Below are positions 1-64,000 of a DNA stretch of 64,000 nucleotides, piece after piece. This DNA comes from Gemmatimonadaceae bacterium. Its GTDB lineage: Bacteria; Gemmatimonadota; Gemmatimonadetes; Gemmatimonadales; Gemmatimonadaceae. The stretch is from assembly GCA_020851035.1 (NCBI GenBank), contig JADZDM010000017.1, positions 62,001-126,000 on the forward strand. The letters run 5' to 3'. A program made the translations under genes and the position numbers. Under the pieces are notes generated by a model that was not told the DNA's origin, did no database searches, and was given only the letters and a program-made list of their open reading frames with translations. Within the stretch, counting starts at the first letter, position 1. Every line of letters starts with the position of its first letter.

Positions 1-1
1 A

Positions 2-1441
2 CCGCTGGCGCTGGACCTGGCCGGGGCAGGCGTGCGCGACCCGCACGAGTTGCGCTGGCTCGACACGCCGCCCGCGCCGGCGTTTGCCGAGGCGCGGGCG
101 CTGCTGGCGGAACTGGGCGCGCTCGACGCGGAGGGCCGGCTCACCGCGCACGGCGCAGCGATGTCGGCCACGGGGGTGCATCCGCGCCTGGCGCACCTGT
201 TGCTGATGGCACGCGAGCGAGGGTCGCTGGCGCTGGCCTGCGACCTGGCCGCCGTGCTCGAGGAGCGTGACCCGATTCGTGCGGCCGACATGCGGCTGGT
301 GGACCCGGACCTGGGGTTGCGCATCGATGCGGTGCGCAACGGACGGCGCGCGCTGCCGGCGGGGCTGCACCTGGACGAGGCGGCGCTGGCGCGCTGCCGT
401 GAGACGGCACGCACGTTGCGCGACCGGATGGATGTGCGCCGGAACGACGAGCGCGGCGTCGATGCGCCACTGGAGCTGGGGGCGCTCGTCGCGCTGGCGT
501 ATCCGGACCGTGTCGCCCGTCGCCGCGACGGCGCTGGTGCGCGGTACCTGCTGCGCAACGGCTCGGGTGCATTCGTGCGTGACCAGGGCTCGGTGCTGGC
601 GCGTGAGGAGTGGATCGCCTGCGCCGGCCTGGATGACGCGGGGCGGGATGCGACGGTGCAACTCGCGGCGCCGCTGGACCTCGCGACGCTGCGGGCGCTC
701 CATGCCGGCCAGGTCGCGCGTGTGCGGCGAGTGGTGGCCGAACCCGCCACGGGTCGTGTGCGCGGCACGGTCACGGAATCGCTGGGCGCGATCGTGCTGG
801 TGGAGCGTGTTGCCGAGGACATCAGCGATGCCGAGCGTGGCGATGCGCTGTGCGCGCTGGTGCGCGAGGGGTGGCCGGCGGCGCTGCCCTGGACCGACGC
901 GGCGATCCGGGTCCGGGAGCGGCTGGCGTTCCTGCACGCGCATGATGCGCGCTGGCCGGACGTGAGTGACGCGGCGCTGCTGGCGGCGCTCGACGGCTGG
1001 CTGGTGCCGGTGCTGCGGACGGTGCGGTCACTGGACGACCTGCGGCGAGCCGACCTTGGCGCGTTGCTGCTGGACGGGGTGGACTGGTCGTTGCGTGCGA
1101 CGATGGACCGGCTCGCACCGACGCATGTCACGGTGCCGAGCGGGTCGCGGATTCCGGTGGACTACGGCGACGCGGCGGCGCCGGTGCTGGCCGTGCGGCT
1201 GCAGGAGTTGTTCGGCGCGCGTGAGACGCCGGCGGTGCTGGACGGTCGGGTGCCGCTGGTGGTGCACCTGCTGTCTCCGGCGCATCGCCCGGTGCAGGTC
1301 ACGCGCGATTTGCCGGGGTTCTGGCGGACGAGTTACGCCGACGTGCGCAAGGACCTGCGCGGCCGATATCCGCGGCACTCGTGGCCGGAGGATCCGGCGA
1401 CCGCGGTCCCGACGCACCGTGCAAAGCCGCGCGGGACATGA
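2..1441 (+). CDS. hrpB: ATP-dependent helicase HrpB, C-terminal part (5' end outside window)
   Basis: The frame is open from the first bases, so the start and the DEAH helicase motifs lie upstream. The 479 visible residues match the region after the helicase core in HrpB. They begin with the winged-helix/HA2-type stretch (LAGAGVRDPHELRWLDTPP, then a segment containing GVHPRLAHLLL), followed by the long HrpB-specific C-terminal domain (GALVALAYPDRVARRR near residue 160, PVDYGDAAAPVLAVRLQELFG near 390, FWRTSYADVRKDLRGRYPRH near the end). The family is a DExH-box RNA/DNA helicase whose physiological role is poorly defined. The gene ends in TGA 46 bases before a convergent lipoprotein gene. Identification rests on these C-terminal motifs; the catalytic half is not visible. 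Confidence 0.9.
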   Translation, partial: PLALDLAGAGVRDPHELRWLDTPPAPAFAEARALLAELGALDAEGRLTAHGAAMSATGVHPRLAHLLLMARERGSLALACDLAAVLEERDPIRAADMRLVDPDLGLRIDAVRNGRRALPAGLHLDEAALARCRETARTLRDRMDVRRNDERGVDAPLELGALVALAYPDRVARRRDGAGARYLLRNGSGAFVRDQGSVLAREEWIACAGLDDAGRDATVQLAAPLDLATLRALHAGQVARVRRVVAEPATGRVRGTVTESLGAIVLVERVAEDISDAERGDALCALVREGWPAALPWTDAAIRVRERLAFLHAHDARWPDVSDAALLAALDGWLVPVLRTVRSLDDLRRADLGALLLDGVDWSLRATMDRLAPTHVTVPSGSRIPVDYGDAAAPVLAVRLQELFGARETPAVLDGRVPLVVHLLSPAHRPVQVTRDLPGFWRTSYADVRKDLRGRYPRHSWPEDPATAVPTHRAKPRGT

Positions 1442-1487
1442 CGGGGCTGCGCCGACGGTGTGCGACCACGCGGTGCGCCGCGGGTGG

Positions 1488-2075
1488 CTATCGGGCTGGC
1501 AGTCCGAGCTGGGTGCGGACGTAGCGCTGGATGCGGCGCTCGATCTCGCCGCGGGTGCTGCAGGTGACGTCGCTGCCGCTGGTGCTAGTGGCGCGACCGA
1601 CGCCCGAGACGTTGGTGGTGAGTTCGGCGCCGCTGCCGGCGGCGGCGATGGTGCTTTCCACGGTGAGGCGGATTTCGTAGGTCTCCGCCTTCTCGCCCGT
1701 GAGGTCGCTGCCGCAGTCGAGCGCGGTGCGGAGCTGGAGCCCGTTGAGTGAGCGTCGCGCCTTGAGTGATTCGTTGCCGAGCCGGAACGAGGCCTCGTCC
1801 TTGTAGGTGAGGGGGATGCCGAGCGATGCGTAGGCGGCGGCGAGGTGGGGCCAGATCGCGTCGCGGGTGGCGGGCAGGGCGATGGTCTGGGCATTGCCGC
1901 CGACGACGAGCGTCATGCCGGGCATGCCCGTGTTGCCGCCGCCGCTCTGGACCGAAACCGGCACCGGCGCAGGCGTGGAGCCGGCGGGTGTGGCGCCGGT
2001 GGAGCTGCAGCCGGCCGAAAGGAGTGCGAGGGTGGCGAGGGGGGCGAGGGGGGCGAGGGCGAGGCCGTGGCGCAC
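1488..2075 (-). CDS. Putative lipoprotein of unknown function
   Basis: The protein has 195 residues. An N-terminal hydrophobic segment ends in the lipobox LLSAGC (Cys at about 23), so it is probably lipid-anchored after export. A short Pro/Ser/Gly-rich linker follows, then a globular region (about 55-195) with a motif GGNAQTIALPATRDAIWPHLAAAY and two cysteines (near 122 and 170) that could form a disulfide. I do not recognise a named domain with certainty. The alternating strand pattern resembles small exported proteins common in Gemmatimonadota. It lies 22 bases downstream of a small membrane-protein gene on the same strand and is convergent with hrpB. Confidence 0.75.
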   Translation of the reverse strand: MRHGLALAPLAPLATLALLSAGCSSTGATPAGSTPAPVPVSVQSGGGNTGMPGMTLVVGGNAQTIALPATRDAIWPHLAAAYASLGIPLTYKDEASFRLGNESLKARRSLNGLQLRTALDCGSDLTGEKAETYEIRLTVESTIAAAGSGAELTTNVSGVGRATSTSGSDVTCSTRGEIERRIQRYVRTQLGLPAR

Positions 2076-2097
2076 GCGGATCTCCGGGAGTGACGGG

Positions 2098-2514
2098 TCA
2101 GGTTGCGGCGACGGTGCGCGCCATTCCGGTACCTTTTCGGCGCAGCGTGCGTTCCCACGCGGCGACGCCGATGCCGGCGGCGACGGGCAGGAGCGCCCAC
2201 GACACCACGTAGTACCACGCGGGCGCGGCGGCCCAGCGGACGGCGCCGATGAAGACGGCGGCGGCGAGGCCCAGCACGGCCATGGTGAGGGCGTGCCCCA
2301 TGCGGTGATCCGGGGCGATGCGAGCCGTGACCCACCCGCCGAAGACGGCGAAGACGAGGGTGATGCTGAGCATCACGAAGAGTGCGACGCTGTTGGTGGT
2401 GTGTCCCTGTGCCGTATAGGCGGCTGGGAAGGCCATCGGCGTGGCGGCGGCGGCGCCGAAATTGCCAAGCCCCGTGAAGAGCAGACCGAGAGCGATCGCG
2501 GCCAGGTTGCGCAT
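2098..2514 (-). CDS. Small integral membrane protein, unknown function
   Basis: The protein has 138 residues with about four predicted membrane segments: residues 3-25, 44-63, 75-95 and 100-120. The C-terminus is basic. The frame is open further upstream, but I chose ATG at 2514. It is preceded by a GAGG Shine-Dalgarno-like element and begins directly with a hydrophobic segment (MRNLAAIALGLLF), whereas the upstream extension is Arg/Pro-rich and looks like non-coding frame. No family is recognised. The stop is 22 bases from the following lipoprotein gene, so the two may be co-transcribed. Confidence 0.65.
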   Translation of the reverse strand: MRNLAAIALGLLFTGLGNFGAAAATPMAFPAAYTAQGHTTNSVALFVMLSITLVFAVFGGWVTARIAPDHRMGHALTMAVLGLAAAVFIGAVRWAAAPAWYYVVSWALLPVAAGIGVAAWERTLRRKGTGMARTVAAT

Positions 2515-2647
2515 GGAGACCTCGGGAAGGGTGCGTCGTCGCAAGCTATCGTGGCACCGGGGGGCGGCAAGGATCGTCCGGCGCGGAAACGCGCGGGCAT
2601 CATCGATCGTGCGCGGGGGCCTGCGTGCTGCGCCGCACTGGTGCTGG

Positions 2648-2956
2648 TCAGGTCGTGCGGACGAACCAGGCGCGCGGCCCGCCGAAGTCGTAGGTGAGCA
2701 CGTCGGCGTCACCGCGCGTCACCGCCACCTGGACGGGGTTGGATCCATCCTCGTGTGCGGTGTGGAGGGTGGATCCGTGCACGGCCCAGCGCAGGATCAC
2801 GTGCAGTGGTCCATTGGCGGTGGGAATCGAGTATGCGAGGCGGTGTGGGTGCTCGAACTGCATGCGGGTGCCGGGCTCGATGTCGAGGGGTGGTTCGCAG
2901 CGAAGCAGCTGCCAGGTGCCGAGGATCCAGTCGGCGTGCGAGGCGGTGTCGGTCAT
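2648..2956 (-). CDS. Small lipocalin-like protein, unknown function
   Basis: The 102-residue protein opens with DWILGTWQLLRCEP, the GTW-type start seen in lipocalin/heme-binding and DUF-type small beta-barrels, and continues with short alternating strands (FEHPHRLAYSI, LHVILRWAVHGSTL, VLTYDFGG). The start at 2956 is set by a 4-base ATGA overlap with the stop of the upstream gene (stop at 2953), which suggests translational coupling. There is no signal peptide, so it should be cytoplasmic. The lipocalin-like reading is inference from the GTW motif and strand pattern; a specific function cannot be given. Confidence 0.6.
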   Translation of the reverse strand: MTDTASHADWILGTWQLLRCEPPLDIEPGTRMQFEHPHRLAYSIPTANGPLHVILRWAVHGSTLHTAHEDGSNPVQVAVTRGDADVLTYDFGGPRAWFVRTT

Positions 2957-3627
2957 TGGCCGCGGAGTGGTGCCATGGCGGCCATCCACCGTCCGCCTTC
3001 GATGACATTGGCGGCGGCCTGTGCGACGAGTGCCGGATCGAGGGAGCCGCGCGCGAGGCGGACGGCGACCTGCACGAGGTCCAGCGGGCGTTCACTGACC
3101 AGCACCACGACGTGCGCGGACTTCACCGGTCCGCCGCCGGACATCACCGTCCGAGACGCGAGCCGGAACTCCCGTCGCGTCGAGTCGGGGTCGGTGTCGA
3201 CAGGCAGCGGCACCGGATCGAATGCGGAGAGCCGGAGTGGTGCGAGCTGGGTGGCGCGGCCCATGCCGGACGGCGGGGAGGGAGACATCCCGGTGTACTG
3301 GCCCATGGCGATCGGGCTGGCGAGCCGGTCGAGGGGGTATCGATGGACGCCCTTGTCGGCGAAGCGGCTCTGCAGCTCGCCGCGACGGAATCGCACCGTG
3401 GCGCCGCGATCCGGATCGACGATGATGACGGTGACGTAGCCGGGTGCCTCGAGGGCCACGCGGAGGTCGCGTCCGGCGGGGGTGTACTCCACCGCCTCGA
3501 TGAACGGGACGCCGACATCCTCGTAGCCGCTGGCGTCGTTCTCCGCGATCCGCAGCGGCAGACGATAGCAGGCGACAGCACCTGCCAGGAGGAGAATCGG
3601 CGAGACCAACCGGGTGAGGCGACCCAT
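2953..3627 (-). CDS. Putative exported lipoprotein, unknown function
   Basis: The protein has 224 residues. The N-terminus carries a basic start and a hydrophobic segment ending LLAGAVAC (Cys at about 20), a plausible but non-ideal lipobox. The mature part has a strand-rich domain (EAPGYVTVIIVDPDRGATVRFRRGE) that resembles the DUF4384-like pattern of proteins binding or presenting beta-sandwich domains, then a helical C-terminus. Its stop overlaps the next gene by ATGA. No confident family match is possible by eye. Upstream, 44 bases separate it from another minus-strand membrane-protein gene. Confidence 0.7.
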   Translation of the reverse strand: MGRLTRLVSPILLLAGAVACYRLPLRIAENDASGYEDVGVPFIEAVEYTPAGRDLRVALEAPGYVTVIIVDPDRGATVRFRRGELQSRFADKGVHRYPLDRLASPIAMGQYTGMSPSPPSGMGRATQLAPLRLSAFDPVPLPVDTDPDSTRREFRLASRTVMSGGGPVKSAHVVVLVSERPLDLVQVAVRLARGSLDPALVAQAAANVIEGGRWMAAMAPLRGQ

Positions 3628-3671
3628 GCCTTCAGGTTACGTCATGGGTCGCCGCCGCGACATGCCCGGTG

Positions 3672-4175
3672 TCAGCGCCGTTCGGCGCTGGACATCATCG
3701 GGCGGGCGGGTGGATCGCTCTGTTCGTCGTGCTGCTCGTCGAAAGCCGAGTACGCCAGCTTCTTGATGGAGGAGCGGCGCTGGCGCTGGCGGCGCCGGCT
3801 TCGGGCAGCGAGGCCGGCCATGCCACCGATGATGGCGCCGATGATGCTGGTCAGTGCGAAGGTCAGGAGTACGAGCAGCGGCTCGGCTTCCGCCGGGAAC
3901 TCGAAGCGACCCATGAGGACGAAGCTGCCGATTTCCCACGAAATGACACTCGTCAGTCCGAAGAGCAGGCCGCCGACGAAGGCGCCCCAGATCAGCGGCA
4001 GCCGGCTCACCGTGTCGAACCCTGCCAGAGCCACGAACCCGACCGACAGCGGCAGCCAGAAGAACCGGTTAATGCCGCTTTCCCGGTAGAAGACGAAGGT
4101 GATGTACTCGACGAAGAGCAGCATGAGCAGGATGCCGACCATGCGCATGCTGTAGCGGAAGAACCAGGGCATCAT
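3672..4175 (-). CDS. Integral membrane protein, unknown function
   Basis: The protein has 167 residues from ATG at 4175. A GGAGGG Shine-Dalgarno sits about 8 bases upstream, and a second ATG follows immediately at 4172. Three to four membrane segments are visible: about residues 10-28 (VGILLMLLFVEYITFVF), 38-58, 62-85 and 95-125 (LLVLLTFALTSIIGAIIGGMAGLA). The last has a Gly/Ile zipper. A strongly basic RSRRRQRQRR stretch and an acidic tail (DEQHDEQSD) follow and are probably cytoplasmic. No family is recognised. Confidence 0.65.
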   Translation of the reverse strand: MMPWFFRYSMRMVGILLMLLFVEYITFVFYRESGINRFFWLPLSVGFVALAGFDTVSRLPLIWGAFVGGLLFGLTSVISWEIGSFVLMGRFEFPAEAEPLLVLLTFALTSIIGAIIGGMAGLAARSRRRQRQRRSSIKKLAYSAFDEQHDEQSDPPARPMMSSAERR

Positions 4176-4473
4176 CAGCGAAGCCCTCCGGGGCAAGTGA
4201 CGGGCGGCAGGTATTGCTGAGTTTGCTGCTGACCGTGGACAGACTGGGGCATGGCAGGACGTCGGGAAAGGATCGGGGAGCGGCGGCTGCCGTGGAGAAT
4301 CCGACTGATGCATTCATCGCGCCAGAGCTCGCAACAAACAGACGAGTTCGCTCAATGCACCGATCGGTGTGGCCAGCGATCCCCTTCCCCTGCGGATGAG
4401 ACGGATCGCGCGCGGTGTCGCAACGGCGTTCGGGTCGCGGCCGGGAGGAGGCGCGAGCGCGTTTCGGCACCAT
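4176..4473. other. Intergenic region with no gene seen
   Basis: About 330 bases separate the membrane-protein start at 4175 from the MBL-fold stop at 4508. Short open frames occur on both strands, but none has a ribosome-binding site or a recognisable product. Base composition is somewhat less GC-rich between 4210 and 4380, which would suit a promoter for the minus-strand membrane gene. I cannot pick convincing -35/-10 boxes. Confidence 0.4.
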
Positions 4474-4499
4474 CCGGGTCAGGCGGTGGCCGGACCCGG
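4474..4499 (-). terminator. Hairpin just after the MBL-fold gene, possible terminator
   Basis: CCGGGTC (4474-4480) and GACCCGG (4493-4499) form a perfect 7-bp stem around a 12-base loop, starting 9 bases past the minus-strand stop codon at 4508. No T-run follows on the minus strand, so intrinsic termination would be weak. Confidence 0.35.
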
Positions 4500-4507
4500 T
4501 TTACTGT

Positions 4508-5263
4508 TCAGGCTGCTGAATGCAGCGCAGGATCCTGGCGGAGCCTGCGTTCGCGCACGCGGGCCGGAGCTGGCCCCGATGGCGCGTCGCCGGCGCGGGC
4601 GATGATGAGATCGCGCACGTCGTCCATCTGGAGCACATCGCCGGTGCCGGGGTGCAGCCGCTGCACGCCCAGCCGGTTGAGCAGCGCGAGGCTGCGAGCG
4701 ACCCGCTGCGGCATTTCGGCCAGATAGTGGCGGGCCGGGCGTCGCGGCAGCAGCCGGCCGCCGAACCATCCACCCATCAGCAGGTCACCGACGATGGCAT
4801 CCCCGGTGGGCAGCACGACCGAGGCGGAGCCGATCGTGTGGCCGGGGGTGTGGACCACGGTGCCCTCGGTGCCGAAGAGGTGCAGGGAGAGCGTGTGCCC
4901 GAAGACGACATCGGGGGGCGCCGCCTCGAACCGCGAGTCACCGAACCAGCGCATGAGCGAGCCCAGCGGCTTGGCGAATCCCACGGCACGATCGAGTCCG
5001 CTCGCGAGGATCGGCGCATCGGCGCCGTGCACGGCGAGTGGCACGTGGAACATGCGCTGCAGGTACGCGGCGTTGCCGACGGAGGTGGCGTGCGCATGGG
5101 TGGCGAGCACGAGCGAGAGGTCGTCCCCGCCGAGTCCGAGGCCGGCCAGCGCATCGAGGAGCTGCGTGCGCGATCGAGCTGGACCGGTGTCGACGAGCAC
5201 GTGGTGCTCGCCGCTGATCACGTATGCGTTCGTTCCGTCGAGTGGCAGTCGGTGTACGCGCAT
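4508..5263 (-). CDS. Metallo-beta-lactamase-fold protein with altered HxHxDH motif
   Basis: The protein has 251 residues from ATG at 5263, preceded by a GAGGAGAG ribosome-binding site; an ATG 15 bases upstream is less well placed. The MBL fold is shown by NAYVISGEHHVLVDTG (residues 12-27), THAHATSVG (55-63), PGHTIGS (140-146), GDLL (159-162) and a C-terminal LHPGTGD (203-209). Known MBL hydrolases carry HxHxDH in the first motif; here it reads H56-A-H58-A-T60-S61, so the Asp and His ligands of the second metal site are absent. H142, D160 and H204 remain. It could bind one metal, have a different chemistry, or be inactive. It lacks a signal peptide and is probably cytoplasmic. Confidence 0.85.
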   Translation of the reverse strand: MRVHRLPLDGTNAYVISGEHHVLVDTGPARSRTQLLDALAGLGLGGDDLSLVLATHAHATSVGNAAYLQRMFHVPLAVHGADAPILASGLDRAVGFAKPLGSLMRWFGDSRFEAAPPDVVFGHTLSLHLFGTEGTVVHTPGHTIGSASVVLPTGDAIVGDLLMGGWFGGRLLPRRPARHYLAEMPQRVARSLALLNRLGVQRLHPGTGDVLQMDDVRDLIIARAGDAPSGPAPARVRERRLRQDPALHSAA

Positions 5264-5831
5264 GGTCGCTCTCCTCATAGGCCGGCGTCGGCCGTGACAT
5301 CACACTGCAACGACACGCTACAGCACGCTGCGATTGCTATCCAGAGCCTGCAAGGACACCGCGCGGGAATCAGCACTCACTCAGGCCGTGCACTCCAAAT
5401 CGCGCGCGACACGCTTCCGGACACATCCGCATCTCGTCGCACCGACCATATATGCAAATGACGTGCGAGCGTTCCTTCATTGGAACGCACACATCATCCA
5501 TGCGCCGCGCTGCCCCGCACATCTGATGCGCCGAGTGACACGGCACGCGCACGCATGGCACCACGCCCGCGGAGAGGAGGCTCACACGAAAGCGCGCGCG
5601 GCGCAGCATGTGCATGCAGTCGGAGGCTGCACCCGATGGGATCGAGACCACTCCTGCCGAGGCGATCCCGGTCGCACCCGCCGTCATGGCGCAGACCTCG
5701 TGCTGTACAGTCTGCTCTGCCTGCCGATGCACGGATGGCGCAAACCGTGGAACCTGACCAGCCCGGTGGCCTATCTTCCCGGTGCGCCGCGGCGAACGCG
5801 GTGCATGCGCCACTTCACCCGGTCCTCCATC
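5264..5831. other. Long intergenic region, no gene identified
   Basis: About 570 bases lie between two divergently arranged genes. The stretch 5290-5480 is distinctly less GC-rich than its surroundings. It contains a perfect inverted repeat at 5469-5488. Near 5740-5781 the string TGGAAC, 18 bases, TATCTT could be a promoter for the downstream plus-strand gene. Open frames here, including a Cys-rich one on the minus strand, have neither ribosome-binding sites nor family similarity. Confidence 0.4.
5469..5488. repeat. Perfect 7-bp inverted repeat (possible operator or hairpin)
   Basis: GCGTTCC (5469-5475), a six-base spacer TTCATT, then GGAACGC (5482-5488). It lies in the AT-richer part of the intergenic region, about 225 bases upstream of the MBL-fold start on the other strand and 340 bases upstream of the coiled-coil gene. 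No assignment to a regulator is possible. Confidence 0.35.
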
Positions 5832-6554
5832 ATGCCGTCGCTTTCATCCCGCAGGCTTGCCGTCCTGCTCGCCACCGCCGCGCTCCTGCCCGTCAGGATG
5901 CTCAGTGCGCAGCAGGGTCCCCCCGTTGCAACACCGGTGCCAGCGCCCGTGCCGACGCCGGCCCCGCCGGCCGCGCCATTCGTCATGCCGGCCTCGGCCG
6001 CCGATACGATCGAGGTCATCATCACCTCGCGCAGCGTCGACACCGTCCGGGCGGAGAAGGATCAGTTCCTGAGCGCACGGCGCGACATGGAAACGCAGTG
6101 GGCCGCCCTGCGCGACCAGACGCAGCGGCTCAAGTACAGCATCACCGAACTCGAGCGCGCAGTGGATGCGGCCAGCGAGCGCGAGAAGGTGGCGAAGAAG
6201 GAGAAACGCGACGCCGACCGCATCGCGGCCCAGGTCGAGAAGCGGCGCCTCGAACGCTCGCTCGAGATCGTCGAGGCGCGCGCGGCCCTGCGGCAGGCAC
6301 AGTCCGAGCAGGCCCGGCTGGAGCGCGACCTGCTCGACGCCTCCATCCGCGCCGATGATGCCGAGCTCGCCATCGCCGAGCGTCGGACGCAGGTGCTGGC
6401 CGACGACCCGTCCCAGCGCGGGGCGTTCCAGGAGCTGACCAACCGCTGGCTGCAGGCGCTCCGTACCCGCGCCGCACGCGCCTACGACGTCGAGGATCGG
6501 CGGTTCAAGGTGGTCGAGGCGCAGCTCAACCTGCTCAAGCGCCAGCGCGACTGA
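5832..6554 (+). CDS. Exported coiled-coil protein, unknown function
   Basis: The protein has 240 residues from the ATG at 5832, chosen because it gives a standard signal peptide (SSRRLAVLLATAALLPVRMLSA, cleavage near residue 25). The open frame extends far upstream but shows no gene-like features there. After a Pro/Ala-rich linker (about 28-50), residues 65-238 form an almost continuous, highly charged helix rich in Glu, Arg, Ala and Lys with heptad spacing (for example REKVAKKEKRDADRIAAQVE), so a periplasmic coiled coil is likely. The family is not recognised; it may scaffold an envelope complex. Its stop lies 10 bases from the convergent lipoprotein gene. Confidence 0.7.
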   Translation: MPSLSSRRLAVLLATAALLPVRMLSAQQGPPVATPVPAPVPTPAPPAAPFVMPASAADTIEVIITSRSVDTVRAEKDQFLSARRDMETQWAALRDQTQRLKYSITELERAVDAASEREKVAKKEKRDADRIAAQVEKRRLERSLEIVEARAALRQAQSEQARLERDLLDASIRADDAELAIAERRTQVLADDPSQRGAFQELTNRWLQALRTRAARAYDVEDRRFKVVEAQLNLLKRQRD

Positions 6555-6564
6555 CGCGCGGGCG

Positions 6565-7149
6565 CTACGTCCCCGCCGGTCCCGCCAGCACGCGGGCGCG
6601 GAGGGCGCGGGCGCGGTCGGCGATCCGGTGGATGTCGGCGGCGGTGTCGAGAGGCACCGCCGCATCGTTCACGTTCTTCGACGTGGCCGACAGGCGCCCG
6701 GTGGAGTCGTAGCCGAAGGCAAGGCGCAGCCGGACCGGCACCTGGGTGCCTGAGGTCCGCAGCCGGTCGAGCGCCACGTAGTGCAGCCGGTCGCCCGTGA
6801 AGAGGTACCGTGCATTCTCCTCCACACCCACCGGCCCGCGCCGCGTCTCGTCCAGCACCACCAGCGTGTCGCCGGCGAAGAAGGCGAACCAGATCACGCT
6901 CGTGTCCCCGCTCATGTACCCGCGCGAATCACGCCGCAGCGACGGGAGCCGCGCCTCGGTCACCTCGGCCTCCTTCACGAGGTACTGCAGCATCATGCGG
7001 TCCTGCGCCGCCGCCGCGATCGCGGCCTTGTGCACGGCCCGCTGCTCCGGCGTGGGCGGGGGACCCTCCCGCTTCGCGCAGGAAGCCAGCACCAGCAGGC
7101 AGGTCACTCCGAGGCGGCCGAGGCCGGCGTGCGCACCGCGGTGGCTCAT
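6565..7149 (-). CDS. Putative lipoprotein, unknown function
   Basis: The protein has 194 residues. The start ATG at 7149 overlaps the stop of the upstream rhodanese gene in an ATGA arrangement. The N-terminus has a hydrophobic segment ending LLVLASC (Cys near 24), a good lipobox. The mature protein has a helical stretch (HKAAIAAAAQDRMMLQYLVKEAEV) and then a beta-rich part (SVIWFAFFAGDTLVVLDET, ARYLFTGDRLHYVALD) that looks like a small exported beta-domain. No named family is recognised. Coupling to a rhodanese suggests co-expression; functional linkage is not established. Confidence 0.7.
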   Translation of the reverse strand: MSHRGAHAGLGRLGVTCLLVLASCAKREGPPPTPEQRAVHKAAIAAAAQDRMMLQYLVKEAEVTEARLPSLRRDSRGYMSGDTSVIWFAFFAGDTLVVLDETRRGPVGVEENARYLFTGDRLHYVALDRLRTSGTQVPVRLRLAFGYDSTGRLSATSKNVNDAAVPLDTAADIHRIADRARALRARVLAGPAGT

Positions 7150-7520
7150 TGCGCCCCGTGTGTGACGGCGCCATCCAGCTCGAGCCAGCCACGCCAGCCG
7201 CCCGCCATCGAGATCACGTTCGTGTAGCCCATCTGCTGGATGGCATCGGCTGCCAGCGCCGAGCGGAAGCCGCCGCCGCAGTAGAGCACGATCGGCGCCG
7301 CCGGGTCGGGGACGGTCCGCTCGATGTCGCGCTCGATGACGCCCTTGCCCAGGTGCCGGGCGCCCGTCACGTGGCCGGCCGCCCACTCGCTCTCCTCGCG
7401 CACGTCGAACACCTGCGCCGTGCCGGCCGCGAGCATCGCCTGCACCTCGGCCGGGGACACTTCACGCACGCGGCGGCGGACGGCCTCGACGTGGGCGAGA
7501 AAACGCGGGGTGTGATCCAT
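7146..7520 (-). CDS. Single-domain rhodanese-like sulfurtransferase
   Basis: The 124-residue protein is one rhodanese domain, as in GlpE/PspE-type proteins. It shows the family features in order: VFDVREESEWAAGHVTGARHL (residues 37-57), then the catalytic loop YCGGGFRSALAA with Cys81, then a C-terminal MGYTNVISMAGGWRGW motif. Cys81 would carry the persulfide in sulfur transfer. There is no signal peptide, so it is cytoplasmic. Its stop overlaps the start of a lipoprotein gene by 4 bases, implying translational coupling. The physiological sulfur donor and acceptor cannot be inferred. Confidence 0.9.
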   Translation of the reverse strand: MDHTPRFLAHVEAVRRRVREVSPAEVQAMLAAGTAQVFDVREESEWAAGHVTGARHLGKGVIERDIERTVPDPAAPIVLYCGGGFRSALAADAIQQMGYTNVISMAGGWRGWLELDGAVTHGAQ

Positions 7521-7577
7521 GCTGACGCTCGGGTGACGGGACGGCGCAGTGTACCCGTTCCGCCGCGGTGCGACCAG

Positions 7578-8126
7578 TCAGCGCGGCCCGGTGGGCGCAC
7601 CGAGTGACAGGCGACGACCGCGTCCCGCCGCGAGACCCGAATGCCAGCCCGCATGAGCACCCCAGGCCAGGGCGGCGACCATGACGGCGGCACCGATGCG
7701 ATGGGTGTCGAGCCCGATCTGCTCCGAGTGGGCGAGCAGGTTCCATTCGCCGAACAGGTAGCTCCAGTCATGCTCCCCGCCGCCGACCAGCGGGAGCTCC
7801 TGCACGACGGCGTCCGCCATGTAGCGGCCGATGTTCACGCCGTTCTGGCCCAGCCACCAGAGCATGACGCTGGCGGCGTGCCGGTCGCCCCGGGCGAGGA
7901 AGCTGCCGCCGAAGACGAGGGGGACGATGAGCTGGAAGAGGGTCCCGCCGAGCGCGGCGGTGTGCTCCCCGAACGGGCCGAAGACCAGGTGGCCGGTCTC
8001 GTGGATGGGCAGGTTGACGTTGTCGAGGGCAGACCACGTGTCCTGCGCCGAGAGAATGGCGACGGAGTACCAGGCGAGGGCGGCGGTGAGGAGCAGCCTG
8101 GGCCAGTTCGGTCGTGACGACGCCAT
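7578..8126 (-). CDS. Integral membrane protein with HExxH motif
   Basis: The protein has 182 residues. A first hydrophobic segment (about 9-27) is followed by NLPIHETGHLVFGPFG, where H42-E43-T-G-H46 fits the zinc-protease HExxH motif, as in site-2 (M50-like) membrane proteins. Later hydrophobic segments occur at about 60-78, 84-100 and 147-165. A second acidic zinc-ligand candidate occurs in MLWWLGQNGVNIGRYMAD. It is about half the usual M50 length and lacks a PDZ domain, so protease activity is only a possibility. Related short HETGH membrane proteins are annotated as hypothetical in many genomes. Confidence 0.7.
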   Translation of the reverse strand: MASSRPNWPRLLLTAALAWYSVAILSAQDTWSALDNVNLPIHETGHLVFGPFGEHTAALGGTLFQLIVPLVFGGSFLARGDRHAASVMLWWLGQNGVNIGRYMADAVVQELPLVGGGEHDWSYLFGEWNLLAHSEQIGLDTHRIGAAVMVAALAWGAHAGWHSGLAAGRGRRLSLGAPTGPR

Positions 8127-8506
8127 CGCGATTCGGGGGCCGAGTCCGGGCGATCCGGACCGTTGCTCAGGGCACGGATCGCGGCGGTGCGTGCCTGCCC
8201 GGTCAGGTGACGACTGGCGGCGCGTGGGGGCACGAACGGGCGGGATCGCACGTCCGGCAGGACTGGTATATTTCGGCTGCCGGCCACTATTGACGGATTT
8301 GAATCTCGACTATACGGTTATGTCGCTGTGCTCCGCGCCGGGTGGCGCGGGCTGGGTTTCGGTCCACGGGTCCGCCTCCTACAGCGCGGGCCCGTCGTCG
8401 TTTTCCAGCACTCATTCGTGGGAGTAGTGTCTGTCCACGAGTCCCGTTGTCGGTCAGTACCGGATTGCCGGGCTCCGACGCGATCAATCCACAGGAGTCT
8501 GTAGCA
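8127..8506 (+). promoter_or_regulatory. Long leader region of the cold-shock gene
   Basis: No gene is seen in these 380 bases. If the candidate promoter at 8290-8318 is used, the cspA transcript would carry a leader of about 180 bases. That resembles the long structured 5' leaders known for cspA mRNAs, which act as temperature-responsive elements. A second TATATT box at 8267-8272 could give an even longer leader. The structure was not computed. Confidence 0.4.
8290..8318 (+). promoter_or_regulatory. Candidate promoter for cspA
   Basis: TTGACG (8290-8295), 17 bases, TACGGT (8313-8318). TATACG at 8311 with a 15-base spacer is an alternative -10. The same TTGACS-N17-TACGGK pattern occurs before the BNR protein gene at 22554-22526, which supports it as a local promoter form. 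Confidence 0.4.
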
Positions 8507-8719
8507 ATGCGTACGACCGGCACCGTGAAGTGGTTCAATGACGCCAAGGGTTTTGGTTTCATCACCCCGGCCTCTGGCGGAAAGGACTGCTTCGTCCACC
8601 ACTCTGCCATCCAGATGAAGGGTTTCAAGACCCTCGCTGAAGGCGAGCAGGTTGAGTTCGACATCGTCGAGGGCGCGAAGGGCCCCGCGGCTGAGAACGT
8701 CACGAAGGCTTCGCGCTAA
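8507..8719 (+). CDS. cspA: Cold-shock protein, CspA family
   Basis: The protein has 70 residues and is a single cold-shock domain. It shows the RNP1 motif KGFGFI (residues 14-19) and the RNP2-type motif CFVHHSAI (29-36), with the opening TGTVKWFND. CspA-type proteins bind single-stranded RNA and act as RNA chaperones during cold shock or in growth. ATG at 8507 is preceded by an AGGAG element 11-15 bases upstream and matches the family N-terminus. The gene is monocistronic by context: it has a long leader and a perfect 15-bp hairpin terminator 35 bases downstream. Whether this copy is cold-induced or constitutive cannot be told. Confidence 0.96.
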
Positions 8720-8754
8720 GCAACGCTTGTCGGCCTCCCTGTGAGGTCGTCGTA

Positions 8755-8788
8755 CGAAGGGCTGGCCCGTTCGCGGGCCAGCCCTTCG
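8755..8788 (+). terminator. Strong intrinsic terminator hairpin after cspA
   Basis: A perfect 15-bp stem, CGAAGGGCTGGCCCG (8755-8769) with its complement (8774-8788), closes a TTCG tetraloop. The C(UUCG)G loop is an exceptionally stable RNA form. It is followed by CGCTTTCC, only a weak T-run. It separates cspA from infA. Confidence 0.85.
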
Positions 8789-8899
8789 CGCTTTCCGCCT
8801 CCGGATCGCTCCGCCGGCCCGGACAGTCGTTAGGTTTCCCGCATTCGTGCGGCTCCCCTCCCCGGGGGTCCGTCTTTCGTATCCCGTCTGACAGGGTGT

Positions 8900-9121
8900 A
8901 TGGCCAAGGAAGAAGCACTGCAACTCGAGGGGACCGTGAGCGAGGTCCTGCCAAGCGCGATGTTCCGCGTCTCGCTCGACAATGGACACACCGTGCTGGC
9001 GACCATCGGCGGCAACCTCCGCCGTTTCCGCATCCGCGTCCTCGCGGGTGACCGCGTGACCCTCGAGGTCTCGCCCTACGACCTGACGCGCGGACGCATC
9101 GTCTACCGCCACAAGAACTGA
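8900..9121 (+). CDS. infA: Translation initiation factor IF-1
   Basis: The protein has 73 residues and is a single S1-like OB fold. The opening [18 protein letters not shown] and the segments [22 protein letters not shown] and [24 protein letters not shown] match IF-1 along its whole length. IF-1 binds the A site of the 30S subunit and assists IF-2 and IF-3 during initiation. The gene stands alone here rather than in the ribosomal-protein operon, which is common in FCB-group bacteria. Two things differ from the most typical IF-1: [15 protein letters not shown] in place of SGKMRKNYIRILTGD, and the C-terminal YRHKN. A second infA copy elsewhere cannot be excluded. Confidence 0.94.
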
Positions 9122-9130
9122 CTGGTTCCC

Positions 9131-9164
9131 GCGCGGCGGCAGCGACCACGCTGCGGTACCGCGC
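9131..9164. terminator. Hairpin between convergent infA and S9 peptidase genes
   Basis: An inner stem CAGCG/CGCTG around ACCA and an outer stem GCGCGG/CCGCGC are separated by small internal loops. The structure sits within 50 bases of both stop codons, so it could serve as a two-way terminator. No T-run follows. Confidence 0.4.
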
Positions 9165-9169
9165 CGGTG

Positions 9170-11188
9170 TCAGGGCGCCGGCACCCCGGACACCTTCGTG
9201 AAGTCCGGGAGCGGGTCCCCGAAGACGTAGTGGTTGAACCAGCCCAGGTTGTGCTGCATCACCGCCCGCTGCGACTTCGGCTTCGTGATGCCATGCCCGT
9301 AGCCCTTGTACACGATCATCTCGACCGGCACGTTCCGGTCCTCCAGCGCCTGCCGCAACTGGTAGGCGTTCGCGATCGGCACCCGGCGATCGAGCTCTCC
9401 GTGCTGGATGAGCGTCGGCGTGCGGGCGTTGCGCACGTAGTCCACCGGTGACGTCTTCGCGTAGATCGCCGGGTCCGCCACCGGGTCGGCGCCGAGGTAG
9501 TTGATCGTGAACGGCGTGATGTCGGTGTTGTAGTAGTACGTGCGCCAGTCGGAGATGCCCGCGCCTACCGACGTCGCCACGAAGCGGCGGCTGCTGGTGG
9601 TGAGGAACGCGGAGATGTACCCGCCCTGGCTCCAGCCCATCGAGGCGACGAGGTCACGCTGCACCCAGCCGCGCTCGATCAGTGCGTCCACGCCGCTGAT
9701 CACGTCCCACGCGTCGCCGACACCGAGGTTGCGGTAGTTCAGCGCGCGGAACCGCTCGCCGTAGCCGGCACTGCCGCGGTAGTTCACCTTCAGCACCAGT
9801 GCGCCGCGGTTCACCCACTGGTCCACCGGGTAGTACCGCGCGTCGGGCAGCGTGGGCCGGTCGATGCCGGTGGGACCGCCGTGGATCACGCAGAGCAGCG
9901 GGTAGCGGCGCGCCGGGTCGAAGTCGCGCGGCTTGATCAGGATTCCCTCGATCTCCGTGCCGTCGCGGCTCTTCCAGCGGAACACCTCGCGCGTGCCGAG
10001 CTTCCAGCCCGCGACCTGCGTGCTCATGTCGCTGACGACGCGCGGCGTGAACGACTCCAGCGGCGAGACCGCGAGCTCCGGCAGCGCCGTGGGCGACGAG
10101 GTGATGAAGGCGACCTGCGTGTGGCTGCGATCGAGGGAGAAGCCGGCATACATGCCGTCGTCCGGCCCCGTGAGCCGGATGATGGTGCCGCTGGACGGGT
10201 CGGCGACGTAGAGGTGGGAGGCCGTCTTCTGCAGTCCGCTGAAGTAGACCCCGCGCGGTCCCCAGGCCACATAGCCCGGCTGCTCGTCGAACGCCAGCGT
10301 GATCGGGCGGATCGCGCCTCCGCCGGCATCCACCACCGCCAGGCGCGTGTTGCGGAAGTAGTTCGTCCGCACCTCGCCCATCGCCGTGCTGAACACGAGC
10401 TGGCTCCCGTCCGGCGACCAGTGCGGATTGTCGTCGGCACCGGGCTGCGTGACCACGTCGCGCACGCTGTTGTCCGCCACGGTCAGCACGCGGATGTCGG
10501 CGGTGTTCGCATTCGGTGCATCGGGGCGCAGCGTCGTGCTGAAGGCGATGCGGGTGCCGTCGGGTGACCAGGCCGGGCTGCCCACGCTGTAGCGCGTGGC
10601 CGCCGGTGTGCGCAGCACGCCGGGCTGCGGGGCCTGCAGTGCGGCCGCCACGTCGATGGTGTAGAGCTGCTGCATGGCATGGTCCCGTCGCACCACCTCG
10701 AACCCGCCGAGAGTCGTGTCGCGCGCCTTGCGCTCGCCGGCGGAGGGGCTGGACGTGAAGGCGATTGCACCGGCATCCGGCCGCCAGTCGTAGGCACTCA
10801 CCCCGCCGGCGGCGCTGGTGAGGCGCACCGGCTCTCCGCCGTCGATCGCGAGCGCGAAGAGCTGCGGCTTCTGGTCCACGCGCGTGCTGACGAACGAGAG
10901 CCACTTGCCGTCCGGTGACCACTGCACCTGCGAGACCCCGGCCTCGTGCCGGGTGAGCTGCCGCGTGCTGCCGCTGCGCAGGTCATGCAGGTGCAGCTGC
11001 GCCACGAACGCATCCTGCTGCCAGTCGGTGGTGGTGAGCAGGTACGCCACCCGGGCGCCGTCCGGCGACAGGCGCGGGCTCGCCACCGACTTCAGTGAGA
11101 GCAGCTCGTCGATCGCCGGCGTGCGGTCGGCCGCCTGCGCCTGCAGCGACGAGGCGAGGACGATGAGGGCGAGGGTGCGGCGCAGCAT
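9170..11188 (-). CDS. Secreted S9-family peptidase (dipeptidyl/acylaminoacyl-peptidase type)
   Basis: The protein has 672 residues with a signal peptide (cleavage after about residue 19, LQAQA). A TolB/DPP-type beta-propeller follows (about 30-400) with repeated SPDG motifs (SPRLSPDGARVAY, VQWSPDGKWLSFVS, PAWSPDGTRIAFST, PHWSPDGSQLVFST). The C-terminal alpha/beta-hydrolase domain (about 420-665) carries the triad: Ser520 in GWSQGG, Asp600 in HGELDRRVP, and His632 in GYGHG. The propeller limits access to peptides. It probably digests peptides in the periplasm or outside the cell. Length and layout fit the DPP4/acylaminoacyl-peptidase branch of S9. PnuC lies 51 bases upstream on the same strand. 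Confidence 0.92.
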   Translation of the reverse strand: MLRRTLALIVLASSLQAQAADRTPAIDELLSLKSVASPRLSPDGARVAYLLTTTDWQQDAFVAQLHLHDLRSGSTRQLTRHEAGVSQVQWSPDGKWLSFVSTRVDQKPQLFALAIDGGEPVRLTSAAGGVSAYDWRPDAGAIAFTSSPSAGERKARDTTLGGFEVVRRDHAMQQLYTIDVAAALQAPQPGVLRTPAATRYSVGSPAWSPDGTRIAFSTTLRPDAPNANTADIRVLTVADNSVRDVVTQPGADDNPHWSPDGSQLVFSTAMGEVRTNYFRNTRLAVVDAGGGAIRPITLAFDEQPGYVAWGPRGVYFSGLQKTASHLYVADPSSGTIIRLTGPDDGMYAGFSLDRSHTQVAFITSSPTALPELAVSPLESFTPRVVSDMSTQVAGWKLGTREVFRWKSRDGTEIEGILIKPRDFDPARRYPLLCVIHGGPTGIDRPTLPDARYYPVDQWVNRGALVLKVNYRGSAGYGERFRALNYRNLGVGDAWDVISGVDALIERGWVQRDLVASMGWSQGGYISAFLTTSSRRFVATSVGAGISDWRTYYYNTDITPFTINYLGADPVADPAIYAKTSPVDYVRNARTPTLIQHGELDRRVPIANAYQLRQALEDRNVPVEMIVYKGYGHGITKPKSQRAVMQHNLGWFNHYVFGDPLPDFTKVSGVPAP

Positions 11189-11239
11189 CGGGACTCCGTT
11201 CCGGTGGTCATCCGCACGGCGGTGCGGTACGGACAGCCG

Positions 11240-11851
11240 TCAGGCGGCGGCGACGCCCTGCCCCTGCTCCTCGCGGAGCCACTGTCGCCACCCCTGGACG
11301 GCCATGCCGAGCAGGATCAGGTAGATCAGCGACGAGACCCAGAGCTGCTGTCGCGGCAGCAGCCAGAACGCGTAGAGCGCGTTCACCAGCGTCCAGCAGG
11401 CCCAGTGCTCGATCTTCTTGTGTGTCTGAAGATACTGGCCGCTGACGCTCACTGCAGTGACCAGTGCGTCGGCCATCGACTGCTGCGCGCCGGTGAACGA
11501 CATGACCCAGCCGAGGAGCGCGGCCAGCGGCAGGGTGGCGAGGGTCCAGAGGAGCCGGCCCCGCGTGGTGAGGCGGGTGATCGGCAGGTCGTCGTGGTGC
11601 GTGGGGCCGGCGCGGAGCCACACCCACCAGCCGTAGGCCTGCATCGGCAGGTAGTACAGCACCTGCAGCCCGGTGCTCGACCAGAGGTGTGCGCGCCAGA
11701 AGACGATGCCGTAGAGCACCACCGACGCCACGCCCCACGCCCAGGTCCAGATGTTGTTCTTCACCAGCAGCCAGACGTTCACCAGCGTCGCCACTGCCGC
11801 CGCCACCTCCAGCGGCGAGAGCTCGTGCACCACCCGTGGCCAGTCGATCAC
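11240..11851 (-). CDS. pnuC: PnuC-family nicotinamide riboside transporter
   Basis: The protein has 203 residues with six to seven hydrophobic segments. It matches PnuC: PLEVAAAVATLVNVWLLVKNNIWTW near the N-terminus, YYLPMQAYGWWVW around residue 70-82, and KKIEHWACWTLVNALYAFWL around 145-165. The W/N-rich pattern of PnuC facilitators, which take up nicotinamide riboside for NAD synthesis, is conserved. The GTG start at 11851 overlaps the stop of the upstream methyltransferase by 4 bases (GTGA). No NadR or NRK kinase gene is adjacent, so phosphorylation of the substrate must occur elsewhere. Specificity within the family (thiamine-type PnuT or riboflavin-type PnuX) cannot be excluded. Confidence 0.88.
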   Translation of the reverse strand: MIDWPRVVHELSPLEVAAAVATLVNVWLLVKNNIWTWAWGVASVVLYGIVFWRAHLWSSTGLQVLYYLPMQAYGWWVWLRAGPTHHDDLPITRLTTRGRLLWTLATLPLAALLGWVMSFTGAQQSMADALVTAVSVSGQYLQTHKKIEHWACWTLVNALYAFWLLPRQQLWVSSLIYLILLGMAVQGWRQWLREEQGQGVAAA

Positions 11852-12528
11852 GCCGCCTCGCAGTGGAGCAGGAGCGAGAGCGGCATGCCGGTGGCGGGGT
11901 GCAGCGGCTCCTGCACCCGGGTCACGCGCAGCCCGGCGGTCGCGATCTCACCGAGCCACGAGGTCAGCGTGCGGTAGTACCACGGCATCGGCGTCGGGAA
12001 CGGCACCGCGAAGGCGTCGAAGGCCTCGGTGCGCCAGCCGCTGGCGTAGGGGGCGTCGCCGCGCGCCGTCCAGGGATGCACGGTCTGGATCAGCAGCACG
12101 CCGCCGGCGTCGAGCCGTGCGCGCAATGCCGCCAGCAGCGGGTGCACGGGATCGGCGAGCAGCGAGAAGTTGCAGGCGATCACCGACCAGGGCCCCGCGG
12201 CCAGGCCGGCGTCGTGTTGCAGCGCCTCGTAGGTCGCCACCGCGAATTCGCCGCCGCCGAGGGCCGTGGCCTGCGCGATCAGCGGCGGGCTCACGTCCAC
12301 TCCCGTCGCGCGCAGGCCGTGTGCCGCCACCGCCCGCACCAGCCACCCTTCCCCGCAGCCCACGTCCAGCAGCGTGCCGGTGCCGCAGGCCAGGCAGGCC
12401 TCCACGATCGCGGCGTCGGTCCCGGCCAGCCGGCTCGGCACCAGCCCCTCGCGCACGACCTTCGTCCAGGCGTCGGCGTTGTCGGTCCAGCTCTGCGCGA
12501 TGCGCGCATCCGGCGACTCCGGGCGCAT
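11848..12528 (-). CDS. Class I SAM-dependent methyltransferase
   Basis: The protein has 226 residues and is a Rossmann-fold methyltransferase of the methyltransf_11/25 type. Motif I is LLDVGCGEGWL (residues 53-63), motif II is TGVDVSPPLI, and motif IV is VIACNFSLL. The C-terminus contains QTVHPW and PWYYRTLTSW. The last pair resembles methyltransferases acting on small metabolites, but the substrate is unknown. The start overlaps the stop of the DUF2721 gene by one base (TGATG), and its own stop overlaps PnuC by four, so the three genes form one unit. No link to nicotinamide metabolism is shown by the sequence. Confidence 0.88.
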   Translation of the reverse strand: MRPESPDARIAQSWTDNADAWTKVVREGLVPSRLAGTDAAIVEACLACGTGTLLDVGCGEGWLVRAVAAHGLRATGVDVSPPLIAQATALGGGEFAVATYEALQHDAGLAAGPWSVIACNFSLLADPVHPLLAALRARLDAGGVLLIQTVHPWTARGDAPYASGWRTEAFDAFAVPFPTPMPWYYRTLTSWLGEIATAGLRVTRVQEPLHPATGMPLSLLLHCEAA

Positions 12529-13010
12529 CAGCCGCCCGCTCCCGTGCCCTCGGCCGATACGCGGTCCCGCGGCGGGTCGATGCGCACGGTGCGGGTGGCG
12601 ATGAAGATCTCCTGGAGGAAGGCGAGCAGGCCGCCGATCAGCGCCAGCATCGCGAGCACGAAGAGGCCGGCGATCCAGTACGCGCCGCTGACGTGCAGGA
12701 CCGCGGACCCGAACAGCGCGATGATCACCAGGCAGACGAGGAGCGCACAGATGGTGCAGAGCGTGATCCCGCGGTTGGCGAGGCGGGCGCGGCCCGACAG
12801 GACAGCGAGGCGATCGCGCATCACCTGGCGTTCGTGCCCCACCGGGAGGTCGTGGTAGTCGATCTCGAACTGGCGCGCCCGGTCGATCACGCGCGCGAGC
12901 CGGTTCGTGAGCACGTTGAGCATCGCCGCCACGCCGGAGAGCAGGAACACCGGTGCCACGGCCTGCTGGATGACGTGCGCGATGTCGATCAGGGGAGCAC
13001 TGGTCTGCAT
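12528..13010 (-). CDS. DUF2721 membrane protein
   Basis: The protein has 160 residues. Its N-terminal amphipathic segment (IDIAHVIQQAVAPVFLLSGVAAMLNVLTNRLARVIDRAR) is the hallmark of DUF2721. Two further hydrophobic segments at about 85-106 and 112-135 follow, with an acidic/basic C-terminus. The family is a small inner-membrane protein of unknown function. ATG at 13010 is used because the residues upstream of it are not conserved-looking. It heads a coupled run with the methyltransferase and PnuC. Confidence 0.85.
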   Translation of the reverse strand: MQTSAPLIDIAHVIQQAVAPVFLLSGVAAMLNVLTNRLARVIDRARQFEIDYHDLPVGHERQVMRDRLAVLSGRARLANRGITLCTICALLVCLVIIALFGSAVLHVSGAYWIAGLFVLAMLALIGGLLAFLQEIFIATRTVRIDPPRDRVSAEGTGAGG

Positions 13011-13052
13011 GCCACGAATCCTACTCGTCACGCAGGCGGCGGGCACCGGTGT

Positions 13053-13871
13053 TCAGCGATCGCCGCGGACCACGCCCCCTGCCGGCGGACGCACGGCCAC
13101 GATCTCGTCCGGGAGCAGGTGGCGCCACGCCCCCTTGGCCAGCGTGCCGAGCGCCAGCGGACCGATCGCAACGCGCACGAGTCGCAGCACCGTGGTGTCA
13201 CAGGCCTCCAGCATCCGTCGCACCTGCCGGTTGCGCCCCTCGTCGAGCTCGATCTCGAGCCACCCATGCCGCGCGCCGGCGCGCAGCACCGCCACCCGGA
13301 CGGCACCGAGCCGCTCGCCGTCGTCGGTCGTCACGCCACGCTGCAGCGCCGCCACCAGCGCGGCATCCGGCACACGATCCACCTGCACGTGGTACGTCTT
13401 CACCACGTGCGAGGCCGGCGCCGTGATCGCATTCGCCCACTGCGTGTCGTTGGTGAAGAGCAACAGCCCCTCGCTGGCCTGGTCGAGGCGGCCCACCGGG
13501 CCGAGGAACGGCAGCGAGGGATCGTCGAGGCACTCGTAGACGGTGCCGCGCCCGCGTGGATCGCTGCGCGTGGTGAGCAACCCGCGCGGCTTGTTGAGCG
13601 CGATGTAGACGCGTGCCGTCGCCGCCGTGCGCGCGCCATCGAGCACGATCACATCCCGCTCCGGCACCACCCGTCGGCTGCTGTCGGTGACCCGCCGGCC
13701 GTTCACCGTCACGCGTCCGTCACGGACGGCGACCTCCGCCTGCGACCGGGAGCAGATGCCAAGCTTGGAGAGGGCGCGCGCGAGCGACACCGTGCCGCGT
13801 GCGGCGACGGTGTCGGTTCGTGCGACCGGCGTGGATCGAGCGGTCGGGGCGCGGCGGGGACGCGGGGGCAT
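13053..13871 (-). CDS. RsuA/RluB-family pseudouridine synthase
   Basis: The protein has 272 residues from ATG at 13871; a GTG at 13940 would add 23 residues. An S4 RNA-binding domain (VSLARALSKLGICSRSQAEVAVRDGRVTVNG, about 28-58) precedes the catalytic domain. Motifs there are ALNKPRGLLTT, GPVGRLDQASEGLLLFTND with catalytic Asp130, KTYHVQV, and EGRNRQVRRMLEA near residue 210. These are typical of RluB/RluE/RsuA enzymes, which make pseudouridine in rRNA. The N-terminus is Arg-rich and, in the longer version, encoded by a degenerate tandem repeat, so the start is uncertain. The exact rRNA target cannot be assigned. Confidence 0.92.
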   Translation of the reverse strand: MPPRPRRAPTARSTPVARTDTVAARGTVSLARALSKLGICSRSQAEVAVRDGRVTVNGRRVTDSSRRVVPERDVIVLDGARTAATARVYIALNKPRGLLTTRSDPRGRGTVYECLDDPSLPFLGPVGRLDQASEGLLLFTNDTQWANAITAPASHVVKTYHVQVDRVPDAALVAALQRGVTTDDGERLGAVRVAVLRAGARHGWLEIELDEGRNRQVRRMLEACDTTVLRLVRVAIGPLALGTLAKGAWRHLLPDEIVAVRPPAGGVVRGDR

Positions 13872-13879
13872 TCGGCGAC

Positions 13880-13925
13880 GGCGACGGTGACGCTGACGGT
13901 GACCGTGACGGAGACGGTGATGGTG
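13880..13925. repeat. Degenerate GACGGT hexamer tandem repeat
   Basis: About seven copies of a six-base unit (GACGGT, GACGCT, GACCGT, GACGGA, GATGGT variants) lie head to tail just upstream of, or within, the 5' end of the pseudouridine synthase gene. In the longer gene model they would encode an Arg/His-rich stretch. Confidence 0.6.
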
Positions 13926-14048
13926 CGACAAAGATGGCACCGGGCGGCGTCCGGGCCGCAGGCGGTCATCTCCCCCGCCTCGCCACCCGATCGGCGCCCT
14001 GCCCGACAGGTATCTTGCGCCATCCCTCCACGCGAACCCCTCGGCAAC

Positions 14049-15470
14049 GTGCGCTCCACCTCGCCCCGCGACGAACGCTTCCTGCTGCCCGTGTTGCTCG
14101 ACACGGCGGCCGCGCTGTCACGGCAGTTCCTGGACGGCATCACGGACCGCCCCGTGCAGCCCGGTGCCGTGCCGCTCCCTGCCGTCGCGTTGCCCGAAAC
14201 CGGCGAAGGCACGCAAGCCGTGCTCGAGCGGCTGCGCGACGACGTCCTCCCGCTGCTGACGGCGTCCGCCGGACCGCGCTACCTGGGCTTCGTGACCGGC
14301 GGGGGCACGCCCGCCGCACTGGCTGCGGACTGGATCACGAGTGCCGTGGACAACAACGCATCGGATGCGTCGAGCAGCGCGGTGGTGCAGCTCGAGGAGC
14401 AGGCGATCGCGATGCTCTGCGACCTGCTCTCGCTGCCGACGACGATGGCGGGGTGGTTCGTGAGCGGCGCCACGATGGCGAACATGGCCGGGCTGGCGAC
14501 GGCGCGGCAGTGGCTTGGCGAGGCGCGTGGCGTGGATGTCGCCGCCGACGGCGCCGGCGTGCTGCCGGACCTCCGCATCCTGTCCGCCACGCCACACGCG
14601 AGCGTCGTGAAGGCGGCGGCGATCCTCGGCATCGGCCGGAATCACGTCAGGATCGTCGACACCGTCCCGGGCACGGAACGGGTGCACGTGCCGGCCATGG
14701 CGACGGCACTCGCGGCCAGCGACGTGCCGACGATCATCGTCGCGAACGCGGGCACCGTCACGACCACGGCGTTCGATGACATCGCGGCACTCGCGGCACT
14801 GGCGCGCGAGCACCGCGCCTGGCTGCACGTGGACGGAGCGTTCGGGCTCTTCGCGACGCTGCTGCCGGCGCACGCCGCGCAGCTCGCCGGACTGGCCGAC
14901 GCCGACTCGATCTGCGGCGACGCACACAAGTGGCTCAACGTGCCGTACGACAGCGGGTTCGTGCTGACGCGGCATCCTGCGGTGCAGGCGCGCGTGTTCC
15001 GGAACGCGGCGTCGTACTTCATGCAGGCCGGCGCCCTGGCCGATCCCTTCCATCACACGCCGGAGAATTCGCGGCGATGGCGCGCGCTGGCGGTGTGGGC
15101 GACGCTGCTGGCCTACGGACGGTCGGGGGTCGCCGACGTGGTCGCGGAGTGTTGTGCCTGCGCGGCGAGCCTGGGGGCGTGGATCGAGGCGCACCCTGAC
15201 CTGGAGCTGCTGGCGCCAGTCTCGCTGAACGTGGTGGCCTTCCGGCTCGGCGACCGGATCGTTGCGGGGCGAGACGGCGCGGCACTGACCCGCGTCTTTC
15301 TGGACGGGGTCGCGGCCAGCGGCGACACGTTCCTGACACCCGCCACGCTCTCCGGCCGGCCGGGCGTGCGGGCGGCGTTCAGCAACTGGCGCACCACGGC
15401 GGGTGACGACCTGCCCCGCATCCAGCGTGGTATTTCAGCGGGGGTGGCCGGGGTGTCGTCCGGCATCTGA
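14049..15470 (+). CDS. PLP-dependent decarboxylase-like enzyme (group II type)
   Basis: The protein has 473 residues from a GTG at 14049, chosen because the frame upstream has no start close to the homologous N-terminus. It is a fold-type I PLP enzyme of the glutamate/tyrosine/aromatic-amino-acid decarboxylase family. It shows GPRYLGFVTGGGTPAALAADW (76-95), SGATMANMAGLATAR (139-153), His183 in TPHASVVKAA for ring stacking, Asp262 in HVDGAFG, and the Schiff-base lysine K294 in GDAHKWLNVPYDSG. Such enzymes decarboxylate aromatic or acidic amino acids to amines; the substrate cannot be told here. There is no signal peptide. It stands alone between opposing or unrelated genes. Confidence 0.9.
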   Translation: MRSTSPRDERFLLPVLLDTAAALSRQFLDGITDRPVQPGAVPLPAVALPETGEGTQAVLERLRDDVLPLLTASAGPRYLGFVTGGGTPAALAADWITSAVDNNASDASSSAVVQLEEQAIAMLCDLLSLPTTMAGWFVSGATMANMAGLATARQWLGEARGVDVAADGAGVLPDLRILSATPHASVVKAAAILGIGRNHVRIVDTVPGTERVHVPAMATALAASDVPTIIVANAGTVTTTAFDDIAALAALAREHRAWLHVDGAFGLFATLLPAHAAQLAGLADADSICGDAHKWLNVPYDSGFVLTRHPAVQARVFRNAASYFMQAGALADPFHHTPENSRRWRALAVWATLLAYGRSGVADVVAECCACAASLGAWIEAHPDLELLAPVSLNVVAFRLGDRIVAGRDGAALTRVFLDGVAASGDTFLTPATLSGRPGVRAAFSNWRTTAGDDLPRIQRGISAGVAGVSSGI

Positions 15471-15490
15471 TGCTGAGTCCGTCACTTCCC

Positions 15491-15508
15491 GTCACGGATG
15501 GGCGTGAC
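15491..15508. terminator. Inverted repeat after the PLP enzyme gene
   Basis: GTCACG (15491-15496), six bases, CGTGAC (15503-15508), 20 bases after the stop. It may be a short terminator stem, or an operator, since it overlaps the candidate -35 box of the next gene. Confidence 0.35.
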
Positions 15509-15533
15509 AGGGATGCGGACGGTGTGGTACATA
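15504..15533 (+). promoter_or_regulatory. Candidate promoter for the Sel1 protein gene
   Basis: GTGACA (15504-15509), 18 bases, TACATA (15528-15533). This is followed by a direct repeat of TTCATTAGCG (about 15534-15553), a distinctly AT-rich patch in a GC-rich setting. Confidence 0.4.
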
Positions 15534-15553
15534 TTCATTAGCGTTCATTAGCG
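15534..15553 (+). repeat. Two tandem copies of TTCATTAGCG
   Basis: Two exact 10-base copies sit head to tail at the expected transcription start of the Sel1 gene. The 10-base spacing is one helical turn, which would suit a protein binding site on one face of the DNA. Confidence 0.5.
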
Positions 15554-15604
15554 CGCGCGAATCGGCGCGCCCCCGCCCGCCTCCCTCCCGTACCCCGTCT
15601 TCCC

Positions 15605-16579
15605 ATGCGACCCGCTTTCGGTCGAGTTCGCCAGAGCCGAACGGTCCTGCAGTTGCTGTTCGGCGTGACCCTGCTCGCGGCGTTCACCGTCACCGCCGAC
15701 GCGCAGCAGCCGCGCACGCGACGTGCGCCCCGCGCCGCCCGGACCACGGCATCGGATACCACCGCGCTCCTCGCCAGCTGCGCTGCCGGCAAGAGTGCCG
15801 CCTGCCGCGCCATGTCCGGGATCTACTTCGCCGGCAAGCCCGCACCCGCCGACACCATCCGCGGCACCGAGCTCCTCGAGCGCGCCTGCCGCGCCGGTGA
15901 CGCACGCGCCTGCGGACAGTCGGCCTGGCTCGTCCGTCAGGGCATCGGCCAGCGCGCCGACACCGCGCGCGCCTTTCGCCTCTTCGGCGCCGGCTGCACC
16001 GCCGGTGATGCCAAGTCGTGCACCTCGCTGGGCTTCATGCACGAGATGGGCGCCGGCACGGCGCGTGACATCGTGCAGGCTGCTGCCAACTACGATCGCG
16101 CCTGCCGTGCCGGTGACGCGCGTGGCTGCAGCAACCTCGCCACGCTCAGCGACTCGGTCACCGTGGTCGGCACCGATGCCGCACGCGCCACCTCGCTGCT
16201 CACCCGCGCCTGCGACGACAAGGACGCCATCGCCTGCAGCAACCTCGGCGCGCGCGTCGAGAGCGGGAACGGGGCGACGGCCAACCCGGTGCGCGCCGTG
16301 GCTCTCTACGCGCGCTCCTGCCGCGACAACGTGCTGGTGGCGTGCGTGAACCTCGGCACGCTCACCGCGCAGGGCCGCGGCACACGCGCCGACCCGGAGC
16401 GCGCCGCACGGCTCTTCACGCAGGCGTGTGACGGCAACGTCGCCGCGGGATGTGCGAACCTCGCCATCGCGCACCGTCGCGGCGCCGGCGTGCCGGTGGA
16501 CAGCGCGCTCGCACGCACCCTGTTCGAGAAGGCCTGCCGGCTCGGTGACGCCGACGCCTGCCGCCGCGCGCAGCGCTGA
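15605..16579 (+). CDS. Exported Sel1-repeat protein with paired cysteines (Hcp-like)
   Basis: The protein has 324 residues with a signal peptide (hydrophobic 14-30, cleavage near TADAQ). The rest is a run of eight Sel1/TPR-like helical repeats of about 36 residues. Each contains Cys-X7-Cys: SCAAGKSAAC, ACRAGDARAC, GCTAGDAKSC, ACRAGDARGC, ACDDKDAIAC, SCRDNVLVAC, ACDGNVAAGC, ACRLGDADAC. This pattern is known from Helicobacter cysteine-rich proteins, where each pair forms a disulfide bridging the two helices. It is therefore probably a rigid, disulfide-bonded periplasmic or secreted solenoid binding a peptide or sugar ligand. The partner is unknown. Confidence 0.9.
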   Translation: MRPAFGRVRQSRTVLQLLFGVTLLAAFTVTADAQQPRTRRAPRAARTTASDTTALLASCAAGKSAACRAMSGIYFAGKPAPADTIRGTELLERACRAGDARACGQSAWLVRQGIGQRADTARAFRLFGAGCTAGDAKSCTSLGFMHEMGAGTARDIVQAAANYDRACRAGDARGCSNLATLSDSVTVVGTDAARATSLLTRACDDKDAIACSNLGARVESGNGATANPVRAVALYARSCRDNVLVACVNLGTLTAQGRGTRADPERAARLFTQACDGNVAAGCANLAIAHRRGAGVPVDSALARTLFEKACRLGDADACRRAQR

Positions 16580-16603
16580 GCGGGCTGCGCGACCGGTGAT
16601 TCG

Positions 16604-17026
16604 TCACCCCGGCGTCTTGCCGTCCCACCAGGCGCCGGGCACGTAGGTCCCGAAGTACCAGCAGTTCCCCTCCGGGTCTCGCGCCTCGTAGCCGCGACTG
16701 CCATAGCTCGCGTCCTCCAGGCCCCGTTCGATGTACGCGCCCGCGGCCACCGCCTGCGCGTGGTGCGCGTCGGCATCCTCCACCGTGACACTCAGCGTCT
16801 GGTTCACGCCGGCCAGGTCCATCGGGCTCTGCCAGCCGCGCGCAGGCTTCGCGGTGCCCACCATGATCACCGAGTCGCGGAAGGTGAGCTCGGCATGTGC
16901 CACGCCGCCCTGTTCGTCCGGCACCTGCAGGCGCACGCGGAAGTCGAAGGCACGGACCAGGAACTCGATGGCGGCGTTCGCATCACGGTAGAAGAGGCAG
17001 GGTGCGATGAGTCCGATGGCATTCAT
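16604..17026 (-). CDS. VOC-family protein (glyoxalase/bleomycin-resistance fold)
   Basis: The protein has 140 residues with the paired beta-alpha-beta-beta-beta modules of the vicinal oxygen chelate superfamily. The first module includes APCLFYRDANAAIEFLVRAFDFRV and HAELTFRDSVIMVG. The second includes LSVTVEDADAHHAQAVAAGA and ARDPEGNCWYFGTYVPG. The pattern is closest to PhnB/YdfO-like members. Possible metal ligands are His/Glu in HAELTF and Glu in DPEGN. There is no signal peptide. An AraC-family regulator lies 86 bases upstream on the same strand and may form an operon with it. The substrate is not predictable. Confidence 0.88.
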   Translation of the reverse strand: MNAIGLIAPCLFYRDANAAIEFLVRAFDFRVRLQVPDEQGGVAHAELTFRDSVIMVGTAKPARGWQSPMDLAGVNQTLSVTVEDADAHHAQAVAAGAYIERGLEDASYGSRGYEARDPEGNCWYFGTYVPGAWWDGKTPG

Positions 17027-17112
17027 GGGCAGGCTCCGGAGTGAGAGGTGTGGCCGTCAAGCTGCGGCGCCGTTCCCCCCGTGTCTTGAAGGATTGTTCA
17101 CCCGCGCGGTCG

Positions 17113-17994
17113 TCAAGGTGCAGACACACCCGGCAGTATCGCGGACAGGCGCCGGTGGAACTCGGTGGGGGTGAGGCTGGCGAACTCGCGGAACTCGCGG
17201 ACCAGGTGTGGCTGGTCTGCGTAGCCGCAGCCGAATGCGAGTCTCGACCAGACTGGTGACTCCCCAGGCGGCAGTGCCCGCACCTGCCGCACCACGCGGT
17301 CGAAGCGCACCACACGCGCCAGCGCCTTCGGCGTGAGCCCGACATGTTCGCGAAAGGTGGCCGCCAGCCTGCGCCGGCTCCACTGCAACTCGCGGGTGAT
17401 GTCGTGCACCGGTGCCGCGCCGGGTTCACGCATCACCGCGCGCCAGGCCCACGCGACCGTCGCCGGCATCGCCCGCGCGCGCTCGAGTCGTCGCGCGAGG
17501 GCGACGTCCAGCAGGTCGAATCGCGCGTCCCACGTCGCCGCGTCGCGCAGCCGGCACTCGAGCTGCGTCGCGTCGCGGCCGAGCAGGTCCCCGAGGTGCA
17601 CGGCACGGTTCACGAGCGCGTGCATTGGCACGCCCAGCAACCGCCAGGTGGCGAGGGGCGAGAGATTCAGCTCGATGCCTCGCGACCGGCCGGTGCTGGC
17701 CGTGACGGCCACGGTGTCGAACAGGCCGGCCACGAAACTCCCGAAACGCGCACCGGCCGGCTCCAGCGCGGGGGCATGCACGTCGAGCGGGTCGCCGAGG
17801 TTCACGATCACCGTCACGTTCGGGTGCGGCACCTCGAAGCGGCGTAACGGCGTGCGGGAGCATTCCTCGTAGCCGACGTAGGTCGCGACGCAATCGGCCA
17901 CCGCCGGCGCGGCCGCCTGCGTCGCGAGTTCCCACCAGCCGTCGGCGTGCGCATGCCGCTGCAGGTGTGCCCGGGAGTGGTGCGACCTCAGCAT
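17113..17994 (-). CDS. AraC-family transcriptional regulator
   Basis: The protein has 293 residues. The N-terminal 170 residues form a sensor-like domain ([41 protein letters not shown]) of the type found in DUF6597/AraC-N regulators. The C-terminal 95 residues hold the two helix-turn-helix units of the AraC/XylS domain ([44 protein letters not shown], then [31 protein letters not shown]). It lies upstream of the VOC gene and may control it. The effector is unknown. Confidence 0.92.
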
Positions 17995-18293
17995 GGCGCC
18001 GGGCTGGTGATGGAACCCCGGGCTCGGTTCCGGAATACGTCAGGCATGGGCGAGTCGGGGGGAATGCGGCGGGGGCGGTGCCGGGGGATGCGCGTCACGG
18101 CGCTGGCCCCGGGCCGGCGACAAGCTGGGCACGGGCGCGTCCACGTCACAAGGTGCGGCACGCCCTGCCCCGGTTGAAGTTTCCCGTACCGATGCCGCGC
18201 GAGCGGTCGGGCCCCCTGCGCACGGCGCGCCGTGCCGCTCTCCTCACCACCAGTCCCAGCGCGCCCACGGGCGCGGTGTACCCGATCCTTCCC
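17995..18293. other. Divergent intergenic region, AraC regulator / msrB
   Basis: About 300 bases separate the two divergent starts. It should hold promoters in both directions. I see no clear -35/-10 pair. The bases immediately before msrB (GTACCCGATCCTTCCC) closely resemble those before the Sel1 gene start. Confidence 0.4.
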
Positions 18294-18764
18294 ATGACCA
18301 CACCTTCCTTCGTGAAACCCACCGACGCCGAACTCCGCGCCCGCCTGACGGACGAGCAGTACCAGGTCACGCAGCAGGAGGGCACCGAGCGTGCCTTCCG
18401 CAACGCGTACTGGGACAACCACGAGGCGGGGATCTACGTCGACGTGGTGTCCGGCGAGGCGCTGTTCAGCTCCCTCGACAAGTTCGACTCGGGCACGGGG
18501 TGGCCGAGCTTCACGCGCCCGATCGAGCCCGCCAACGTGCGGACGAAGAGCGACCGGAAGTTCTTCATGACGCGGACCGAGGTGCGCAGCATGCAGGCCG
18601 ACTCGCACCTCGGCCACCTCTTCGACGACGGCCCGAAGCCGACCGGCCAGCGCTACTGCATGAACTCTGCAGCCCTGCGCTTCATCCCGGTGGACCAGCT
18701 CGAGGCCGAGGGCTACGGGCAGTACGTCGCGCTCTTCCGTCCTTCAGCGGTCAAGCACGACTGA
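18294..18764 (+). CDS. msrB: Peptide-methionine (R)-S-oxide reductase MsrB, single-cysteine form
   Basis: The protein has 156 residues with the MsrB fold: [18 protein letters not shown] (18-35), [11 protein letters not shown] (66-76), [16 protein letters not shown] (103-118) and the catalytic [11 protein letters not shown] with Cys122. It reduces methionine-R-sulfoxide in proteins. The two CxxC zinc pairs of many MsrBs are absent (V/D residues stand in their place), and the usual resolving cysteine of CGWPSF is Thr68. C122 is the only cysteine in the protein, so recycling would need an external thiol. There is no signal peptide. ATG at 18294 is preceded by a pyrimidine-rich CCTTCCC rather than a Shine-Dalgarno sequence. 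Confidence 0.93.
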
Positions 18765-18787
18765 GCTGCAACGGGCAAAGCCAAGGA

Positions 18788-19037
18788 AAGTGCAACGGCG
18801 TTGACGCAATGGCGCCAAGGGACGCGAAGGACGCAAAGAGGTCGTTCCGCGTTGCGAGGCCTGGCCCGGACGATGATCGAAAGAATTGAAGGGAACTGCG
18901 GTGGCTGTTGCAGTTCCCCGCAAGAAACGAAGCCCCGGTGCGCATGGAGGATGACTCCGCACACCGGGGTTTCGCCGTCTGCAACTTCTTTGCGTCCTTC
19001 GCGCCCTTTGCGCCTTTGCGTCAAGGCTGTTGCACTT
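18788..19037. repeat. Composite palindromic element, copy A
   Basis: The left arm (18788-18839) and right arm (18985-19037) are imperfect inverted repeats of about 50 bases with the shared core GGGCGCGAAGGACGC (GGGACGCGAAGGACGC on the left). Each arm is built of near-identical 9-mers of the form RCGCAAAGG. Between the arms lie an inner hairpin (GGGAACTGC 18891-18899, GCAGTTCCC 18910-18918) and a second hairpin (CCCCGGTG 18933-18940, CACCGGGG 18962-18969). The element sits between convergent msrB and the BNR protein gene. The same design recurs at 37138-37361. Confidence 0.88.
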
Positions 19038-19038
19038 G

Positions 19039-19062
19039 CTGTTGACGCAAGGGACGCAGAGG
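19039..19062 (+). repeat. Extra partial arm of composite palindrome A
   Basis: TGTTGACGCAAGGGACGCAG and the next bases repeat the left-arm sequence in direct orientation, directly after the right arm and 5 bases before the stop codon of the BNR gene. It suggests a third, truncated arm or remnant of a neighbouring copy. Confidence 0.6.
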
Positions 19063-19067
19063 ATGGA

Positions 19068-22000
19068 CTACATCGCGATCTTGGGCCGGTTCGGCTTGAT
19101 CTCCTCGTTGCTCGGCACGAGCTCGGGGAGGCCATTCGCCTTGAGGATCGCGTTCAGGCGCGGCAGGTGGCCATCGAGCGACTTCTTGATGGCGCCGAGC
19201 TGCACCTCGAGCTTGCCGCTCAGCATCGTGAAGGCCTGTTGCGCCTGCACGGTGGGGCGGTACTCGCCGGAACCGACCGTGCCCGACAGTGCTGCGATCT
19301 GGTTGTTCAGCTTGATCGGGTAGTTGAGCGGGTCCTGGCTGCTCTGGTTCTTGGTCTGGTAGACCTCCTGCTCCGCGCCGGTGAGCTCGCCCATCATCTC
19401 GCCGGAGAGCTGCGTGAACTCCTGTGCCGCGGCGCCGGAGAGGCGCGGGGCGCGGTCGGACACCTGCCAGCGCATGTTGCGCACGGTGCGGACGGCCATG
19501 TTGGCGTCGGTCGTGCGGTCACGGATGGCCAGCAGGAGCTTGAACTGCGCGGCGATGTCGGCATCGGTCGCGTCGCTGCGCGGATCCTTGCGGATGCGGA
19601 ACGGATAGGACTGCGTCACGCCGCCGGCCGTCATGCGGACGGCGTAGGTGCCCGGGGGCGCCATCGGGCCCGTGGTGGAGCCGGCCCACATGATCAGGCC
19701 GTCGAACCGGGCCGCGTCCGGGTAGCGCATGTTCCAGCCGAAGCTGTTCATGCCGGCCTTGTTCGGCACGCGCACCGGGCGCGGGCCGCGGGTGAACAGT
19801 TCCTCGAGGTCCACGGCACCGGGCCCCGACGTGCGTGCGGTCGCGACCTTCGTGGCCGAGTCGCGTGCGAGGCCGGCCTTGGTGACGAGCGAGTCGATCA
19901 TCGCCGTCCGCATCGCGTCCATGCGGAGCGAGTCGGCCTGCGTGTCGGGATCCTGATCACTGGTGAAGCCCGTGATCACCTTGCCGGCGGCGTCGAGGAA
20001 CTCGAAGCGCACCGTCTGGTTCGGGTCCTTGAGCCAGTACTGGAAGCGCGCGCCGCCCGGCGGGTTGCTGCCGATGCCCTCGGCGCCGCCCATCATCTGC
20101 GCGAAGAACCCGCCGCCCCAGTCCGTGCGCCAGGCGTCGGCCGGCGTGAAGAGGTGCGCGGTGGAGGCGAGGATCGCCGGCGTGACCTGCCGCAGCGCGC
20201 TGATGTTGTCCATCACCCAGAACGCGCGGCCGTGGGTGGCGGCGATCAGGTCGTTGTCCTTCACGCGCAGGTCGTGCACCGGCACCAGCGGCAGGTTGCG
20301 GCGCATCGAGCGCCAGTTCATGCCGTCGTCGAACGAGATGTAGACCCCGCGCTCGGTGCCGGCGTAGAGCAGGCCGCGGCGGACGGGATCCTCGCGCACC
20401 ACGCGCACGAAGTGCTCACCGTCGATGCCGCTGATGATCTGCGTCCAGGTCTTGCCGAAGTCGGTGGTCTTGTAGATGATCGGGCGCTTGTCGCCGAGCT
20501 GGTAGCGGTTGGCGGCGACGTAGGCCGTGCCGGCCTCGTAGTGCGAGGGCTCGATGATGGAGATGCGGGTGAAGTCACCGATGCCGGGCGGGGTCACGTT
20601 CTCCCAGGTGCGGCCATCGTTCCGCGAGATGTGCACCAGGCCGTCGTCGGTGCCGACCCAGAGCACGCCCTGCTGCACCGGCGACTCGTCGAACGCGAAG
20701 ATCAGCGCGTAGGTCTCGACGCCCGTCTGGTCCTTGGTGATCGGGCCGCCTGAGGCATCCATCGTCCGCGGGTCGCGGCGCGCGAGTTCCGGCGACACCT
20801 CGGCCCAGCTCTCACCCTCGTTGGTGCTGCGGAAAAGCCGCGACCCGGCGGCGTACAGCACGTTCGGGTTGTGGCGTGAGAAGACGATCGGGAAGGTCCA
20901 CTGGAAGCGCACCGGGATGTCCTTGGACGACCAGCCCATGGGGTTCACCGGGTACACCGTGATGTTGCGCTCGAAGCCCGTGCGCATGTCCTTGCGCGTG
21001 AGCAGGCCGCCGTAGCTGCCGGCGAAGATGATCCACGGCTTGGTCGGGTGCGGCGTGACGTAGCCCGACTCGCCGCCGCCGGCGTCCTTCCAGTCGGCGA
21101 ACTGCACGCGCCCGTCGCCGCGGCTCGGGCCGCAGAGGGTGGAGTTGTCCTGCTGGGCGCCGCAGATCGCGTACGGGTACTCGTTGGTCACGTCCACGTG
21201 GTACCACTGCGCGGTCGGGAAGTCCTCGTCGGTCCAGCTGCGGCCGCCGTCGGTGGTGACGGTGGCGCCGCCGTCATTCGCCTCGATCATGCGGTTCGGG
21301 TCGTTCGGCGCGATCCACAGGTCGTGGTTGTCGCCGTGCGGCACGCGGATGCCCTGCGGGAAGGTCTTCCCGCCGTCGCGCGAGCGGAAGAAGTTCACGT
21401 TCAGCGCATAGACGACGTTCGTGTCCTTTGGATCGGCCACGATGTTCGAGTAGTACCAGGCGCGCTGGCGCAGCTTGCGGTCGCGGTTGATGTAGCTCCA
21501 GGTGGCGCCGGCATCACTGGAGCGGTACACGCCGCCCGAGTCGTGCTCGATCACGGCCCAGATGAGGCTGGGCTTCACGGGGCTGACGGCGAGGCCGATC
21601 TTGCCCGTCACGCCGCGCGGCAGGCCGGCGGCGGTGGTGCTGAGGTTCGTCCACGTCATCCCGCCGTCGGTGGACTTGTGGATGCCGCTGCCCGGGCCAC
21701 CCGAGGAAAGCGACCACGACGTGCGGTACGCCTGCCAGGTGGCGGCGTACATGATGTCGGGGTTGGACGGGTCGAGCTGGAGGTCGATGGCGCCGGTGGA
21801 GTCGTTCACGAAGAGCACCTTGGCGAACGTCTTGCCGCCATCGGTGGTCTTGAAGATGCCCCGGGTCTCGCCGGCCTTGAACGGGTTGCCGAACACGGCC
21901 AGCCAGGCGATGTCCTTGTTGGTCGGGTGAACGCGGATGGCGGCGATGTGTTCGTCGCGGAAGCCGAGGCGCGTCCAGGTCTTGCCGCCGTCGAGGGTCT

Positions 22001-22451
22001 TCCAGAGTCCGTCGCCGCCGGCGGTGTTGCCGCGGATGTCGGTCTCGCCGCCGCCGACCCAGACGATGTCCGGGTTCTGCGGATCGACGGTGATGGCGCC
22101 GATGGTGCCGCCGAAGTAGTTGTCGCTGGCCGCGGCCCAGTTCTGTCCGCCGTCGGTGGTCTTGAAGACGCCGCCGCCGGTGGTGCCCATCCAGTATTCG
22201 TTCGGGCGCTGGACGGAGCCGGTGGCAGCGACGGAGCGTCCGCCGCGGGCGGGGCCGATCTCGCGCCAGCGGAGTCCGCCGAAGGCGGTGGAGTCGAAGG
22301 TCAGCGGGCCCGACGGTGCCGGCTGCACGACGCGGCGCACGGCGGGCCGGGTGGCGGGCCGCGTCGCCTGCGCCTGCAGCGCCAGCGGGAGCAGGCCGGC
22401 CAGTACGAATGCACCGGTGCGCCAGGCACCGGAACGGGAAAGCGTGACCAT
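19068..22451 (-). CDS. Large secreted VPS10/sortilin-type BNR beta-propeller protein
   Basis: The protein has 1127 residues from ATG at 22451, with an AAGGAG element about 13 bases upstream. A signal peptide (hydrophobic 13-28, ends LQAQA) precedes a long run of propeller blades with BNR/Asp-box motifs: GGVFKTTDGGQNW, DGLWKTLDGGKTWTRLG, RGIFKTTDGGKTF, SGIHKSTDGGMTWTNLS, GGVYRSSDAGATWSYI, SRLFRSTNEGESWAEVS, PIIYKTTDFGKTW and GVYISFDDGMNWRSM. These span about residues 60-730. The C-terminal part contains an FnIII/Ig-like fold and a helical tail. Such proteins are annotated as sortilin N-terminal or glycosyl hydrolase in this phylum. The ligand or substrate is unknown; no hydrolase active site is evident. 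Confidence 0.9.
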   Translation of the reverse strand: MVTLSRSGAWRTGAFVLAGLLPLALQAQATRPATRPAVRRVVQPAPSGPLTFDSTAFGGLRWREIGPARGGRSVAATGSVQRPNEYWMGTTGGGVFKTTDGGQNWAAASDNYFGGTIGAITVDPQNPDIVWVGGGETDIRGNTAGGDGLWKTLDGGKTWTRLGFRDEHIAAIRVHPTNKDIAWLAVFGNPFKAGETRGIFKTTDGGKTFAKVLFVNDSTGAIDLQLDPSNPDIMYAATWQAYRTSWSLSSGGPGSGIHKSTDGGMTWTNLSTTAAGLPRGVTGKIGLAVSPVKPSLIWAVIEHDSGGVYRSSDAGATWSYINRDRKLRQRAWYYSNIVADPKDTNVVYALNVNFFRSRDGGKTFPQGIRVPHGDNHDLWIAPNDPNRMIEANDGGATVTTDGGRSWTDEDFPTAQWYHVDVTNEYPYAICGAQQDNSTLCGPSRGDGRVQFADWKDAGGGESGYVTPHPTKPWIIFAGSYGGLLTRKDMRTGFERNITVYPVNPMGWSSKDIPVRFQWTFPIVFSRHNPNVLYAAGSRLFRSTNEGESWAEVSPELARRDPRTMDASGGPITKDQTGVETYALIFAFDESPVQQGVLWVGTDDGLVHISRNDGRTWENVTPPGIGDFTRISIIEPSHYEAGTAYVAANRYQLGDKRPIIYKTTDFGKTWTQIISGIDGEHFVRVVREDPVRRGLLYAGTERGVYISFDDGMNWRSMRRNLPLVPVHDLRVKDNDLIAATHGRAFWVMDNISALRQVTPAILASTAHLFTPADAWRTDWGGGFFAQMMGGAEGIGSNPPGGARFQYWLKDPNQTVRFEFLDAAGKVITGFTSDQDPDTQADSLRMDAMRTAMIDSLVTKAGLARDSATKVATARTSGPGAVDLEELFTRGPRPVRVPNKAGMNSFGWNMRYPDAARFDGLIMWAGSTTGPMAPPGTYAVRMTAGGVTQSYPFRIRKDPRSDATDADIAAQFKLLLAIRDRTTDANMAVRTVRNMRWQVSDRAPRLSGAAAQEFTQLSGEMMGELTGAEQEVYQTKNQSSQDPLNYPIKLNNQIAALSGTVGSGEYRPTVQAQQAFTMLSGKLEVQLGAIKKSLDGHLPRLNAILKANGLPELVPSNEEIKPNRPKIAM

Positions 22452-22525
22452 CACGCGGGTCTCCTTGGGTGGGCAGAACGCGGGAGGGCGGCGTCGACGC
22501 CGCCATCTCATGCGCAGAAGAACGA

Positions 22526-22554
22526 CCCGTATGCTACGCGGCGCAAGCGGTCAA
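22526..22554 (-). promoter_or_regulatory. Candidate promoter for the BNR protein gene
   Basis: On the minus strand TTGACC (22554-22549), 17 bases, TACGGG (22531-22526). The -35 box overlaps the stop codon of the upstream methyltransferase gene. The form matches the cspA promoter candidate. Confidence 0.4.
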
Positions 22555-23297
22555 CGCTGCCCGCGGCCGGCGAGGACGGTGAGTGGCCACGTGACCGTCC
22601 GGTCCACGGCGTCCGGCCACACCGCCGCCAGCGCCGGCTCGAGCGCCAGGACGGGGTCGACGCCCTCGCGCCGGAGGTACTGGCCGACGGCGCTCCATGT
22701 CCGCAGGTAGGCCACCAGCTGCGCACGCGACCAGGTCGCCGACATCGCGAACGCCGGACTCGGCAGCGTCGCGTACGGGAACCCGATGTCGCGGTAGTGG
22801 GTGTCGCAGTGCGCGCGCTCCGGCGGCCAGTAGGGCCCGAGCACATCGCCGTAGAACGGGGCGATCACGGCGTCCACGTGGGGCGTGATCTGCGCCACGC
22901 CGTAGGTCCACACCGCCAGCACGCCATCCGGCGCCAGGACGCGGTGCGCTTCCGCCCAGAACTGTGGCCGGTCGAACCAATGCACGGCCTGTGCGACCGT
23001 GACGAGGTCCACACTCCGGTCGGCAAGGGCGGGATTGGACTCGCGTCCTTCGTGATACGAGACATGCGCGCCCGGTTCCGCCGCCGCGAGTTGCGCGGTA
23101 CTGGCGTCGGTGGCGACGACGCGGTCGAAGTGTGCACCAAGCGCGGTACTCGCCTGCCCTGACCCGCAGCCAGCGTCCCAGGCGAGCCGGCGCCCGGGTG
23201 CGATTGACGCCAGCCACGCGAAGAGCGCATCGGGGTAGCGGGGCCGGCTGGCGGCGTAGTCGCCGGCGACGCGGGAGAAATGGTCGGGGAACGACAT
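22551..23297 (-). CDS. Class I SAM-dependent methyltransferase
   Basis: The protein has 248 residues from ATG at 23297. It opens with FPDHFSRVAGDYAASRPRYPDALFAWL, typical of the methyltransferase-11 group related to trans-aconitate/TrmA-like and yeast CRG1-like enzymes. Motif I is AWDAGCGSGQAS (residues 40-51), motif II VVATDAS, post-I YHEGRESNPAL, and motif IV VDLVTVAQAVHWFD. The HWFD signature and the C-terminal WSRAQLVAYLRTWSAV are characteristic of this subgroup, which acts on small molecules. The substrate is unknown. No signal peptide. Confidence 0.9.
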   Translation of the reverse strand: MSFPDHFSRVAGDYAASRPRYPDALFAWLASIAPGRRLAWDAGCGSGQASTALGAHFDRVVATDASTAQLAAAEPGAHVSYHEGRESNPALADRSVDLVTVAQAVHWFDRPQFWAEAHRVLAPDGVLAVWTYGVAQITPHVDAVIAPFYGDVLGPYWPPERAHCDTHYRDIGFPYATLPSPAFAMSATWSRAQLVAYLRTWSAVGQYLRREGVDPVLALEPALAAVWPDAVDRTVTWPLTVLAGRGQR

Positions 23298-23393
23298 GTT
23301 CGATGGGTCGGACGTACCGGCGTGCCCGCCCCGTGACGTCGCCAAGGTCGGGGGAGAACGTTCAGGGGGGACAGCTTGAAGAGGGGACCAACG

Positions 23394-23552
23394 TTCAAGG
23401 AGCGTTCAAGGGGACGGGGATCTTGAACATGGCACCGTTCAAGGGGACGGGGATCTTGAGTTCAAGGGGACGGGGATCTTGAGTTCAAGGGGACGGGGAT
23501 CGTGAGTTCAAGGGGACGGGGATCGTGAGTTCAAGGGGACGGGGATCCCGAA
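23394..23552. repeat. 23-bp tandem repeat array with TTCAAG ends
   Basis: Copies of a unit beginning TTCAAGGGGACGGGGATC start at 23405, 23438, 23461, 23484, 23507 and 23530. The last five have an exact 23-base period; the first interval is 33 bases. A truncated copy precedes at 23394. The first copies end CTTGAA, so each is bounded by TTCAAG/CTTGAA inverted ends; later copies carry a T-to-G change (CGTGAG). A short ACCACCGA repeat follows at about 23550-23570. The array fills the gap between two minus-strand genes. Confidence 0.9.
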
Positions 23553-23591
23553 CCACCGAACCACCGAACAAGCGGCCCGGCAGTCCCCGTC

Positions 23592-24464
23592 TCAGCGCAA
23601 CTCGAACGCGAACCGCTGCCGCGCGAACGTGGGCACACGGCACCCGCCGCTCTGCGCTGCCTGGAACCGCGACGTCGTCAGCGCGGTGCGGATCGGGCCA
23701 ATGAATTCCTGCCAGTCGGCGCGCCGGAACTGCACACTCTCCGGCATCACATGCGAGTCACTGCCCAGCACGAACCAGGCCTCGACTTCACCCGGCACAC
23801 GCGCCGCGCGCGCCGCCTCGGGATACGCGGGCAGGTTCATCTTCACGACCATGGGCAGTGAGTCCACCACGAACACCGGCACCCGTGCCCGCATCAGCGG
23901 CAGCTCCGGCGGGGTGCTGTCGTTGGTGGTCACCAGCGTGATTGCGAGCGTGTCGTCGCCCTTCGCCCCCGCCGGTGCATGGATCTCGGCCAGCGCGCCG
24001 GAGTCCTCCGCTGCGCGAACAGCCGTGAGGAGTGCGTCGCCCAGCGGCGCCGAGAGCGGCTGCACCTGCCACGCGATCCGACGCAGGTGCCCGTCCGGCC
24101 GCAGCACCACGATGAACTCGGCGTGCAGCACCGAGCGCGCCACCGCCCGCTGCCGCGGGTCCCCCGACGACGCGTCACCCACCACCGGCAGGGCGCCGAG
24201 CGAGGGTGGCGGCACGAAGCGCGCCCGGATCGCGTCGGCGATGTAGAGGATGTGGAGGCGCTGCGCGGCGCTGTATCGCCGTCCCCGGAACTCCGGGCTT
24301 GGCGCGAGGCCGACGACGACGATGCTGCTGTCCACCGTCGGCGCGGCGCCATCGGGGCAGACGGGGACCATGGGCCCGGCCTGCGCGCCGGCTCCCGACG
24401 CGAGCGTGGCGACCGCCGCAGACACGGCGAGCACCTGGACACACCACCTGACGCGATCGATCAC
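23592..24464 (-). CDS. Exported protein with TonB C-terminal-like domain
   Basis: The protein has 290 residues from a GTG at 24464, giving a signal peptide (hydrophobic about 8-25, ends SGAGA). The middle section is of unknown type. The C-terminal 80 residues (VKMNLPAYPEAARAARVPGEVEAWFVLGSDSHVMPESVQF) fit the TonB C-terminal/energy-transducer fold (YPxxAr..g..G.v...f.v...G.v...). Unlike a classical TonB it has a cleavable-looking signal instead of a long Pro-rich linker, so it may be a stand-alone periplasmic TonB_C protein, common in this phylum. ExbB/ExbD genes are not present nearby. Confidence 0.75.
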   Translation of the reverse strand: MIDRVRWCVQVLAVSAAVATLASGAGAQAGPMVPVCPDGAAPTVDSSIVVVGLAPSPEFRGRRYSAAQRLHILYIADAIRARFVPPPSLGALPVVGDASSGDPRQRAVARSVLHAEFIVVLRPDGHLRRIAWQVQPLSAPLGDALLTAVRAAEDSGALAEIHAPAGAKGDDTLAITLVTTNDSTPPELPLMRARVPVFVVDSLPMVVKMNLPAYPEAARAARVPGEVEAWFVLGSDSHVMPESVQFRRADWQEFIGPIRTALTTSRFQAAQSGGCRVPTFARQRFAFELR

Positions 24465-24655
24465 CCTGGCGCCCCCGCGAGGATTAGAGACGTTCCGGCC
24501 ACAACGCAGAAGGAAGTCGAACGGTCTGCGGTCGGCAAGCGTGCGGGCCGGACAGATGGTCACGCGCTGTACGGGTTGGGCGACGCAACACGGGGGCCCC
24601 GCCACCCGGAGCCCCCGCGTCGTCCTGCATCCTGCACACTACACCCGCGTCCGGA

Positions 24656-27064
24656 TCACACCAGGTCGCACGACCCGCCGGCGCAGGCCACGGTCTCCTT
24701 CAGCGACGTATAGTCCGCCGCCTCGCTCATCAGCGAGTAGTCGACCGGCGAGTAGGTCAGGCCGTTCCACTTCGTGATGTCGGCCGGCGTCGTCACTTCC
24801 TCGTTCGGCGCCTGCTGGTAGTCCTTGTCGCCCGTCGCGGCGAGGAGGCTGACGCCGGTGAAGTAGGCGCGGTTCTCCCAGATGAAGTCGGCGACCGGCT
24901 CCCACTCGCCATCCTTCACCGTCACCGTGTTGCTGACGTTGTGGCGGAGGCCCGGGTTGTACTTCTCGTGCGCCGTGCCGGGCACCACCCAGTTCTCCTG
25001 CACCAGCTTCACCATCGACAGGAAGTCGAGCGCGTTGATGTCCTTCTTGAGGATCGCGCCTTCGGGTGCCTCGACCGGGAAGGTGATGACGTCGGTGGTG
25101 TCGGCCTTCATGCCGTACACCTCGGTCATCTGCGGATTCCAGGCCTTGAAGAAGTTGTAGACCGGCTCCGTGCGCGCCGCCTGCACGCGACGGAAGTAGC
25201 GCTTCGCGTGATGCGGGTGGATGCCGCTGGCGGTGCCGAGCAGCAGGCTGGCGGTGCCTTCCGGCTTCACGCAGGTGACGCGCGCGGCCGGCGAGATCCC
25301 GATCGTCTCGGCCACGGCGCGGTTGGTCATCACGCAGGTCTCGGCGCCCTTGCGCAGGACCGCCGGGTTCAGCAGCACGTCCGGCCGCTCGAGAATGCCG
25401 CAGATGCTCACGCCGAGCAGCGACTCGCGCTCGTTGATCACCCGCGTCGGCGCGCCGAGGTAGTTCATCTGGGTGTAGGCGGCCTGCAGCGTGCCGATCG
25501 TGGCGGCGACGCCGCACAGCTCGTAGAACTTCTCGGGCGTCTCACACATGCGCCCGTTGATCGTGGTCAGGTTGCAGTGCTGCCAGCCGCTGACCACGTC
25601 GCCCACCGCCACCGGCTCGGTGTAGCCGTACTCCTGCAGCTTGAGCACCGCGGCCTCGTCCACGACCAGCGACGGCGCGAGCCCGATCTCGACGCACGGG
25701 TTGGCCCCGTAGTCGGCGTTCTCGGTGAAGTAGAAGCCCGGCTCGCCGAACTGGCGGATGGCGTTGAAGAGGGCCATGAACTCCTCCTTCGTCGCCTCGC
25801 TGCGCACCAGCATCGCGCTGTTGTTGCTGTGCTGGCGCTGCGGGTGGTGCTTCCACCACTCGCCGGTCTTGGCGTTGACCATCTCCTCGTCATCGGCACT
25901 GAAGAGCGCGATGGTGGCGGAGCGACGGATGCCGCCGCTGATGACGGCCGAGGCGGCGTACATCAGGATGTCGTAGGCCTCGATCGGGCGCATCTTGCGG
26001 CCCGGGATCGCGTCCAGCACGCCGCGGATCTTCTCCAGCGCCTTCTTCAGCGGCTGGTGGCCGGGGGCGCGGCCGCCGCTGGTGCGCAGCACCGCGCCCT
26101 TGGCGCGGATCTCCGAGAAGTCGAACTCCACGTAGGTGCCGTCGTAGTAGCTCTGCACCAGCGCCTGCATCGCATCCGCCCACCCCTCGATCGTGTCGGG
26201 GATGGTGAAGTGCTGCACCGGCAGGTCCTCGGCCGTGGCGCGGAGCGGGAACGGGGCGAGGCGCGCCACGTGCTGCTTCTGCACGCTGAAGCCCACGCCG
26301 GTGCCGCTGAGGAGCAGCCAGAGCGCCTCGCTGAACTTCCGGGTGTGGTCGATGTGGCCGAAGGTGCAGTTGTACATGCGGGCGTTGTTCACCTCGATCG
26401 CGTCGCCGCCGAACTGCATCGAGCGCATGCTCGGCAGCGCCTTGCGGTCGCGCACCGCCGCCTCGGCGGTGTCGATGAGCTGCCCCAGCGTGCGCTCCAG
26501 CCCGAACGCCTCCTCGTCGAGCAGGCGGGCGAAGCGCGCCCGGTGCATGTCGAACACGCGCTTGGCGGCCTCGGGCCACAGCTCACGGCGGCCCAGGTCC
26601 TCGCGGAAGCGGGCGTACTTCGACATCGCGATGTAGTCGCTGATGCCGCTGACGCCGTGGCGCGCGATGCGGGCATCGGACTTCTTCGCGCGATAGAGGA
26701 CGTACCCCTTCGCGACGTCGAAGTGGCCGGCGCCGGCGATCATCATCTCGACGATGTCCTGGATCTCCTCCACCGACGGGCGGACGCCGCGCGTGGCGCG
26801 CAGCTCGACCGTGTTGATCACCATGCCGGCGATGCGGAGCACCTCGGCGTGATCCATCAGGCTCAGGCCGTAGTGCTTGGCCTGGTTGTCCCGGTGCGGG
26901 TTCTCCGCGCCCTTGTTGCGATGGGCGAAGAACGCCAGCGCGATCGCCCGGACGATGCGCTCCGGGTCCCAGTCGGCCGTCCGGCCGTCACGCTTCCGCA
27001 CTGCCTTGTCGGCGGCCGACGACATCGCCGACACTTGAGTCTCCGGGTAAAGCACCGTCGTCAT
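24656..27064 (-). CDS. nrdJ: Ribonucleotide reductase, large subunit, probably class II (B12-dependent)
   Basis: The protein has 802 residues from ATG at 27064, with a GGGGAG site upstream. An N-terminal ATP-cone-like segment (KRDGRTADWDPERIVRAIALAFF, about 24-46) gives allosteric control. The catalytic barrel shows ARMYNCTFGHIDH with Cys233, SGTGVGFSVQKQH, NPCVEIGL with thiyl Cys457 and Glu459, CNLTTIN with Cys497, and PEGTASLLLGTASGIHP. The C-terminal tail carries Cys794 and Cys799 (CAGGSC), the pair that shuttles electrons to thioredoxin. No small-subunit gene lies nearby and the sequence resembles adenosylcobalamin-dependent RTPR enzymes, hence class II. Residues 457-497 are unusually far apart. 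It makes deoxyribonucleotides for DNA synthesis. Confidence 0.85.
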   Translation of the reverse strand: MTTVLYPETQVSAMSSAADKAVRKRDGRTADWDPERIVRAIALAFFAHRNKGAENPHRDNQAKHYGLSLMDHAEVLRIAGMVINTVELRATRGVRPSVEEIQDIVEMMIAGAGHFDVAKGYVLYRAKKSDARIARHGVSGISDYIAMSKYARFREDLGRRELWPEAAKRVFDMHRARFARLLDEEAFGLERTLGQLIDTAEAAVRDRKALPSMRSMQFGGDAIEVNNARMYNCTFGHIDHTRKFSEALWLLLSGTGVGFSVQKQHVARLAPFPLRATAEDLPVQHFTIPDTIEGWADAMQALVQSYYDGTYVEFDFSEIRAKGAVLRTSGGRAPGHQPLKKALEKIRGVLDAIPGRKMRPIEAYDILMYAASAVISGGIRRSATIALFSADDEEMVNAKTGEWWKHHPQRQHSNNSAMLVRSEATKEEFMALFNAIRQFGEPGFYFTENADYGANPCVEIGLAPSLVVDEAAVLKLQEYGYTEPVAVGDVVSGWQHCNLTTINGRMCETPEKFYELCGVAATIGTLQAAYTQMNYLGAPTRVINERESLLGVSICGILERPDVLLNPAVLRKGAETCVMTNRAVAETIGISPAARVTCVKPEGTASLLLGTASGIHPHHAKRYFRRVQAARTEPVYNFFKAWNPQMTEVYGMKADTTDVITFPVEAPEGAILKKDINALDFLSMVKLVQENWVVPGTAHEKYNPGLRHNVSNTVTVKDGEWEPVADFIWENRAYFTGVSLLAATGDKDYQQAPNEEVTTPADITKWNGLTYSPVDYSLMSEAADYTSLKETVACAGGSCDLV

Positions 27065-27763
27065 GTCACTCCCCACGGGTGGTTGGTCCTGCGTGCGCCG
27101 TTCCTGCATGTGAATCCGCCTCGGTTGCCCCTGCCTGCCCTGCCGGTTCCCGGCTCACGACCCTGCCGCATCCTTCCTCAGACCCCCGCCCGGTGGTGCA
27201 TGTCCCCGATGCCGGGGACACTCCCGGGCCGGCAGCTGGCCATCGACCACCTGCTGCCGACCTGACACGACCGGGTGCTGCGAGGGCGAAAAACGACGCG
27301 GCGCTGCGTCACGACGGTGAAACGGACGGGCAACCTGCGCGGAGCAGGACACTACGGCCCTTCGTGAGTCCGCGCCAGCGTTCCGCGAACGCCCTTCACA
27401 GGAACAGTTTAGCGCATTTCGGATCACAAATGTACTGTTTTCCGCGTCACGATCCGGGGGCCGGACGGCGGCACATTTCAACAGACCCGAGAATCCTTTG
27501 AAGCGCCTAATCCCGTGTATCATCATGCGGGACAACCACTTAGGCAAGTCCCCCGAGCCCCGCGGCGGCGGCGACCGCACACTTTCCACACCGTCCACAT
27601 CGCTCCACAGCAGTGGACATTGCCCGGGGACACGTCCCCGACCGCGACGGGGGCGCCAGCGGTCGTCCCACGGGGTGGCGTGCATGGGAGCAAGACCGGA
27701 GCCAGGCGGTCACAGCCCCCTGCAAACCGGGCCGCGCAGGCCCCTGCCGGCCCCGCCGCGGGA
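27065..27763 (-). promoter_or_regulatory. Long leader/intergenic region before ribonucleotide reductase
   Basis: About 700 bases without a credible gene separate the reductase start from the gamma-carbonic anhydrase stop. It holds a hairpin at 27201-27220, a palindrome GGGGACACGTCCCC at 27627-27640, and an AT-richer patch at 27402-27445 with inverted AACAGT/ACTGTT half-sites. No NrdR box and no B12-box GCCACTG were found by eye. The promoter is presumably near 27400-27540. Confidence 0.45.
27201..27220 (-). repeat. Hairpin in the ribonucleotide reductase leader
   Basis: TGTCCCC (27201-27207), loop GATGCC, GGGGACA (27214-27220): a perfect 7-bp stem about 140 bases upstream of the reductase start. 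The same GTCCCC/GGGGAC core recurs in the palindrome at 27627-27640. Confidence 0.5.
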
Positions 27764-28330
27764 CTAACGGTCGGCGGGTGGCGCGTGGTAGCGGATCCGG
27801 CCTTCCGCGTGCTCCACGGCCAGCCGGCGATACGTGGCTGCCGAGGCCGCCAGGCGGTCGCGCTCGGTCACCGTGGTGGCCCGGACGACCTTCCCGGGCA
27901 TCCCCAGGACCATCGACCCGGGCGGGATCGCGACCCCCTGGGCCACCAGCGCGCCGGCGCCGATGATGCTGCCGCGGCCGATGTGGCAGCCGTTGAGGAG
28001 GATCGCACCCATCCCGACCAGCACGTCGTCCTCGATCGTGCAGCCGTGCAGGATGGCGCGGTGCCCTACCGTGACGCCGGCACCGACGGTGGTCGGGAAG
28101 CCGGGATCGGCGTGGACCATGGTCAGGTCCTGGATGTTCGAGCCGTCACCGATGGTGATCCACTCGGTGTCGCCGCGGAGCACGGCGCCGGTCCAGACGC
28201 TCGCCTCGCGGCCCAGCCGGACGGTGCCGCACACCGTCGCCGTCGGATGCACGAAAGCGCCGTCCGCCAGTTCTGGCGGCCCGCGACGCGCCGCGGCCGC
28301 GTCGCGGGGCGGTGGCGGCACGGCGCTCAC
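27764..28330 (-). CDS. Gamma-class carbonic anhydrase-family protein
   Basis: The protein has 188 residues from a GTG at 28330 that overlaps the stop of the upstream amidase (GTGA). It is a left-handed beta-helix of hexapeptide repeats (FVHPTATVCGTVRLGREASVWTG, LVGMGAILLNGCHIGRGSIIGAGALV). The three zinc histidines of gamma-carbonic anhydrases are at H73 (MVHADPG), H90 and H95 (GHRAILHG). YrdA/CaiE-type proteins share this layout, so carbonic anhydrase activity is probable but not certain, because the catalytic glutamate loop of Cam is short in this group. It forms trimers. Cytoplasmic. Confidence 0.9.
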   Translation of the reverse strand: MSAVPPPPRDAAAARRGPPELADGAFVHPTATVCGTVRLGREASVWTGAVLRGDTEWITIGDGSNIQDLTMVHADPGFPTTVGAGVTVGHRAILHGCTIEDDVLVGMGAILLNGCHIGRGSIIGAGALVAQGVAIPPGSMVLGMPGKVVRATTVTERDRLAASAATYRRLAVEHAEGRIRYHAPPADR

Positions 28331-30183
28331 GGGGCCTGTCCGGCCAGGGTGCGGAACCACGCCTCGAGCCCTTCCACGATGCCCAGGGCGTAGGCCTCCT
28401 GGAACGCCGGTGTGCGGAGCGCGGCCTCCTGCTCCGGCACGATCACGTACGCTCCTTCCACCAGCACGCCGGGCATCCAGGTGCCGCGGACGACGGCGAG
28501 GTTGTCGTACCAGGTGCCCTCGTCATCCAGGCCCATGTGTGCGACGATGCGCGACTGGACGGCGCGCGCCAGCCCCGCCGACTGCGGGTGGAAGTAGTAG
28601 GTGCCACTGCCGGTGTTGCGGTACGGATTGGCGCCATCCGGCTTCGCGTTGAGGTGGATCGAGACGAAGGCCACCGCGTCGGCCCGTCGCGCCATCACGG
28701 GACGATCGCCGAGCGGCACCGGCGCCGCCGTGGTGCGGGTCATGAACGGGTCGGCGCCCCGCTCGCGCAGCAGCCGCTCGACGCGCTGGCCGACGGCGAG
28801 CGTGACCTCGCCCTCGTAGAGCCCCGTCGGCCCGGTGGAGCCGATCGGCGGGTGCCCCGGGTCGACCGCGATGCGCAGCCCCCGCAACGGGCTGCCGGCG
28901 TCCACCACCGGCGGGCGGCGGATCCGCAGCACGAACGCGTCCCCGCGCCACCACGCGAACCAGCCGTAGACCTCGCGCTGGAGCTGCAGCGTGTACACCG
29001 CGCGGTCGCTGGCGTCGTTCGTCCACTGCAGGTCGCGCACGAGCGAGTCGCCGCGCTGGAACCAGCCGATGTCGGTGTTGCCGGTGGTGCCGTGCAGCGT
29101 GAGCCGCAGCGTGCGACCCTCGGCCTCCACGGCATACGCGGGTCGCGCCGACATCGGGAGTATGAGATCCACATATCCCGGGCCCGGCACGAGCCGGATG
29201 TTCGCGACGGTGCGTCGTGGCGCGACGGTGCCGGGGGGGAGCGGGGTGACGGACGGCGCGTCGACCCAGGCCTCGAGCCGGCTGTCGAGCTGCACCCGCA
29301 CGGCGTCCCCCTGGCGGCCGGTGGCGCGCAGCACCGTGCCGGGCAGCAGGAACCAGCGGTAGGTGCCGCCCGGCACCGGGCGCGCGATCACGACAGCATC
29401 ACTGTCCGCACTGGCCTGCCCCACCCGCACGAGGCCGAGGGAATCACCGTCGGCCACCGGTGGCAGCGTGCGCGTGACGGCAACACTGTCCCCGCGGCCG
29501 AAGACCGCCAGCACGGCGCCGCACCGCAGCGCTGCCGCGCGCACGTCGCGGGCGACGGTCTCGCCGCCGCCCTCCGGCGCCAGCAGCGGGAGCACCGGCG
29601 CCGGCCCGCCGCCGCACGGCGTGGGCCGCACCTCCGCCCGCGCGCCAGCGGCCAGCCGGACCGCCACGCGCACCGGCTCGGCATCGCGCAGCACCAGCCC
29701 GCCCCGCGGCACAACCGACGCCGTGTCGTGGTACGGCGGGCGCGCCGCATCGGGCGCCAGGCGCTCGGCCGGGAGGCGGATCGGCAGCACCAGCCGCTGT
29801 GGCGCCGCGTCGCCCACGGAGGCCACCACCTCGAACTGCGGCCGGCTGCGCGGCGGCATCGCCACCCACGCGAGGAAGGCCCCGTTCGGACGCACCGACA
29901 CCGGCGCGCCGTTGATGGTGAGGGTGGCACCGCCGTGCCGGACCGTGCCGAGCAGGAAGGTCGAGTCGCGGGCGGCGATGAGCGCGTTCGGCGACGGGTA
30001 CTGGATGCGGATCGCGAGCGGCCCGTCGGCACGCGGGATGGGCGGCAGTGGCCGCGCCGTTGCCGGGGTCAGGCCGGTGGTGGCGGGGGTGCGGCCCGCG
30101 CACCCTGCGAGGAGGACCACGAGCAACAGCGGCCGCACGGCGGGGCGTCCCGCGAAACCGGGCCGGAGCAGGGTGCGTAGCAT
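28327..30183 (-). CDS. Lipoprotein N-acetylmuramoyl-L-alanine amidase (amidase_3)
   Basis: The protein has 618 residues with a lipobox LLAGC (Cys28). The large N-terminal region (about 50-430) has beta-rich modules (NALIAARDSTFLLGTV, SVRPNGAFLAWV), probably SH3/AMIN-like, that may bind cell wall or protein. The C-terminal catalytic domain starts near 433. Its zinc ligands are His444 in DPGH, Glu459 in YEGEVTL and His510 in SIHLNA; the catalytic Glu576 lies in VLVEGAYV. It cleaves the amide between MurNAc and L-Ala in peptidoglycan. Membrane anchoring suggests action at the outer membrane/periplasm during division or remodelling. The gamma-carbonic anhydrase overlaps its 3' end. Confidence 0.93.
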   Translation of the reverse strand: MLRTLLRPGFAGRPAVRPLLLVVLLAGCAGRTPATTGLTPATARPLPPIPRADGPLAIRIQYPSPNALIAARDSTFLLGTVRHGGATLTINGAPVSVRPNGAFLAWVAMPPRSRPQFEVVASVGDAAPQRLVLPIRLPAERLAPDAARPPYHDTASVVPRGGLVLRDAEPVRVAVRLAAGARAEVRPTPCGGGPAPVLPLLAPEGGGETVARDVRAAALRCGAVLAVFGRGDSVAVTRTLPPVADGDSLGLVRVGQASADSDAVVIARPVPGGTYRWFLLPGTVLRATGRQGDAVRVQLDSRLEAWVDAPSVTPLPPGTVAPRRTVANIRLVPGPGYVDLILPMSARPAYAVEAEGRTLRLTLHGTTGNTDIGWFQRGDSLVRDLQWTNDASDRAVYTLQLQREVYGWFAWWRGDAFVLRIRRPPVVDAGSPLRGLRIAVDPGHPPIGSTGPTGLYEGEVTLAVGQRVERLLRERGADPFMTRTTAAPVPLGDRPVMARRADAVAFVSIHLNAKPDGANPYRNTGSGTYYFHPQSAGLARAVQSRIVAHMGLDDEGTWYDNLAVVRGTWMPGVLVEGAYVIVPEQEAALRTPAFQEAYALGIVEGLEAWFRTLAGQAP

Positions 30184-30217
30184 GAAGAAACGTAGCGCTG
30201 CGCCGGGCCCCTCCGAT

Positions 30218-30247
30218 TTGACCGTCTCATGCGCGCCGTCCTAGCTT
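30218..30247 (+). promoter_or_regulatory. Candidate promoter for the PP2C phosphatase gene
   Basis: TTGACC (30218-30223), 18 bases, TAGCTT (30242-30247), about 86 bases before the ATG at 30333 in the divergent gap upstream of the amidase. Confidence 0.45.
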
Positions 30248-30332
30248 CTGTGTACGCGCGCCACGTCCGGAGGGGGCGAGCGCGCGACCGGAACGCTGGC
30301 CTCACCCTCTTCACGCGCCGAATGTGCCCGTC

Positions 30333-31472
30333 ATGACCCACCCCACGCCGTCCGAGGTGCCCGTGCCACGCCCCGGCGTGCGACTGCGGCTGGCCGGTCG
30401 GACGGACGTCGGCATCACGCGCGACCACAACGAGGACGCCTTCGCCTTCCTCGACCTCTCGAGCGGACAGGCGCACGACGACGTGGCCGACGGGACGATC
30501 GACGTCGGCCTGCGCGGGGTGGTGCTGGTGGTGGCCGACGGGATGGGCGGCGCAGCGGCCGGCGAAATCGCCAGCGCGATGGCGGTGGAGGCCGTGCTCG
30601 ACACCTTCCGGGCGCAGTGGATGCAGGGGCAGGCGCGCGACACCGACACCTTCGTCGAGACGATCCGCGATGCGGCCGACACGGCGAACCACCGCATCTT
30701 CGCCTACGCCGGCGCCCACCCGGAGCATGCCGGGATGGGCACCACCGCCACCATCGCCGGGCTGCTCGGCAACTCGCTCTACCTGGCGCAGGTGGGCGAC
30801 AGCCGCGCCTACATCGTGCGCGACGGCACCGCGCGACAGATCACGAAGGACCAGTCCCTGATGCAGCAGCTGATCGAGGCCGGCGAGATGACACCTGACC
30901 AGGCCGAGGTGAGCGAGCGCCGCAACATCATCCTGCAGGCCCTCGGTCCGGACAGCACGGTGCGGCCCGACTTCACGCAACAGCCGCTCGCCGCCGGCGA
31001 CACGCTCGTGCTCTGCAGCGACGGCCTCACCACGCACCTGCGCGCCACCGACATCGCCCGCATCGTCAGCGCCAGCAGCGATCCCGAGGATGCGTGCGAG
31101 CACCTCATCGCCGCTGCGAACGCCGAGGGGGGCCACGACAACATCACGGTGGTGGTGGCGCAGTTCAGCGGCGACGGGCTGCCGGCGCACGACCTGCTGC
31201 AGCGCGAGATCGGGCACCAGACCTATCCGCTGCCCGACAGCGGCGCGCCGACGCTGGACCGGATGCGCGGCCGGATGCGCAGCGGCGCGGTGCCGGCGGT
31301 GACACGCCCGCCGACACCGGCGATGGGTGTGCAGGGCGTGACCGACGACCGGCATGCCGAAGCGCCGCCGGTCGTGCCACCGCGCGACCCGGGCAAGGCG
31401 TACGTCTACGTGGCGATCTTCGCGGTGCTCGTGCTGGTGGCCTGGGCGATCTGGAAGTTCGGCTTCAGCTGA
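30333..31472 (+). CDS. PP2C-type protein serine/threonine phosphatase, membrane-anchored
   Basis: The protein has 379 residues. The PP2C (PPM) domain spans about 15-265: GRTDVGITRDHNEDAF with metal-binding Asp35, VVADGMGGAAAGEIAS with Asp69, HAGMGTTATIAGLL, YLAQVGDSRAYIVRDG, LVLCSDGLTTHL and EGGHDNITVVVAQF. It dephosphorylates Ser/Thr phosphoproteins using two Mn/Mg ions, like Stp/PrpC. After a Pro-rich linker a single C-terminal membrane segment (about 357-376, VYVAIFAVLVLVAWAIW) would anchor it with the catalytic domain in the cytoplasm. No kinase gene adjoins it; a Ser/Thr kinase lies near 54.2 kb. ATG at 30333 is preferred to a GTG 9 bases earlier. Confidence 0.93.
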   Translation: MTHPTPSEVPVPRPGVRLRLAGRTDVGITRDHNEDAFAFLDLSSGQAHDDVADGTIDVGLRGVVLVVADGMGGAAAGEIASAMAVEAVLDTFRAQWMQGQARDTDTFVETIRDAADTANHRIFAYAGAHPEHAGMGTTATIAGLLGNSLYLAQVGDSRAYIVRDGTARQITKDQSLMQQLIEAGEMTPDQAEVSERRNIILQALGPDSTVRPDFTQQPLAAGDTLVLCSDGLTTHLRATDIARIVSASSDPEDACEHLIAAANAEGGHDNITVVVAQFSGDGLPAHDLLQREIGHQTYPLPDSGAPTLDRMRGRMRSGAVPAVTRPPTPAMGVQGVTDDRHAEAPPVVPPRDPGKAYVYVAIFAVLVLVAWAIWKFGFS

Positions 31473-31482
31473 GCGGCGGCAC

Positions 31483-32946
31483 TCAGCCCCGCTGGCGCGC
31501 GAGCCAGCGCGCGGCCGCGGACTGCATGCAGCCGTCACCGCTCCAGGCGCAGAGCAGCGGGGCTTCGTCCCCGAAGGCACCGGCCAGGCGCGGATGCCCG
31601 AACCAGATGATCATCGCATCACGGCCGGCGGCGCGGGCGTCGGCGTAGAGCTGCATCGCGCCATCCCGGACGGCCGGCGCCACCTCGAGCGACCCGCGGC
31701 CCTGCACCGGCTCACCGAACGCGGTGATCACCACCGTGCCGCGGCTCGGGCCGTCGGCGCGTTCGGCCACGCGCGTGTCCACGCTGAGCTGGCGGAGCGC
31801 GTCGACGAGCGGCGCGCGCGGCGCGCGGAGGTCGTCGCGCTTGTCGCCGTCCAGCGAGCAGAGCTCGATCGGCGCCCGGATGCCGCGCGTGAGTGGACGC
31901 ACGACCTTGAGCACGCGGTCGGCGAGCCCCGCGCACCAGAGCACGTCGGTGCCCGAGGGGCGGCGGTAGTCGTTCGGCGGCGAGACCCACTGCGCCCACT
32001 TGAGGCGCCGGCGCATCGACTGCCGCAGCCGGTCGCGCTCGATGCGGCCATCGGCCACCGCCGCCTCCAGCGCGGTGACGCACTGCTGCAGGTCACCCGG
32101 GGCCAGTACGAGGTCGCAGCCCGCGATCACCGCCCGCACCGCCGCCTCGCCCTCGTCGATGCCCTGGAGCACGGCCTGCATGTTCACCGAGTCACCGACG
32201 ATCAGGTTCTCGAACTCGCAGCGCTGGCGCAGCACCCAGGTGAGGATCTCGCGTGACAGCGTGGCGGGCTGGCCGCTCGGGTCGAGTGCGGTGTAGGCCA
32301 CATGGGCCGTCATGATCGAGCCCACACCGGCGTCGATCGCCGACCGGAACGGGAGCAGGTCGTCCTGCATCAGCACCGAGTGCGGTGTGCTCACGACCGG
32401 GAGCGTGAGGTGCGAATCCTCGACAGTGCGGCCATGGCCGGGAAAGTGCTTCGCACAGGCCAGCACCCCCTCGCTCTGGCAGGCATCGATGAACTCGGCC
32501 ACGTAGTCGCCGACCTCGCTGGCCTGCGCGCCGAACGAGCGCGTGTTCACCACCGGGTTCGCCGGCTCGACGTCGAGGTCACCCACCGGGGCGTAGTTCC
32601 AGTTCACACCCATGGTCCGCGCCTCACGCGCCGTGTGGCGCGCCGCGCGCCGCACGGCATCGCGGTCACGCAGCGACGCGATCGCGGCGACGGGTGGCAG
32701 GCCGGTGGAGCCATCGAACTGCTGGCCGGCACCGCGCTCCATGTCGGCGCCGATCAGCAGCGGCGTGCGGGAGCGCTGCTGGAGGTCGCGGGTGAGGGCC
32801 CGCACCGCCTCCGGCGTGCCCCCGTACAGCGTGAACCCGCCGACACCCATGCGGAGCGCAGCATCGATGTGCGGACGCGCATCGCCATAGCCTCGTGCGG
32901 CATCCCAGCGGATGGCCGCAATGCACAGCGAGGCGGCCTCACTCAT
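31483..32946 (-). CDS. Glycoside hydrolase family 3 protein, NagZ-like
   Basis: The protein has 487 residues from ATG at 32946. The GH3 N-terminal TIM barrel (about 5-325) contains MGVGGFTLYGGT, LLIGADMERGAGQQF, the NagZ signature CAKHFPGHGRTVEDSH (Lys166, His167; general acid-base His179 preceded by Asp177), and the nucleophile Asp252 in VGDSVNMQAV. NagZ removes N-acetylglucosamine from peptidoglycan fragments. A C-terminal region of about 150 residues is like the GH3 C-domain. The next genes on the strand, anmK and murQ, belong to the same recycling pathway, which supports the role. No signal peptide. Confidence 0.88.
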   Translation of the reverse strand: MSEAASLCIAAIRWDAARGYGDARPHIDAALRMGVGGFTLYGGTPEAVRALTRDLQQRSRTPLLIGADMERGAGQQFDGSTGLPPVAAIASLRDRDAVRRAARHTAREARTMGVNWNYAPVGDLDVEPANPVVNTRSFGAQASEVGDYVAEFIDACQSEGVLACAKHFPGHGRTVEDSHLTLPVVSTPHSVLMQDDLLPFRSAIDAGVGSIMTAHVAYTALDPSGQPATLSREILTWVLRQRCEFENLIVGDSVNMQAVLQGIDEGEAAVRAVIAGCDLVLAPGDLQQCVTALEAAVADGRIERDRLRQSMRRRLKWAQWVSPPNDYRRPSGTDVLWCAGLADRVLKVVRPLTRGIRAPIELCSLDGDKRDDLRAPRAPLVDALRQLSVDTRVAERADGPSRGTVVITAFGEPVQGRGSLEVAPAVRDGAMQLYADARAAGRDAMIIWFGHPRLAGAFGDEAPLLCAWSGDGCMQSAAARWLARQRG

Positions 32947-33027
32947 CGGTGACCTGCTGCTGGGGAGCGAATCGCGCACTCATGGCGAGGCCGAACGGCG
33001 GTCGGCAGGTGAAGGGCTGGCGGGTCA

Positions 33028-34179
33028 TCAGGGAAGCGTGCGGACGCCGAGCACCCGGGGGCCATCGGCGCCGGTCGCCGCCGGCACGTTCCCAGGCTGT
33101 CCCAACAGATGTTGCAGTCCGATGTACGCGAACGCCACCGCCTCCTTGGCCTCGCCGTCGAAAAACAACTCGTCGAAGGTACGCACCGTGCGCAATGGGA
33201 GGGCGGTCCGGACTTGCCTGACGAGCTCCGCGTTGCGCGCCCCGCCACCGGACAGCACCACATCCACGAGTCCTGCACGCACGAAGCGGTCATAGCCGAT
33301 GGCCATCGTGCGCGCGGTGAGCGCGGTGGCGGTTGCGACGATGTCGGCATCGGTGACGGCGTCCGATGCCGCCCGGCAGCGCGCGACGAGGTCCGCCACG
33401 TACGCCGCGTCGTACTTCTCCCGCCCGGTGCTCTTGGGCGGCTCGAGGGCGTACCACTCGTCCGCCAGCAGGGTCTCGAGCACCGCTTCCACGGGCGTCC
33501 CGGCCGCGGCCATGAGACCGTTCTCATCGTAGTGGCGCCCCGGCACCAGCGCCGCCACCACGCGATCGATCACGCCGCAGCCGGGCCCGGTGTCGAAGGC
33601 GAGCGCCGGCTCGCGGCTGCCGCGAGGCGGGACCACCGTGACGTTGCCGATACCGCCCAGGTTCTGCAGCGCGCGCCAGCCGTCGGCCGCGGCGAAGAGA
33701 TGCAGGTCCGCGAGCGGCACCAGCGGAGCGCCCTGTCCGTTGGCCGCCACGTCACGGCTCCGGAAGTCGTGGATCACACGCGCCTGCAGCCGTTCGGCGA
33801 GCACAGCGGCGTCACCGATCTGCCAGGTGGAGTGCCCGGGCTCGTGCCACAGCGTCTGGCCGTGTGACGCCACGGCGGCCACGTCGCGGCCGGTGAGCCC
33901 GGCGCGAGCCATCACCAGCGCGGCCGCATCGGCCAGCCAGTGGCCCAGGTCCACGTTCAGGCGGCAGAAGTCGCGCGCACTCCCCTGCACCATGCCGGCG
34001 GCGAGGCGCGCGCGCTGCTCGGGGGTGTACGCCACCGACTCGAACGCCAGCAGCTCCGGCCGGTGCCCGTCCGGGGTGGGATGGAACCGCACCACCGCCG
34101 CGGCGATGCCATCGAGCGAGGTGCCGGACATCAGCCCGACCATCACCGGCGCGGCCGACAGGGGCGCATCGGTGGCCAT
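33028..34179 (-). CDS. anmK: Anhydro-N-acetylmuramic acid kinase
   Basis: The protein has 383 residues. It shows the AnmK features: VMVGLMSGTSLDGIAAAVVRF at the N-terminus, VASHGQTLWHEPG near residue 100, IGDAAVLAERL, LQNLGGIGNVTVVP, FDTGPGCGVIDRVV, and the C-terminal VDVVLSGGGARNAELVRQV. AnmK phosphorylates 1,6-anhydroMurNAc to MurNAc-6-phosphate while opening the anhydro ring. ATG at 34179 overlaps the stop of murQ by one base (TGATG), so the two are translationally coupled. The gene lies between murQ and the NagZ-like gene. Confidence 0.95.
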   Translation of the reverse strand: MATDAPLSAAPVMVGLMSGTSLDGIAAAVVRFHPTPDGHRPELLAFESVAYTPEQRARLAAGMVQGSARDFCRLNVDLGHWLADAAALVMARAGLTGRDVAAVASHGQTLWHEPGHSTWQIGDAAVLAERLQARVIHDFRSRDVAANGQGAPLVPLADLHLFAAADGWRALQNLGGIGNVTVVPPRGSREPALAFDTGPGCGVIDRVVAALVPGRHYDENGLMAAAGTPVEAVLETLLADEWYALEPPKSTGREKYDAAYVADLVARCRAASDAVTDADIVATATALTARTMAIGYDRFVRAGLVDVVLSGGGARNAELVRQVRTALPLRTVRTFDELFFDGEAKEAVAFAYIGLQHLLGQPGNVPAATGADGPRVLGVRTLP

Positions 34180-35132
34180 CAGCGCCCCTCGCCGGCAATC
34201 GCCGGTGGCGGACGGTTCACGGCACGACGGATGACACCCTGCGCCGCATCGAGCGCTGTGTCGGCCGCCGCGGCATCGACGCCGAGCAGGTGCATGGTGA
34301 TCGCCCGCTTCACGACGCCACCCGCCGCGGCCAGGAGTGCATGTGCCGCCGCGCGATCCAGGCTGCAGACCTCGGCCACGATGCGCTCGCTGCGATCCAC
34401 CAGCTTGGCGTTGGAGGCGCGCAGGTCCACCATCAGGTTGCCGTACACCTTGCCGATGCGGATCATCGCGCCGGTGCTGATGATGTTCAGCGCGAGCTTG
34501 GTGGCCGTGCCCGACTTCATGCGGGTGGAGCCCGTCACGACTTCCGGGCCGACGACCAGCACGATCGGGATGTCGATGGCGTCGAGGATGGCGGCCGGCA
34601 GCGCGGTGCACGCGATCATGCCGGTGGTGGCACCAGCGGCGCGCGCGCGGCGCAGGGCGCCGTGCACGTACGGCGTGGTGCCGCTGGCAGCGATCCCGAC
34701 GACGAAGTCATGCGCGCCGATGCCGACGGCCTCCAGGTCGCGTGCGCCGCCTTCGGGACTGTCCTCTGCCCCCTCCTGCGCGCGCAGGAGCGCTGGCGGA
34801 CCGCCGGCGATGAGGCCGATGAAGAGGTCGAACCCGGCGCCGAAGGTGGGCGGGATCTCGCTGGCGTCGAGCACACCGAGCCGTCCCGACGTGCCGGCGC
34901 CGGCATAGATGACGCGGCCTCCGCTGCGCAACGCCTGCTCCGCGGCGGCGATCGCACGCGCGAGGGCCTCGCGCTGCGCCACGACCGCCGGCACGACGCC
35001 CGCATCCTCGGCGGTGATGATGTCGACGATCTCGAGCGGCGACGCGAGGTCGATCGCGACGGAGCGCGGGTTGCGCTGCTCGGTGATGCGCGGGTCCCGG
35101 ACGGCCGGGGCGGTGTGGGGCTGGTCTGGCAC
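34179..35132 (-). CDS. murQ: N-acetylmuramic acid 6-phosphate etherase
   Basis: The protein has 317 residues from GTG at 35132. It is an SIS-fold etherase: TEQRNPRSVAIDLASPLEIVDIITAED near the start, AGAGTSGRLGVLDASEIPPTFG (catalytic glutamate in the ASEIPPTF loop), GIAASGTTPYVHGAL, GPEVVTGSTRMKSGTATKLALN and KVYGNLMVDLRASNAKL. MurQ cleaves the D-lactyl ether of MurNAc-6-P, yielding GlcNAc-6-P and lactate, following AnmK in peptidoglycan recycling. Upstream, the open frame continues for about 100 codons but is not murQ-like. Confidence 0.95.
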   Translation of the reverse strand: MPDQPHTAPAVRDPRITEQRNPRSVAIDLASPLEIVDIITAEDAGVVPAVVAQREALARAIAAAEQALRSGGRVIYAGAGTSGRLGVLDASEIPPTFGAGFDLFIGLIAGGPPALLRAQEGAEDSPEGGARDLEAVGIGAHDFVVGIAASGTTPYVHGALRRARAAGATTGMIACTALPAAILDAIDIPIVLVVGPEVVTGSTRMKSGTATKLALNIISTGAMIRIGKVYGNLMVDLRASNAKLVDRSERIVAEVCSLDRAAAHALLAAAGGVVKRAITMHLLGVDAAAADTALDAAQGVIRRAVNRPPPAIAGEGR

Positions 35133-35215
35133 GCGGTGCGGGATGGAGCGAAGCGTGGAACCGGCGGGCGCGTGCCTGCGCTGTCGGCCCCACGAGTGCC
35201 CGGGTAAGCTTCCGG

Positions 35216-35223
35216 TTGCGCAA
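35216..35223. promoter_or_regulatory. TTGCGCAA palindrome in the murQ/GGT divergent gap
   Basis: A perfect 8-base palindrome in an AT-richer patch (to 35232) midway between the divergent starts of murQ and the transpeptidase. Could be an operator; support is only positional. Confidence 0.25.
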
Positions 35224-35326
35224 ACATACACCCCCGGCGAGCTGGACCAGCGGTACGGTCCGGGCACCGGAGGGTGTCTGTGCACAGGTCGTGCCTGCCC
35301 ATCCGACACCTCCACCGACACCGCCG

Positions 35327-37129
35327 ATGCTCCTGCCTCCCTCGACCCGCCGGTCGCTCGCCGCTGTGGCCGCCGCGCTGCTGGCCGCCTCCTGCCGCGC
35401 ACCGCAGCCCGCGGGTCCGGCACCAGCGCCGATCCCGGCACCACCGGCCGCGGTCGTCACCGGTGCACGCGAGGACTCGGTGCGGCGCGACCCGGTGGTC
35501 TTCGCTGACGGCTGGCGGTTCGCCACCAACGCCCCTGCGACCTTCGCCGAGCATGGGATGGTGAGCAGCAACGCCCCGCTGGCCAGTGCGGCCGGTGCCG
35601 AGGTGATGAAGCAGGGCGGGAACGCCGTCGATGCCGCCGTGGCGACGGGGTTCGCGCTGGCCGTGGTCTGGCCCGAGGCCGGCAACATCGGCGGCGGCGG
35701 CTACATGGTGATCCAGATGGCCGATGGCCGGCGCGACGTGGTGGACTACCGCGAGGTCGCACCACTGGCCGCGTCGCGCGACATGTACCTCAAGCCGGAC
35801 GGCACCACCGACGGCAGTATCATCGGCTGGCGCTCGAGCGGGGTACCGGGCGCGGTGGCGGGGCTGCTCGCGGCACACGCGAAGTACGGGCGGCTGCCCC
35901 GCGCGCAGGTGATGGCGCCGGCGCTCCGCATGGCGCGTGACGGCTTCGTGATCGACTCGGGGCTGAACACGAGCATCTCGCGCAGCCGCGCGCTGATCAC
36001 GCGGTTCGCCGGGCGCAGCGTCTTCCTGCCCGGCGACAGCGTGCCGGCGATCGGCTCCACGTTCCGCCAGCCGGTGCTGGCGCGCACGCTCGAGGCCATC
36101 GCCCGTGACGGGGCGGACGTGTACTACCGTGGCTGGATCGCCGACAGCATCGCCGCCGAGGAGCAGCGCGGTGGCGGGATCATCACGAAGGCCGACCTCG
36201 CGGGGTACACGCCGCGCTGGCGCAAGCCGCTGGTCTGGACGTACCGCGACTACACGCTCGTCGGCATGCCGCCGTCGTCATCGGGCGGCGTGACCATGGC
36301 CGAGACGATGAACATCATCGAGCACGAGCGGCGCATGCCGGCGTTCGGCAGCGTGGCCTACCTCCACCTGATGGGCGAGGCGTACCAGCGCGCCTTCATC
36401 GACCGCAACAGCAAGCTGGCGGACCCGGACTTCTTCCCGGTGCCGATGGCGCAGCTCACGAGCAAGGACTACGCCGCGCGGCTCTTCGGCCAGATCGACC
36501 GCACCAAGGCGACGCCGACGCCCGTGACGACGGCGCAGATGGCGGAGGCGATCCACACCACGCACTACTCGGTGGTGGACGGCGACGGCAGCGCGGTGGC
36601 CACCACGACCACGCTCAACAACTCGTGGGGCAGCGGCGTGTACCTGGCGAGTGTCGGCTTCATGATGAACGACGAGATGGACGACTTCGCGGTGCAGCCG
36701 GGGAAGGCGAACATGTTCGGGCTGGTGCAGGGTGAGGCGAATGCGATCCAGCCGGGCAAGCGGATGCTCTCGGCGATGTCACCGACGGTGGTGCTGGATG
36801 CGCAGGGGACGGTGCAGATGGTGGCCGGCGCCGCCGGCGGCCCGCGCATCATCTCGGCCACCAGCCAGGTGATCCTGAACGTGATCGAGTTCGGCATGCC
36901 GCTGGCCGATGCCATGCGCGCCCCGCGCATCCACAACCAGGCCCTCCCCGACGAGCTGCGCCTCGAGACGAACGGCTTTCCCGCCGCCACCGTCGACTCG
37001 CTCCGCGCGATGGGGCACACCGTCGGCTTCCTCGGCGGCATCGCGAACGTCAACGCCATCCGCCGCGTGAAGGGCGGCTGGCACGGGGTCTCCGAGCCGC
37101 GCGCGTTCGGCGCTGCGATCGGCTACTAG
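35327..37129 (+). CDS. ggt: Gamma-glutamyltranspeptidase, lipoprotein form
   Basis: The protein has 600 residues from ATG at 35327, giving a signal with lipobox LLAASC (Cys23). The Ntn-hydrolase motifs are AEHGMVSSNAPLASAAGAEVMKQGGNAVDAAVATGFAL (75-111), GGGGYMVI, and PPSSSGGV (315-322). The autocleavage/active site is TTHYSVVDGDG with nucleophile Thr411. It then continues with SAMSPTVVLD and the C-terminal IANVNAIRRVKGGWHGVSEPRAFGAAIGY. The enzyme matures by self-cleavage before Thr411 and removes gamma-glutamyl groups from glutathione and similar peptides, here at the outer membrane/periplasm. The gene ends in the composite palindrome region. Confidence 0.94.
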   Translation: MLLPPSTRRSLAAVAAALLAASCRAPQPAGPAPAPIPAPPAAVVTGAREDSVRRDPVVFADGWRFATNAPATFAEHGMVSSNAPLASAAGAEVMKQGGNAVDAAVATGFALAVVWPEAGNIGGGGYMVIQMADGRRDVVDYREVAPLAASRDMYLKPDGTTDGSIIGWRSSGVPGAVAGLLAAHAKYGRLPRAQVMAPALRMARDGFVIDSGLNTSISRSRALITRFAGRSVFLPGDSVPAIGSTFRQPVLARTLEAIARDGADVYYRGWIADSIAAEEQRGGGIITKADLAGYTPRWRKPLVWTYRDYTLVGMPPSSSGGVTMAETMNIIEHERRMPAFGSVAYLHLMGEAYQRAFIDRNSKLADPDFFPVPMAQLTSKDYAARLFGQIDRTKATPTPVTTAQMAEAIHTTHYSVVDGDGSAVATTTTLNNSWGSGVYLASVGFMMNDEMDDFAVQPGKANMFGLVQGEANAIQPGKRMLSAMSPTVVLDAQGTVQMVAGAAGGPRIISATSQVILNVIEFGMPLADAMRAPRIHNQALPDELRLETNGFPAATVDSLRAMGHTVGFLGGIANVNAIRRVKGGWHGVSEPRAFGAAIGY

Positions 37130-37137
37130 CAACAGCT

Positions 37138-37361
37138 ACTGCAACTGCTTCGACGCAAAGACGCAAAGGGCGCGAAGGACGCGAAGAGTACGCGCGTAGG
37201 GCAGCGGCTGGTGCAGCTCCAGCATCGAAATCGAGGGGAACTGCTCTGCAGTCGCAGTTCCCCTCAAGTACCCGCGCTGAAAGGCTCAGCGACCCTCGCC
37301 GTGGGAAAGACCCTTTGCGTCCTTCGCGCCCTTAGCGTCTTTGCGTCGAAGCAGTTGCAGT
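37138..37361. repeat. Composite palindromic element, copy B
   Basis: The left arm (37138-37186) and right arm (37313-37361) are 49-base inverted repeats matching at 47 of 49 positions, with the core GGGCGCGAAGGACGC (one substitution between the arms). In the middle is a perfect 12-bp hairpin, GAGGGGAACTGC (37233-37244), 9-base loop, GCAGTTCCCCTC (37254-37265). The right arm reaches the stop codon of the propeller gene. Layout, arm sub-repeats and inner hairpin equal copy A (18788-19037), and both lie between convergent genes. Function unknown; a two-way terminator or a non-autonomous mobile element fits. Confidence 0.92.
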
Positions 37362-38716
37362 CAGCGGATGCGTGCGACCTCGAGCCGGGCGCCCGTGTCG
37401 TCGCGGACGCCCATGTAGACGATGCCGGGGCCGAAGCCGGCGATGACGCGGCCGAAGGGGAATGCGACACGGTCGACGAGCACGCCCTGCCGGTTGACGA
37501 CGTCGTACACCGGGCCGCCGGCGTGCACCTTGCTCGTGCGGATCCAGAGGTTGCCATCGAGGTCGGCGCGGGTGGCGCCGGTGCCGAAGGCGGGGCGGTA
37601 GTCGGGGAGCTCCGACGGCGGGATCATGTTCACCGAGGGCATGGACAGCTGCATCGGCGGGCCACCGGCCGGCGGAGCGCCGCCGCCGCCAGGTGGGCCA
37701 CCCTCGAAGCGCATCACCATCCCACCGCCACCGCCACCGCCACCACCACCACCACCCGGCGGGCCGCCAGCGCCCGCGGCCACGACGACATTCCCGCCAC
37801 CGTTCGCCATCGCGCGGGCACGCATCGCCTCCATCGCCGTCTTCGCGGAATCGAGGAACACCACCTTCTGCTCATCGCTCAGGCGCTGCCACTCGAACGG
37901 GATCTTCGGTGTGCTGGTCCGCGACCCATCCGGGGCGAGCCAGTCCACGTGGTAGTCCGCGCCGCGCACCACGGCGAGGGTGCCATCGGGCAGCAGCGTC
38001 CAGTCGTCCACCACCGGCATGGGGTTCATCACCATCGTCACCGAGATGCGGCCGTTGTCCCCCTGCGTGACACTGGCGCGCGTCTTCGGGATCTTGAAGA
38101 AGCTGGCGGTGTCCAGCGTGCGCGTGCCGAGCGCCACGCGCAGGATCGGCGCCGAGTCGGGCTGTTCCGGCACGCGGAAGGTGCGTTCGCCGCCGGTGAG
38201 CGGCGGCGGCATGGTGGGCAGCGTGAAGCCACGATAGACGATGCGCCCGTTGCTGTCGAAGCCCGGCGTGCCGAACGGTCCACCGACCATGAACTGCGCA
38301 TCGTTGGGGCGCGGCACGGCCATCACCCGGGCGACCTTGCCGCCACCATCGATCACGAGCATCGACAGGGAGGCGGGGTCGACGAACAGCGAGGAGTCGC
38401 CGCGGTATGGAATCAGGCCGCCGGCGCGTGCACCGTAGGCATTGGCGGTGGCGGCGGTGGTGTCGGCGACGATGGCCTCACGCGCGAACGCGGAGTCCAG
38501 CAGCACGAGCTGCCGGCGCGTGATGTCGTTCACCAGCACGCGGCCGCCGGGAAGCGGGCGCACCGCCGAGACGCTGCCGAGGACATCGGCGGGTGACACG
38601 CGCGTGACCGGCCCGAGCGCGCGGACCGGTGGCAGCGCCTGCGCGGCGACGGTGACACTCGCGACGGTGGTGAGCAGCGCGAGGCGCCGCGCCGTGCGAC
38701 GGGAATGGAGCATCAT
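37361..38716 (-). CDS. Exported beta-propeller protein with poly-glycine tract
   Basis: The protein has 451 residues from ATG at 38716. A signal segment (LALLTTVASVTVAAQA) is followed by NHL/6-bladed-propeller-like strands: SVSAVRPLPGGRVLVNDITRRQLVLLD, MLVIDGGGKVARVMAVP, PDGTLAVVRGADYHVDWL, RADLDGNLWIRTSK. Around residues 320-340 an uninterrupted run of 12 glycines is followed by further Gly/Pro-rich sequence (GGPPGGGGAPPAGGPP), a flexible hinge encoded by a trinucleotide repeat. The gene starts 31 bases after the TonB receptor, so they are probably co-transcribed. The function is unknown; it may bind a ligand at the surface. Confidence 0.8.
   Translation of the reverse strand: MMLHSRRTARRLALLTTVASVTVAAQALPPVRALGPVTRVSPADVLGSVSAVRPLPGGRVLVNDITRRQLVLLDSAFAREAIVADTTAATANAYGARAGGLIPYRGDSSLFVDPASLSMLVIDGGGKVARVMAVPRPNDAQFMVGGPFGTPGFDSNGRIVYRGFTLPTMPPPLTGGERTFRVPEQPDSAPILRVALGTRTLDTASFFKIPKTRASVTQGDNGRISVTMVMNPMPVVDDWTLLPDGTLAVVRGADYHVDWLAPDGSRTSTPKIPFEWQRLSDEQKVVFLDSAKTAMEAMRARAMANGGGNVVVAAGAGGPPGGGGGGGGGGGGMVMRFEGGPPGGGGAPPAGGPPMQLSMPSVNMIPPSELPDYRPAFGTGATRADLDGNLWIRTSKVHAGGPVYDVVNRQGVLVDRVAFPFGRVIAGFGPGIVYMGVRDDTGARLEVARIR
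37722..37757. repeat. ACC/GCC trinucleotide tract coding the glycine run
   Basis: Twelve consecutive triplets of the GGN type on the minus strand, with a pure ACC sub-run near 37743-37754. Tracts like this can slip during replication; here a change of whole triplets would keep the frame. Confidence 0.7.
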
Positions 38717-38747
38717 GGGTGCAGCACCTGGAGCGGGGGCGAGGAGG

Positions 38748-41700
38748 TCAACGGATGATGATGGTCTGGCCACCACCACCCTGGGGAATGTTCATGCCGC
38801 CGCCCATGAATCCGCCACCGAACTCGCTGCCACCCACGGTGCCGGACCGGATGGAGGCGAGGTAGCGGAGGTCGAGGTGGCTGGCGACGAGGGTGGGCAG
38901 CCGGCGCCGCTGGTCTGCCGTCAGCAGGCCGCGCACGGCCGGCGCGAGCACGCGCAGCGCGTCGATCGACGCCTCGCGCGCGCGCTTGTACTGCCCGAAG
39001 GCGATGTCGTGATCGTAGCGGTCGTCCAGGCGCGCGAACTCCCGCACCACCGGCGCCCAGATCTGGCTCAGCCGGATGGTGTAGCTGCGGTTCATCGTCG
39101 CGATGCTGTCGGCCTGCAGCGCCGTGAGCTGGAGTGAGTCGGACTGGCGGAGGATCTGCGCCATGGGATTGATGGTCACGCCACCGCCGCCGTACATCGC
39201 CTGGAGCTGCGGCTCGGGAGCCTTCTGGCCAGGGGTGCGCCGGCCGCGGTCGAGCTGCTGCGTGAGCACCTGGCGTTCGCGCGACGGGCCGAGGTCGAAG
39301 CGCATCAGCGCGGTCACGGTGACCGGGGCCCGGAACGTGGTGACCGCCGGTCGCGTGGCCCCGAAGCGCTGGTTCACCTCGTAGCGGAAGGTCCGCGTGC
39401 CGGGATCGAAGCCGCGCACGTACAGCAGCGTGGCATCCGGCTGCGCTGGCTGCCCCCAGCCCCGCAGCTTGCCGGAGCCGTGCAGGAGCAGGTCGGCGGC
39501 ACCGAGCGGGTTGCTCACCTGCAGGGAGAGTGTCGCGCGCTGCGGCAGGCGCAGCTTGAGGGGGTTGAACGACAGGCTGAGGAAGGCGTTCTGCGTCCAT
39601 GCCCCGCGGCAGCTGTTGCGCGCGGCCAGGGTCCCGAGCTGCCGGGTGAGGCAGTCGCGCGCGTCGGCACCGGCACCGGCCAGCAGCGCGCCCATGTCGG
39701 CGGCCAGCTGGCCACCGGTCGAGGGGGCAAAGACGAAGGCGCGGTCGTTCTGGAGCCCATCGCCGTTCACGTCGCCGCCCACCACCGGCGTGTACGGGCT
39801 GCCGGAGCGGATGCTGCCGAACCAGGCCAGCCGCACGGTGTTGAACGCGTTGTAGCTCAGCGAGTACTGCCACTGGTGCCGCGTGTCGAAGCCGGAGCGC
39901 GACCACTCGATGGCCCGCGGGTCGCCGGTGGTGCTCTGGAAGCCACGGTACTGCTCGCGCACGTTGCCGTACACGTACGCCAGGCTCCATTGCACGCGCG
40001 TGTTGAACGTCGACGGGCTGAGTCGCACGCTCACCTGCCGCGACTCGCTGCGCAGGTCGGAGCGGTTCGCGTTCACCACGTTGAACAGCTGCGACACGCG
40101 TGAGTCGCGCGGGGCAGCGGCACCGGTGGCCGGGTCGATGCTCGCGACCGGGACGAACACCGGACGCCCCGCCTCCTCGGCCAGCGAGAAGCCCGTCTCG
40201 CCGGCGAAGTTCAGGTCGAACGTGCCCGGCTGGTTCAGGTTGCGCGAGTAGGTGAGGTCGATGCTGGCATTGAAGCGGTTGCGCAGCACGGGACCGTTCC
40301 ACTGGAGGTTCGAGCGCAGGCTGCGCGTCGCGTTCCAGCCTGCGTCGAACAGCGTCACGTTCGGCGCGATGCTCGAGAACGACGTGGGCTGCAACCCGTC
40401 GGCACACAGCACCGGGATGGTGGACGGGTCGGTGAGCCAGGTGCCCCACTGCGGCACCGGCGCGGCGGCGCCGAAGCAGCCAAGCTGCTGCACCGCGCTG
40501 GCGAGCCCGGTGTTGTCCAGCGCCTGGCCGAGGAGCGTGGCCTGTGGCGTGTTCTGGAACACGCCCGCACCGCCCCGCACCACCGCCCGCGGGCCGCGCA
40601 CCGCGCCGTCGAAGCCGCCGATCTGCGGTGCGGTGCCGTACGTCCAGCTGAAGCCGACCCGCGGGCTCACGTACACGCGGTTCGGGACTGCGGTGTTCCG
40701 CGTGCCGAAGAGGCGCTCGATGTCGGCGTTCGCCGCCGGCCCGCGATCGAACCGGTTGGCATCGACGCGCACGCCGTACTGCACCTGCAGGTCGTTGCTG
40801 CGGCGCCAGGCATCACCGAGCGACATGGCGGCGACCACCTGTCCCCCGCTCCGCAACCGCGGTTCGAGCTGTCGCGTGTACGACACGGCGCGTCCCGCCT
40901 CGAGGTCGGCGAGCGAGTTGAAGCTGTAGGTGCCGAACCGGTTCGTGGTCTGGTCGATGCGGAAGATGTCGCGCCGCAGTTCACTGGTGAGCTTCACGCG
41001 GTGCCGGCTCGAGCGCGAGAACCACGACAGGGTGTTGAGCACCCCGGTGCTGGCGTTCTCCTGGCTCGTGGCGAGGAAGGGGTTGCCGCCGAACGACAGC
41101 AACCGCAGCCCCTCGGTGCCGTCGGACAGCGCCGAGTTCACGCGCACCGTCGCATTCGGCAGCTCGAGGAAGCTGGTGCCGGCGTTGCGCGAGGCGCTGA
41201 GGTTGACGTTGGTCTCGGTGAGGATGCCGCTGCTGAAGTACGCGGAATGCCTGGCGGCCAGCCCGCCGTTCCAGTTGGTGCGCTCGCCACTGTGCGACGG
41301 CAGCTCGGTCACGGAGCCGCTCACCGGCGAGGTACGGTTCCAGGAGGCGTTGCCGGTGATGGTGAACGCCTGGCCGGTGCGTGACCCGGGGGGCGCGACG
41401 TTGATGGAGCCGAACAGCAGCCCCTGGTCGCCGTGCCGCACCTGCGGATTCCCGGCCGGCCGGGCCGGGATGCCGAGCGCCGACAGGATGCCCAAGAGCC
41501 GCGTCGCCGAATCAGGCGAGACACCACTCGTCAGCAGGCCGTCGGCGCCGGTGTTGAGCAGCGTGCGCAGGTCGTTGCTGCGGCGGCCCAACTGGTACGA
41601 GAGGTTGTAGAACGCCTTGTCGGGGCGGATCGGGCCGGCGACCAGCCCGCCGAGCGACAGGTTGCTGAACTCCTGCCCCAGCGCGCGCGCCGACGCGTCG

Positions 41701-42533
41701 GTGTACTGCAGCGCCGGTGCGTCCACGTTCAGGCTCGTGGAGCGCACCTTGAAGTTCGAGCCCCCCGACGTGCGGAGCTGGAACTGCGCGCCGCTGAATC
41801 CGCCGCGTGACACGTCGTAGGGTGAGGTGGCGAGCGCGCTCTGGATGCCGGCATCGCGCGGCAGGTTCGCGCCGCCGAAGCTCTGCCCGTTGAGCGTGGT
41901 GTTGTTCTGGTCGGGCGTGAGCCCCAGCACCGAGAACCCCGACGGATCACCCTCGGCGCCAGGCACCATCGTCACGCCGGGGAGCGACGCCGCCATCGCG
42001 GCGAGGTCTCCCGCCTGTCCTGCGGCGACGTTGCCGCCATTGACGCTCCGTTCGCTGCCACCGATGTCGGGGGTCCGGTCGTCGCGCGTGGCGCGCGGCC
42101 GGTCACCGATCACGCGCACCTCGTCGAGCTGCGCGACGGTGCGCGAGAGTCGTGCGTCGGCGAGCAGCACCTCCTGGTCCGCCGTGCGCTTCACCTCGAA
42201 CCGCTTCGGCGCGAAGCCGAGCGCCGTCACCGTCACGAAGTAGTCGCCCTCGCCGCCCGGAAAGGTGATCGTGAACCGGCCGCGCGTGTCGGTGCGCGCG
42301 CTGCGATTGACGTACCCGGAGAGCGAGGTGGCGGTGACGCGCGCACCGGCGATCGGGATCGAGTCCGGGCCCGTGACCAGGCCGCGGATCACATCGAGCT
42401 GCTGGGCGCCTGCCGGCAGCGCGAACGTCATCGACAGCACGGCAATCCAGGACAGCGCGAGGTGGCGAAGACGCACGGAATCGGTCGGGCGAGGGAGGGG
42501 TGCACCGGGGGCGGAACTCCCCGGACCGGCCAT
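38748..42533 (-). CDS. TonB-dependent receptor with N-terminal CarboxypepD_reg domain and LTxxQ tail
   Basis: The protein has 1261 residues (start uncertain; GTG 51 bases downstream is possible). A signal peptide (IAVLSMTFALPAGAQQ) precedes a carboxypeptidase-regulatory domain (about 35-115: IRGLVTGPDSIPIAGARVTATS, RGRFTITFPGGEGDYFVTV). A plug domain follows, then a 22-strand-type barrel ending in the outer membrane. No canonical TonB box was picked. The C-terminal 138 residues form an added module with LTALQADSIATMN and LTADQRRRLPTLV, repeats of the LTxxQ type seen in CpxP/Spy, ending in a Gly-rich tail. It probably takes up an oligomeric or complexed nutrient, energised from the inner membrane. 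The propeller gene follows 31 bases later. Confidence 0.88.
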   Translation of the reverse strand: MAGPGSSAPGAPLPRPTDSVRLRHLALSWIAVLSMTFALPAGAQQLDVIRGLVTGPDSIPIAGARVTATSLSGYVNRSARTDTRGRFTITFPGGEGDYFVTVTALGFAPKRFEVKRTADQEVLLADARLSRTVAQLDEVRVIGDRPRATRDDRTPDIGGSERSVNGGNVAAGQAGDLAAMAASLPGVTMVPGAEGDPSGFSVLGLTPDQNNTTLNGQSFGGANLPRDAGIQSALATSPYDVSRGGFSGAQFQLRTSGGSNFKVRSTSLNVDAPALQYTDASARALGQEFSNLSLGGLVAGPIRPDKAFYNLSYQLGRRSNDLRTLLNTGADGLLTSGVSPDSATRLLGILSALGIPARPAGNPQVRHGDQGLLFGSINVAPPGSRTGQAFTITGNASWNRTSPVSGSVTELPSHSGERTNWNGGLAARHSAYFSSGILTETNVNLSASRNAGTSFLELPNATVRVNSALSDGTEGLRLLSFGGNPFLATSQENASTGVLNTLSWFSRSSRHRVKLTSELRRDIFRIDQTTNRFGTYSFNSLADLEAGRAVSYTRQLEPRLRSGGQVVAAMSLGDAWRRSNDLQVQYGVRVDANRFDRGPAANADIERLFGTRNTAVPNRVYVSPRVGFSWTYGTAPQIGGFDGAVRGPRAVVRGGAGVFQNTPQATLLGQALDNTGLASAVQQLGCFGAAAPVPQWGTWLTDPSTIPVLCADGLQPTSFSSIAPNVTLFDAGWNATRSLRSNLQWNGPVLRNRFNASIDLTYSRNLNQPGTFDLNFAGETGFSLAEEAGRPVFVPVASIDPATGAAAPRDSRVSQLFNVVNANRSDLRSESRQVSVRLSPSTFNTRVQWSLAYVYGNVREQYRGFQSTTGDPRAIEWSRSGFDTRHQWQYSLSYNAFNTVRLAWFGSIRSGSPYTPVVGGDVNGDGLQNDRAFVFAPSTGGQLAADMGALLAGAGADARDCLTRQLGTLAARNSCRGAWTQNAFLSLSFNPLKLRLPQRATLSLQVSNPLGAADLLLHGSGKLRGWGQPAQPDATLLYVRGFDPGTRTFRYEVNQRFGATRPAVTTFRAPVTVTALMRFDLGPSRERQVLTQQLDRGRRTPGQKAPEPQLQAMYGGGGVTINPMAQILRQSDSLQLTALQADSIATMNRSYTIRLSQIWAPVVREFARLDDRYDHDIAFGQYKRAREASIDALRVLAPAVRGLLTADQRRRLPTLVASHLDLRYLASIRSGTVGGSEFGGGFMGGGMNIPQGGGGQTIIIR

Positions 42534-42763
42534 CAGACGCCGGTGCCAGCCGGACGGTTTACTCCGGCACCGGAAACCAAGCACGGTCGGGCGGCCGGCG
42601 CATCCGCGCCCCCCGCGTCGCGCGCCCGGCGCGACTGGTGCCGAACGCAACACGCCCGCATCTGCAGGGGCAGACACGGGCGCGCGGGAGACTTGTCCGC
42701 CGGCCGATGGTGGCCGGACCGGCAGGGCGCCGTCGGAAGCGGTGTGGTCTCAGTGCGGGCCGG

Positions 42764-43681
42764 TCAGTTCCGCACCGTCATGGGAGCACCGAGGCGCACG
42801 GTCAGCGCCGAGCCCTCGGGCAGGCAGGCGAGGCGATCCCCGGTGACCGCAGCCGCCACGGCGCCGGCGGCACCACCCGCGGCGGCGCCGACGACCGTGC
42901 GCTGCGCACGGCTGCCGCCACCCACGATGTTGCCGATCACCGCACCGGCCGCCGCGCCGATGGCCACCTTCCGGCCGTCGCCGCCCTTGCGCTCCATCAC
43001 CACCGCGCTCGTGCTCACCTCACCACTGGCCGTGAAGGTGTCCCCACCGAAGGTGATGTTCCGGACGTCGAACGCGAGCTCCGCGGCGTCACCCTGTGAG
43101 GCCGAGGTCTTCGCCTTCGTCACGACCAGCCCGACGCGCGCACCGGCGGGGATGCTGACGCCGTTGCTGGCGTCGATCGGCGACGACGTGGTGGCAGTGA
43201 CGCGATCACCGACGGCCACCGTGTTCGAGCAGACCTTCGCGCCGCTCGTCACCGTGAAACTGGTGCCCGCCGCGACGGTGCCGGTCGCGCGAACCGGCTC
43301 GGGTGCGGGCGTCGGCGCGGGCGCGGGGGTCACGGCCGGCGCCGGTGTCGACGGCGCGCGTGACGGAACCGGCGTGCGCACCGGGGCCTTCGTCACCGGT
43401 GCCCTCGTCACCGGCGCCGTGGCGGGATCGGGCTCGGCGCGCTCCAGCGGCGCACGACCTGCCGTGAGCGGCGCCTGCGCGGTGGGGGCATCCACCGGCG
43501 GCACCGTGGACATCGCCGTCGCAGTGTCGGCGAACGCCGGCCGCGCCGCGGAATCCGTCGTCAGTGCCACGTCACGCGACGCGTCGTCTGCGCGGCCCCG
43601 GTCGCCGCAGGCCGCCAGTGTCAACAGGGCGACCGCCGTCAGCGGACGCATGGCGCGTGGAATAAGTTCAGTGGATCGCAT
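42764..43681 (-). CDS. Lipoprotein with Pro/Ala linker and glycine-zipper C-terminus
   Basis: The protein has 305 residues from ATG at 43681, with AAGGAG about 10 bases upstream. The lipobox is LLTLAAC. A long low-complexity linker (about 30-130, VTRAPVTKAPVRTPVPSRAP, PAPAPTPAPEP) leads to a beta-domain (TFGGDTFTASGEVSTSAVVM). A Gly-zipper segment (IGAAAGAVIGNIVGGGSRAQR, AAAGGAAGAVAAAV, about 240-285) could insert into membrane. Similar proteins are found in FCB genomes as hypothetical, some called TrbI-like or glycine-zipper. It is divergent from the ABC exporter, 69 bases apart. Confidence 0.8.
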   Translation of the reverse strand: MRSTELIPRAMRPLTAVALLTLAACGDRGRADDASRDVALTTDSAARPAFADTATAMSTVPPVDAPTAQAPLTAGRAPLERAEPDPATAPVTRAPVTKAPVRTPVPSRAPSTPAPAVTPAPAPTPAPEPVRATGTVAAGTSFTVTSGAKVCSNTVAVGDRVTATTSSPIDASNGVSIPAGARVGLVVTKAKTSASQGDAAELAFDVRNITFGGDTFTASGEVSTSAVVMERKGGDGRKVAIGAAAGAVIGNIVGGGSRAQRTVVGAAAGGAAGAVAAAVTGDRLACLPEGSALTVRLGAPMTVRN

Positions 43682-43750
43682 GTTGTCTCCTTGTGCAGAT
43701 GGTCGCGCCACGACGGGTGTGGCCCTGTCGTCGTCACGCCATCCGTCCTG

Positions 43751-45538
43751 ATGAGCAAGCCTCGTACCAGCAGTCTCCGTGCCTTGCGTGCACTGGTGCC
43801 GTTTGTTCGCACGTATCGCGCACGCATGGCGCTTGGCCTGGCGTGCGTGATCGGATCGAGCGCGATTGCCAGTGCCATCCCGTGGCTGCTGCGCCGTGCG
43901 GTGGACGATCTGCAGGCGGGTGCCCCGCCACGCGACCTGTACGACATCGCGGCGGCCATGGTCGGCATCACCCTCGTCACGGGTGTGCTCAGGTTCCAGA
44001 TGCGGAACATCCTGAATGCCATCAGTCGCCTGGTAGAGTACGACCTGCGGAGTGCAATGTTCCGTCACCTCGTCACGCTCGACGCCGGTTTCTTCGGCCG
44101 GAACCGCACCGGCGACCTGATGGCCCGCCTCACCAACGACCTCTCGGCCGTCCGCATGGTGGCCGGTCCGGCCATCATGTACCTCGTCAACACCATCGCC
44201 GGCGGGCTCTTCGCGCTGGTCTTCATGCTGCGGATCAGCCCGCATCTCACCGCCATCGCGGTGCTGCCGATGGTGCTGCTGCCGATCGTCATGGCGGTGC
44301 TCGGTTCCCTGATACATCAACGGTTCGAGGCCGTCCAGGAACACTTCGGCGTGATGACGACGCACGCGCAGGAGAACATCAGCGGTGCCCGCATCGTGCG
44401 TGCGTTCCGGCAGGAGGCAGCCGAGGCGGCGCACTTCGCGGCGCTCAACGACGAGTACCTGCGGCGCAACATGGGCCTGGCGCGGCTCTACGGGCTCATG
44501 TCCCCTGGCCTGCAGCTCCTCGCCGGCCTCGGCGCCGTCGCGGTGCTCGGCATCGGGGGTGCCGCCACGCTGCGGCAGGAGATGACGGTCGGCGACTTCG
44601 TCGCGTTCGGCCTGTTCCTCGGCATGCTCACCTGGCCGCTGATCGCGCTGGGGTGGGTGATCAACCTGTTCCAACGCGGCGCCGCGAGCATGGCGCGCAT
44701 CAACGACGTGCTGCTCGCGGCCGCGTCGGTCACCTCACCGGCCACCGTCGCGGCACTGCCCGCGCATGCGGGCGCCGGACGCGCGCTCGAGTTCCGCCAC
44801 GTCGGCTACCACTACCCCGCTGCCGAGGGTGACGCGCCGCGCTGGGTGCTGCGCGACATCTCCTTCTCGGTGCCGGCGGGTGCCACCGTCGGCATCGTCG
44901 GCGCGACCGGCAGTGGCAAGAGTGCGCTGATGGACCTCGTCCCGCGCTTCTGGAACCCGCAGGAGGGCGAGATCCTGCTCGACGGCGTGCCGACCGACAC
45001 CCTCGACCTGGCCGCGCTGCGCTCCACCATCGGGTACGTGCCGCAGGAATCGGTGCTGTTCAGCGACACCATCATGGCCAACCTCACCTACGGCGGCAAC
45101 GACGAGGACGCCGCACGCACGGCCGCCGGCGTCGCGCAGCTCGACGCGGCGATCGTGGACCTGCCCGACGGCTACGACACGCTGCTTGGTGAACGCGGCA
45201 TCAACCTCAGCGGCGGGCAGAAGCAGCGGGCCGCGATCGCGCGGGCGCTCGCGCGCGATCCGCAGGTCGTGCTGCTGGACGATGCGCTGAGCGCGGTGGA
45301 CACCGGCACCGAGGCGGCGATCCTGCAGGGGCTGCGCGACGAGCTCACCGGGCGCACGGCGCTGATCGCGTCACACCGGGTGAGTGCGGTGCGCGATGCA
45401 TCGTGGATCGTGGTGCTGGATGAGGGGCGCATCGTGGAACAGGGCACGCACGAGTCGCTGGTGGCAGCCCGCGGGCGCTACTGGCAGTTGTTGCGGCGCC
45501 AGCAGGTGTCGGACGAGATCGACGCGGTGAGCGCCTGA
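43751..45538 (+). CDS. ABC exporter, half-transporter (MdlB/MsbA type)
   Basis: The protein has 595 residues. The N-terminal domain has six membrane helices (about 25-50, 65-85, 140-162, 165-190, 255-275, 280-305). The C-terminal NBD starts near 345. Its Walker A is GATGSGKS (384-391), then the Q-loop PQESVLF, LSGGQKQRAAIARALARDP, Walker B VVLLDDALSAVDT, and the H-loop ALIASHRVSAV. It is a half-transporter that works as a dimer and exports lipids, peptides or drugs using ATP. The second partner is absent nearby, so it is likely a homodimer. The substrate cannot be read from the sequence. Confidence 0.93.
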   Translation: MSKPRTSSLRALRALVPFVRTYRARMALGLACVIGSSAIASAIPWLLRRAVDDLQAGAPPRDLYDIAAAMVGITLVTGVLRFQMRNILNAISRLVEYDLRSAMFRHLVTLDAGFFGRNRTGDLMARLTNDLSAVRMVAGPAIMYLVNTIAGGLFALVFMLRISPHLTAIAVLPMVLLPIVMAVLGSLIHQRFEAVQEHFGVMTTHAQENISGARIVRAFRQEAAEAAHFAALNDEYLRRNMGLARLYGLMSPGLQLLAGLGAVAVLGIGGAATLRQEMTVGDFVAFGLFLGMLTWPLIALGWVINLFQRGAASMARINDVLLAAASVTSPATVAALPAHAGAGRALEFRHVGYHYPAAEGDAPRWVLRDISFSVPAGATVGIVGATGSGKSALMDLVPRFWNPQEGEILLDGVPTDTLDLAALRSTIGYVPQESVLFSDTIMANLTYGGNDEDAARTAAGVAQLDAAIVDLPDGYDTLLGERGINLSGGQKQRAAIARALARDPQVVLLDDALSAVDTGTEAAILQGLRDELTGRTALIASHRVSAVRDASWIVVLDEGRIVEQGTHESLVAARGRYWQLLRRQQVSDEIDAVSA

Positions 45539-45591
45539 TCGCCCTGCTGCGTGCGACCGCGTGACCGGTGGGGTGGCTGGCGTCAGGTGGC

Positions 45592-45605
45592 GCCGGGACA
45601 CCGGC
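45592..45605. terminator. Short hairpin between the ABC exporter and fur-family genes
   Basis: GCCGG, GACA loop, CCGGC, between two convergent stop codons. The stem is short and has no T-run, so termination is only possible. Confidence 0.25.
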
Positions 45606-46054
45606 TAACGCGGCCCGCCGCTGCGCTGGCACTCGGCGCACACGCCGTAGATCACGAGGCGGTGCCGCTGCCGGCTGAAGCCGTGCGACTCGGCGATGAG
45701 CGTGGTCATGCGCTCGAGGCGCTCGTCCCGGAACTCGTCCACGCGGCCGCACACGCTGCAGAGCATGTGCTCGTGGTGCGGGATGCCCCGCGCCGGCTCG
45801 AAGCGCCGGAAGCCCTCGCCGAAGTCGCGCTCGACCACCAGGCCGCTCTTCACGAGCAGGTCGAGCGTGCGATAGATCGTGGCCGTGCCGGCGTTGTCCC
45901 CCTGCTGCGCGAGCCCGGTGGCAACCTCCTCCACCGACAGGTGCTGGTCGGAGGCGAGGACGAGCGAGGCGATGGCGAGTCGCTGCGGCGTGATCGGCAG
46001 GTTGTGCTGCCGCAGGTAGGCGCGGAACCGGTCCAGATCGTTGCGCGGGTCCAC
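45605..46054 (-). CDS. Fur-family transcriptional regulator
   Basis: The protein has 149 residues. The winged helix is near 10-80 (ITPQRLAIASLVLASDQHLSVEEVA, GTATIYRTLDLLVKSGLV). The dimerisation domain contains the metal site HHEH (93-96) and two zinc CxxC pairs, C99/C102 (CSVC) and C139/C142 (CAEC), typical of Fur and PerR. A metal-bound dimer represses iron-uptake or peroxide-response genes. PerR and Fur cannot be distinguished safely by eye. It follows the repeat-protein gene by 15 bases on the same strand and is likely co-transcribed. A possible target, the TonB receptor, lies 3 kb away. Confidence 0.93.
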   Translation of the reverse strand: MDPRNDLDRFRAYLRQHNLPITPQRLAIASLVLASDQHLSVEEVATGLAQQGDNAGTATIYRTLDLLVKSGLVVERDFGEGFRRFEPARGIPHHEHMLCSVCGRVDEFRDERLERMTTLIAESHGFSRQRHRLVIYGVCAECQRSGGPR

Positions 46055-46069
46055 CCGATGCGGTCCGCG

Positions 46070-47017
46070 CTACGCGGCGGGGGCGACGGCCAGCGGCGCC
46101 ACCAGGTGTGCCAGCACGTCGTGCGGGATCAGCTCGGGGTCGGCCGGTTCACTGCTGCGATGGCGCACGCCGCGCAGCACCGCCTCCACCGCCTCCAGCG
46201 GCGCATCCGCCTCCTCGATGAGGTCCACGCTCCACTTGCCGCGTTCGACGCCCTTGATGGTGTGGCGGTAGCTGGCGGTGGAGATGCGCATGCGACGACG
46301 AGCGGGCGTGGCGGCACCGTCGGGCGCGGCATCGGTCATGGTGAGGCGGTCGTCCTGCGCGGCGGTGGCGGTGGTTGGCGGCGCATCGGCGGACGCTGGT
46401 TCGTCGGCGCAGGGCGAGTCGTCGGCGCCGTCGGCATCCGTCGCGGCAACCGGCGCAGGGTCACCGGATTCGGCGTCGTCCGAGGCAATGGGCGCACTGT
46501 CACCGAGATGCGCGGCTTCGGTGTCGTCCACCGCAATGGGTGCACTGTCACCGATTTCCGCACCGATCTCCGTGGCACCGATTTCCGCGGTGGCATCCGT
46601 GGCAATTGGTGCACTGTCACCGATTTCCGTTGGTGCACTGTCACCGATTTCCGTGGCACCGATTTCCGCGGTGTCGTCCACCGCAATGGGTGCACTGTCA
46701 CCGATTTCCGACGTGGCAATTGGTGCACTGTCACCGGTTTCCGTGTCGCCGATTTCCGCGGTGGCATCCGCGGCAATTGGTGCACTGTCACCGGTTTGCG
46801 TGTCACCGAAATGCGTGTCACCGGTGTCGGCGGCGGCGATGTCGGTATCCGGGCCCACGAGGGTCGGCGGCTCGGGGGGGAGCGCAGTCACGACCACGGC
46901 CACGCCGGTCTCAAGGGTGCCACGCCGGATGGGCGGGAACAGGTGCAACTCGACCACGGAGTCGAGCGGCACACGGCCAAGGATGGTGCGGAGGAAGCGT
47001 TCCTGCGTCTCGGTCAT
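46070..47017 (-). CDS. Acidic repeat protein (GDSAP repeats), unknown function
   Basis: The protein has 315 residues from ATG at 47017. It has a small N-terminal domain (1-50, MTETQERFLRTILGRVPLDS, then VVELHLFPPIRRGTLETGVA), a repeat region (about 66-192), and a C-terminal domain (240-312, RRMRISTASYRHTIKG and EEADAPLEAVEAVLRGVRHR). The repeat region holds seven GDSAP motifs and one GDPAP, joined by IAxDxTAEIG-type links. DNA-level repeats underlie it (about 46442-46822). No signal peptide, no known family. It is 15 bases upstream of the Fur-family gene and divergent from the GntR regulator. Its repeat number may vary between strains. Confidence 0.75.
   Translation of the reverse strand: MTETQERFLRTILGRVPLDSVVELHLFPPIRRGTLETGVAVVVTALPPEPPTLVGPDTDIAAADTGDTHFGDTQTGDSAPIAADATAEIGDTETGDSAPIATSEIGDSAPIAVDDTAEIGATEIGDSAPTEIGDSAPIATDATAEIGATEIGAEIGDSAPIAVDDTEAAHLGDSAPIASDDAESGDPAPVAATDADGADDSPCADEPASADAPPTTATAAQDDRLTMTDAAPDGAATPARRRMRISTASYRHTIKGVERGKWSVDLIEEADAPLEAVEAVLRGVRHRSSEPADPELIPHDVLAHLVAPLAVAPAA
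46442..46822. repeat. Degenerate tandem repeats inside the GDSAP protein gene
   Basis: Units of about 18-54 bases containing GGTGCACTGTCACCG recur in varying order with segments GATTTCCG and GTGGCATCCGTGGCAATT. The core itself carries GGTG/CACC inverted ends. The repeats keep the minus-strand frame and explain why several frames stay open here. Confidence 0.8.
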
Positions 47018-47253
47018 GCACGAATCCAGAAGGGGCGGCAGCACCGCCGCGACACGCGTCGTCGAGCAGGGCTCGTCGAGAGGCACGGGTGGGAGGGTGC
47101 ATGCGCTCCGGCCCGTGGGTCCTGCCCGGGAAGTACCCGGCACGATGACCTGAGGTCGGGACCCCCAGGCCATCGCACCGGGACAATTTGCCTGGAAGTA
47201 CATACGGGCTCAATGGGATCGGCTGAGCCCGTCTGCGCCGACCTCGTCCGTCT

Positions 47254-47262
47254 GGTCCGACC
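47254..47262. promoter_or_regulatory. Candidate operator for the GntR/FadR-type regulator
   Basis: GGTCCGACC, an odd palindrome, preceded by T (TGGT half-site), 43 bases before the GntR start. FadR-subfamily regulators bind TGGT-N-ACCA-like sites, so autoregulation is plausible. Confidence 0.35.
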
Positions 47263-47304
47263 GCGTCAGCTTGCGCCGCACGTCAGATCATCAGATGTTT
47301 GGCC

Positions 47305-48009
47305 ATGTCCACGATCGCCCGACAGTCCCTCGCCGACGCCACCGCCGCACAGCTCGAGGCCCGCATCGCCGCCGCCGAATGGCCACTCGGCAGCCGCCTG
47401 CCAGCGGAACCGGAGCTCATGGCACAGCTCGGCGTCGGGCGCTCCACCGTCCGCGAGGCCATCCGGACACTCGCCCGCGTCGGACTCGTGCAGGTCCGGC
47501 AGGGAGACGGCACCTACGTCACCGCCCGGACCGCCAACACCGAGTCGCTCCTCACCCGCTGCCAGCGCGCCCAGCTCCAGGAAGTGCGCGACGTCCGCGA
47601 GGCCCTCGAACTGCAGGCCGCCCGGCTCGCTGCCGCGCGCCGCACCCCCGACGACCTCGCCACCCTCCGCACCCTGCTCGACCAGCGCGCCGACGCCATC
47701 ACCCGCCGCGATGCCGCCGGGTTCGCCGCCGCCGACGTCGCGTTCCACCAGCGCATCGTCGCGGCCACCCGCAACGACATGCTGATCGAGCTCTGGCGCG
47801 TGCTCGGCGAGTCGCTCGTGCAGTCACTCACCGAACGCAAGCGCGAGTCGGCCTTCGACGACGCCGACTCCACCCGTGAGCACGAGGCACTCTTCGATGC
47901 CATCGCGGACGCCGACCCGGGCGCTGCCACCAGCGCCGTCACGGCGCTCTTCCTCACCGCACGACCGGCGCGGGACCGAAGCGACGCCGGTGCCGCGGTC
48001 GCCACGTGA
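47305..48009 (+). CDS. GntR-family regulator, FadR/FCD subfamily
   Basis: The protein has 234 residues from ATG at 47305. The N-terminal winged helix (1-75) has SRLPAEPELMAQLGVGRSTVREAIRTLARVGLVQVRQGDGTYV, the GntR signature. The C-terminal FCD domain (about 90-220) has EVRDVREALELQAARLAA, DVAFHQRIVAATRNDMLIELW and HEALFDAIADAD; it binds small carboxylates and often a metal through Asp/His residues. Its stop overlaps the start of the MFS gene (GTGA, 48006-48009), so it probably controls that transporter. The effector is unknown. Confidence 0.93.
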   Translation: MSTIARQSLADATAAQLEARIAAAEWPLGSRLPAEPELMAQLGVGRSTVREAIRTLARVGLVQVRQGDGTYVTARTANTESLLTRCQRAQLQEVRDVREALELQAARLAAARRTPDDLATLRTLLDQRADAITRRDAAGFAAADVAFHQRIVAATRNDMLIELWRVLGESLVQSLTERKRESAFDDADSTREHEALFDAIADADPGAATSAVTALFLTARPARDRSDAGAAVAT

Positions 48010-49229
48010 GCGCCGTGACCGCATCGACCGCGCCGGTCGCGCCGGCCGCGAGCGACACCACGAGCGCCCCGCCGCGCTTCGACCGGCCATCGGTACTCCG
48101 GCTCATGCTCGGCCACGGCGCCACCGACTTCTACCAGGCGGCCGTGCCGGCGCTGGTGCCGTACTTCGTCGCGACCTTCCACCTCACCCTCGCCCGCGGC
48201 GCGAGTGCCGTGTTCGCCGCCACGATCCTGTCCGCCGTGCTCCAGCCCTTCTTCGGCTGGCTGGCCGACCGGCGCGCCACGCCCTGGCTCACGACGTGGG
48301 GCCTCGTCCTCGCCGCCGGCGGCGTGGCCGCGGCCGTGATGGCACCGAACTACACCCTCGCGCTCCTCGCGGTGGGACTCGCCGGCATCGGTGTGGCGGC
48401 CTTCCATCCCGAGGCCACCCGGGCCGTGAACATGTTCTCCGGTGACCGCAAGGGCACCGGGATGAGCTTCTTCACCATCGGCGGGAACATCGGTTTCGCC
48501 CTCGCGCCGATCATCGTCGTGCCACTCGCCACGCCCGCGTACCGCGGCGGGCTCGCCGCGCTCTGCCTGCTCTCCATCCCGTGCGCCTGGATCCTCAACC
48601 GCGCGATGGGCGCCCTGCCGACGGCGCGCGGCAAGGCGGCGCGAAACGCGGCGCACGATCGCACGCTGCCCAGCGACGCCTGGGGTGCATTCGCACTCCT
48701 CGGCGTTGCCATCGGCATGCGCAGCATGATGGTCGTGGCGATGAACACCTTCCTCCCCACCTATTGGTCGCAAGCGCTGCACACCTCACTGCAGACCGGC
48801 GCCTTCGCGCTGACGATGCTGCTGACCATCGGCCTCGCGGGCGTGTTCGTCGGCGGACGGATGGCGGACCGCATCGGTGCACGCGCCGTGATCCTCTGGA
48901 GCTTCGCCGCCGTCGCGCCGGCGTTCTGGCTCCTCGCGCGCGCGCAAACCGTGCTACAGGCCTCGCTCGCACTGCCGCTCCTCGCCTTCGCGCTGTTCGC
49001 ACCCGGCGGCGTGATGGTCGTGCTCGGACAGGCCTACCTGCCCCGCCACCTGGGCACGGCGTCCGGCGTGACCGTCGGCCTCGCGGTGACCTTCGGCGGC
49101 CTGGCCGCGCCGCTGCTCGGGCGCATCGCCGACCTGCATGGACTGCACACCATGCTCCTGCTGCTCGCCGCCTGTGCGCCGGTGATGGCACTCACCGCCT
49201 GGCTGCTGCCCGACCGTCGTCACGCGTAG
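48006..49229 (+). CDS. MFS transporter, Fsr (fosmidomycin-resistance)-like
   Basis: The protein has 407 residues with 12 hydrophobic segments. The opening LMLGHGATDFYQAAVPALVPYFV and the loop FFGWLADRRATPWL resemble the Fsr/fosmidomycin-resistance branch of the major facilitator superfamily. GVAAFHPEATRAVNMFSGDRKGTGMSFFTIGGNIGFALAP is the best-conserved part of that branch. It exports drug-like or small acidic molecules by proton antiport; the substrate cannot be fixed. It is translationally coupled to the FadR-type regulator and its 3' end overlaps the next, opposing gene by 38 bases. Confidence 0.9.
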   Translation: MSAVTASTAPVAPAASDTTSAPPRFDRPSVLRLMLGHGATDFYQAAVPALVPYFVATFHLTLARGASAVFAATILSAVLQPFFGWLADRRATPWLTTWGLVLAAGGVAAAVMAPNYTLALLAVGLAGIGVAAFHPEATRAVNMFSGDRKGTGMSFFTIGGNIGFALAPIIVVPLATPAYRGGLAALCLLSIPCAWILNRAMGALPTARGKAARNAAHDRTLPSDAWGAFALLGVAIGMRSMMVVAMNTFLPTYWSQALHTSLQTGAFALTMLLTIGLAGVFVGGRMADRIGARAVILWSFAAVAPAFWLLARAQTVLQASLALPLLAFALFAPGGVMVVLGQAYLPRHLGTASGVTVGLAVTFGGLAAPLLGRIADLHGLHTMLLLLAACAPVMALTAWLLPDRRHA

Positions 49230-50301
49230 GCGGTGGCGGCGACGGCGCCTCCGGTGCATCCACCGTGCCGCCGCGCTCCAGGTACCCCGAGACCCCGACG
49301 CGGAACGTGTGCGGATCCAGCACCAGCAGCGGCATCCGGATCACCCAGTGGCTCACGATCCAGCGCCCGTTCAGGATGCGCTGCAGGGTCACGCTCCCGC
49401 CGGCGAACTTCGCCACCCGCGGAATGACGCGCGGCCCCGCCACGTAGCGGAAGTCGATGCTGCGCAACTCGCCGCTGAGCGTGTCCACGAACGCCGTGCC
49501 CTCCACATCCGGCAGCGTCCGGCCGCGCACCGGCTTGAAGCGCAGCTCGGCCAGCTCGCGGCCCGCATCGGCCGGCGCCGAGAAGCAGTGCGTGCGCACG
49601 AACGCCTCGCTCAGCAGCACGTTCTCGTCGGGGGCGAGGTAGGTGCGGGTGCTGTCACGCTCGTCGCGGATGTAGCCGTGGCTGGCGAGCGAATCCGGGT
49701 CGGCCGCCGAGAAGGGCCGGCCGAAGCCGGTCTCGTCGCGCAGCACGGTGCTGGCGCGTTCCACGAGCGTCGGCGAGAGTTCGCGGGTGAACTCCGTGAC
49801 GCGCATCATCGGCGACTGCGCCGACGTCTCCCGCGAGAGCACCGCCGCGCGCAGCGCGAGCGTGATCTGCTCCCAGAGCACCGACACCCGGTCGCCATCG
49901 TCCGGGCGACGTCCGCACACCGCATCGGCGCGCACACGCACGGTGGCGAGCTGGTAGCGCAGGTTCTGCAACCCGACGCGCAGTGCCAGCGTGCTGCCGC
50001 TGTCCACGCGCACTGCCGCGAGGGTGCGTGGCTGCACGCCGATGCGCCGGATGCCCACCGTCCAGGACCCCGCGAATGGCAGGCGCAGTGTAACGATGCC
50101 GGCCGCGCTGCTGAGGCCATCGGCGCGTACACGTCCCGTCGAGTCCGACGCACTCACGAGTGCACCGGCCACCGGCTGCGCCGTCGCGGAGTCGCGCAGC
50201 GTGATGCGCACCGACTGCGCGCCACCCGCTAGACTCAGCACCAGCAGCAGCGGCAGCAGCAGCGCCACGCGCCACGGCAGCGTCAGGACCCGTCTCGACA
50301 T
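49192..50301 (-). CDS. Exported protein with carboxypeptidase-regulatory-like domain
   Basis: The protein has 369 residues with a signal peptide (hydrophobic 12-27, ends AGGAQ). A CarboxypepD_reg-like beta-sandwich follows (about 30-110, VRITLRDSATAQPVAGALVSASDSTGRVRADGLSSAAGIVTLRL). The rest, including RELAELRFKPVRG and GTAFVDTLSGELRSIDFRYV, has features of the outer-membrane-associated DUF in Bacteroidetes-type genomes but lacks a barrel. Function unknown; it may bind polymers or partner receptors. Its 3' end overlaps the MFS gene. Confidence 0.8.
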   Translation of the reverse strand: MSRRVLTLPWRVALLLPLLLVLSLAGGAQSVRITLRDSATAQPVAGALVSASDSTGRVRADGLSSAAGIVTLRLPFAGSWTVGIRRIGVQPRTLAAVRVDSGSTLALRVGLQNLRYQLATVRVRADAVCGRRPDDGDRVSVLWEQITLALRAAVLSRETSAQSPMMRVTEFTRELSPTLVERASTVLRDETGFGRPFSAADPDSLASHGYIRDERDSTRTYLAPDENVLLSEAFVRTHCFSAPADAGRELAELRFKPVRGRTLPDVEGTAFVDTLSGELRSIDFRYVAGPRVIPRVAKFAGGSVTLQRILNGRWIVSHWVIRMPLLVLDPHTFRVGVSGYLERGGTVDAPEAPSPPPPTRDDGRAAARR

Positions 50302-50391
50302 GCCGGAACGTTCGTTGGGGAAGCCGGCCCGCATCGTTTGTGCGCGCCTGGTTTCGAAATCAACATCAATCTCCCGAGGTCAGGAACACCC

Positions 50392-50835
50392 ATGGCAGCC
50401 CACACCATCAAGCCGCTCGTCACGGCGACCGCCAACTCCACCGGTGGCCGCAACGGCCACTCCGAGACGACCGATGGCTCGGTGAGCGTCAACCTGTCGG
50501 TGCGGAAGGAGATGGGCGGGCCCGGCCTGCCCGACACCACCACTCCCGAGCACCTGTTCGCCGCCGGCTACGCCGCCTGCTTCGGCGGGGCACTGGAGTT
50601 CGTGGCCAGCCAGGCGAAGAAGGACGTGTCGGGCACGGTGGTGACCTGCTCGACCTCCGTCGGGCCGCGCGAGGGTGGCGGGTTCGGGATCGCAGTGACG
50701 ATGCACGTGACGGTGCCGACGCTGCCGACCGCCGAGGCGGAGGCGCTGGTGCAGGAGACGCACGACAAGGTCTGCCCGTACAGCCACGCCACCCGCGGCA
50801 ACATCGACTTCACGCTGCAGGTCGAAGGGGCCTGA
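50392..50835 (+). CDS. ohr: Organic hydroperoxide reductase, Ohr/OsmC family
   Basis: The protein has 147 residues from ATG at 50392. It shows the Ohr pattern: TATANSTGGRNGHSETTDGSVSVNLSVRKEMGG, TTPEHLFAAGYAACFGGALEF with Cys63, and VCPYSHATRGNIDF with Cys128. The two cysteines reduce organic peroxides with lipoyl-type reductants. The pair and the Glu/Arg pattern support Ohr over OsmC. A third cysteine (Cys86) is present. No OhrR regulator lies next to it. Cytoplasmic. Confidence 0.94.
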   Translation: MAAHTIKPLVTATANSTGGRNGHSETTDGSVSVNLSVRKEMGGPGLPDTTTPEHLFAAGYAACFGGALEFVASQAKKDVSGTVVTCSTSVGPREGGGFGIAVTMHVTVPTLPTAEAEALVQETHDKVCPYSHATRGNIDFTLQVEGA

Positions 50836-50863
50836 CCGCAGCGCCCTCCCGTCACGCGGCGCA

Positions 50864-53152
50864 TCAGAGCAGCGTGACGGGATCGCGGTCCCACGCCAGC
50901 CGCAGCCCGGCGGCCGAGGGGAGCGGACCCCGCTCCACCACATAGCGGCCGATGCGGCCGAGGGCGTCGGCGTCGGCGCTCTTCACCAGGAAGTGCCAGC
51001 GCCAGCGCTGCTTGATGCGCTCCACCGGGCACGGCGCGGCCCCCACGATCTCCACCAGCCCGGGCATGCGCGCCTGCACCAGGCGGCGCGTCCACTCGGC
51101 GAGCGCACGCGCCGCATCCGCCGTCGCGAGTTCCTCGGTGCCGCTCACGACGGCGTTGGCGAGAAAGAGCACCGGTGGATACGGTGGGCTGCGGCGGCCC
51201 TCGAGCTCCTCGGCCGCGAACCGCAGGTAGTCGTGCGTCACCGCGCAGGTCACGGCGTGGTGCGTGGGCTCACGCGTCTGGATGAACACCTCCCCGCCCT
51301 TCGCCCCTCGCCCCGCCCGACCGGCCACCTGGCTGAGCAGCTGGAAGCAGCGCTCGCTGGCGCGGAAGTCGGGGAGGTTGATGCCCACGTCCGCATCGAT
51401 GACGCCAACCAGCGTGACGTTCGGAAAGTCGAGCCCCTTGGCGATCATCTGCGTGCCGAGGAGGATGTCCACCTCGCCCGATGCCACGCGATCGAGGATC
51501 GTGGCGTGTGCCCACTTGGCACCGGTCGTGTCCATGTCCATGCGCGCGATCCGCGCCTCCGGCCAGCGCTCGCCCAGCAGCCGCTCGAGCTGCTGCGTGC
51601 CCAGCCCGCGCTCGCGCAGCGGCGGACCGCCGCACCCGGCACACTGCGTCGGTGGCGCCTCGCGATGTCCGCAGTAGTGACAGGCGAGCCGCTCGGGCAT
51701 GCGGTGGAACGTGAGCGCGATGGCACAGTTGGGGCACTGTGACACCGCGCCGCAGTCGTTGCACTGCAGGAAGTGCGCGTACCCGCGGCGATTGAGGAGC
51801 AGGATGGACTGCTCGCGCTGCGCGAGCCGGGCGCTGATCGCCAGCTCCAGTGCCGGCGTGATGGCGTGGCCGAAGGTGGTGCCGCTCACCGGCATGCCCC
51901 CGTTCGCGGCCAGCGGCGGCCGCGCGACGGGCGGCTCCCGGCGACGGTCGATCACGTGCACCGCCGGGAGTTGCGCACCGCCGGCGCGCTCGGGAAGCTC
52001 GAGCAGCCGCAGCTCCCCGCGTTGCGCCTGGGTCCAGCTCTCGAGGCTCGGGCTGGCGCTCCCCAGCACGAACGTCGCCCGCTCGGCGACGGCACGCACC
52101 CGGGCGAGGTCGCGGGCGTGATAGCGTGGAGACTCGCCCTGCTTGTAGGTGGCCTCGTGTTCCTCGTCCACCACGATCGCGCCGAGCCGGTGCACGGGCG
52201 CGAAGATGGCCGAGCGGGCGCCGACGACGATGCGCTTCTCCCCGCGCCGGATGGCGGCCCACGCGTCGTACCGCTCGCCATCCGACAGCGCCGAGTGCAG
52301 CACGGCCACCTGGTCACCGAACGCGGTGCGGAACCGGTCCACCGTCTGCGGGGTGAGGGCAATCTCGGGGACCAGCACGATCGCACCCTCGCCGCGCCGC
52401 TCGACGACGTCGCGCAGGTACTCGATGTACACGAGCGTCTTGCCGCTGCCGGTCACGCCGCGCAGCAGCGCCCCCTCCCCGGGGGGCAGGGCGGTCAGCG
52501 CGTCGATGGCCGCACGCTGACGGTCGGTGGGCACGAGGCGACGGTCGCCCGCGACGGCACGGGTGGCGAAGGGATCGCGTGCCACCGGCAGCAGGTCGAT
52601 CGCCAGCAGCCCGCGCGTCACCAGCGGCTGGAGCACGGCGGCGGTGACACCGGCCTGCTCCAGCAGGGCGCGCACCGGGTGCGTGCCGCCGAGCGACTCG
52701 AGCAGCTCGTAGAGCACGCGCTGCTTCGGCGCACGGCGGAACAGCGTGTCGCGCTCCAGCAGGCTCTCGATGGTCGTCGTGACGCGGGCCACGCGGTGCG
52801 TCTTCACCACGGCGGTGGGCACGGTGGCCGCCGTGAGCGCGACGGGCAGCATCGCGCGCAGCACGATGCCCGGTGGGGCCGCATAGTGGCGCGCCATCCA
52901 GCGCCCGAGCTGCAGCAATGGGCCGGAGAGGGACGGCTGGACATCGGGGGCCGCCACGATGTCGCGCAGCGTGCCCTTCAGCGGCTGCGGCACGTCGATC
53001 GCGGTCACGATCCCCAGCAGCGTGCGGCCGCCAAGCGGCACCACCACGCGCGCGCCCGGCACCACGCGGGCACGCAGCGCCTCCGGCACCGCGTACACGT
53101 ACGCACGCGGGACGGCGACGGGGAGTGCAACGGCGGCGAGCAGCGGGATCAC
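50864..53152 (-). CDS. priA: Primosomal protein N' (PriA helicase)
   Basis: The protein has 762 residues with GTG at 53152. The N-terminal DNA-binding domains (1-200) are followed by the DExH helicase: Walker A GVTGSGKT (232-239), DEEH in VVDEEHEATYKQGESPRYHARD, GSASPSLES. A zinc region follows in the helicase core, CNDCGAVSQCPNC and CHYCGHREAPPTQCAGC. Then the second helicase half has LGTQMIAKGLDFPNVTLVGVIDAD and QVAGRAGRGAKGGEV. PriA restarts stalled replication forks by loading DnaB. No operon partners are visible. Confidence 0.95.
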   Translation of the reverse strand: MIPLLAAVALPVAVPRAYVYAVPEALRARVVPGARVVVPLGGRTLLGIVTAIDVPQPLKGTLRDIVAAPDVQPSLSGPLLQLGRWMARHYAAPPGIVLRAMLPVALTAATVPTAVVKTHRVARVTTTIESLLERDTLFRRAPKQRVLYELLESLGGTHPVRALLEQAGVTAAVLQPLVTRGLLAIDLLPVARDPFATRAVAGDRRLVPTDRQRAAIDALTALPPGEGALLRGVTGSGKTLVYIEYLRDVVERRGEGAIVLVPEIALTPQTVDRFRTAFGDQVAVLHSALSDGERYDAWAAIRRGEKRIVVGARSAIFAPVHRLGAIVVDEEHEATYKQGESPRYHARDLARVRAVAERATFVLGSASPSLESWTQAQRGELRLLELPERAGGAQLPAVHVIDRRREPPVARPPLAANGGMPVSGTTFGHAITPALELAISARLAQREQSILLLNRRGYAHFLQCNDCGAVSQCPNCAIALTFHRMPERLACHYCGHREAPPTQCAGCGGPPLRERGLGTQQLERLLGERWPEARIARMDMDTTGAKWAHATILDRVASGEVDILLGTQMIAKGLDFPNVTLVGVIDADVGINLPDFRASERCFQLLSQVAGRAGRGAKGGEVFIQTREPTHHAVTCAVTHDYLRFAAEELEGRRSPPYPPVLFLANAVVSGTEELATADAARALAEWTRRLVQARMPGLVEIVGAAPCPVERIKQRWRWHFLVKSADADALGRIGRYVVERGPLPSAAGLRLAWDRDPVTLL

Positions 53153-53177
53153 CCGGGGAAACTACACTCCCGGCGCG

Positions 53178-54206
53178 CTATCGACGCGTGACGCCCAGTC
53201 CCGGTGCGGTTGGCAGCGTGACGATGCCGTTGGTGATGGTCGCGCCGCGGAACGGGTCGTCTTTCAGCAGCGCCGCACCATCGAGGTCGACGCAGTCCAG
53301 CAGCGGAGCCAGGTGTGCAGCCGCCGTGATGCCGAGGCTCGTCTCGATCATGCAGCCCGCCATCACCAGCATGCCGTGCGCACGGGCGGTGTGGATGATG
53401 CGGATGGCCTCACGCAGCGAGCCGCACTTGGCCAGCTTCAGGTTCACGCCGTCCACCACGCCGGCCAGCTTCGCGACGTCGGTCGCCACCAGGCAGCTCT
53501 CGTCGGCCACGATCGGCAGGTCGCAGTGGTCGCGCACGAAGCGCAGCCCCTCCAGGTCGTGGGGCGGCAGCGGCTGCTCGATGAACTCCACGCACAGGTC
53601 GCGCAGCAGCGGCGCCATGGCGAGCGTGTGCTTCGGCGTCCACGCGGCGTTCGCATCCACGCGCAGGATCGCCGCCGGCGCCTCGTCACGCACGAGCTGG
53701 ATGATGCGCCGGTCCCGGTCGCTGCCCAGCTTCACCTTGAGGATGGGATAGCCCGCTGCCAGCGCCTCGTGCACCCGTGCGCGCAGGGTGTCGTCATCGG
53801 CGGCGATGGCGATGGTGAAGCTGGTGCGCGGGCTGGCGGCGGGCGACAGCCCCCAAAGCTTCCACAGCGGCACGCCCAGCCGCTTGCCCTGCAGGTCGTG
53901 CAGGGCGGCGCTCACGGCGCAGCGGGCGGCGGCGTTGAAGCGCAGCGCGCTCACCATCGCCACCTCGGTGGCCTCGATGTCGGACGGATCGGCCGACTCG
54001 ATGATCGGGCGCAGCCGGTCGAGTGCCGCCAGCACGGTGTCGGCGGTCTCACCGTAGAACCGGCTCGGTGCGGCCTCACCCCATCCCTCCAGGCCGTCGG
54101 CATCCACGAGGCGCACCCACACCACGCGCCACTCGCTCGAGCCGCCGCGGGCGATCACGAACGGGTGCGTGGTGTGGACGGTGACGACTTCGGTCTCGAG
54201 GCGCAT
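53178..54206 (-). CDS. L-Ala-D/L-Glu (dipeptide) epimerase, enolase superfamily
   Basis: The protein has 342 residues. The N-terminal cap carries TTHPFVIARGGSSEWRVVWVRL. The TIM-barrel active site has Lys157-x-Lys159 (LKVKLG), metal ligands Asp184 (VDANAAW), Glu210 (IEQPLP) and Asp235 (ADES), and a lysine near 258-260 (NLKLAKCG). This is the muconate-lactonising subgroup; the pattern fits dipeptide epimerases that turn L-Ala-D-Glu from murein into L-Ala-L-Glu, consistent with the recycling genes 20 kb away. Other dipeptide specificities cannot be excluded. Confidence 0.87.
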   Translation of the reverse strand: MRLETEVVTVHTTHPFVIARGGSSEWRVVWVRLVDADGLEGWGEAAPSRFYGETADTVLAALDRLRPIIESADPSDIEATEVAMVSALRFNAAARCAVSAALHDLQGKRLGVPLWKLWGLSPAASPRTSFTIAIAADDDTLRARVHEALAAGYPILKVKLGSDRDRRIIQLVRDEAPAAILRVDANAAWTPKHTLAMAPLLRDLCVEFIEQPLPPHDLEGLRFVRDHCDLPIVADESCLVATDVAKLAGVVDGVNLKLAKCGSLREAIRIIHTARAHGMLVMAGCMIETSLGITAAAHLAPLLDCVDLDGAALLKDDPFRGATITNGIVTLPTAPGLGVTRR

Positions 54207-54216
54207 CAGGACGGGA

Positions 54217-55221
54217 TCACTGGGAGAGGGCGGGCGTCATGCGGCCGAGCCGCGCGGCGCGGACACCGGGCGTCTCGAGCGGCACGCCGTCGAGGGTGCG
54301 GATCAGCGCATCCGCGAGGTCGGTGCCGCGCTGGTAGCGCTCGCCGGCCGGCTTGGCCAGGCAGCGCATGGTGATCTGCGACAGCGCGGTCGAGACCGAC
54401 GGCGCCGTGACCTCGAGCGGTGTCGGCATCTCGTGCACGTGCTTGTAGCCGACGGCGTACGAATCCTCGCCGTCGAAGGGCGGGACGCCGGCGAGCATCT
54501 CGTAGAGCATCACGCCGCAGGCATACACGTCGCTGCGGCCGTCCACCGGCTTGCCCATCGCCTGCTCGGGGGACATGTAGTGCGGCGTGCCCATGGCGCG
54601 GCCGGTGCCGGTGAGTCCCTTGTGGAAGCCGGCGGTGGCGATGCCGAAGTCGGTGATCAGCGCGGTGCCGTCGGCATCGAAGAGCACGTTGTCGGGCTTC
54701 ACGTCACGGTGCACGATGCCGTGCCGGTGCGCGTGATCGAGCCCGGTGGCGATCTGCGCGACGATCGCGGCACTCTCGGCAGGGGGCACGGTGCGATGGC
54801 GCGCCAGCCGGTCCGCGAGCGAGCCGCCACTGAGGAACGGCATCACCACGAAGGTGCTGTCACGCGTGACGCCGGCGTCGAGGATGGTGCAGACGTTCGG
54901 GTGGCTGAGCCGGCTGGCCGCCTCGGCCTCGCGGCGGAACCGCTCGCGCATTTCCGGATCGCGCGAGAGGTGCGAGTAGAGGACCTTGATCACGACGCGG
55001 CGGCCGAGGACCGCGTGCGACGCCTCGTACACGTGCGCCATGCCGCCGCTGGCGATGCGGCGCACGATGGCGAAGCGCCCGCCGGTGGCGCGGCGCAATG
55101 CGGTGATCTCGGCATCCGGCACGTCGACCGGCGGCGCCGCCACATCCGGCAGCGCCGTGCCGCACCGCACACAGTGCGGCGCCGCAGCGCGGTTCCAGGT
55201 GCCGCAATCGGGACAGAACAT
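54217..55221 (-). CDS. Serine/threonine protein kinase with N-terminal zinc ribbon
   Basis: The protein has 334 residues. The first 24 form a zinc ribbon (MFCPDCGTWNRAAAPHCVRC, ligands C3, C6, C17, C20). The Hanks-type kinase domain covers about 50-310: glycine loop IASGGMAHVYEA, Lys79 in VVIKVL, HRDVKPDNVL with Asp173, DFG at 191-193, and MGTPHYMSPEQ. It is active by motifs. It lacks the usual membrane anchor and extracytoplasmic sensor. The zinc ribbon may sense a metal or bind a partner. It is 10 bases from the dipeptide epimerase, so they may be co-transcribed. The PP2C gene near 30.3 kb is a possible counterpart. Confidence 0.93.
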   Translation of the reverse strand: MFCPDCGTWNRAAAPHCVRCGTALPDVAAPPVDVPDAEITALRRATGGRFAIVRRIASGGMAHVYEASHAVLGRRVVIKVLYSHLSRDPEMRERFRREAEAASRLSHPNVCTILDAGVTRDSTFVVMPFLSGGSLADRLARHRTVPPAESAAIVAQIATGLDHAHRHGIVHRDVKPDNVLFDADGTALITDFGIATAGFHKGLTGTGRAMGTPHYMSPEQAMGKPVDGRSDVYACGVMLYEMLAGVPPFDGEDSYAVGYKHVHEMPTPLEVTAPSVSTALSQITMRCLAKPAGERYQRGTDLADALIRTLDGVPLETPGVRAARLGRMTPALSQ

Positions 55222-55238
55222 TCAGCGCGGGGTTCGGG

Positions 55239-55904
55239 CTAGAACTGGAGACGGACGAAATCGTACACGGGCCACGGTCCGGTGAGCTGCAGCGTGAGCC
55301 CTGGCGAGCGCACGTCCTCGGCCGTCACCTCGGCGGCGAACCGGTCCCAGGCCACCCGTTCCACCAGGTAGGCCTCGGTGGCGATGGTGGTGCCGTCGCC
55401 GACGGTCTCCGTGGAGACAGGCACCGTGGCACTGGCGTAACGCCGGAGGGCGCGGAACGACTCGATGGCGGCGGCCGACGGGGGGAGGACGGAGGGGTCG
55501 GAGGTGGCGCCGGCCAGGTCGCGGGAGGCGGTGACCCGTGCGCCACAGCGCCCGTCGACGTAGGCCAGGCCATTGGCCAGCGTCACTGCGTGCAGTTCCA
55601 GCCACTGCAGCACGCTGGCCGGTGTGCGGAAGTTGGTCAGCGGCGGCGCCGGCACCAGCGTCACCGACCTCGACAGCGAATCGATCATCGTGTGGTGGGC
55701 CACCAGCGCCGCGTCGCTCAGCGGATCCGGCTTCACCGGACAGGGCCGGACCACGGCGGCCACATCGCGGAACGGGATGGCGGAGGCACCGGCGCCGGCC
55801 AGCCGGACGGCGTCCCCAACCGACCCCGACTGTACGATACCCAGCAGGCGCAACGCCGTGTTCCGCGAGCCGGGGACCGCGCCCAGCACGCCGGGAGTCG
55901 CCAT
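55239..55904 (-). CDS. GvpL/GvpF-like protein, orphan
   Basis: The protein has 221 residues from ATG at 55904, which overlaps the corA stop by one base (TGATG). It carries the GvpL/F features in order: LLGIVQSG (20-27), IPFRDVAAVV (43-52), HHTMIDSLSRSVTLVP (70-85), ANGLAYVDGRCGARVT (110-125), TEAYLVERVAWDRFAAEV (176-193), and the hallmark LTGPWPVYDFV (207-217). GvpL/F proteins are structural or accessory parts of gas vesicles. No gvpA, gvpN or other gas-vesicle gene is nearby, and the coupled partner is CorA, so its present role is unclear. Confidence 0.75.
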   Translation of the reverse strand: MATPGVLGAVPGSRNTALRLLGIVQSGSVGDAVRLAGAGASAIPFRDVAAVVRPCPVKPDPLSDAALVAHHTMIDSLSRSVTLVPAPPLTNFRTPASVLQWLELHAVTLANGLAYVDGRCGARVTASRDLAGATSDPSVLPPSAAAIESFRALRRYASATVPVSTETVGDGTTIATEAYLVERVAWDRFAAEVTAEDVRSPGLTLQLTGPWPVYDFVRLQF

Positions 55905-57037
55905 CAGACCAGCGACCACTTGCGGAGCAGCCAGACCAGGAACGCCCCCAGGCCGAGCTGCACCGCCAGCATGATCCAGAATCCGTGCACGTGGTGCGAG
56001 AGCGGGATGTCCTCGAAGTTCATGCCCCACATGCCGCTCACCACCACGAACGGCACGCTGAGGGTGGCGATCACGCTCAGCCCCTTCGTCACCTGCCCGA
56101 GGCGGTTGGACACCTGCGAGAGGTAGCTGTCCATCACGTTGGCGAGCAGTTCGCGGTAGGTGTCGAGGGAGTCGTTGATGCGCAGGACGTGGTCGAAGAT
56201 GTCCCGGAACCAGACCTGCGACTCCACCGGCAGGAAGGGGCTGGGCCGGTTGGTGAGCACGCTGAACACCTCGCGCTGCGGCATGAGGTGCCGCCGCATG
56301 GCCAGCACCAGCCGCTTCACGGCGAACACGTCGCGCATGACCTCCTGGTCGAAGCGCTGGTACACGCGTTCCTCGAGCCCGTCCACGAACTCGTCGATCC
56401 GGTCCAGCACGGGGAAGTACTCGTCCACGGTGTGGTCCATCACCGCGTGCGCCACGCGCTCCACGCCGCGCTCCATCTGGTCCGGGTTCGCCACCATGCG
56501 CTCGAACACCGTGTCGACCGGCACACTGGGCCCGGCGTGCACCGTCACGACGAGGTTCTTCGCGAGGAATGCGCAGATGTTGTAGGTCTCGATGTCGTAC
56601 GGGTCCTCGGTGTTGTCACAGAATCGCACTCCGCGCACGATCACGAACAGTGAGTTCTTGTACTCGTCGAGCTTCACGCGGCTCTGCGGGTTGAGTGCAT
56701 CCTCCACCGCCAGCGGGTGGAAGTCGAACACCTTCTCCAGCAGGGCCACCTGGTGTCGGCTCTCGCTGTCGATGTCGACCCAGAGCACGCCGGCGGTGTC
56801 GCCGCTGGTCACGAGCTCGCGCAGCTCCATCGGGTGCAGGTCGGTGCGCAACGGCCTGCCGGGCACGGCGTAGGCGATGCGCGGCACGCTGCTGGGCGCC
56901 GCCGCCGGCCGCACGACGGATCCCGCCTCGTCCGGCGCCCGCCCCCGCTCCTCACTGTCGCGCTCTGCGGTCAGGCGCGTGTCGTCGCCACGCCGCAGGC
57001 GCGGCGCGGGCCGGTCACGCCGGCGGCTGCGACTCAC
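55904..57037 (-). CDS. corA: CorA-family magnesium/cobalt transporter
   Basis: The protein has 377 residues with GTG at 57037. The N-terminal cytoplasmic domain has alpha/beta elements (GVLWVDIDSESRHQVALLEKVFDFHPLAVEDAL, KLDEYKNSLFVIVRGV), then a long helix (MVANPDQMERGVERVAHAVMD onwards). Two C-terminal membrane helices surround the selectivity motif Gly338-Met-Asn340 (GMNFED). CorA pentamers carry Mg2+ and Co2+ inward. The first 65 residues are Arg/Pro-rich and unlike CorA, so the true start may be further downstream. The GvpL/F-like gene overlaps its stop. Confidence 0.93.
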   Translation of the reverse strand: MSRSRRRDRPAPRLRRGDDTRLTAERDSEERGRAPDEAGSVVRPAAAPSSVPRIAYAVPGRPLRTDLHPMELRELVTSGDTAGVLWVDIDSESRHQVALLEKVFDFHPLAVEDALNPQSRVKLDEYKNSLFVIVRGVRFCDNTEDPYDIETYNICAFLAKNLVVTVHAGPSVPVDTVFERMVANPDQMERGVERVAHAVMDHTVDEYFPVLDRIDEFVDGLEERVYQRFDQEVMRDVFAVKRLVLAMRRHLMPQREVFSVLTNRPSPFLPVESQVWFRDIFDHVLRINDSLDTYRELLANVMDSYLSQVSNRLGQVTKGLSVIATLSVPFVVVSGMWGMNFEDIPLSHHVHGFWIMLAVQLGLGAFLVWLLRKWSLV

Positions 57038-57100
57038 GAGGCGGTCTGGTGCAGGTGGGGGAGTGGCAGCATCCGTGCAAGATACCGACCCGATGGGCCA

Positions 57101-58027
57101 CTATCGCAACGCCCGCAGGTGCGTGACGCAGGCCTGCCCGAGCCGGTCCGGGTCGTACCCGCCTTCCAGCGACGACACCAGCCGGCCGCCGCACCAGGCC
57201 TCGGCGCGCTCCACCAGCATCCGCGTGAGCTGCTCGACGTCGGGCAGTTCCAGCGTGAACCCGCCAAGCGGATCTCCCGCGAGGGAATCGAAGCCGGCCG
57301 AGACGAGCACGAGGTCGGGAATCCAGTCAGTGGTGGCGGCATCGACGGCGGTCGTCAGCGCCGCGACGTAATCCGCCGCCGGGAGGCCAGCCGCCATCGC
57401 GACGTTCCAGATGGTGCCGTGTGGCCCGCGATCCGACGCGGCGCCGGTGCCCGGGTACCACGGCCACTGGTGCATGCTGATGAACCGGATGCCCGCGTCG
57501 TCCTGCACGAGGTCCTGCGTCCCATTGCCGTGGTGCACGTCCCAGTCCACGATCAGCACGCGCGCGGCGCCGTGGCGCGTGCGCGCGTAATGCGCACCGA
57601 CGCCGACGTTGCCGAAGAGGCAGAAGCCCATGCCAGCCCCACGCAGGGCGTGGTGTCCCGGCGGACGCACCGCGCAGAAGCTGCGCGCCACCGAGCCGTC
57701 GAAGGCCCAGTCGATGCCGTCCAGCACGCAGCCAACGGCGGCGGTGGCGGCATCCCAGCTGCCCTCGCTCACCACCGTGTCAGGGTCCAGCCGACCGCCG
57801 CCGGCCTCCGCCAGGGCCCGCACCTGCGCCACGTAGGCCGGCGCGTGGGCCAGCGCGATCTCGTCCGCCGTGGCGTGGCGCCCTTCCCGGTGTTCGATGG
57901 TGTCGAAGAGGTCGAAGTCGTTGCGGAGGGCGCGCGGGATTGCGCGCAGCCGCCCGACGTGCTCCGGATGTTTCCACCCCGTGTCGTGGCGCCCGCAATC
58001 GGAGTGTGAGATGTACGCGACCGTCAC
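57101..58027 (-). CDS. Histone-deacetylase-family protein (class II type)
   Basis: The protein has 308 residues from GTG at 58027, overlapping the upstream stop (GTGA). Its zinc-dependent deacetylase motifs are HSDCGRHDTGWKHPEHVGRLRAI (8-30), RPPGHHA with H125/H126, DWDVHHGNGTQ (Asp161/163, His165) and SAGFD with Asp247. Bacterial members deacetylate acetylpolyamines or lysines; the target is unknown. It is the last gene of the DUF58-BatA-type operon, which is unusual company for this family. Confidence 0.93.
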   Translation of the reverse strand: MTVAYISHSDCGRHDTGWKHPEHVGRLRAIPRALRNDFDLFDTIEHREGRHATADEIALAHAPAYVAQVRALAEAGGGRLDPDTVVSEGSWDAATAAVGCVLDGIDWAFDGSVARSFCAVRPPGHHALRGAGMGFCLFGNVGVGAHYARTRHGAARVLIVDWDVHHGNGTQDLVQDDAGIRFISMHQWPWYPGTGAASDRGPHGTIWNVAMAAGLPAADYVAALTTAVDAATTDWIPDLVLVSAGFDSLAGDPLGGFTLELPDVEQLTRMLVERAEAWCGGRLVSSLEGGYDPDRLGQACVTHLRALR

Positions 58028-59376
58028 GTGAACCCCCTCCAGCGGCGGATCAGCCACGACCCGGTGAACGAGACGAGCGCGAGTGCCAGCAGCCAGCGCA
58101 GGTCGAGTCGGGCCGCGAACGGAGGCGCCGGATCCGCGCGTCGTGCGCGTCCGGCGGCGGGCAATCCCAGGTCGCGTGCCAGTGCAGCCACCGGTGCGGC
58201 GTCGAGTGTGTCGTGACCGGCGAAGGCGGGGCGGGCAGCTCGCGGCGCGGTCACCGGCACGAGACCGGAGAGCAGCGTACTCCACCAGCGCCGATGCGCG
58301 GCGGGGGACTCATCGCCACCGGCCATGCGCCAGAGCCACGAGTTGTCGTAGCCCACCTGCACCACGCGTCCTGCGCCGAGGCGGCGCGCCGCCACGGCAA
58401 CGCGGCCGTCCCGGAACTCGAGCGGCACGGCGCCCTGCGCCAGCGTCGTCACAGGCACGAGGTCCAATCCATGTCGCGGCTCCTCCGACGCCTCGGCACC
58501 CGCCTCGCCGTCGAGCATCACCCCCGGTGCCCCCGCGCGCAGGCCGGCCACCCCCGGCAACCGGGCCGCCTCGCCCACGATCACGACGCCACCACCCTCC
58601 CGCACGAACGCACCGAGTGCCGCCGTCACCGACGACGGCGCCCCGGGCAGCAGCAGCACGATCGCATGCCGCGCGCGTGACGGCCGCTGTGCACTCCCCT
58701 GCCCGACCGTGACCCGCGGCGACAGCGTCACCGCGACATCCACCGGCCAGCCAGCCTCCTCCAGTGCCGCCACGAGGAACTTCGACTCCCACGTCGCCGT
58801 GCCGGCCACCAGCACCCGCGCCACCTGCGGTGCCCCTGCCACCAGCGCGGTGACCGCGGGGTTCGCCCCGGCGAGATCGAGTCGCACTGCGCCCTGCACC
58901 GGTCCTGAACGCGTACGCAGCCCCGCCGTGTCCATCACCACCGAATCGAGCAGGCCGGCCCGATCGCCGATCGCACCACGCCACGCACCGTCCGACGCCA
59001 CGGCGATGCGCGTGCCGCCGCCCGCCCGCCACTCCGCCTCAACGTCCACCGCCACCGCCGGCAGCGCCTGTGCGCGGCCAAGCAGCACCGAGCGCCCGCT
59101 GCCACGCAACGCGCGCAGCGTGGCACGGGCACGCGCCGACGGCACCGCGTCGAGTGTCACGTCCACCGTGTCGGAGGCCGAGACCACCAGCGATGCGAGC
59201 GCAGCGTCGATCGCGCCGTCCCGCTGCACCATCACGTGGTTGGGCGGCACCGGCGCCGTCGTCAGCAGTCGCCAGAGCACCAGCAGCAGGCACGCGAAAC
59301 CGGTACCGTGGAGCACCGCGCCTGCGACGCGCGCGGTTCCCGCCGGCATCGCGATCCCGGCATCGGCATTCACCAT
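58024..59376 (-). CDS. Membrane protein of the Bat-type operon
   Basis: The protein has 450 residues from ATG at 59376; an in-frame ATG at 59400 would overlap the upstream gene by 17 bases. A hydrophobic segment near 25-40 (FACLLLVLWRLL) and another at the C-terminus (about 423-440, LRWLLALALVSFTGSWLI) anchor a large periplasmic or extracellular domain. Parts such as ARVLVAGTATWESKFLVAALEEAGW and AALGAFVREGGGVVIVGEAARL resemble the glutamine-amidotransferase-like domain of operon partners in other Bat clusters. No clear family name is safe. Its stop overlaps the HDAC start. Confidence 0.75.
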   Translation of the reverse strand: MVNADAGIAMPAGTARVAGAVLHGTGFACLLLVLWRLLTTAPVPPNHVMVQRDGAIDAALASLVVSASDTVDVTLDAVPSARARATLRALRGSGRSVLLGRAQALPAVAVDVEAEWRAGGGTRIAVASDGAWRGAIGDRAGLLDSVVMDTAGLRTRSGPVQGAVRLDLAGANPAVTALVAGAPQVARVLVAGTATWESKFLVAALEEAGWPVDVAVTLSPRVTVGQGSAQRPSRARHAIVLLLPGAPSSVTAALGAFVREGGGVVIVGEAARLPGVAGLRAGAPGVMLDGEAGAEASEEPRHGLDLVPVTTLAQGAVPLEFRDGRVAVAARRLGAGRVVQVGYDNSWLWRMAGGDESPAAHRRWWSTLLSGLVPVTAPRAARPAFAGHDTLDAAPVAALARDLGLPAAGRARRADPAPPFAARLDLRWLLALALVSFTGSWLIRRWRGFT

Positions 59377-59383
59377 GACCGGT

Positions 59384-59992
59384 TCAGCGCGTGAGGGCAT
59401 ACACCACCAGGTTCACCCCGAAGCGGGTGTTGTCCACGCTCAGGAACTTCTTGTTCTCCGGATGGAACGACCACTCCGAGCTGTAGTCCTTGCTGCTGTA
59501 GATCACCGCCAGGCGGCCATTCCGCTCGATGCCCTGCAGGTGGTCGTGGACGAGATTGTCGCCCCAGCCGTTGAGTTCATGCGACGTGGTGGGCGGGCCG
59601 TCGCGGAAGGTGAAGAACGCCCGGTACAAGGCGTGGGTGTTCGGGATCGGCTTCAGCGGACCGAGCACCTGCGTGAGCTCCTCGGTGCACGTCTTGTGGA
59701 AGACGCCGTCCACGTCGTGGTTGTGGTCGTCCACGAACAGCAGGCCGCCCCGCTCGCAGTACTTCCGCAGCATCGCACGCTCCGCCGCCGTGAAGCGCAC
59801 CGGGAGGTGCCCGGTGAGGAATGCCAGCGGGTAGCGCAGCAGCGCCTCCGACGACAGCGGCACGATGGCGCCCGACGGGGCGATGTCCACGCTGGTGTAG
59901 CGCGCGACGGCATCGATCACGTTGGCCGCCAGCAGCGGCGCCGAATCCCAGTCGCCGGACTCGTACTGTACGGTCGCGAAGGTGAACCTCAT
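59384..59992 (-). CDS. DUF4159 domain protein
   Basis: The protein has 202 residues and matches DUF4159 along its length: MRFTFATVQYESGDWDSAPL, PLAFLTGHLPVRFTAAERAMLRKYCERGGLLFVDDHNHD, FHKTCTEELTQVLG, NGRLAVIYSSKDYSSEWSFH. The domain has the fold of a glutamine-amidotransferase-like protein without the catalytic Cys in the expected position. It is found in Bat-type operons with DUF58 and BatA. Its start overlaps the stop of the DUF4175-like gene (ATGA). Function unknown. Confidence 0.9.
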   Translation of the reverse strand: MRFTFATVQYESGDWDSAPLLAANVIDAVARYTSVDIAPSGAIVPLSSEALLRYPLAFLTGHLPVRFTAAERAMLRKYCERGGLLFVDDHNHDVDGVFHKTCTEELTQVLGPLKPIPNTHALYRAFFTFRDGPPTTSHELNGWGDNLVHDHLQGIERNGRLAVIYSSKDYSSEWSFHPENKKFLSVDNTRFGVNLVVYALTR

Positions 59993-62115
59993 GGCGCCCC
60001 GCCGCTCCAGAGCGCGCCGGCCTCGCGCCGTTGCCAGGGCGCGATCGCGAGTCGGCGCGCGCGCAGCAGCGGCTCTGTCGCGTCGCGACCGGCGTCGAGC
60101 GCGTCGATGGCCGCACCCACGGCCGCGGCGAGCGGCGGCGCGCTGCCCAGGGCATCCAGCCGGATGAGGCGGAGCGAATCGGTGGCCGCGGCATCACGTG
60201 ACGCCACCAGTGCCAGCGCCTGCAGCACACGCTCCGCCAGTCGGCGCTCGGGGGCCGGGAGCGCCGCGATCGCGCGCCGTGCCTCGAAGTGGGCGCTGTC
60301 GGTGCCGATGAGGCGGATCTTCGCGATGTCCACCACCGCGGCCGGCGGCGTGCCCCGCAGGTACACGCGCTCCGCCGACCGCGCCCGCTGGATCGCGGCC
60401 ACCGCGCGGCGCATCGGCTCCAGCGCATCACGGGGCACGCCACCCTGCAGTGCGCGGGTGGCATCCCACATCGCGTTGTAGGCCTCGAGCAGCGGGCGGT
60501 TCACCGCCACCACCGGTGTCTCGTCACCGTGCGAGTCGAGCATGCCGCTGACACCGCCGGTCGCGCGATCCGCCGCCGCCAGCACCGACTCCGGCGTGGA
60601 CTGCGTCGCGAGCTCGGCGGCGTTGTGCTCGTGGCCATCGCCGGCGAAGTGCGCGTGCTCGCCGCTCGGGCTGTCGCCGAGCCGCGCGAACAGGATCTCC
60701 GACACCTGTTTGCGCAGCCGCGCCTGGTCGGTGCCGATCCGGTTCGACTCCGCCAGCATCGTCGCCCGGTCGATCCGCGGGATGCGCGCCACCAGGCGTT
60801 CGGTGAGCATGAGCAACTGCCGCTGGCTCAGGACACTCTTGTCCACCGGTGTCGGCGGCAGCTGCTCGATCGCCACCGAGTCGCGCTCCCCGGCGCGCGG
60901 GATCCGGATCGTGCGCGTCTCGCTCGAGCCAAGCGAGGGGCCCGCGATGGCGTTGCCGTCGTGTGCGGTGATCCGCACGTGCATCAGGTCACCGCCCCTG
61001 AGCCCCAGTGCCCCGAGGTCCAGCGTGGTGGCCAGCGTGACGTCGCGACCCAGCGGCGCGCGGCGCGCCGCCAGCACGCCGGAGCGGAAGGTGAACTGCT
61101 CCCCACCGCCGCTGGAGATGATGTACTCCACGCGGGCATCACGCAGCCCGATGTCGTCATGCACGGTGCCGGCGAGGCGGAGTGTCGCCGTGGTGTCGAG
61201 CACCAGCGTGTCGGCCTCGGGCAGGCGCAGCGTGGCCACGGGCGCGGAGTCTGCCACGGGTTGCACCAGCAGCCCCCGTTCGCCGATGCCGTCGCGCAGC
61301 CTGAGAGCCAGCGGCGCCGTGCCGACCCGCACCAGCCCGCGCCAGCCGTTGGGCCGCATCGCGACGTGCACGGCGCGCGGCGTGCCGCTGCCGCTGTCCG
61401 TCGACTCCTGTACCAGCAACGTGGCCCGGGCGCGATCACCCTCTCCGTCCACGCGGATCACACTCCCCGCGATCGCCGTGATGGTCTGCCCGAAGTCCAG
61501 CGTGCGCTCGCTGCGACCGGTGTAGCCCGGCGGCAGCAGCACGACCGTCGCCGGCACCCGTCCCGGCGTCTCCGTTGCGGATGCCGCACCCCGCGTGCCC
61601 TGCGCTGCGACGCCGGCAGAGACACGCCGCGCCTGCCACGGGTACGCCGCGACCATCAGCGCCGCGACTACCGCCGCGAGCCGCATCAGCAGCCGCGATC
61701 GTTCGCGTCGGATCGCCGCGCCCACCGGGACCTCCCAGCGCGTCGTCGCCATGAATGCCGCGAGCCGCGACTGCACGGGATCGGCATCGCTCACCGGCTG
61801 CTGCTCCGCCAGCGTGACGAGCGCATACCGCAGCGCCGGCGCCTGCGCTTCCGCCCAGAGTGCGGCATCCAGCGCGCCGATGCGCGAGGGAAGGCGTCGG
61901 TGCGCACGCCACCAGCCTACGGCCGCACCGGCGAGCAGCGCAACGGTCCAGAGCACCGCCAGTGACGGACCGCCGGTGGCGATGCGCGCCAGTGCACCAA
62001 GCGCAAGCACGACCGCGAGCGCGCCGAGCGCCCACGCCGCCACGGCGCCAAGGAGCAGCAGGTGCAGTGACCGCCGCAGCGCTTCGAGGCGCCCCGCGAG
62101 CTGGAGCGGCGTCAT
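59989..62115 (-). CDS. DUF4175-like membrane protein
   Basis: The protein has 708 residues. Two membrane helices at 15-40 and 48-66, and a third near 145-165 (LLMRLAAVVAALMVAAYPW), precede a long extracytoplasmic section with beta-rich domains (about 190-400) and helices (about 430-700, MLTERLVARIPRIDRATM, YLRGTPPAAVVDIAKIRL). DUF4175 proteins with this layout stand in the same operons as BatA and DUF58. Start and stop are coupled to neighbours (ATGA overlaps at both ends). Confidence 0.8.
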   Translation of the reverse strand: MTPLQLAGRLEALRRSLHLLLLGAVAAWALGALAVVLALGALARIATGGPSLAVLWTVALLAGAAVGWWRAHRRLPSRIGALDAALWAEAQAPALRYALVTLAEQQPVSDADPVQSRLAAFMATTRWEVPVGAAIRRERSRLLMRLAAVVAALMVAAYPWQARRVSAGVAAQGTRGAASATETPGRVPATVVLLPPGYTGRSERTLDFGQTITAIAGSVIRVDGEGDRARATLLVQESTDSGSGTPRAVHVAMRPNGWRGLVRVGTAPLALRLRDGIGERGLLVQPVADSAPVATLRLPEADTLVLDTTATLRLAGTVHDDIGLRDARVEYIISSGGGEQFTFRSGVLAARRAPLGRDVTLATTLDLGALGLRGGDLMHVRITAHDGNAIAGPSLGSSETRTIRIPRAGERDSVAIEQLPPTPVDKSVLSQRQLLMLTERLVARIPRIDRATMLAESNRIGTDQARLRKQVSEILFARLGDSPSGEHAHFAGDGHEHNAAELATQSTPESVLAAADRATGGVSGMLDSHGDETPVVAVNRPLLEAYNAMWDATRALQGGVPRDALEPMRRAVAAIQRARSAERVYLRGTPPAAVVDIAKIRLIGTDSAHFEARRAIAALPAPERRLAERVLQALALVASRDAAATDSLRLIRLDALGSAPPLAAAVGAAIDALDAGRDATEPLLRARRLAIAPWQRREAGALWSGGAP

Positions 62116-63329
62116 GCCGGCCTCCGCGCGCGCAGCAGCAGCTCGAGCGCCGCCAGCAGCAACGCGCCGCCGGCCAGCCAGGGTGCGAGCGTCGAGCGGC
62201 GCGTGTCACCGGCCGCGACGGCGGCGCGTGACGCGGGCGCCGGTGCCAGCCACGCCGGCACGCTGTCCACGCGGCGGTGATCCGGTTCGCAGGCGCCGAG
62301 CAGCGCCACAAGCCACGCCTGCGCGCTCAGGGACAGTGTCTGGTCACCCGCCGCCGGCAGCGTGGCGCGCACATGCAGGACACACCCCGTCCCGACACGG
62401 GCAAGCCAGACCGCGGGCTGTCCCCCTTCCCACCACCCGACGGGTGCAGCGCCGGCCGGCGTACCGGCGGTGTCGGGCGCCAGCGGTGCGACCCACGTCG
62501 TGCGCTGCACGGTGAGTCCGCGCAGTCCGGCGGTCGTGCTGGTCCATGCCACGGGCCAGTGCACCACCGTGCCGCCGCGGCGAGCCGCGGCCGAATCAGA
62601 CGCGGTGAGGGCAGCGCCGCGCACGACGAGGCTGCCGGCGGGCGCCAGACTGTCACCCAGCAACTGCGCGGTGGCGGCGATGGGATCATCACCCTCGGCG
62701 CGCACCGTGATCCCGCCCCGAGGGCGTCTGTCGTCCGCCGTCTGCGGCACCGGCAGCACCGTGATCGGCTCGGGCAGCAGCGCGCGCATCGACTCGGTCG
62801 CCGGATCGAACATGGCGGCGTCCATTCGCGACGCGAGTGTCACGTGCAGTGCCGACGTGCCGCGCGCCAGCGAATCGCGCAGGCGGCCGAGCAGCGCCAG
62901 CGCGGCGCTGAGTGAGGCACGGCGCGCCACCAGCGCGGTGCTGTCCGCGAGTGGCGACAGCGCGGCGCTGGTGTCGAAGGCGATCACCGCATCGGTCGGG
63001 GCGAGCACGGCTCGCGCGGCGCGCTGGTCCGCGGCCGGCAGCGTGCGGTCGAGCAGCAGCACCGTGCGCCGCTCCACCGTCGCGCCGCTGCGCACGGGCT
63101 GCGCCACCGCCAGCGCGAGCAGCGCGAGGATGCCGAGGCGCAGCAGCATCCACCAGCGATCGCGCGGGACGGGCTGGATCGTCGTGGCCTCGAGCATGCC
63201 GGCCGGCAGGAACCGCGCCGTTGCCAGTGCCAGCGCGCGTGGCCGCTGTCGGCTCAGCAGGTGCGCAGCCACCACGCCCAGCATGCCGAGTGCACCGGCC
63301 GCCAGCGCCCACGGCGCCAGCCAGGTCAT
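62112..63329 (-). CDS. BatA-type N-terminal membrane-domain protein
   Basis: The protein has 405 residues. The N-terminal 80 residues (WLAPWALAAGALGMLGVVAAHLL and RDRWWMLLRLGILALLALAVAQPV) are the double-transmembrane BatA/aerotolerance domain. A VWA-like or degraded domain follows (RRTVLLLDRTLPAADQRAA, without the full MIDAS DxSxS) and a C-terminal membrane helix (about 380-398). BatA proteins work with DUF58 proteins and MoxR ATPases in envelope stress functions. Its stop overlaps the DUF4175-like gene. Confidence 0.87.
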   Translation of the reverse strand: MTWLAPWALAAGALGMLGVVAAHLLSRQRPRALALATARFLPAGMLEATTIQPVPRDRWWMLLRLGILALLALAVAQPVRSGATVERRTVLLLDRTLPAADQRAARAVLAPTDAVIAFDTSAALSPLADSTALVARRASLSAALALLGRLRDSLARGTSALHVTLASRMDAAMFDPATESMRALLPEPITVLPVPQTADDRRPRGGITVRAEGDDPIAATAQLLGDSLAPAGSLVVRGAALTASDSAAARRGGTVVHWPVAWTSTTAGLRGLTVQRTTWVAPLAPDTAGTPAGAAPVGWWEGGQPAVWLARVGTGCVLHVRATLPAAGDQTLSLSAQAWLVALLGACEPDHRRVDSVPAWLAPAPASRAAVAAGDTRRSTLAPWLAGGALLLAALELLLRARRPA

Positions 63330-64000
63330 GCCACAACTCCACTGCCCGACGCCGCCCGGAGCATCGACCGCACGGCGTCGGCCGGCGGCTGGTCGTCCAC
63401 CACCTCGAGGTAGCGCCCGCCGGTGCCGAGCCAGCGGTTGCGCATCGTGCGGCGGAAGTCGCCGAACGCCGCGTCGTACGCCCGTGACGTGCCGCGCGAC
63501 AGCGGCCGTCGCAGCGCGGCATCCTCGGGATCCACCGCCACGGCACGATCGACGCCGATCGAGAGCTCGGCTCGCGCGACGACGTGCGCGGTGATGACCT
63601 CCACACCGCGGGCCACCAGCGACGCGCTGCGCGCCAGCAACGCATCGGCGTCGCCCAGCAGGTCCGAGACGACCACGATCCGTTCCACGCCGCGCAGCCC
63701 GTCGAGCATCGGCGCCAGCGGCGGCGACCCGGCGGGCGTCACCGCATCCACCACGCGGATCATCTCGCGCACCACGTCGCCGCGCGATCGTGGCGGGATG
63801 CGCCGCGTGCCACTCCCGTGTGCGATCACGAGGCCGATGGGGTCACCGGCACTGCGCGCCACTGCGGCGAGTCCGATGCAGAGCATCCGCGCCATCCGCC
63901 ACTTCGCCTCGCCACCGAGTGCCGCGCCCATCGACGCCGAGGCATCGAGGAGCAGCAACGTGGGTGAGGTGGCGACGTCGGGCGCGAGGCGCACGTAGGC
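63326..64000 (-). CDS. DUF58 domain protein, 5' part outside window
   Basis: The gene is cut by the window end; 224 C-terminal residues are visible. The start of the VWA-like domain has LLLLDASASMGAALGG, the MIDAS-like DxSxS, then GDPIGLVIAHG, PPLAPMLDGLRGVERIVVVSDLL and ARGVEVITAHVV, which fit DUF58 (BatB/MoxR-associated). The conserved DUF58 block before DASASM would lie beyond 64000. A MoxR ATPase gene is expected upstream. Its stop overlaps the BatA start by four bases. Confidence 0.9.
   Translation of the reverse strand, partial: AYVRLAPDVATSPTLLLLDASASMGAALGGEAKWRMARMLCIGLAAVARSAGDPIGLVIAHGSGTRRIPPRSRGDVVREMIRVVDAVTPAGSPPLAPMLDGLRGVERIVVVSDLLGDADALLARSASLVARGVEVITAHVVARAELSIGVDRAVAVDPEDAALRRPLSRGTSRAYDAAFGDFRRTMRNRWLGTGGRYLEVVDDQPPADAVRSMLRAASGSGVVA

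Follow-up and report, generated by a model that had tools for sequence, protein, structure and literature searches.

The palindrome at positions 37138-37361 of the window (the whole 64,000-nt stretch of Gemmatimonadaceae DNA analysed here), hereafter copy B, belongs to a family of short non-coding repeats dispersed through the host genome. On balance it is probably a non-autonomous MITE- or REPIN-like element of a system linked to GxxExxY genes, tolerated or used at the ends of genes. We observed that the family is dispersed, that its cores have been copied recently, that its members sit at gene ends, and that it is tied to GxxExxY genes both statistically and by sequence. The arm type is restricted to the host species among the congeners compared (G001 and G002).

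Structure and setting of copy B

An inverted-repeat search ranked copy B above every other inverted repeat of the 64-kb window; its two 52-nt arms are 94% complementary and lie 120 nt apart (Table 1). The original prediction, made from the sequence alone, had paired 47 of 49 arm bases, and the search confirmed near-complete pairing, with 49 of 52 bases paired. The best-stem score of copy B was 43.5, compared with a maximum of 11.5 among shuffles, and its RNA fold reached -155.8 kcal/mol with 0 of 200 shuffles as good. When RNA folding was used as a check, both copy B (z -13.7) and the second palindrome of the window, copy A (z -11.5), proved far beyond chance. A core and an inner hairpin had been predicted to be common to the two copies, and this was borne out: GGGCGCGAAGGACGC is exact in copy A and also in copy B, at 37168-37182 (+) and 37317-37331 (-), and the inner hairpin of copy B is a 12-bp stem formed by GAGGGGAACTGC and GCAGTTCCCCTC at 37233-37244/37254-37265. 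The spacers do differ between copies A and B, as had been claimed, but elsewhere in the genome they are common within subfamilies.

Copy B fills the gap between two convergent stop codons. The last base of its right arm is the first base of the TCA at 37361-37363, the reverse complement of the TGA with which the minus-strand gene stops; the right arm does, as predicted, reach the stop codon of what had been taken for a propeller gene. The convergent setting noted for both copies also held, and it is general across the family (see below).

Table 1. Coordinates of copies A and B and of their flanking genes in the window
Feature	Position	Strand	Remarks
Copy B left arm	37138-37189	+	Outer AACTGC motif, then 9-nt units GACGCAAAG-ACGCAAAG-GGCGCGAAG-GACGCGAAG
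Copy B left spacer	37190-37232		Subfamily specific
Copy B inner hairpin	37233-37265		GAGGGGAACTGC-9 nt-GCAGTTCCCCTC; common to many family copies
Copy B right spacer	37266-37309		
Copy B right arm	37310-37361	-	Reverse complement of left arm, 49/52
Gamma-glutamyltranspeptidase gene (PF01019), left of copy B	35216-37129	+	Stop codon 37127-37129
Convergent gene right of copy B (the predicted propeller gene)	37361-38779	-	No Pfam match
Copy A left arm	18788-18842	+	
Copy A right arm	18984-19037	-	
SelR-domain gene (PF01641), left of copy A	17967-18764	+	
Gene with Sortilin-Vps10/BNR repeats, right of copy A	19068-22511	-	Convergent

A dispersed family in the host genome

A 17-base arm motif, with at most 1 mismatch allowed, gave 70 matches in the 4.97-Mb genome and 2 for the reversed control. 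By pairing arms and then reading the flanks, we located at least 55 dispersed non-coding elements, most of about 200 nt, in both orientations and with unrelated flanks; as the count comes from pattern searches, 55 is a lower bound. The consensus arm, GAACGGCTTTGACGCAAAGGCGCAAAGGGCGCGAAGGACGCAAAGA, consists of an outer AACNGC followed by 8-9-nt units of the CGCAAAG type, and many of the copies have GGGAACTGC-N-GCAGTTCCC as a hairpin at the centre. Of the 55 copies, 52 have a relative by core similarity, and the spacers are subfamily specific. One subfamily (L061, L062, L066, L067, L068, L071, which is copy A, and L082) carries a second conserved hairpin, of the GAGGCCCCGATGCGC...GCGCATCGGGGCCTC type, in one spacer.

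Core identity reaches 96-98% in three pairs of copies (L066/L067, L050/L056, and L090/L193) whose flanks are at random identity, and therefore shows recent copying within the genome; in L050/L056 and L090/L193 the partners are inverted relative to each other. The arms of these near-identical pairs are merely 72-85% identical and differ mostly towards the outside, as would be expected if conversion tracts ended in the arms or if the arms were rewritten fast. Gene conversion between existing elements fits this difference between arms and cores as well as transposition does. Together, the 55 or more dispersed copies, their two orientations and their unrelated flanks support well the shared mobile origin that the original prediction had offered as one explanation, with further evidence from the three recently copied cores and from the absence of the arm sequence in two congeners. 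No length of target-site duplication stands out among the 55 copies, for which one 3-nt offset among many tested was above expectation, and no plasmid or phage source of the element was matched. Several contigs of the host assembly (G000) end in or beside family copies (C5:1-334, C22:35750-35922, C28:1-145, and C1:214798-215056), as expected of a repeat that breaks short-read assembly.

Placement at gene ends

Gene contexts were called by a codon-model gene finder. Convergent genes flank 36 of the 55 copies, 18 copies are in tandem and 1 in divergent contexts, whereas only 18 of 144 other adjacent gene pairs in the same stretches (12.5%) are convergent (p=5e-13). From the stop codon to the arm start, counted from GACGC, the median distance is 27 nt. 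Of the 18 tandem copies, 16 lie 16-43 nt past the upstream stop, and the distance to the next start runs from 26 to 1794 nt. Some copies even provide the stop codon of the neighbouring gene through the TGA of TTTGACGC, as in L067. At that locus (L067:1870-1935) the 3' end of the gene has a run of GCAACA repeats that continues into the element, where TTTGACGC gives the stop codon. We also considered hairpins as a general trait of convergent junctions, a reading that was rejected because most copy-free junctions in the window have short spacers and no stem. The gene-end niche may come from tolerance, from targeting, or from a terminator function.

Covariation between the arms

The left arms of the 55 copies depart from the consensus 273 times; for 74 of these departures (27%) that copy's right arm shows the matching change, compared with 12% (maximum 19%) in permuted arms. 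A separate alignment test of arm covariation agrees (z 4.4), and in copy B itself 3 of 4 departures are matched. The arms thus stay partly alike, with most changes uncompensated. A strict pairing constraint was rejected, since the variable base of AACNGC and most other changes are unmatched across arms. Selection for structure, the other explanation in the original prediction, finds partial support in the excess of matched changes over permuted arms but is opposed by the uncompensated majority. Instead of selection, template switching or conversion in the palindrome, or descent within subfamilies, could have produced the excess; some of the sharing between arms is subfamily descent, because L073 and L075 carry the CGGCCTGCGGCCGC insert in both arms.

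Congeners and other species

With 2 mismatches allowed, neither congener (G001, G002) has the family arm sequence, which is almost missing from the bacterial family as well. The orthologous A and B junctions in the congeners, at which empty sites had been proposed as a check, yielded no clean empty site, as the congeners carry other palindromes there. In G002 the convergent genes around copy B are kept, with a 105-nt spacer that holds a different, shorter palindrome (stem TCGCAAAACAGCAACTGACGCA). The site orthologous to copy A is occupied by a palindrome with 37-nt arms in G002 and by an unrelated hairpin in G001. The stem scores are 29.5 and 17.0 for the G002 palindromes at the A and B junctions (z -10.2 and -5.2), and 18 for the G001 hairpin at the A junction (z -6.7). 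That these junctions hold other palindromes in the congeners speaks for some function or preference at such sites, on a comparison of two junctions.

Palindromes with arms like ATCGCAAAACAGCAACTGACGCA were seen in G002 (L295, L372, L385, and L388), likewise at gene ends. As its palindromes have CGCAAA(A)CNGC-type arms in common, G002 seems to own a separate palindrome family. Arm pairs of similar type were also found in Gammaproteobacteria, Rhodocyclales, Sorangium, candidate division BRC1, and further genomes.

Association with GxxExxY genes

CGCAAAG-type arms stand on both sides of a gene of the little-studied GxxExxY family (TIGR04256) in G367 (L186) and in a Gammaproteobacteria MAG (L135). 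In L135 the gene with its arms (L135:3390-3830) directly follows one stop codon and lies between what appear, by eye, to be the tail of trpG and the beginning of trpD. In the host genome, inverted repeats of short units enclose three of the four GxxExxY genes, and a palindrome adjoins the fourth. The arms that bracket the host gene L032 (C2:79051-79404) resemble the family arm, with scores of 16.5 and 17.0 against it, whereas shuffles reach at most 14.5 and 12.0.

The association extends through the phylum. Counting a score of 16 or more as a bracketing inverted repeat, we found one at 41 of 89 usable GxxExxY loci, compared with 2.5% for swapped flanks and 0.7% for shifted windows; among control genes, the proportion was 0 of 28 for ParE and 26 of 28 for four-helix-bundle genes (TIGR02436). 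When complete palindromes within 300 nt of the gene were included, 71 of the 89 GxxExxY loci carried a bracketing repeat or an adjacent palindrome, and 4 of 27 ParE loci did. The bracketing arms follow a unit grammar, C[AG]CN[ACG]A[AGT] (CRCNVAD) at a spacing of 7-11 nt, in 27 of 41 GxxExxY cases; of 24 four-helix arms none shows it, and of random windows 1.4% do. Palindromes adjoining GxxExxY genes show the same grammar in 16 of 30 cases and have AACNGC near the outer end in 14 of 30, compared with 8% of random window pairs. Both features, arms of CRCNVAD units and an outer AACNGC, are present in copy B. The median distance of GxxExxY elements is 31 nt from gene 3' ends and 73 nt from 5' ends, so they also lie closer to the former. 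Of 94 GxxExxY loci in the phylum, only 4 have an arm that scores at least 14 when compared with the family's own arm, so that common grammar carries the link more than common sequence does. Bracketing could also mean that GxxExxY is a passenger.

The four-helix genes with bracketing repeats come from other genomes of the bacterial family (L312-L341). Their inverted repeats are made of short tandem units of GGTATCA, GGAGTTG, and GGGCGAC types, unlike the GxxExxY units, and often touch the neighbour's stop codon. In spite of this bracketing, we rejected the four-helix-bundle genes as relatives of copy B, because their arms lack the unit grammar and TIGR02436 has no match in the host genome. At a further locus, L187 (G283:C29:40326-40800), the arms are intact but the GxxExxY frame between them has decayed; the genome concerned has 67 arm-like matches.

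In 39 aligned GxxExxY proteins the residues E28, D68, E78, and K80 (L032 numbering) are invariant, a set like that of PD-(D/E)XK nucleases. Structure prediction gave a confident model, with a pLDDT of 95.9. Foldseek returned no match for it at E<=0.001, the top hits being SSO0001 and lambda exonuclease-like proteins with E of 1.5e-3 and above; the nuclease reading therefore rests on the Pfam family name and the conserved residues.

Proposed mechanism and alternatives

From this association, GxxExxY may be put forward tentatively as a candidate mobiliser of the palindromes, a role that we consider possible rather than probable. The GxxExxY nuclease, or a relative acting in trans, would recognise the extruded arm hairpin or cruciform and promote insertion or copying. 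Insertions would survive mainly at gene ends, where they may do little harm or help to separate convergent transcripts. Template switching or conversion in the palindrome would probably keep the two arms of a copy partly alike, and conversion between copies, in tracts that end within the arms, would spread the cores. A more far-reaching version, which strikes us as unlikely, would be an undescribed class of minimal mobile elements that crosses phyla and is mobilised by GxxExxY. This PD-(D/E)XK nuclease of about 130 residues would have hairpins or cruciforms built of 8-9-nt units as its substrate and gene 3' ends as its target, and would disperse non-coding palindromes like copy B in trans, with the four-helix-bundle (TIGR02436) genes as a parallel class using other units.

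The element may instead act in transcription. As a bidirectional terminator or mRNA 3'-end stabiliser kept by selection, its long stem would form in either convergent transcript and stop or protect both, while the sequence turns over and the structure stays. Placement just past stop codons in convergent and tandem contexts alike would follow directly, and the very stable folds of copies A and B, the partial compensation between arms, and the other palindromes or hairpins at the orthologous junctions in G002 (A and B) and G001 (A) all agree with such a role, although the orthologous comparison covers two junctions. We nevertheless regard it as doubtful that this explains the family. No Rho-independent terminator, i.e. 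a GC-rich hairpin followed by a T run, was found on either strand at copy B, most other convergent junctions in the window have no hairpin, and a terminator would need much shorter arms than these, whose changes are mostly uncompensated. The link to GxxExxY genes would also be left unexplained.

Copy B could also be a conventional MITE, the internally deleted derivative of a DDE or Y1 transposon that has been lost or lies elsewhere in the genome, with the GxxExxY genes as passengers between similar repeats. The long terminal inverted repeats, the small size, and the dispersed near-identical cores in both orientations would suit such an origin, which appears improbable given that a target-site duplication was not found and that the arm grammar is that of the GxxExxY repeats. 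A structured regulatory RNA or another host-encoded RNA family, for which the strong fold could speak, is highly improbable, since there is no Rfam family at gathering score, the spacers vary, and the copies follow unrelated genes. A known RNA family was likewise rejected: the sole sub-threshold Rfam match was a plant miRNA precursor model at 46 bits (cut-off 137), as any long hairpin would give.

The reading that we prefer, a non-autonomous palindrome of a GxxExxY-linked system operating in the manner of REPINs with RAYTs (PMC3116915), would have wider consequences. Many bacterial genomes contain genes for GxxExxY and for four-helix-bundle (S23-like) proteins to which, to our knowledge, no role has been assigned, and the repeats give them one that can be tested. 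They also provide a possible reason why short repeats of CGCAAAG, CACGGAG, and CACGGAT types recur in unrelated genomes. The placement at gene ends amounts to a natural experiment on how selfish palindromes and transcription termination share one set of sites, and the turnover of sequence there can be seen by comparing congeners.

Comparison with known systems

REPINs and their RAYT genes (PMC3116915, PMC2817692) are among the closest in kind: like the copy B family, they are short extragenic inverted repeats that form hairpins, occur in many copies, and are species-specific, with a family gene that has such palindromes beside it and dispersal of non-autonomous copies in trans proposed. The copy B family likewise consists of extragenic inverted-repeat doublets that form hairpins and are present in many copies. 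The systems differ in the enzyme, a Y1 tyrosine transposase for RAYT and a PD-(D/E)XK-type GxxExxY gene here, and in the arms, which in the copy B family are about 50 nt long and built of 8-9-nt units. REPINs are described as randomly distributed over extragenic space (PMC3116915), whereas the copy B family is strongly biased to gene 3' ends.

Bacterial MITEs (PMC10969869) are also small, non-coding, and dispersed, with terminal inverted repeats. The copy B family differs from them in that no target-site duplication was found and that cores are more conserved than arms between recent copies. As for a parent element, the GxxExxY gene L032 does lie between similar arms, but GxxExxY is not a known transposase.

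The intervening sequences (IVS) of 23S rRNA have terminal inverted repeats that form a long stem; in Coxiella, where a small ORF is optional, the IVS has been called selfish and past transposition has been proposed (PMC4990558). Such IVS lie in a 23S rRNA helix and may carry an S23 four-helix ORF, whereas copies of the present family follow protein-coding genes at their 3' ends, have no ORF, and go with GxxExxY rather than the four-helix protein.

With GxxExxY loci (TIGR04256, PF13366) themselves, the likeness lies in the family-like arms around the host gene, and the difference in copy B having no gene; repeats around GxxExxY genes were not described in the literature searched. That literature covered few subscription journals, and within it our data suggest a small mobile-repeat system that had not been described. 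MITE-like and REPIN-like elements are known kinds; what is new relative to the literature searched is the pairing with a small PD-(D/E)XK-type protein, the unit grammar of the arms, and the bias to gene ends.
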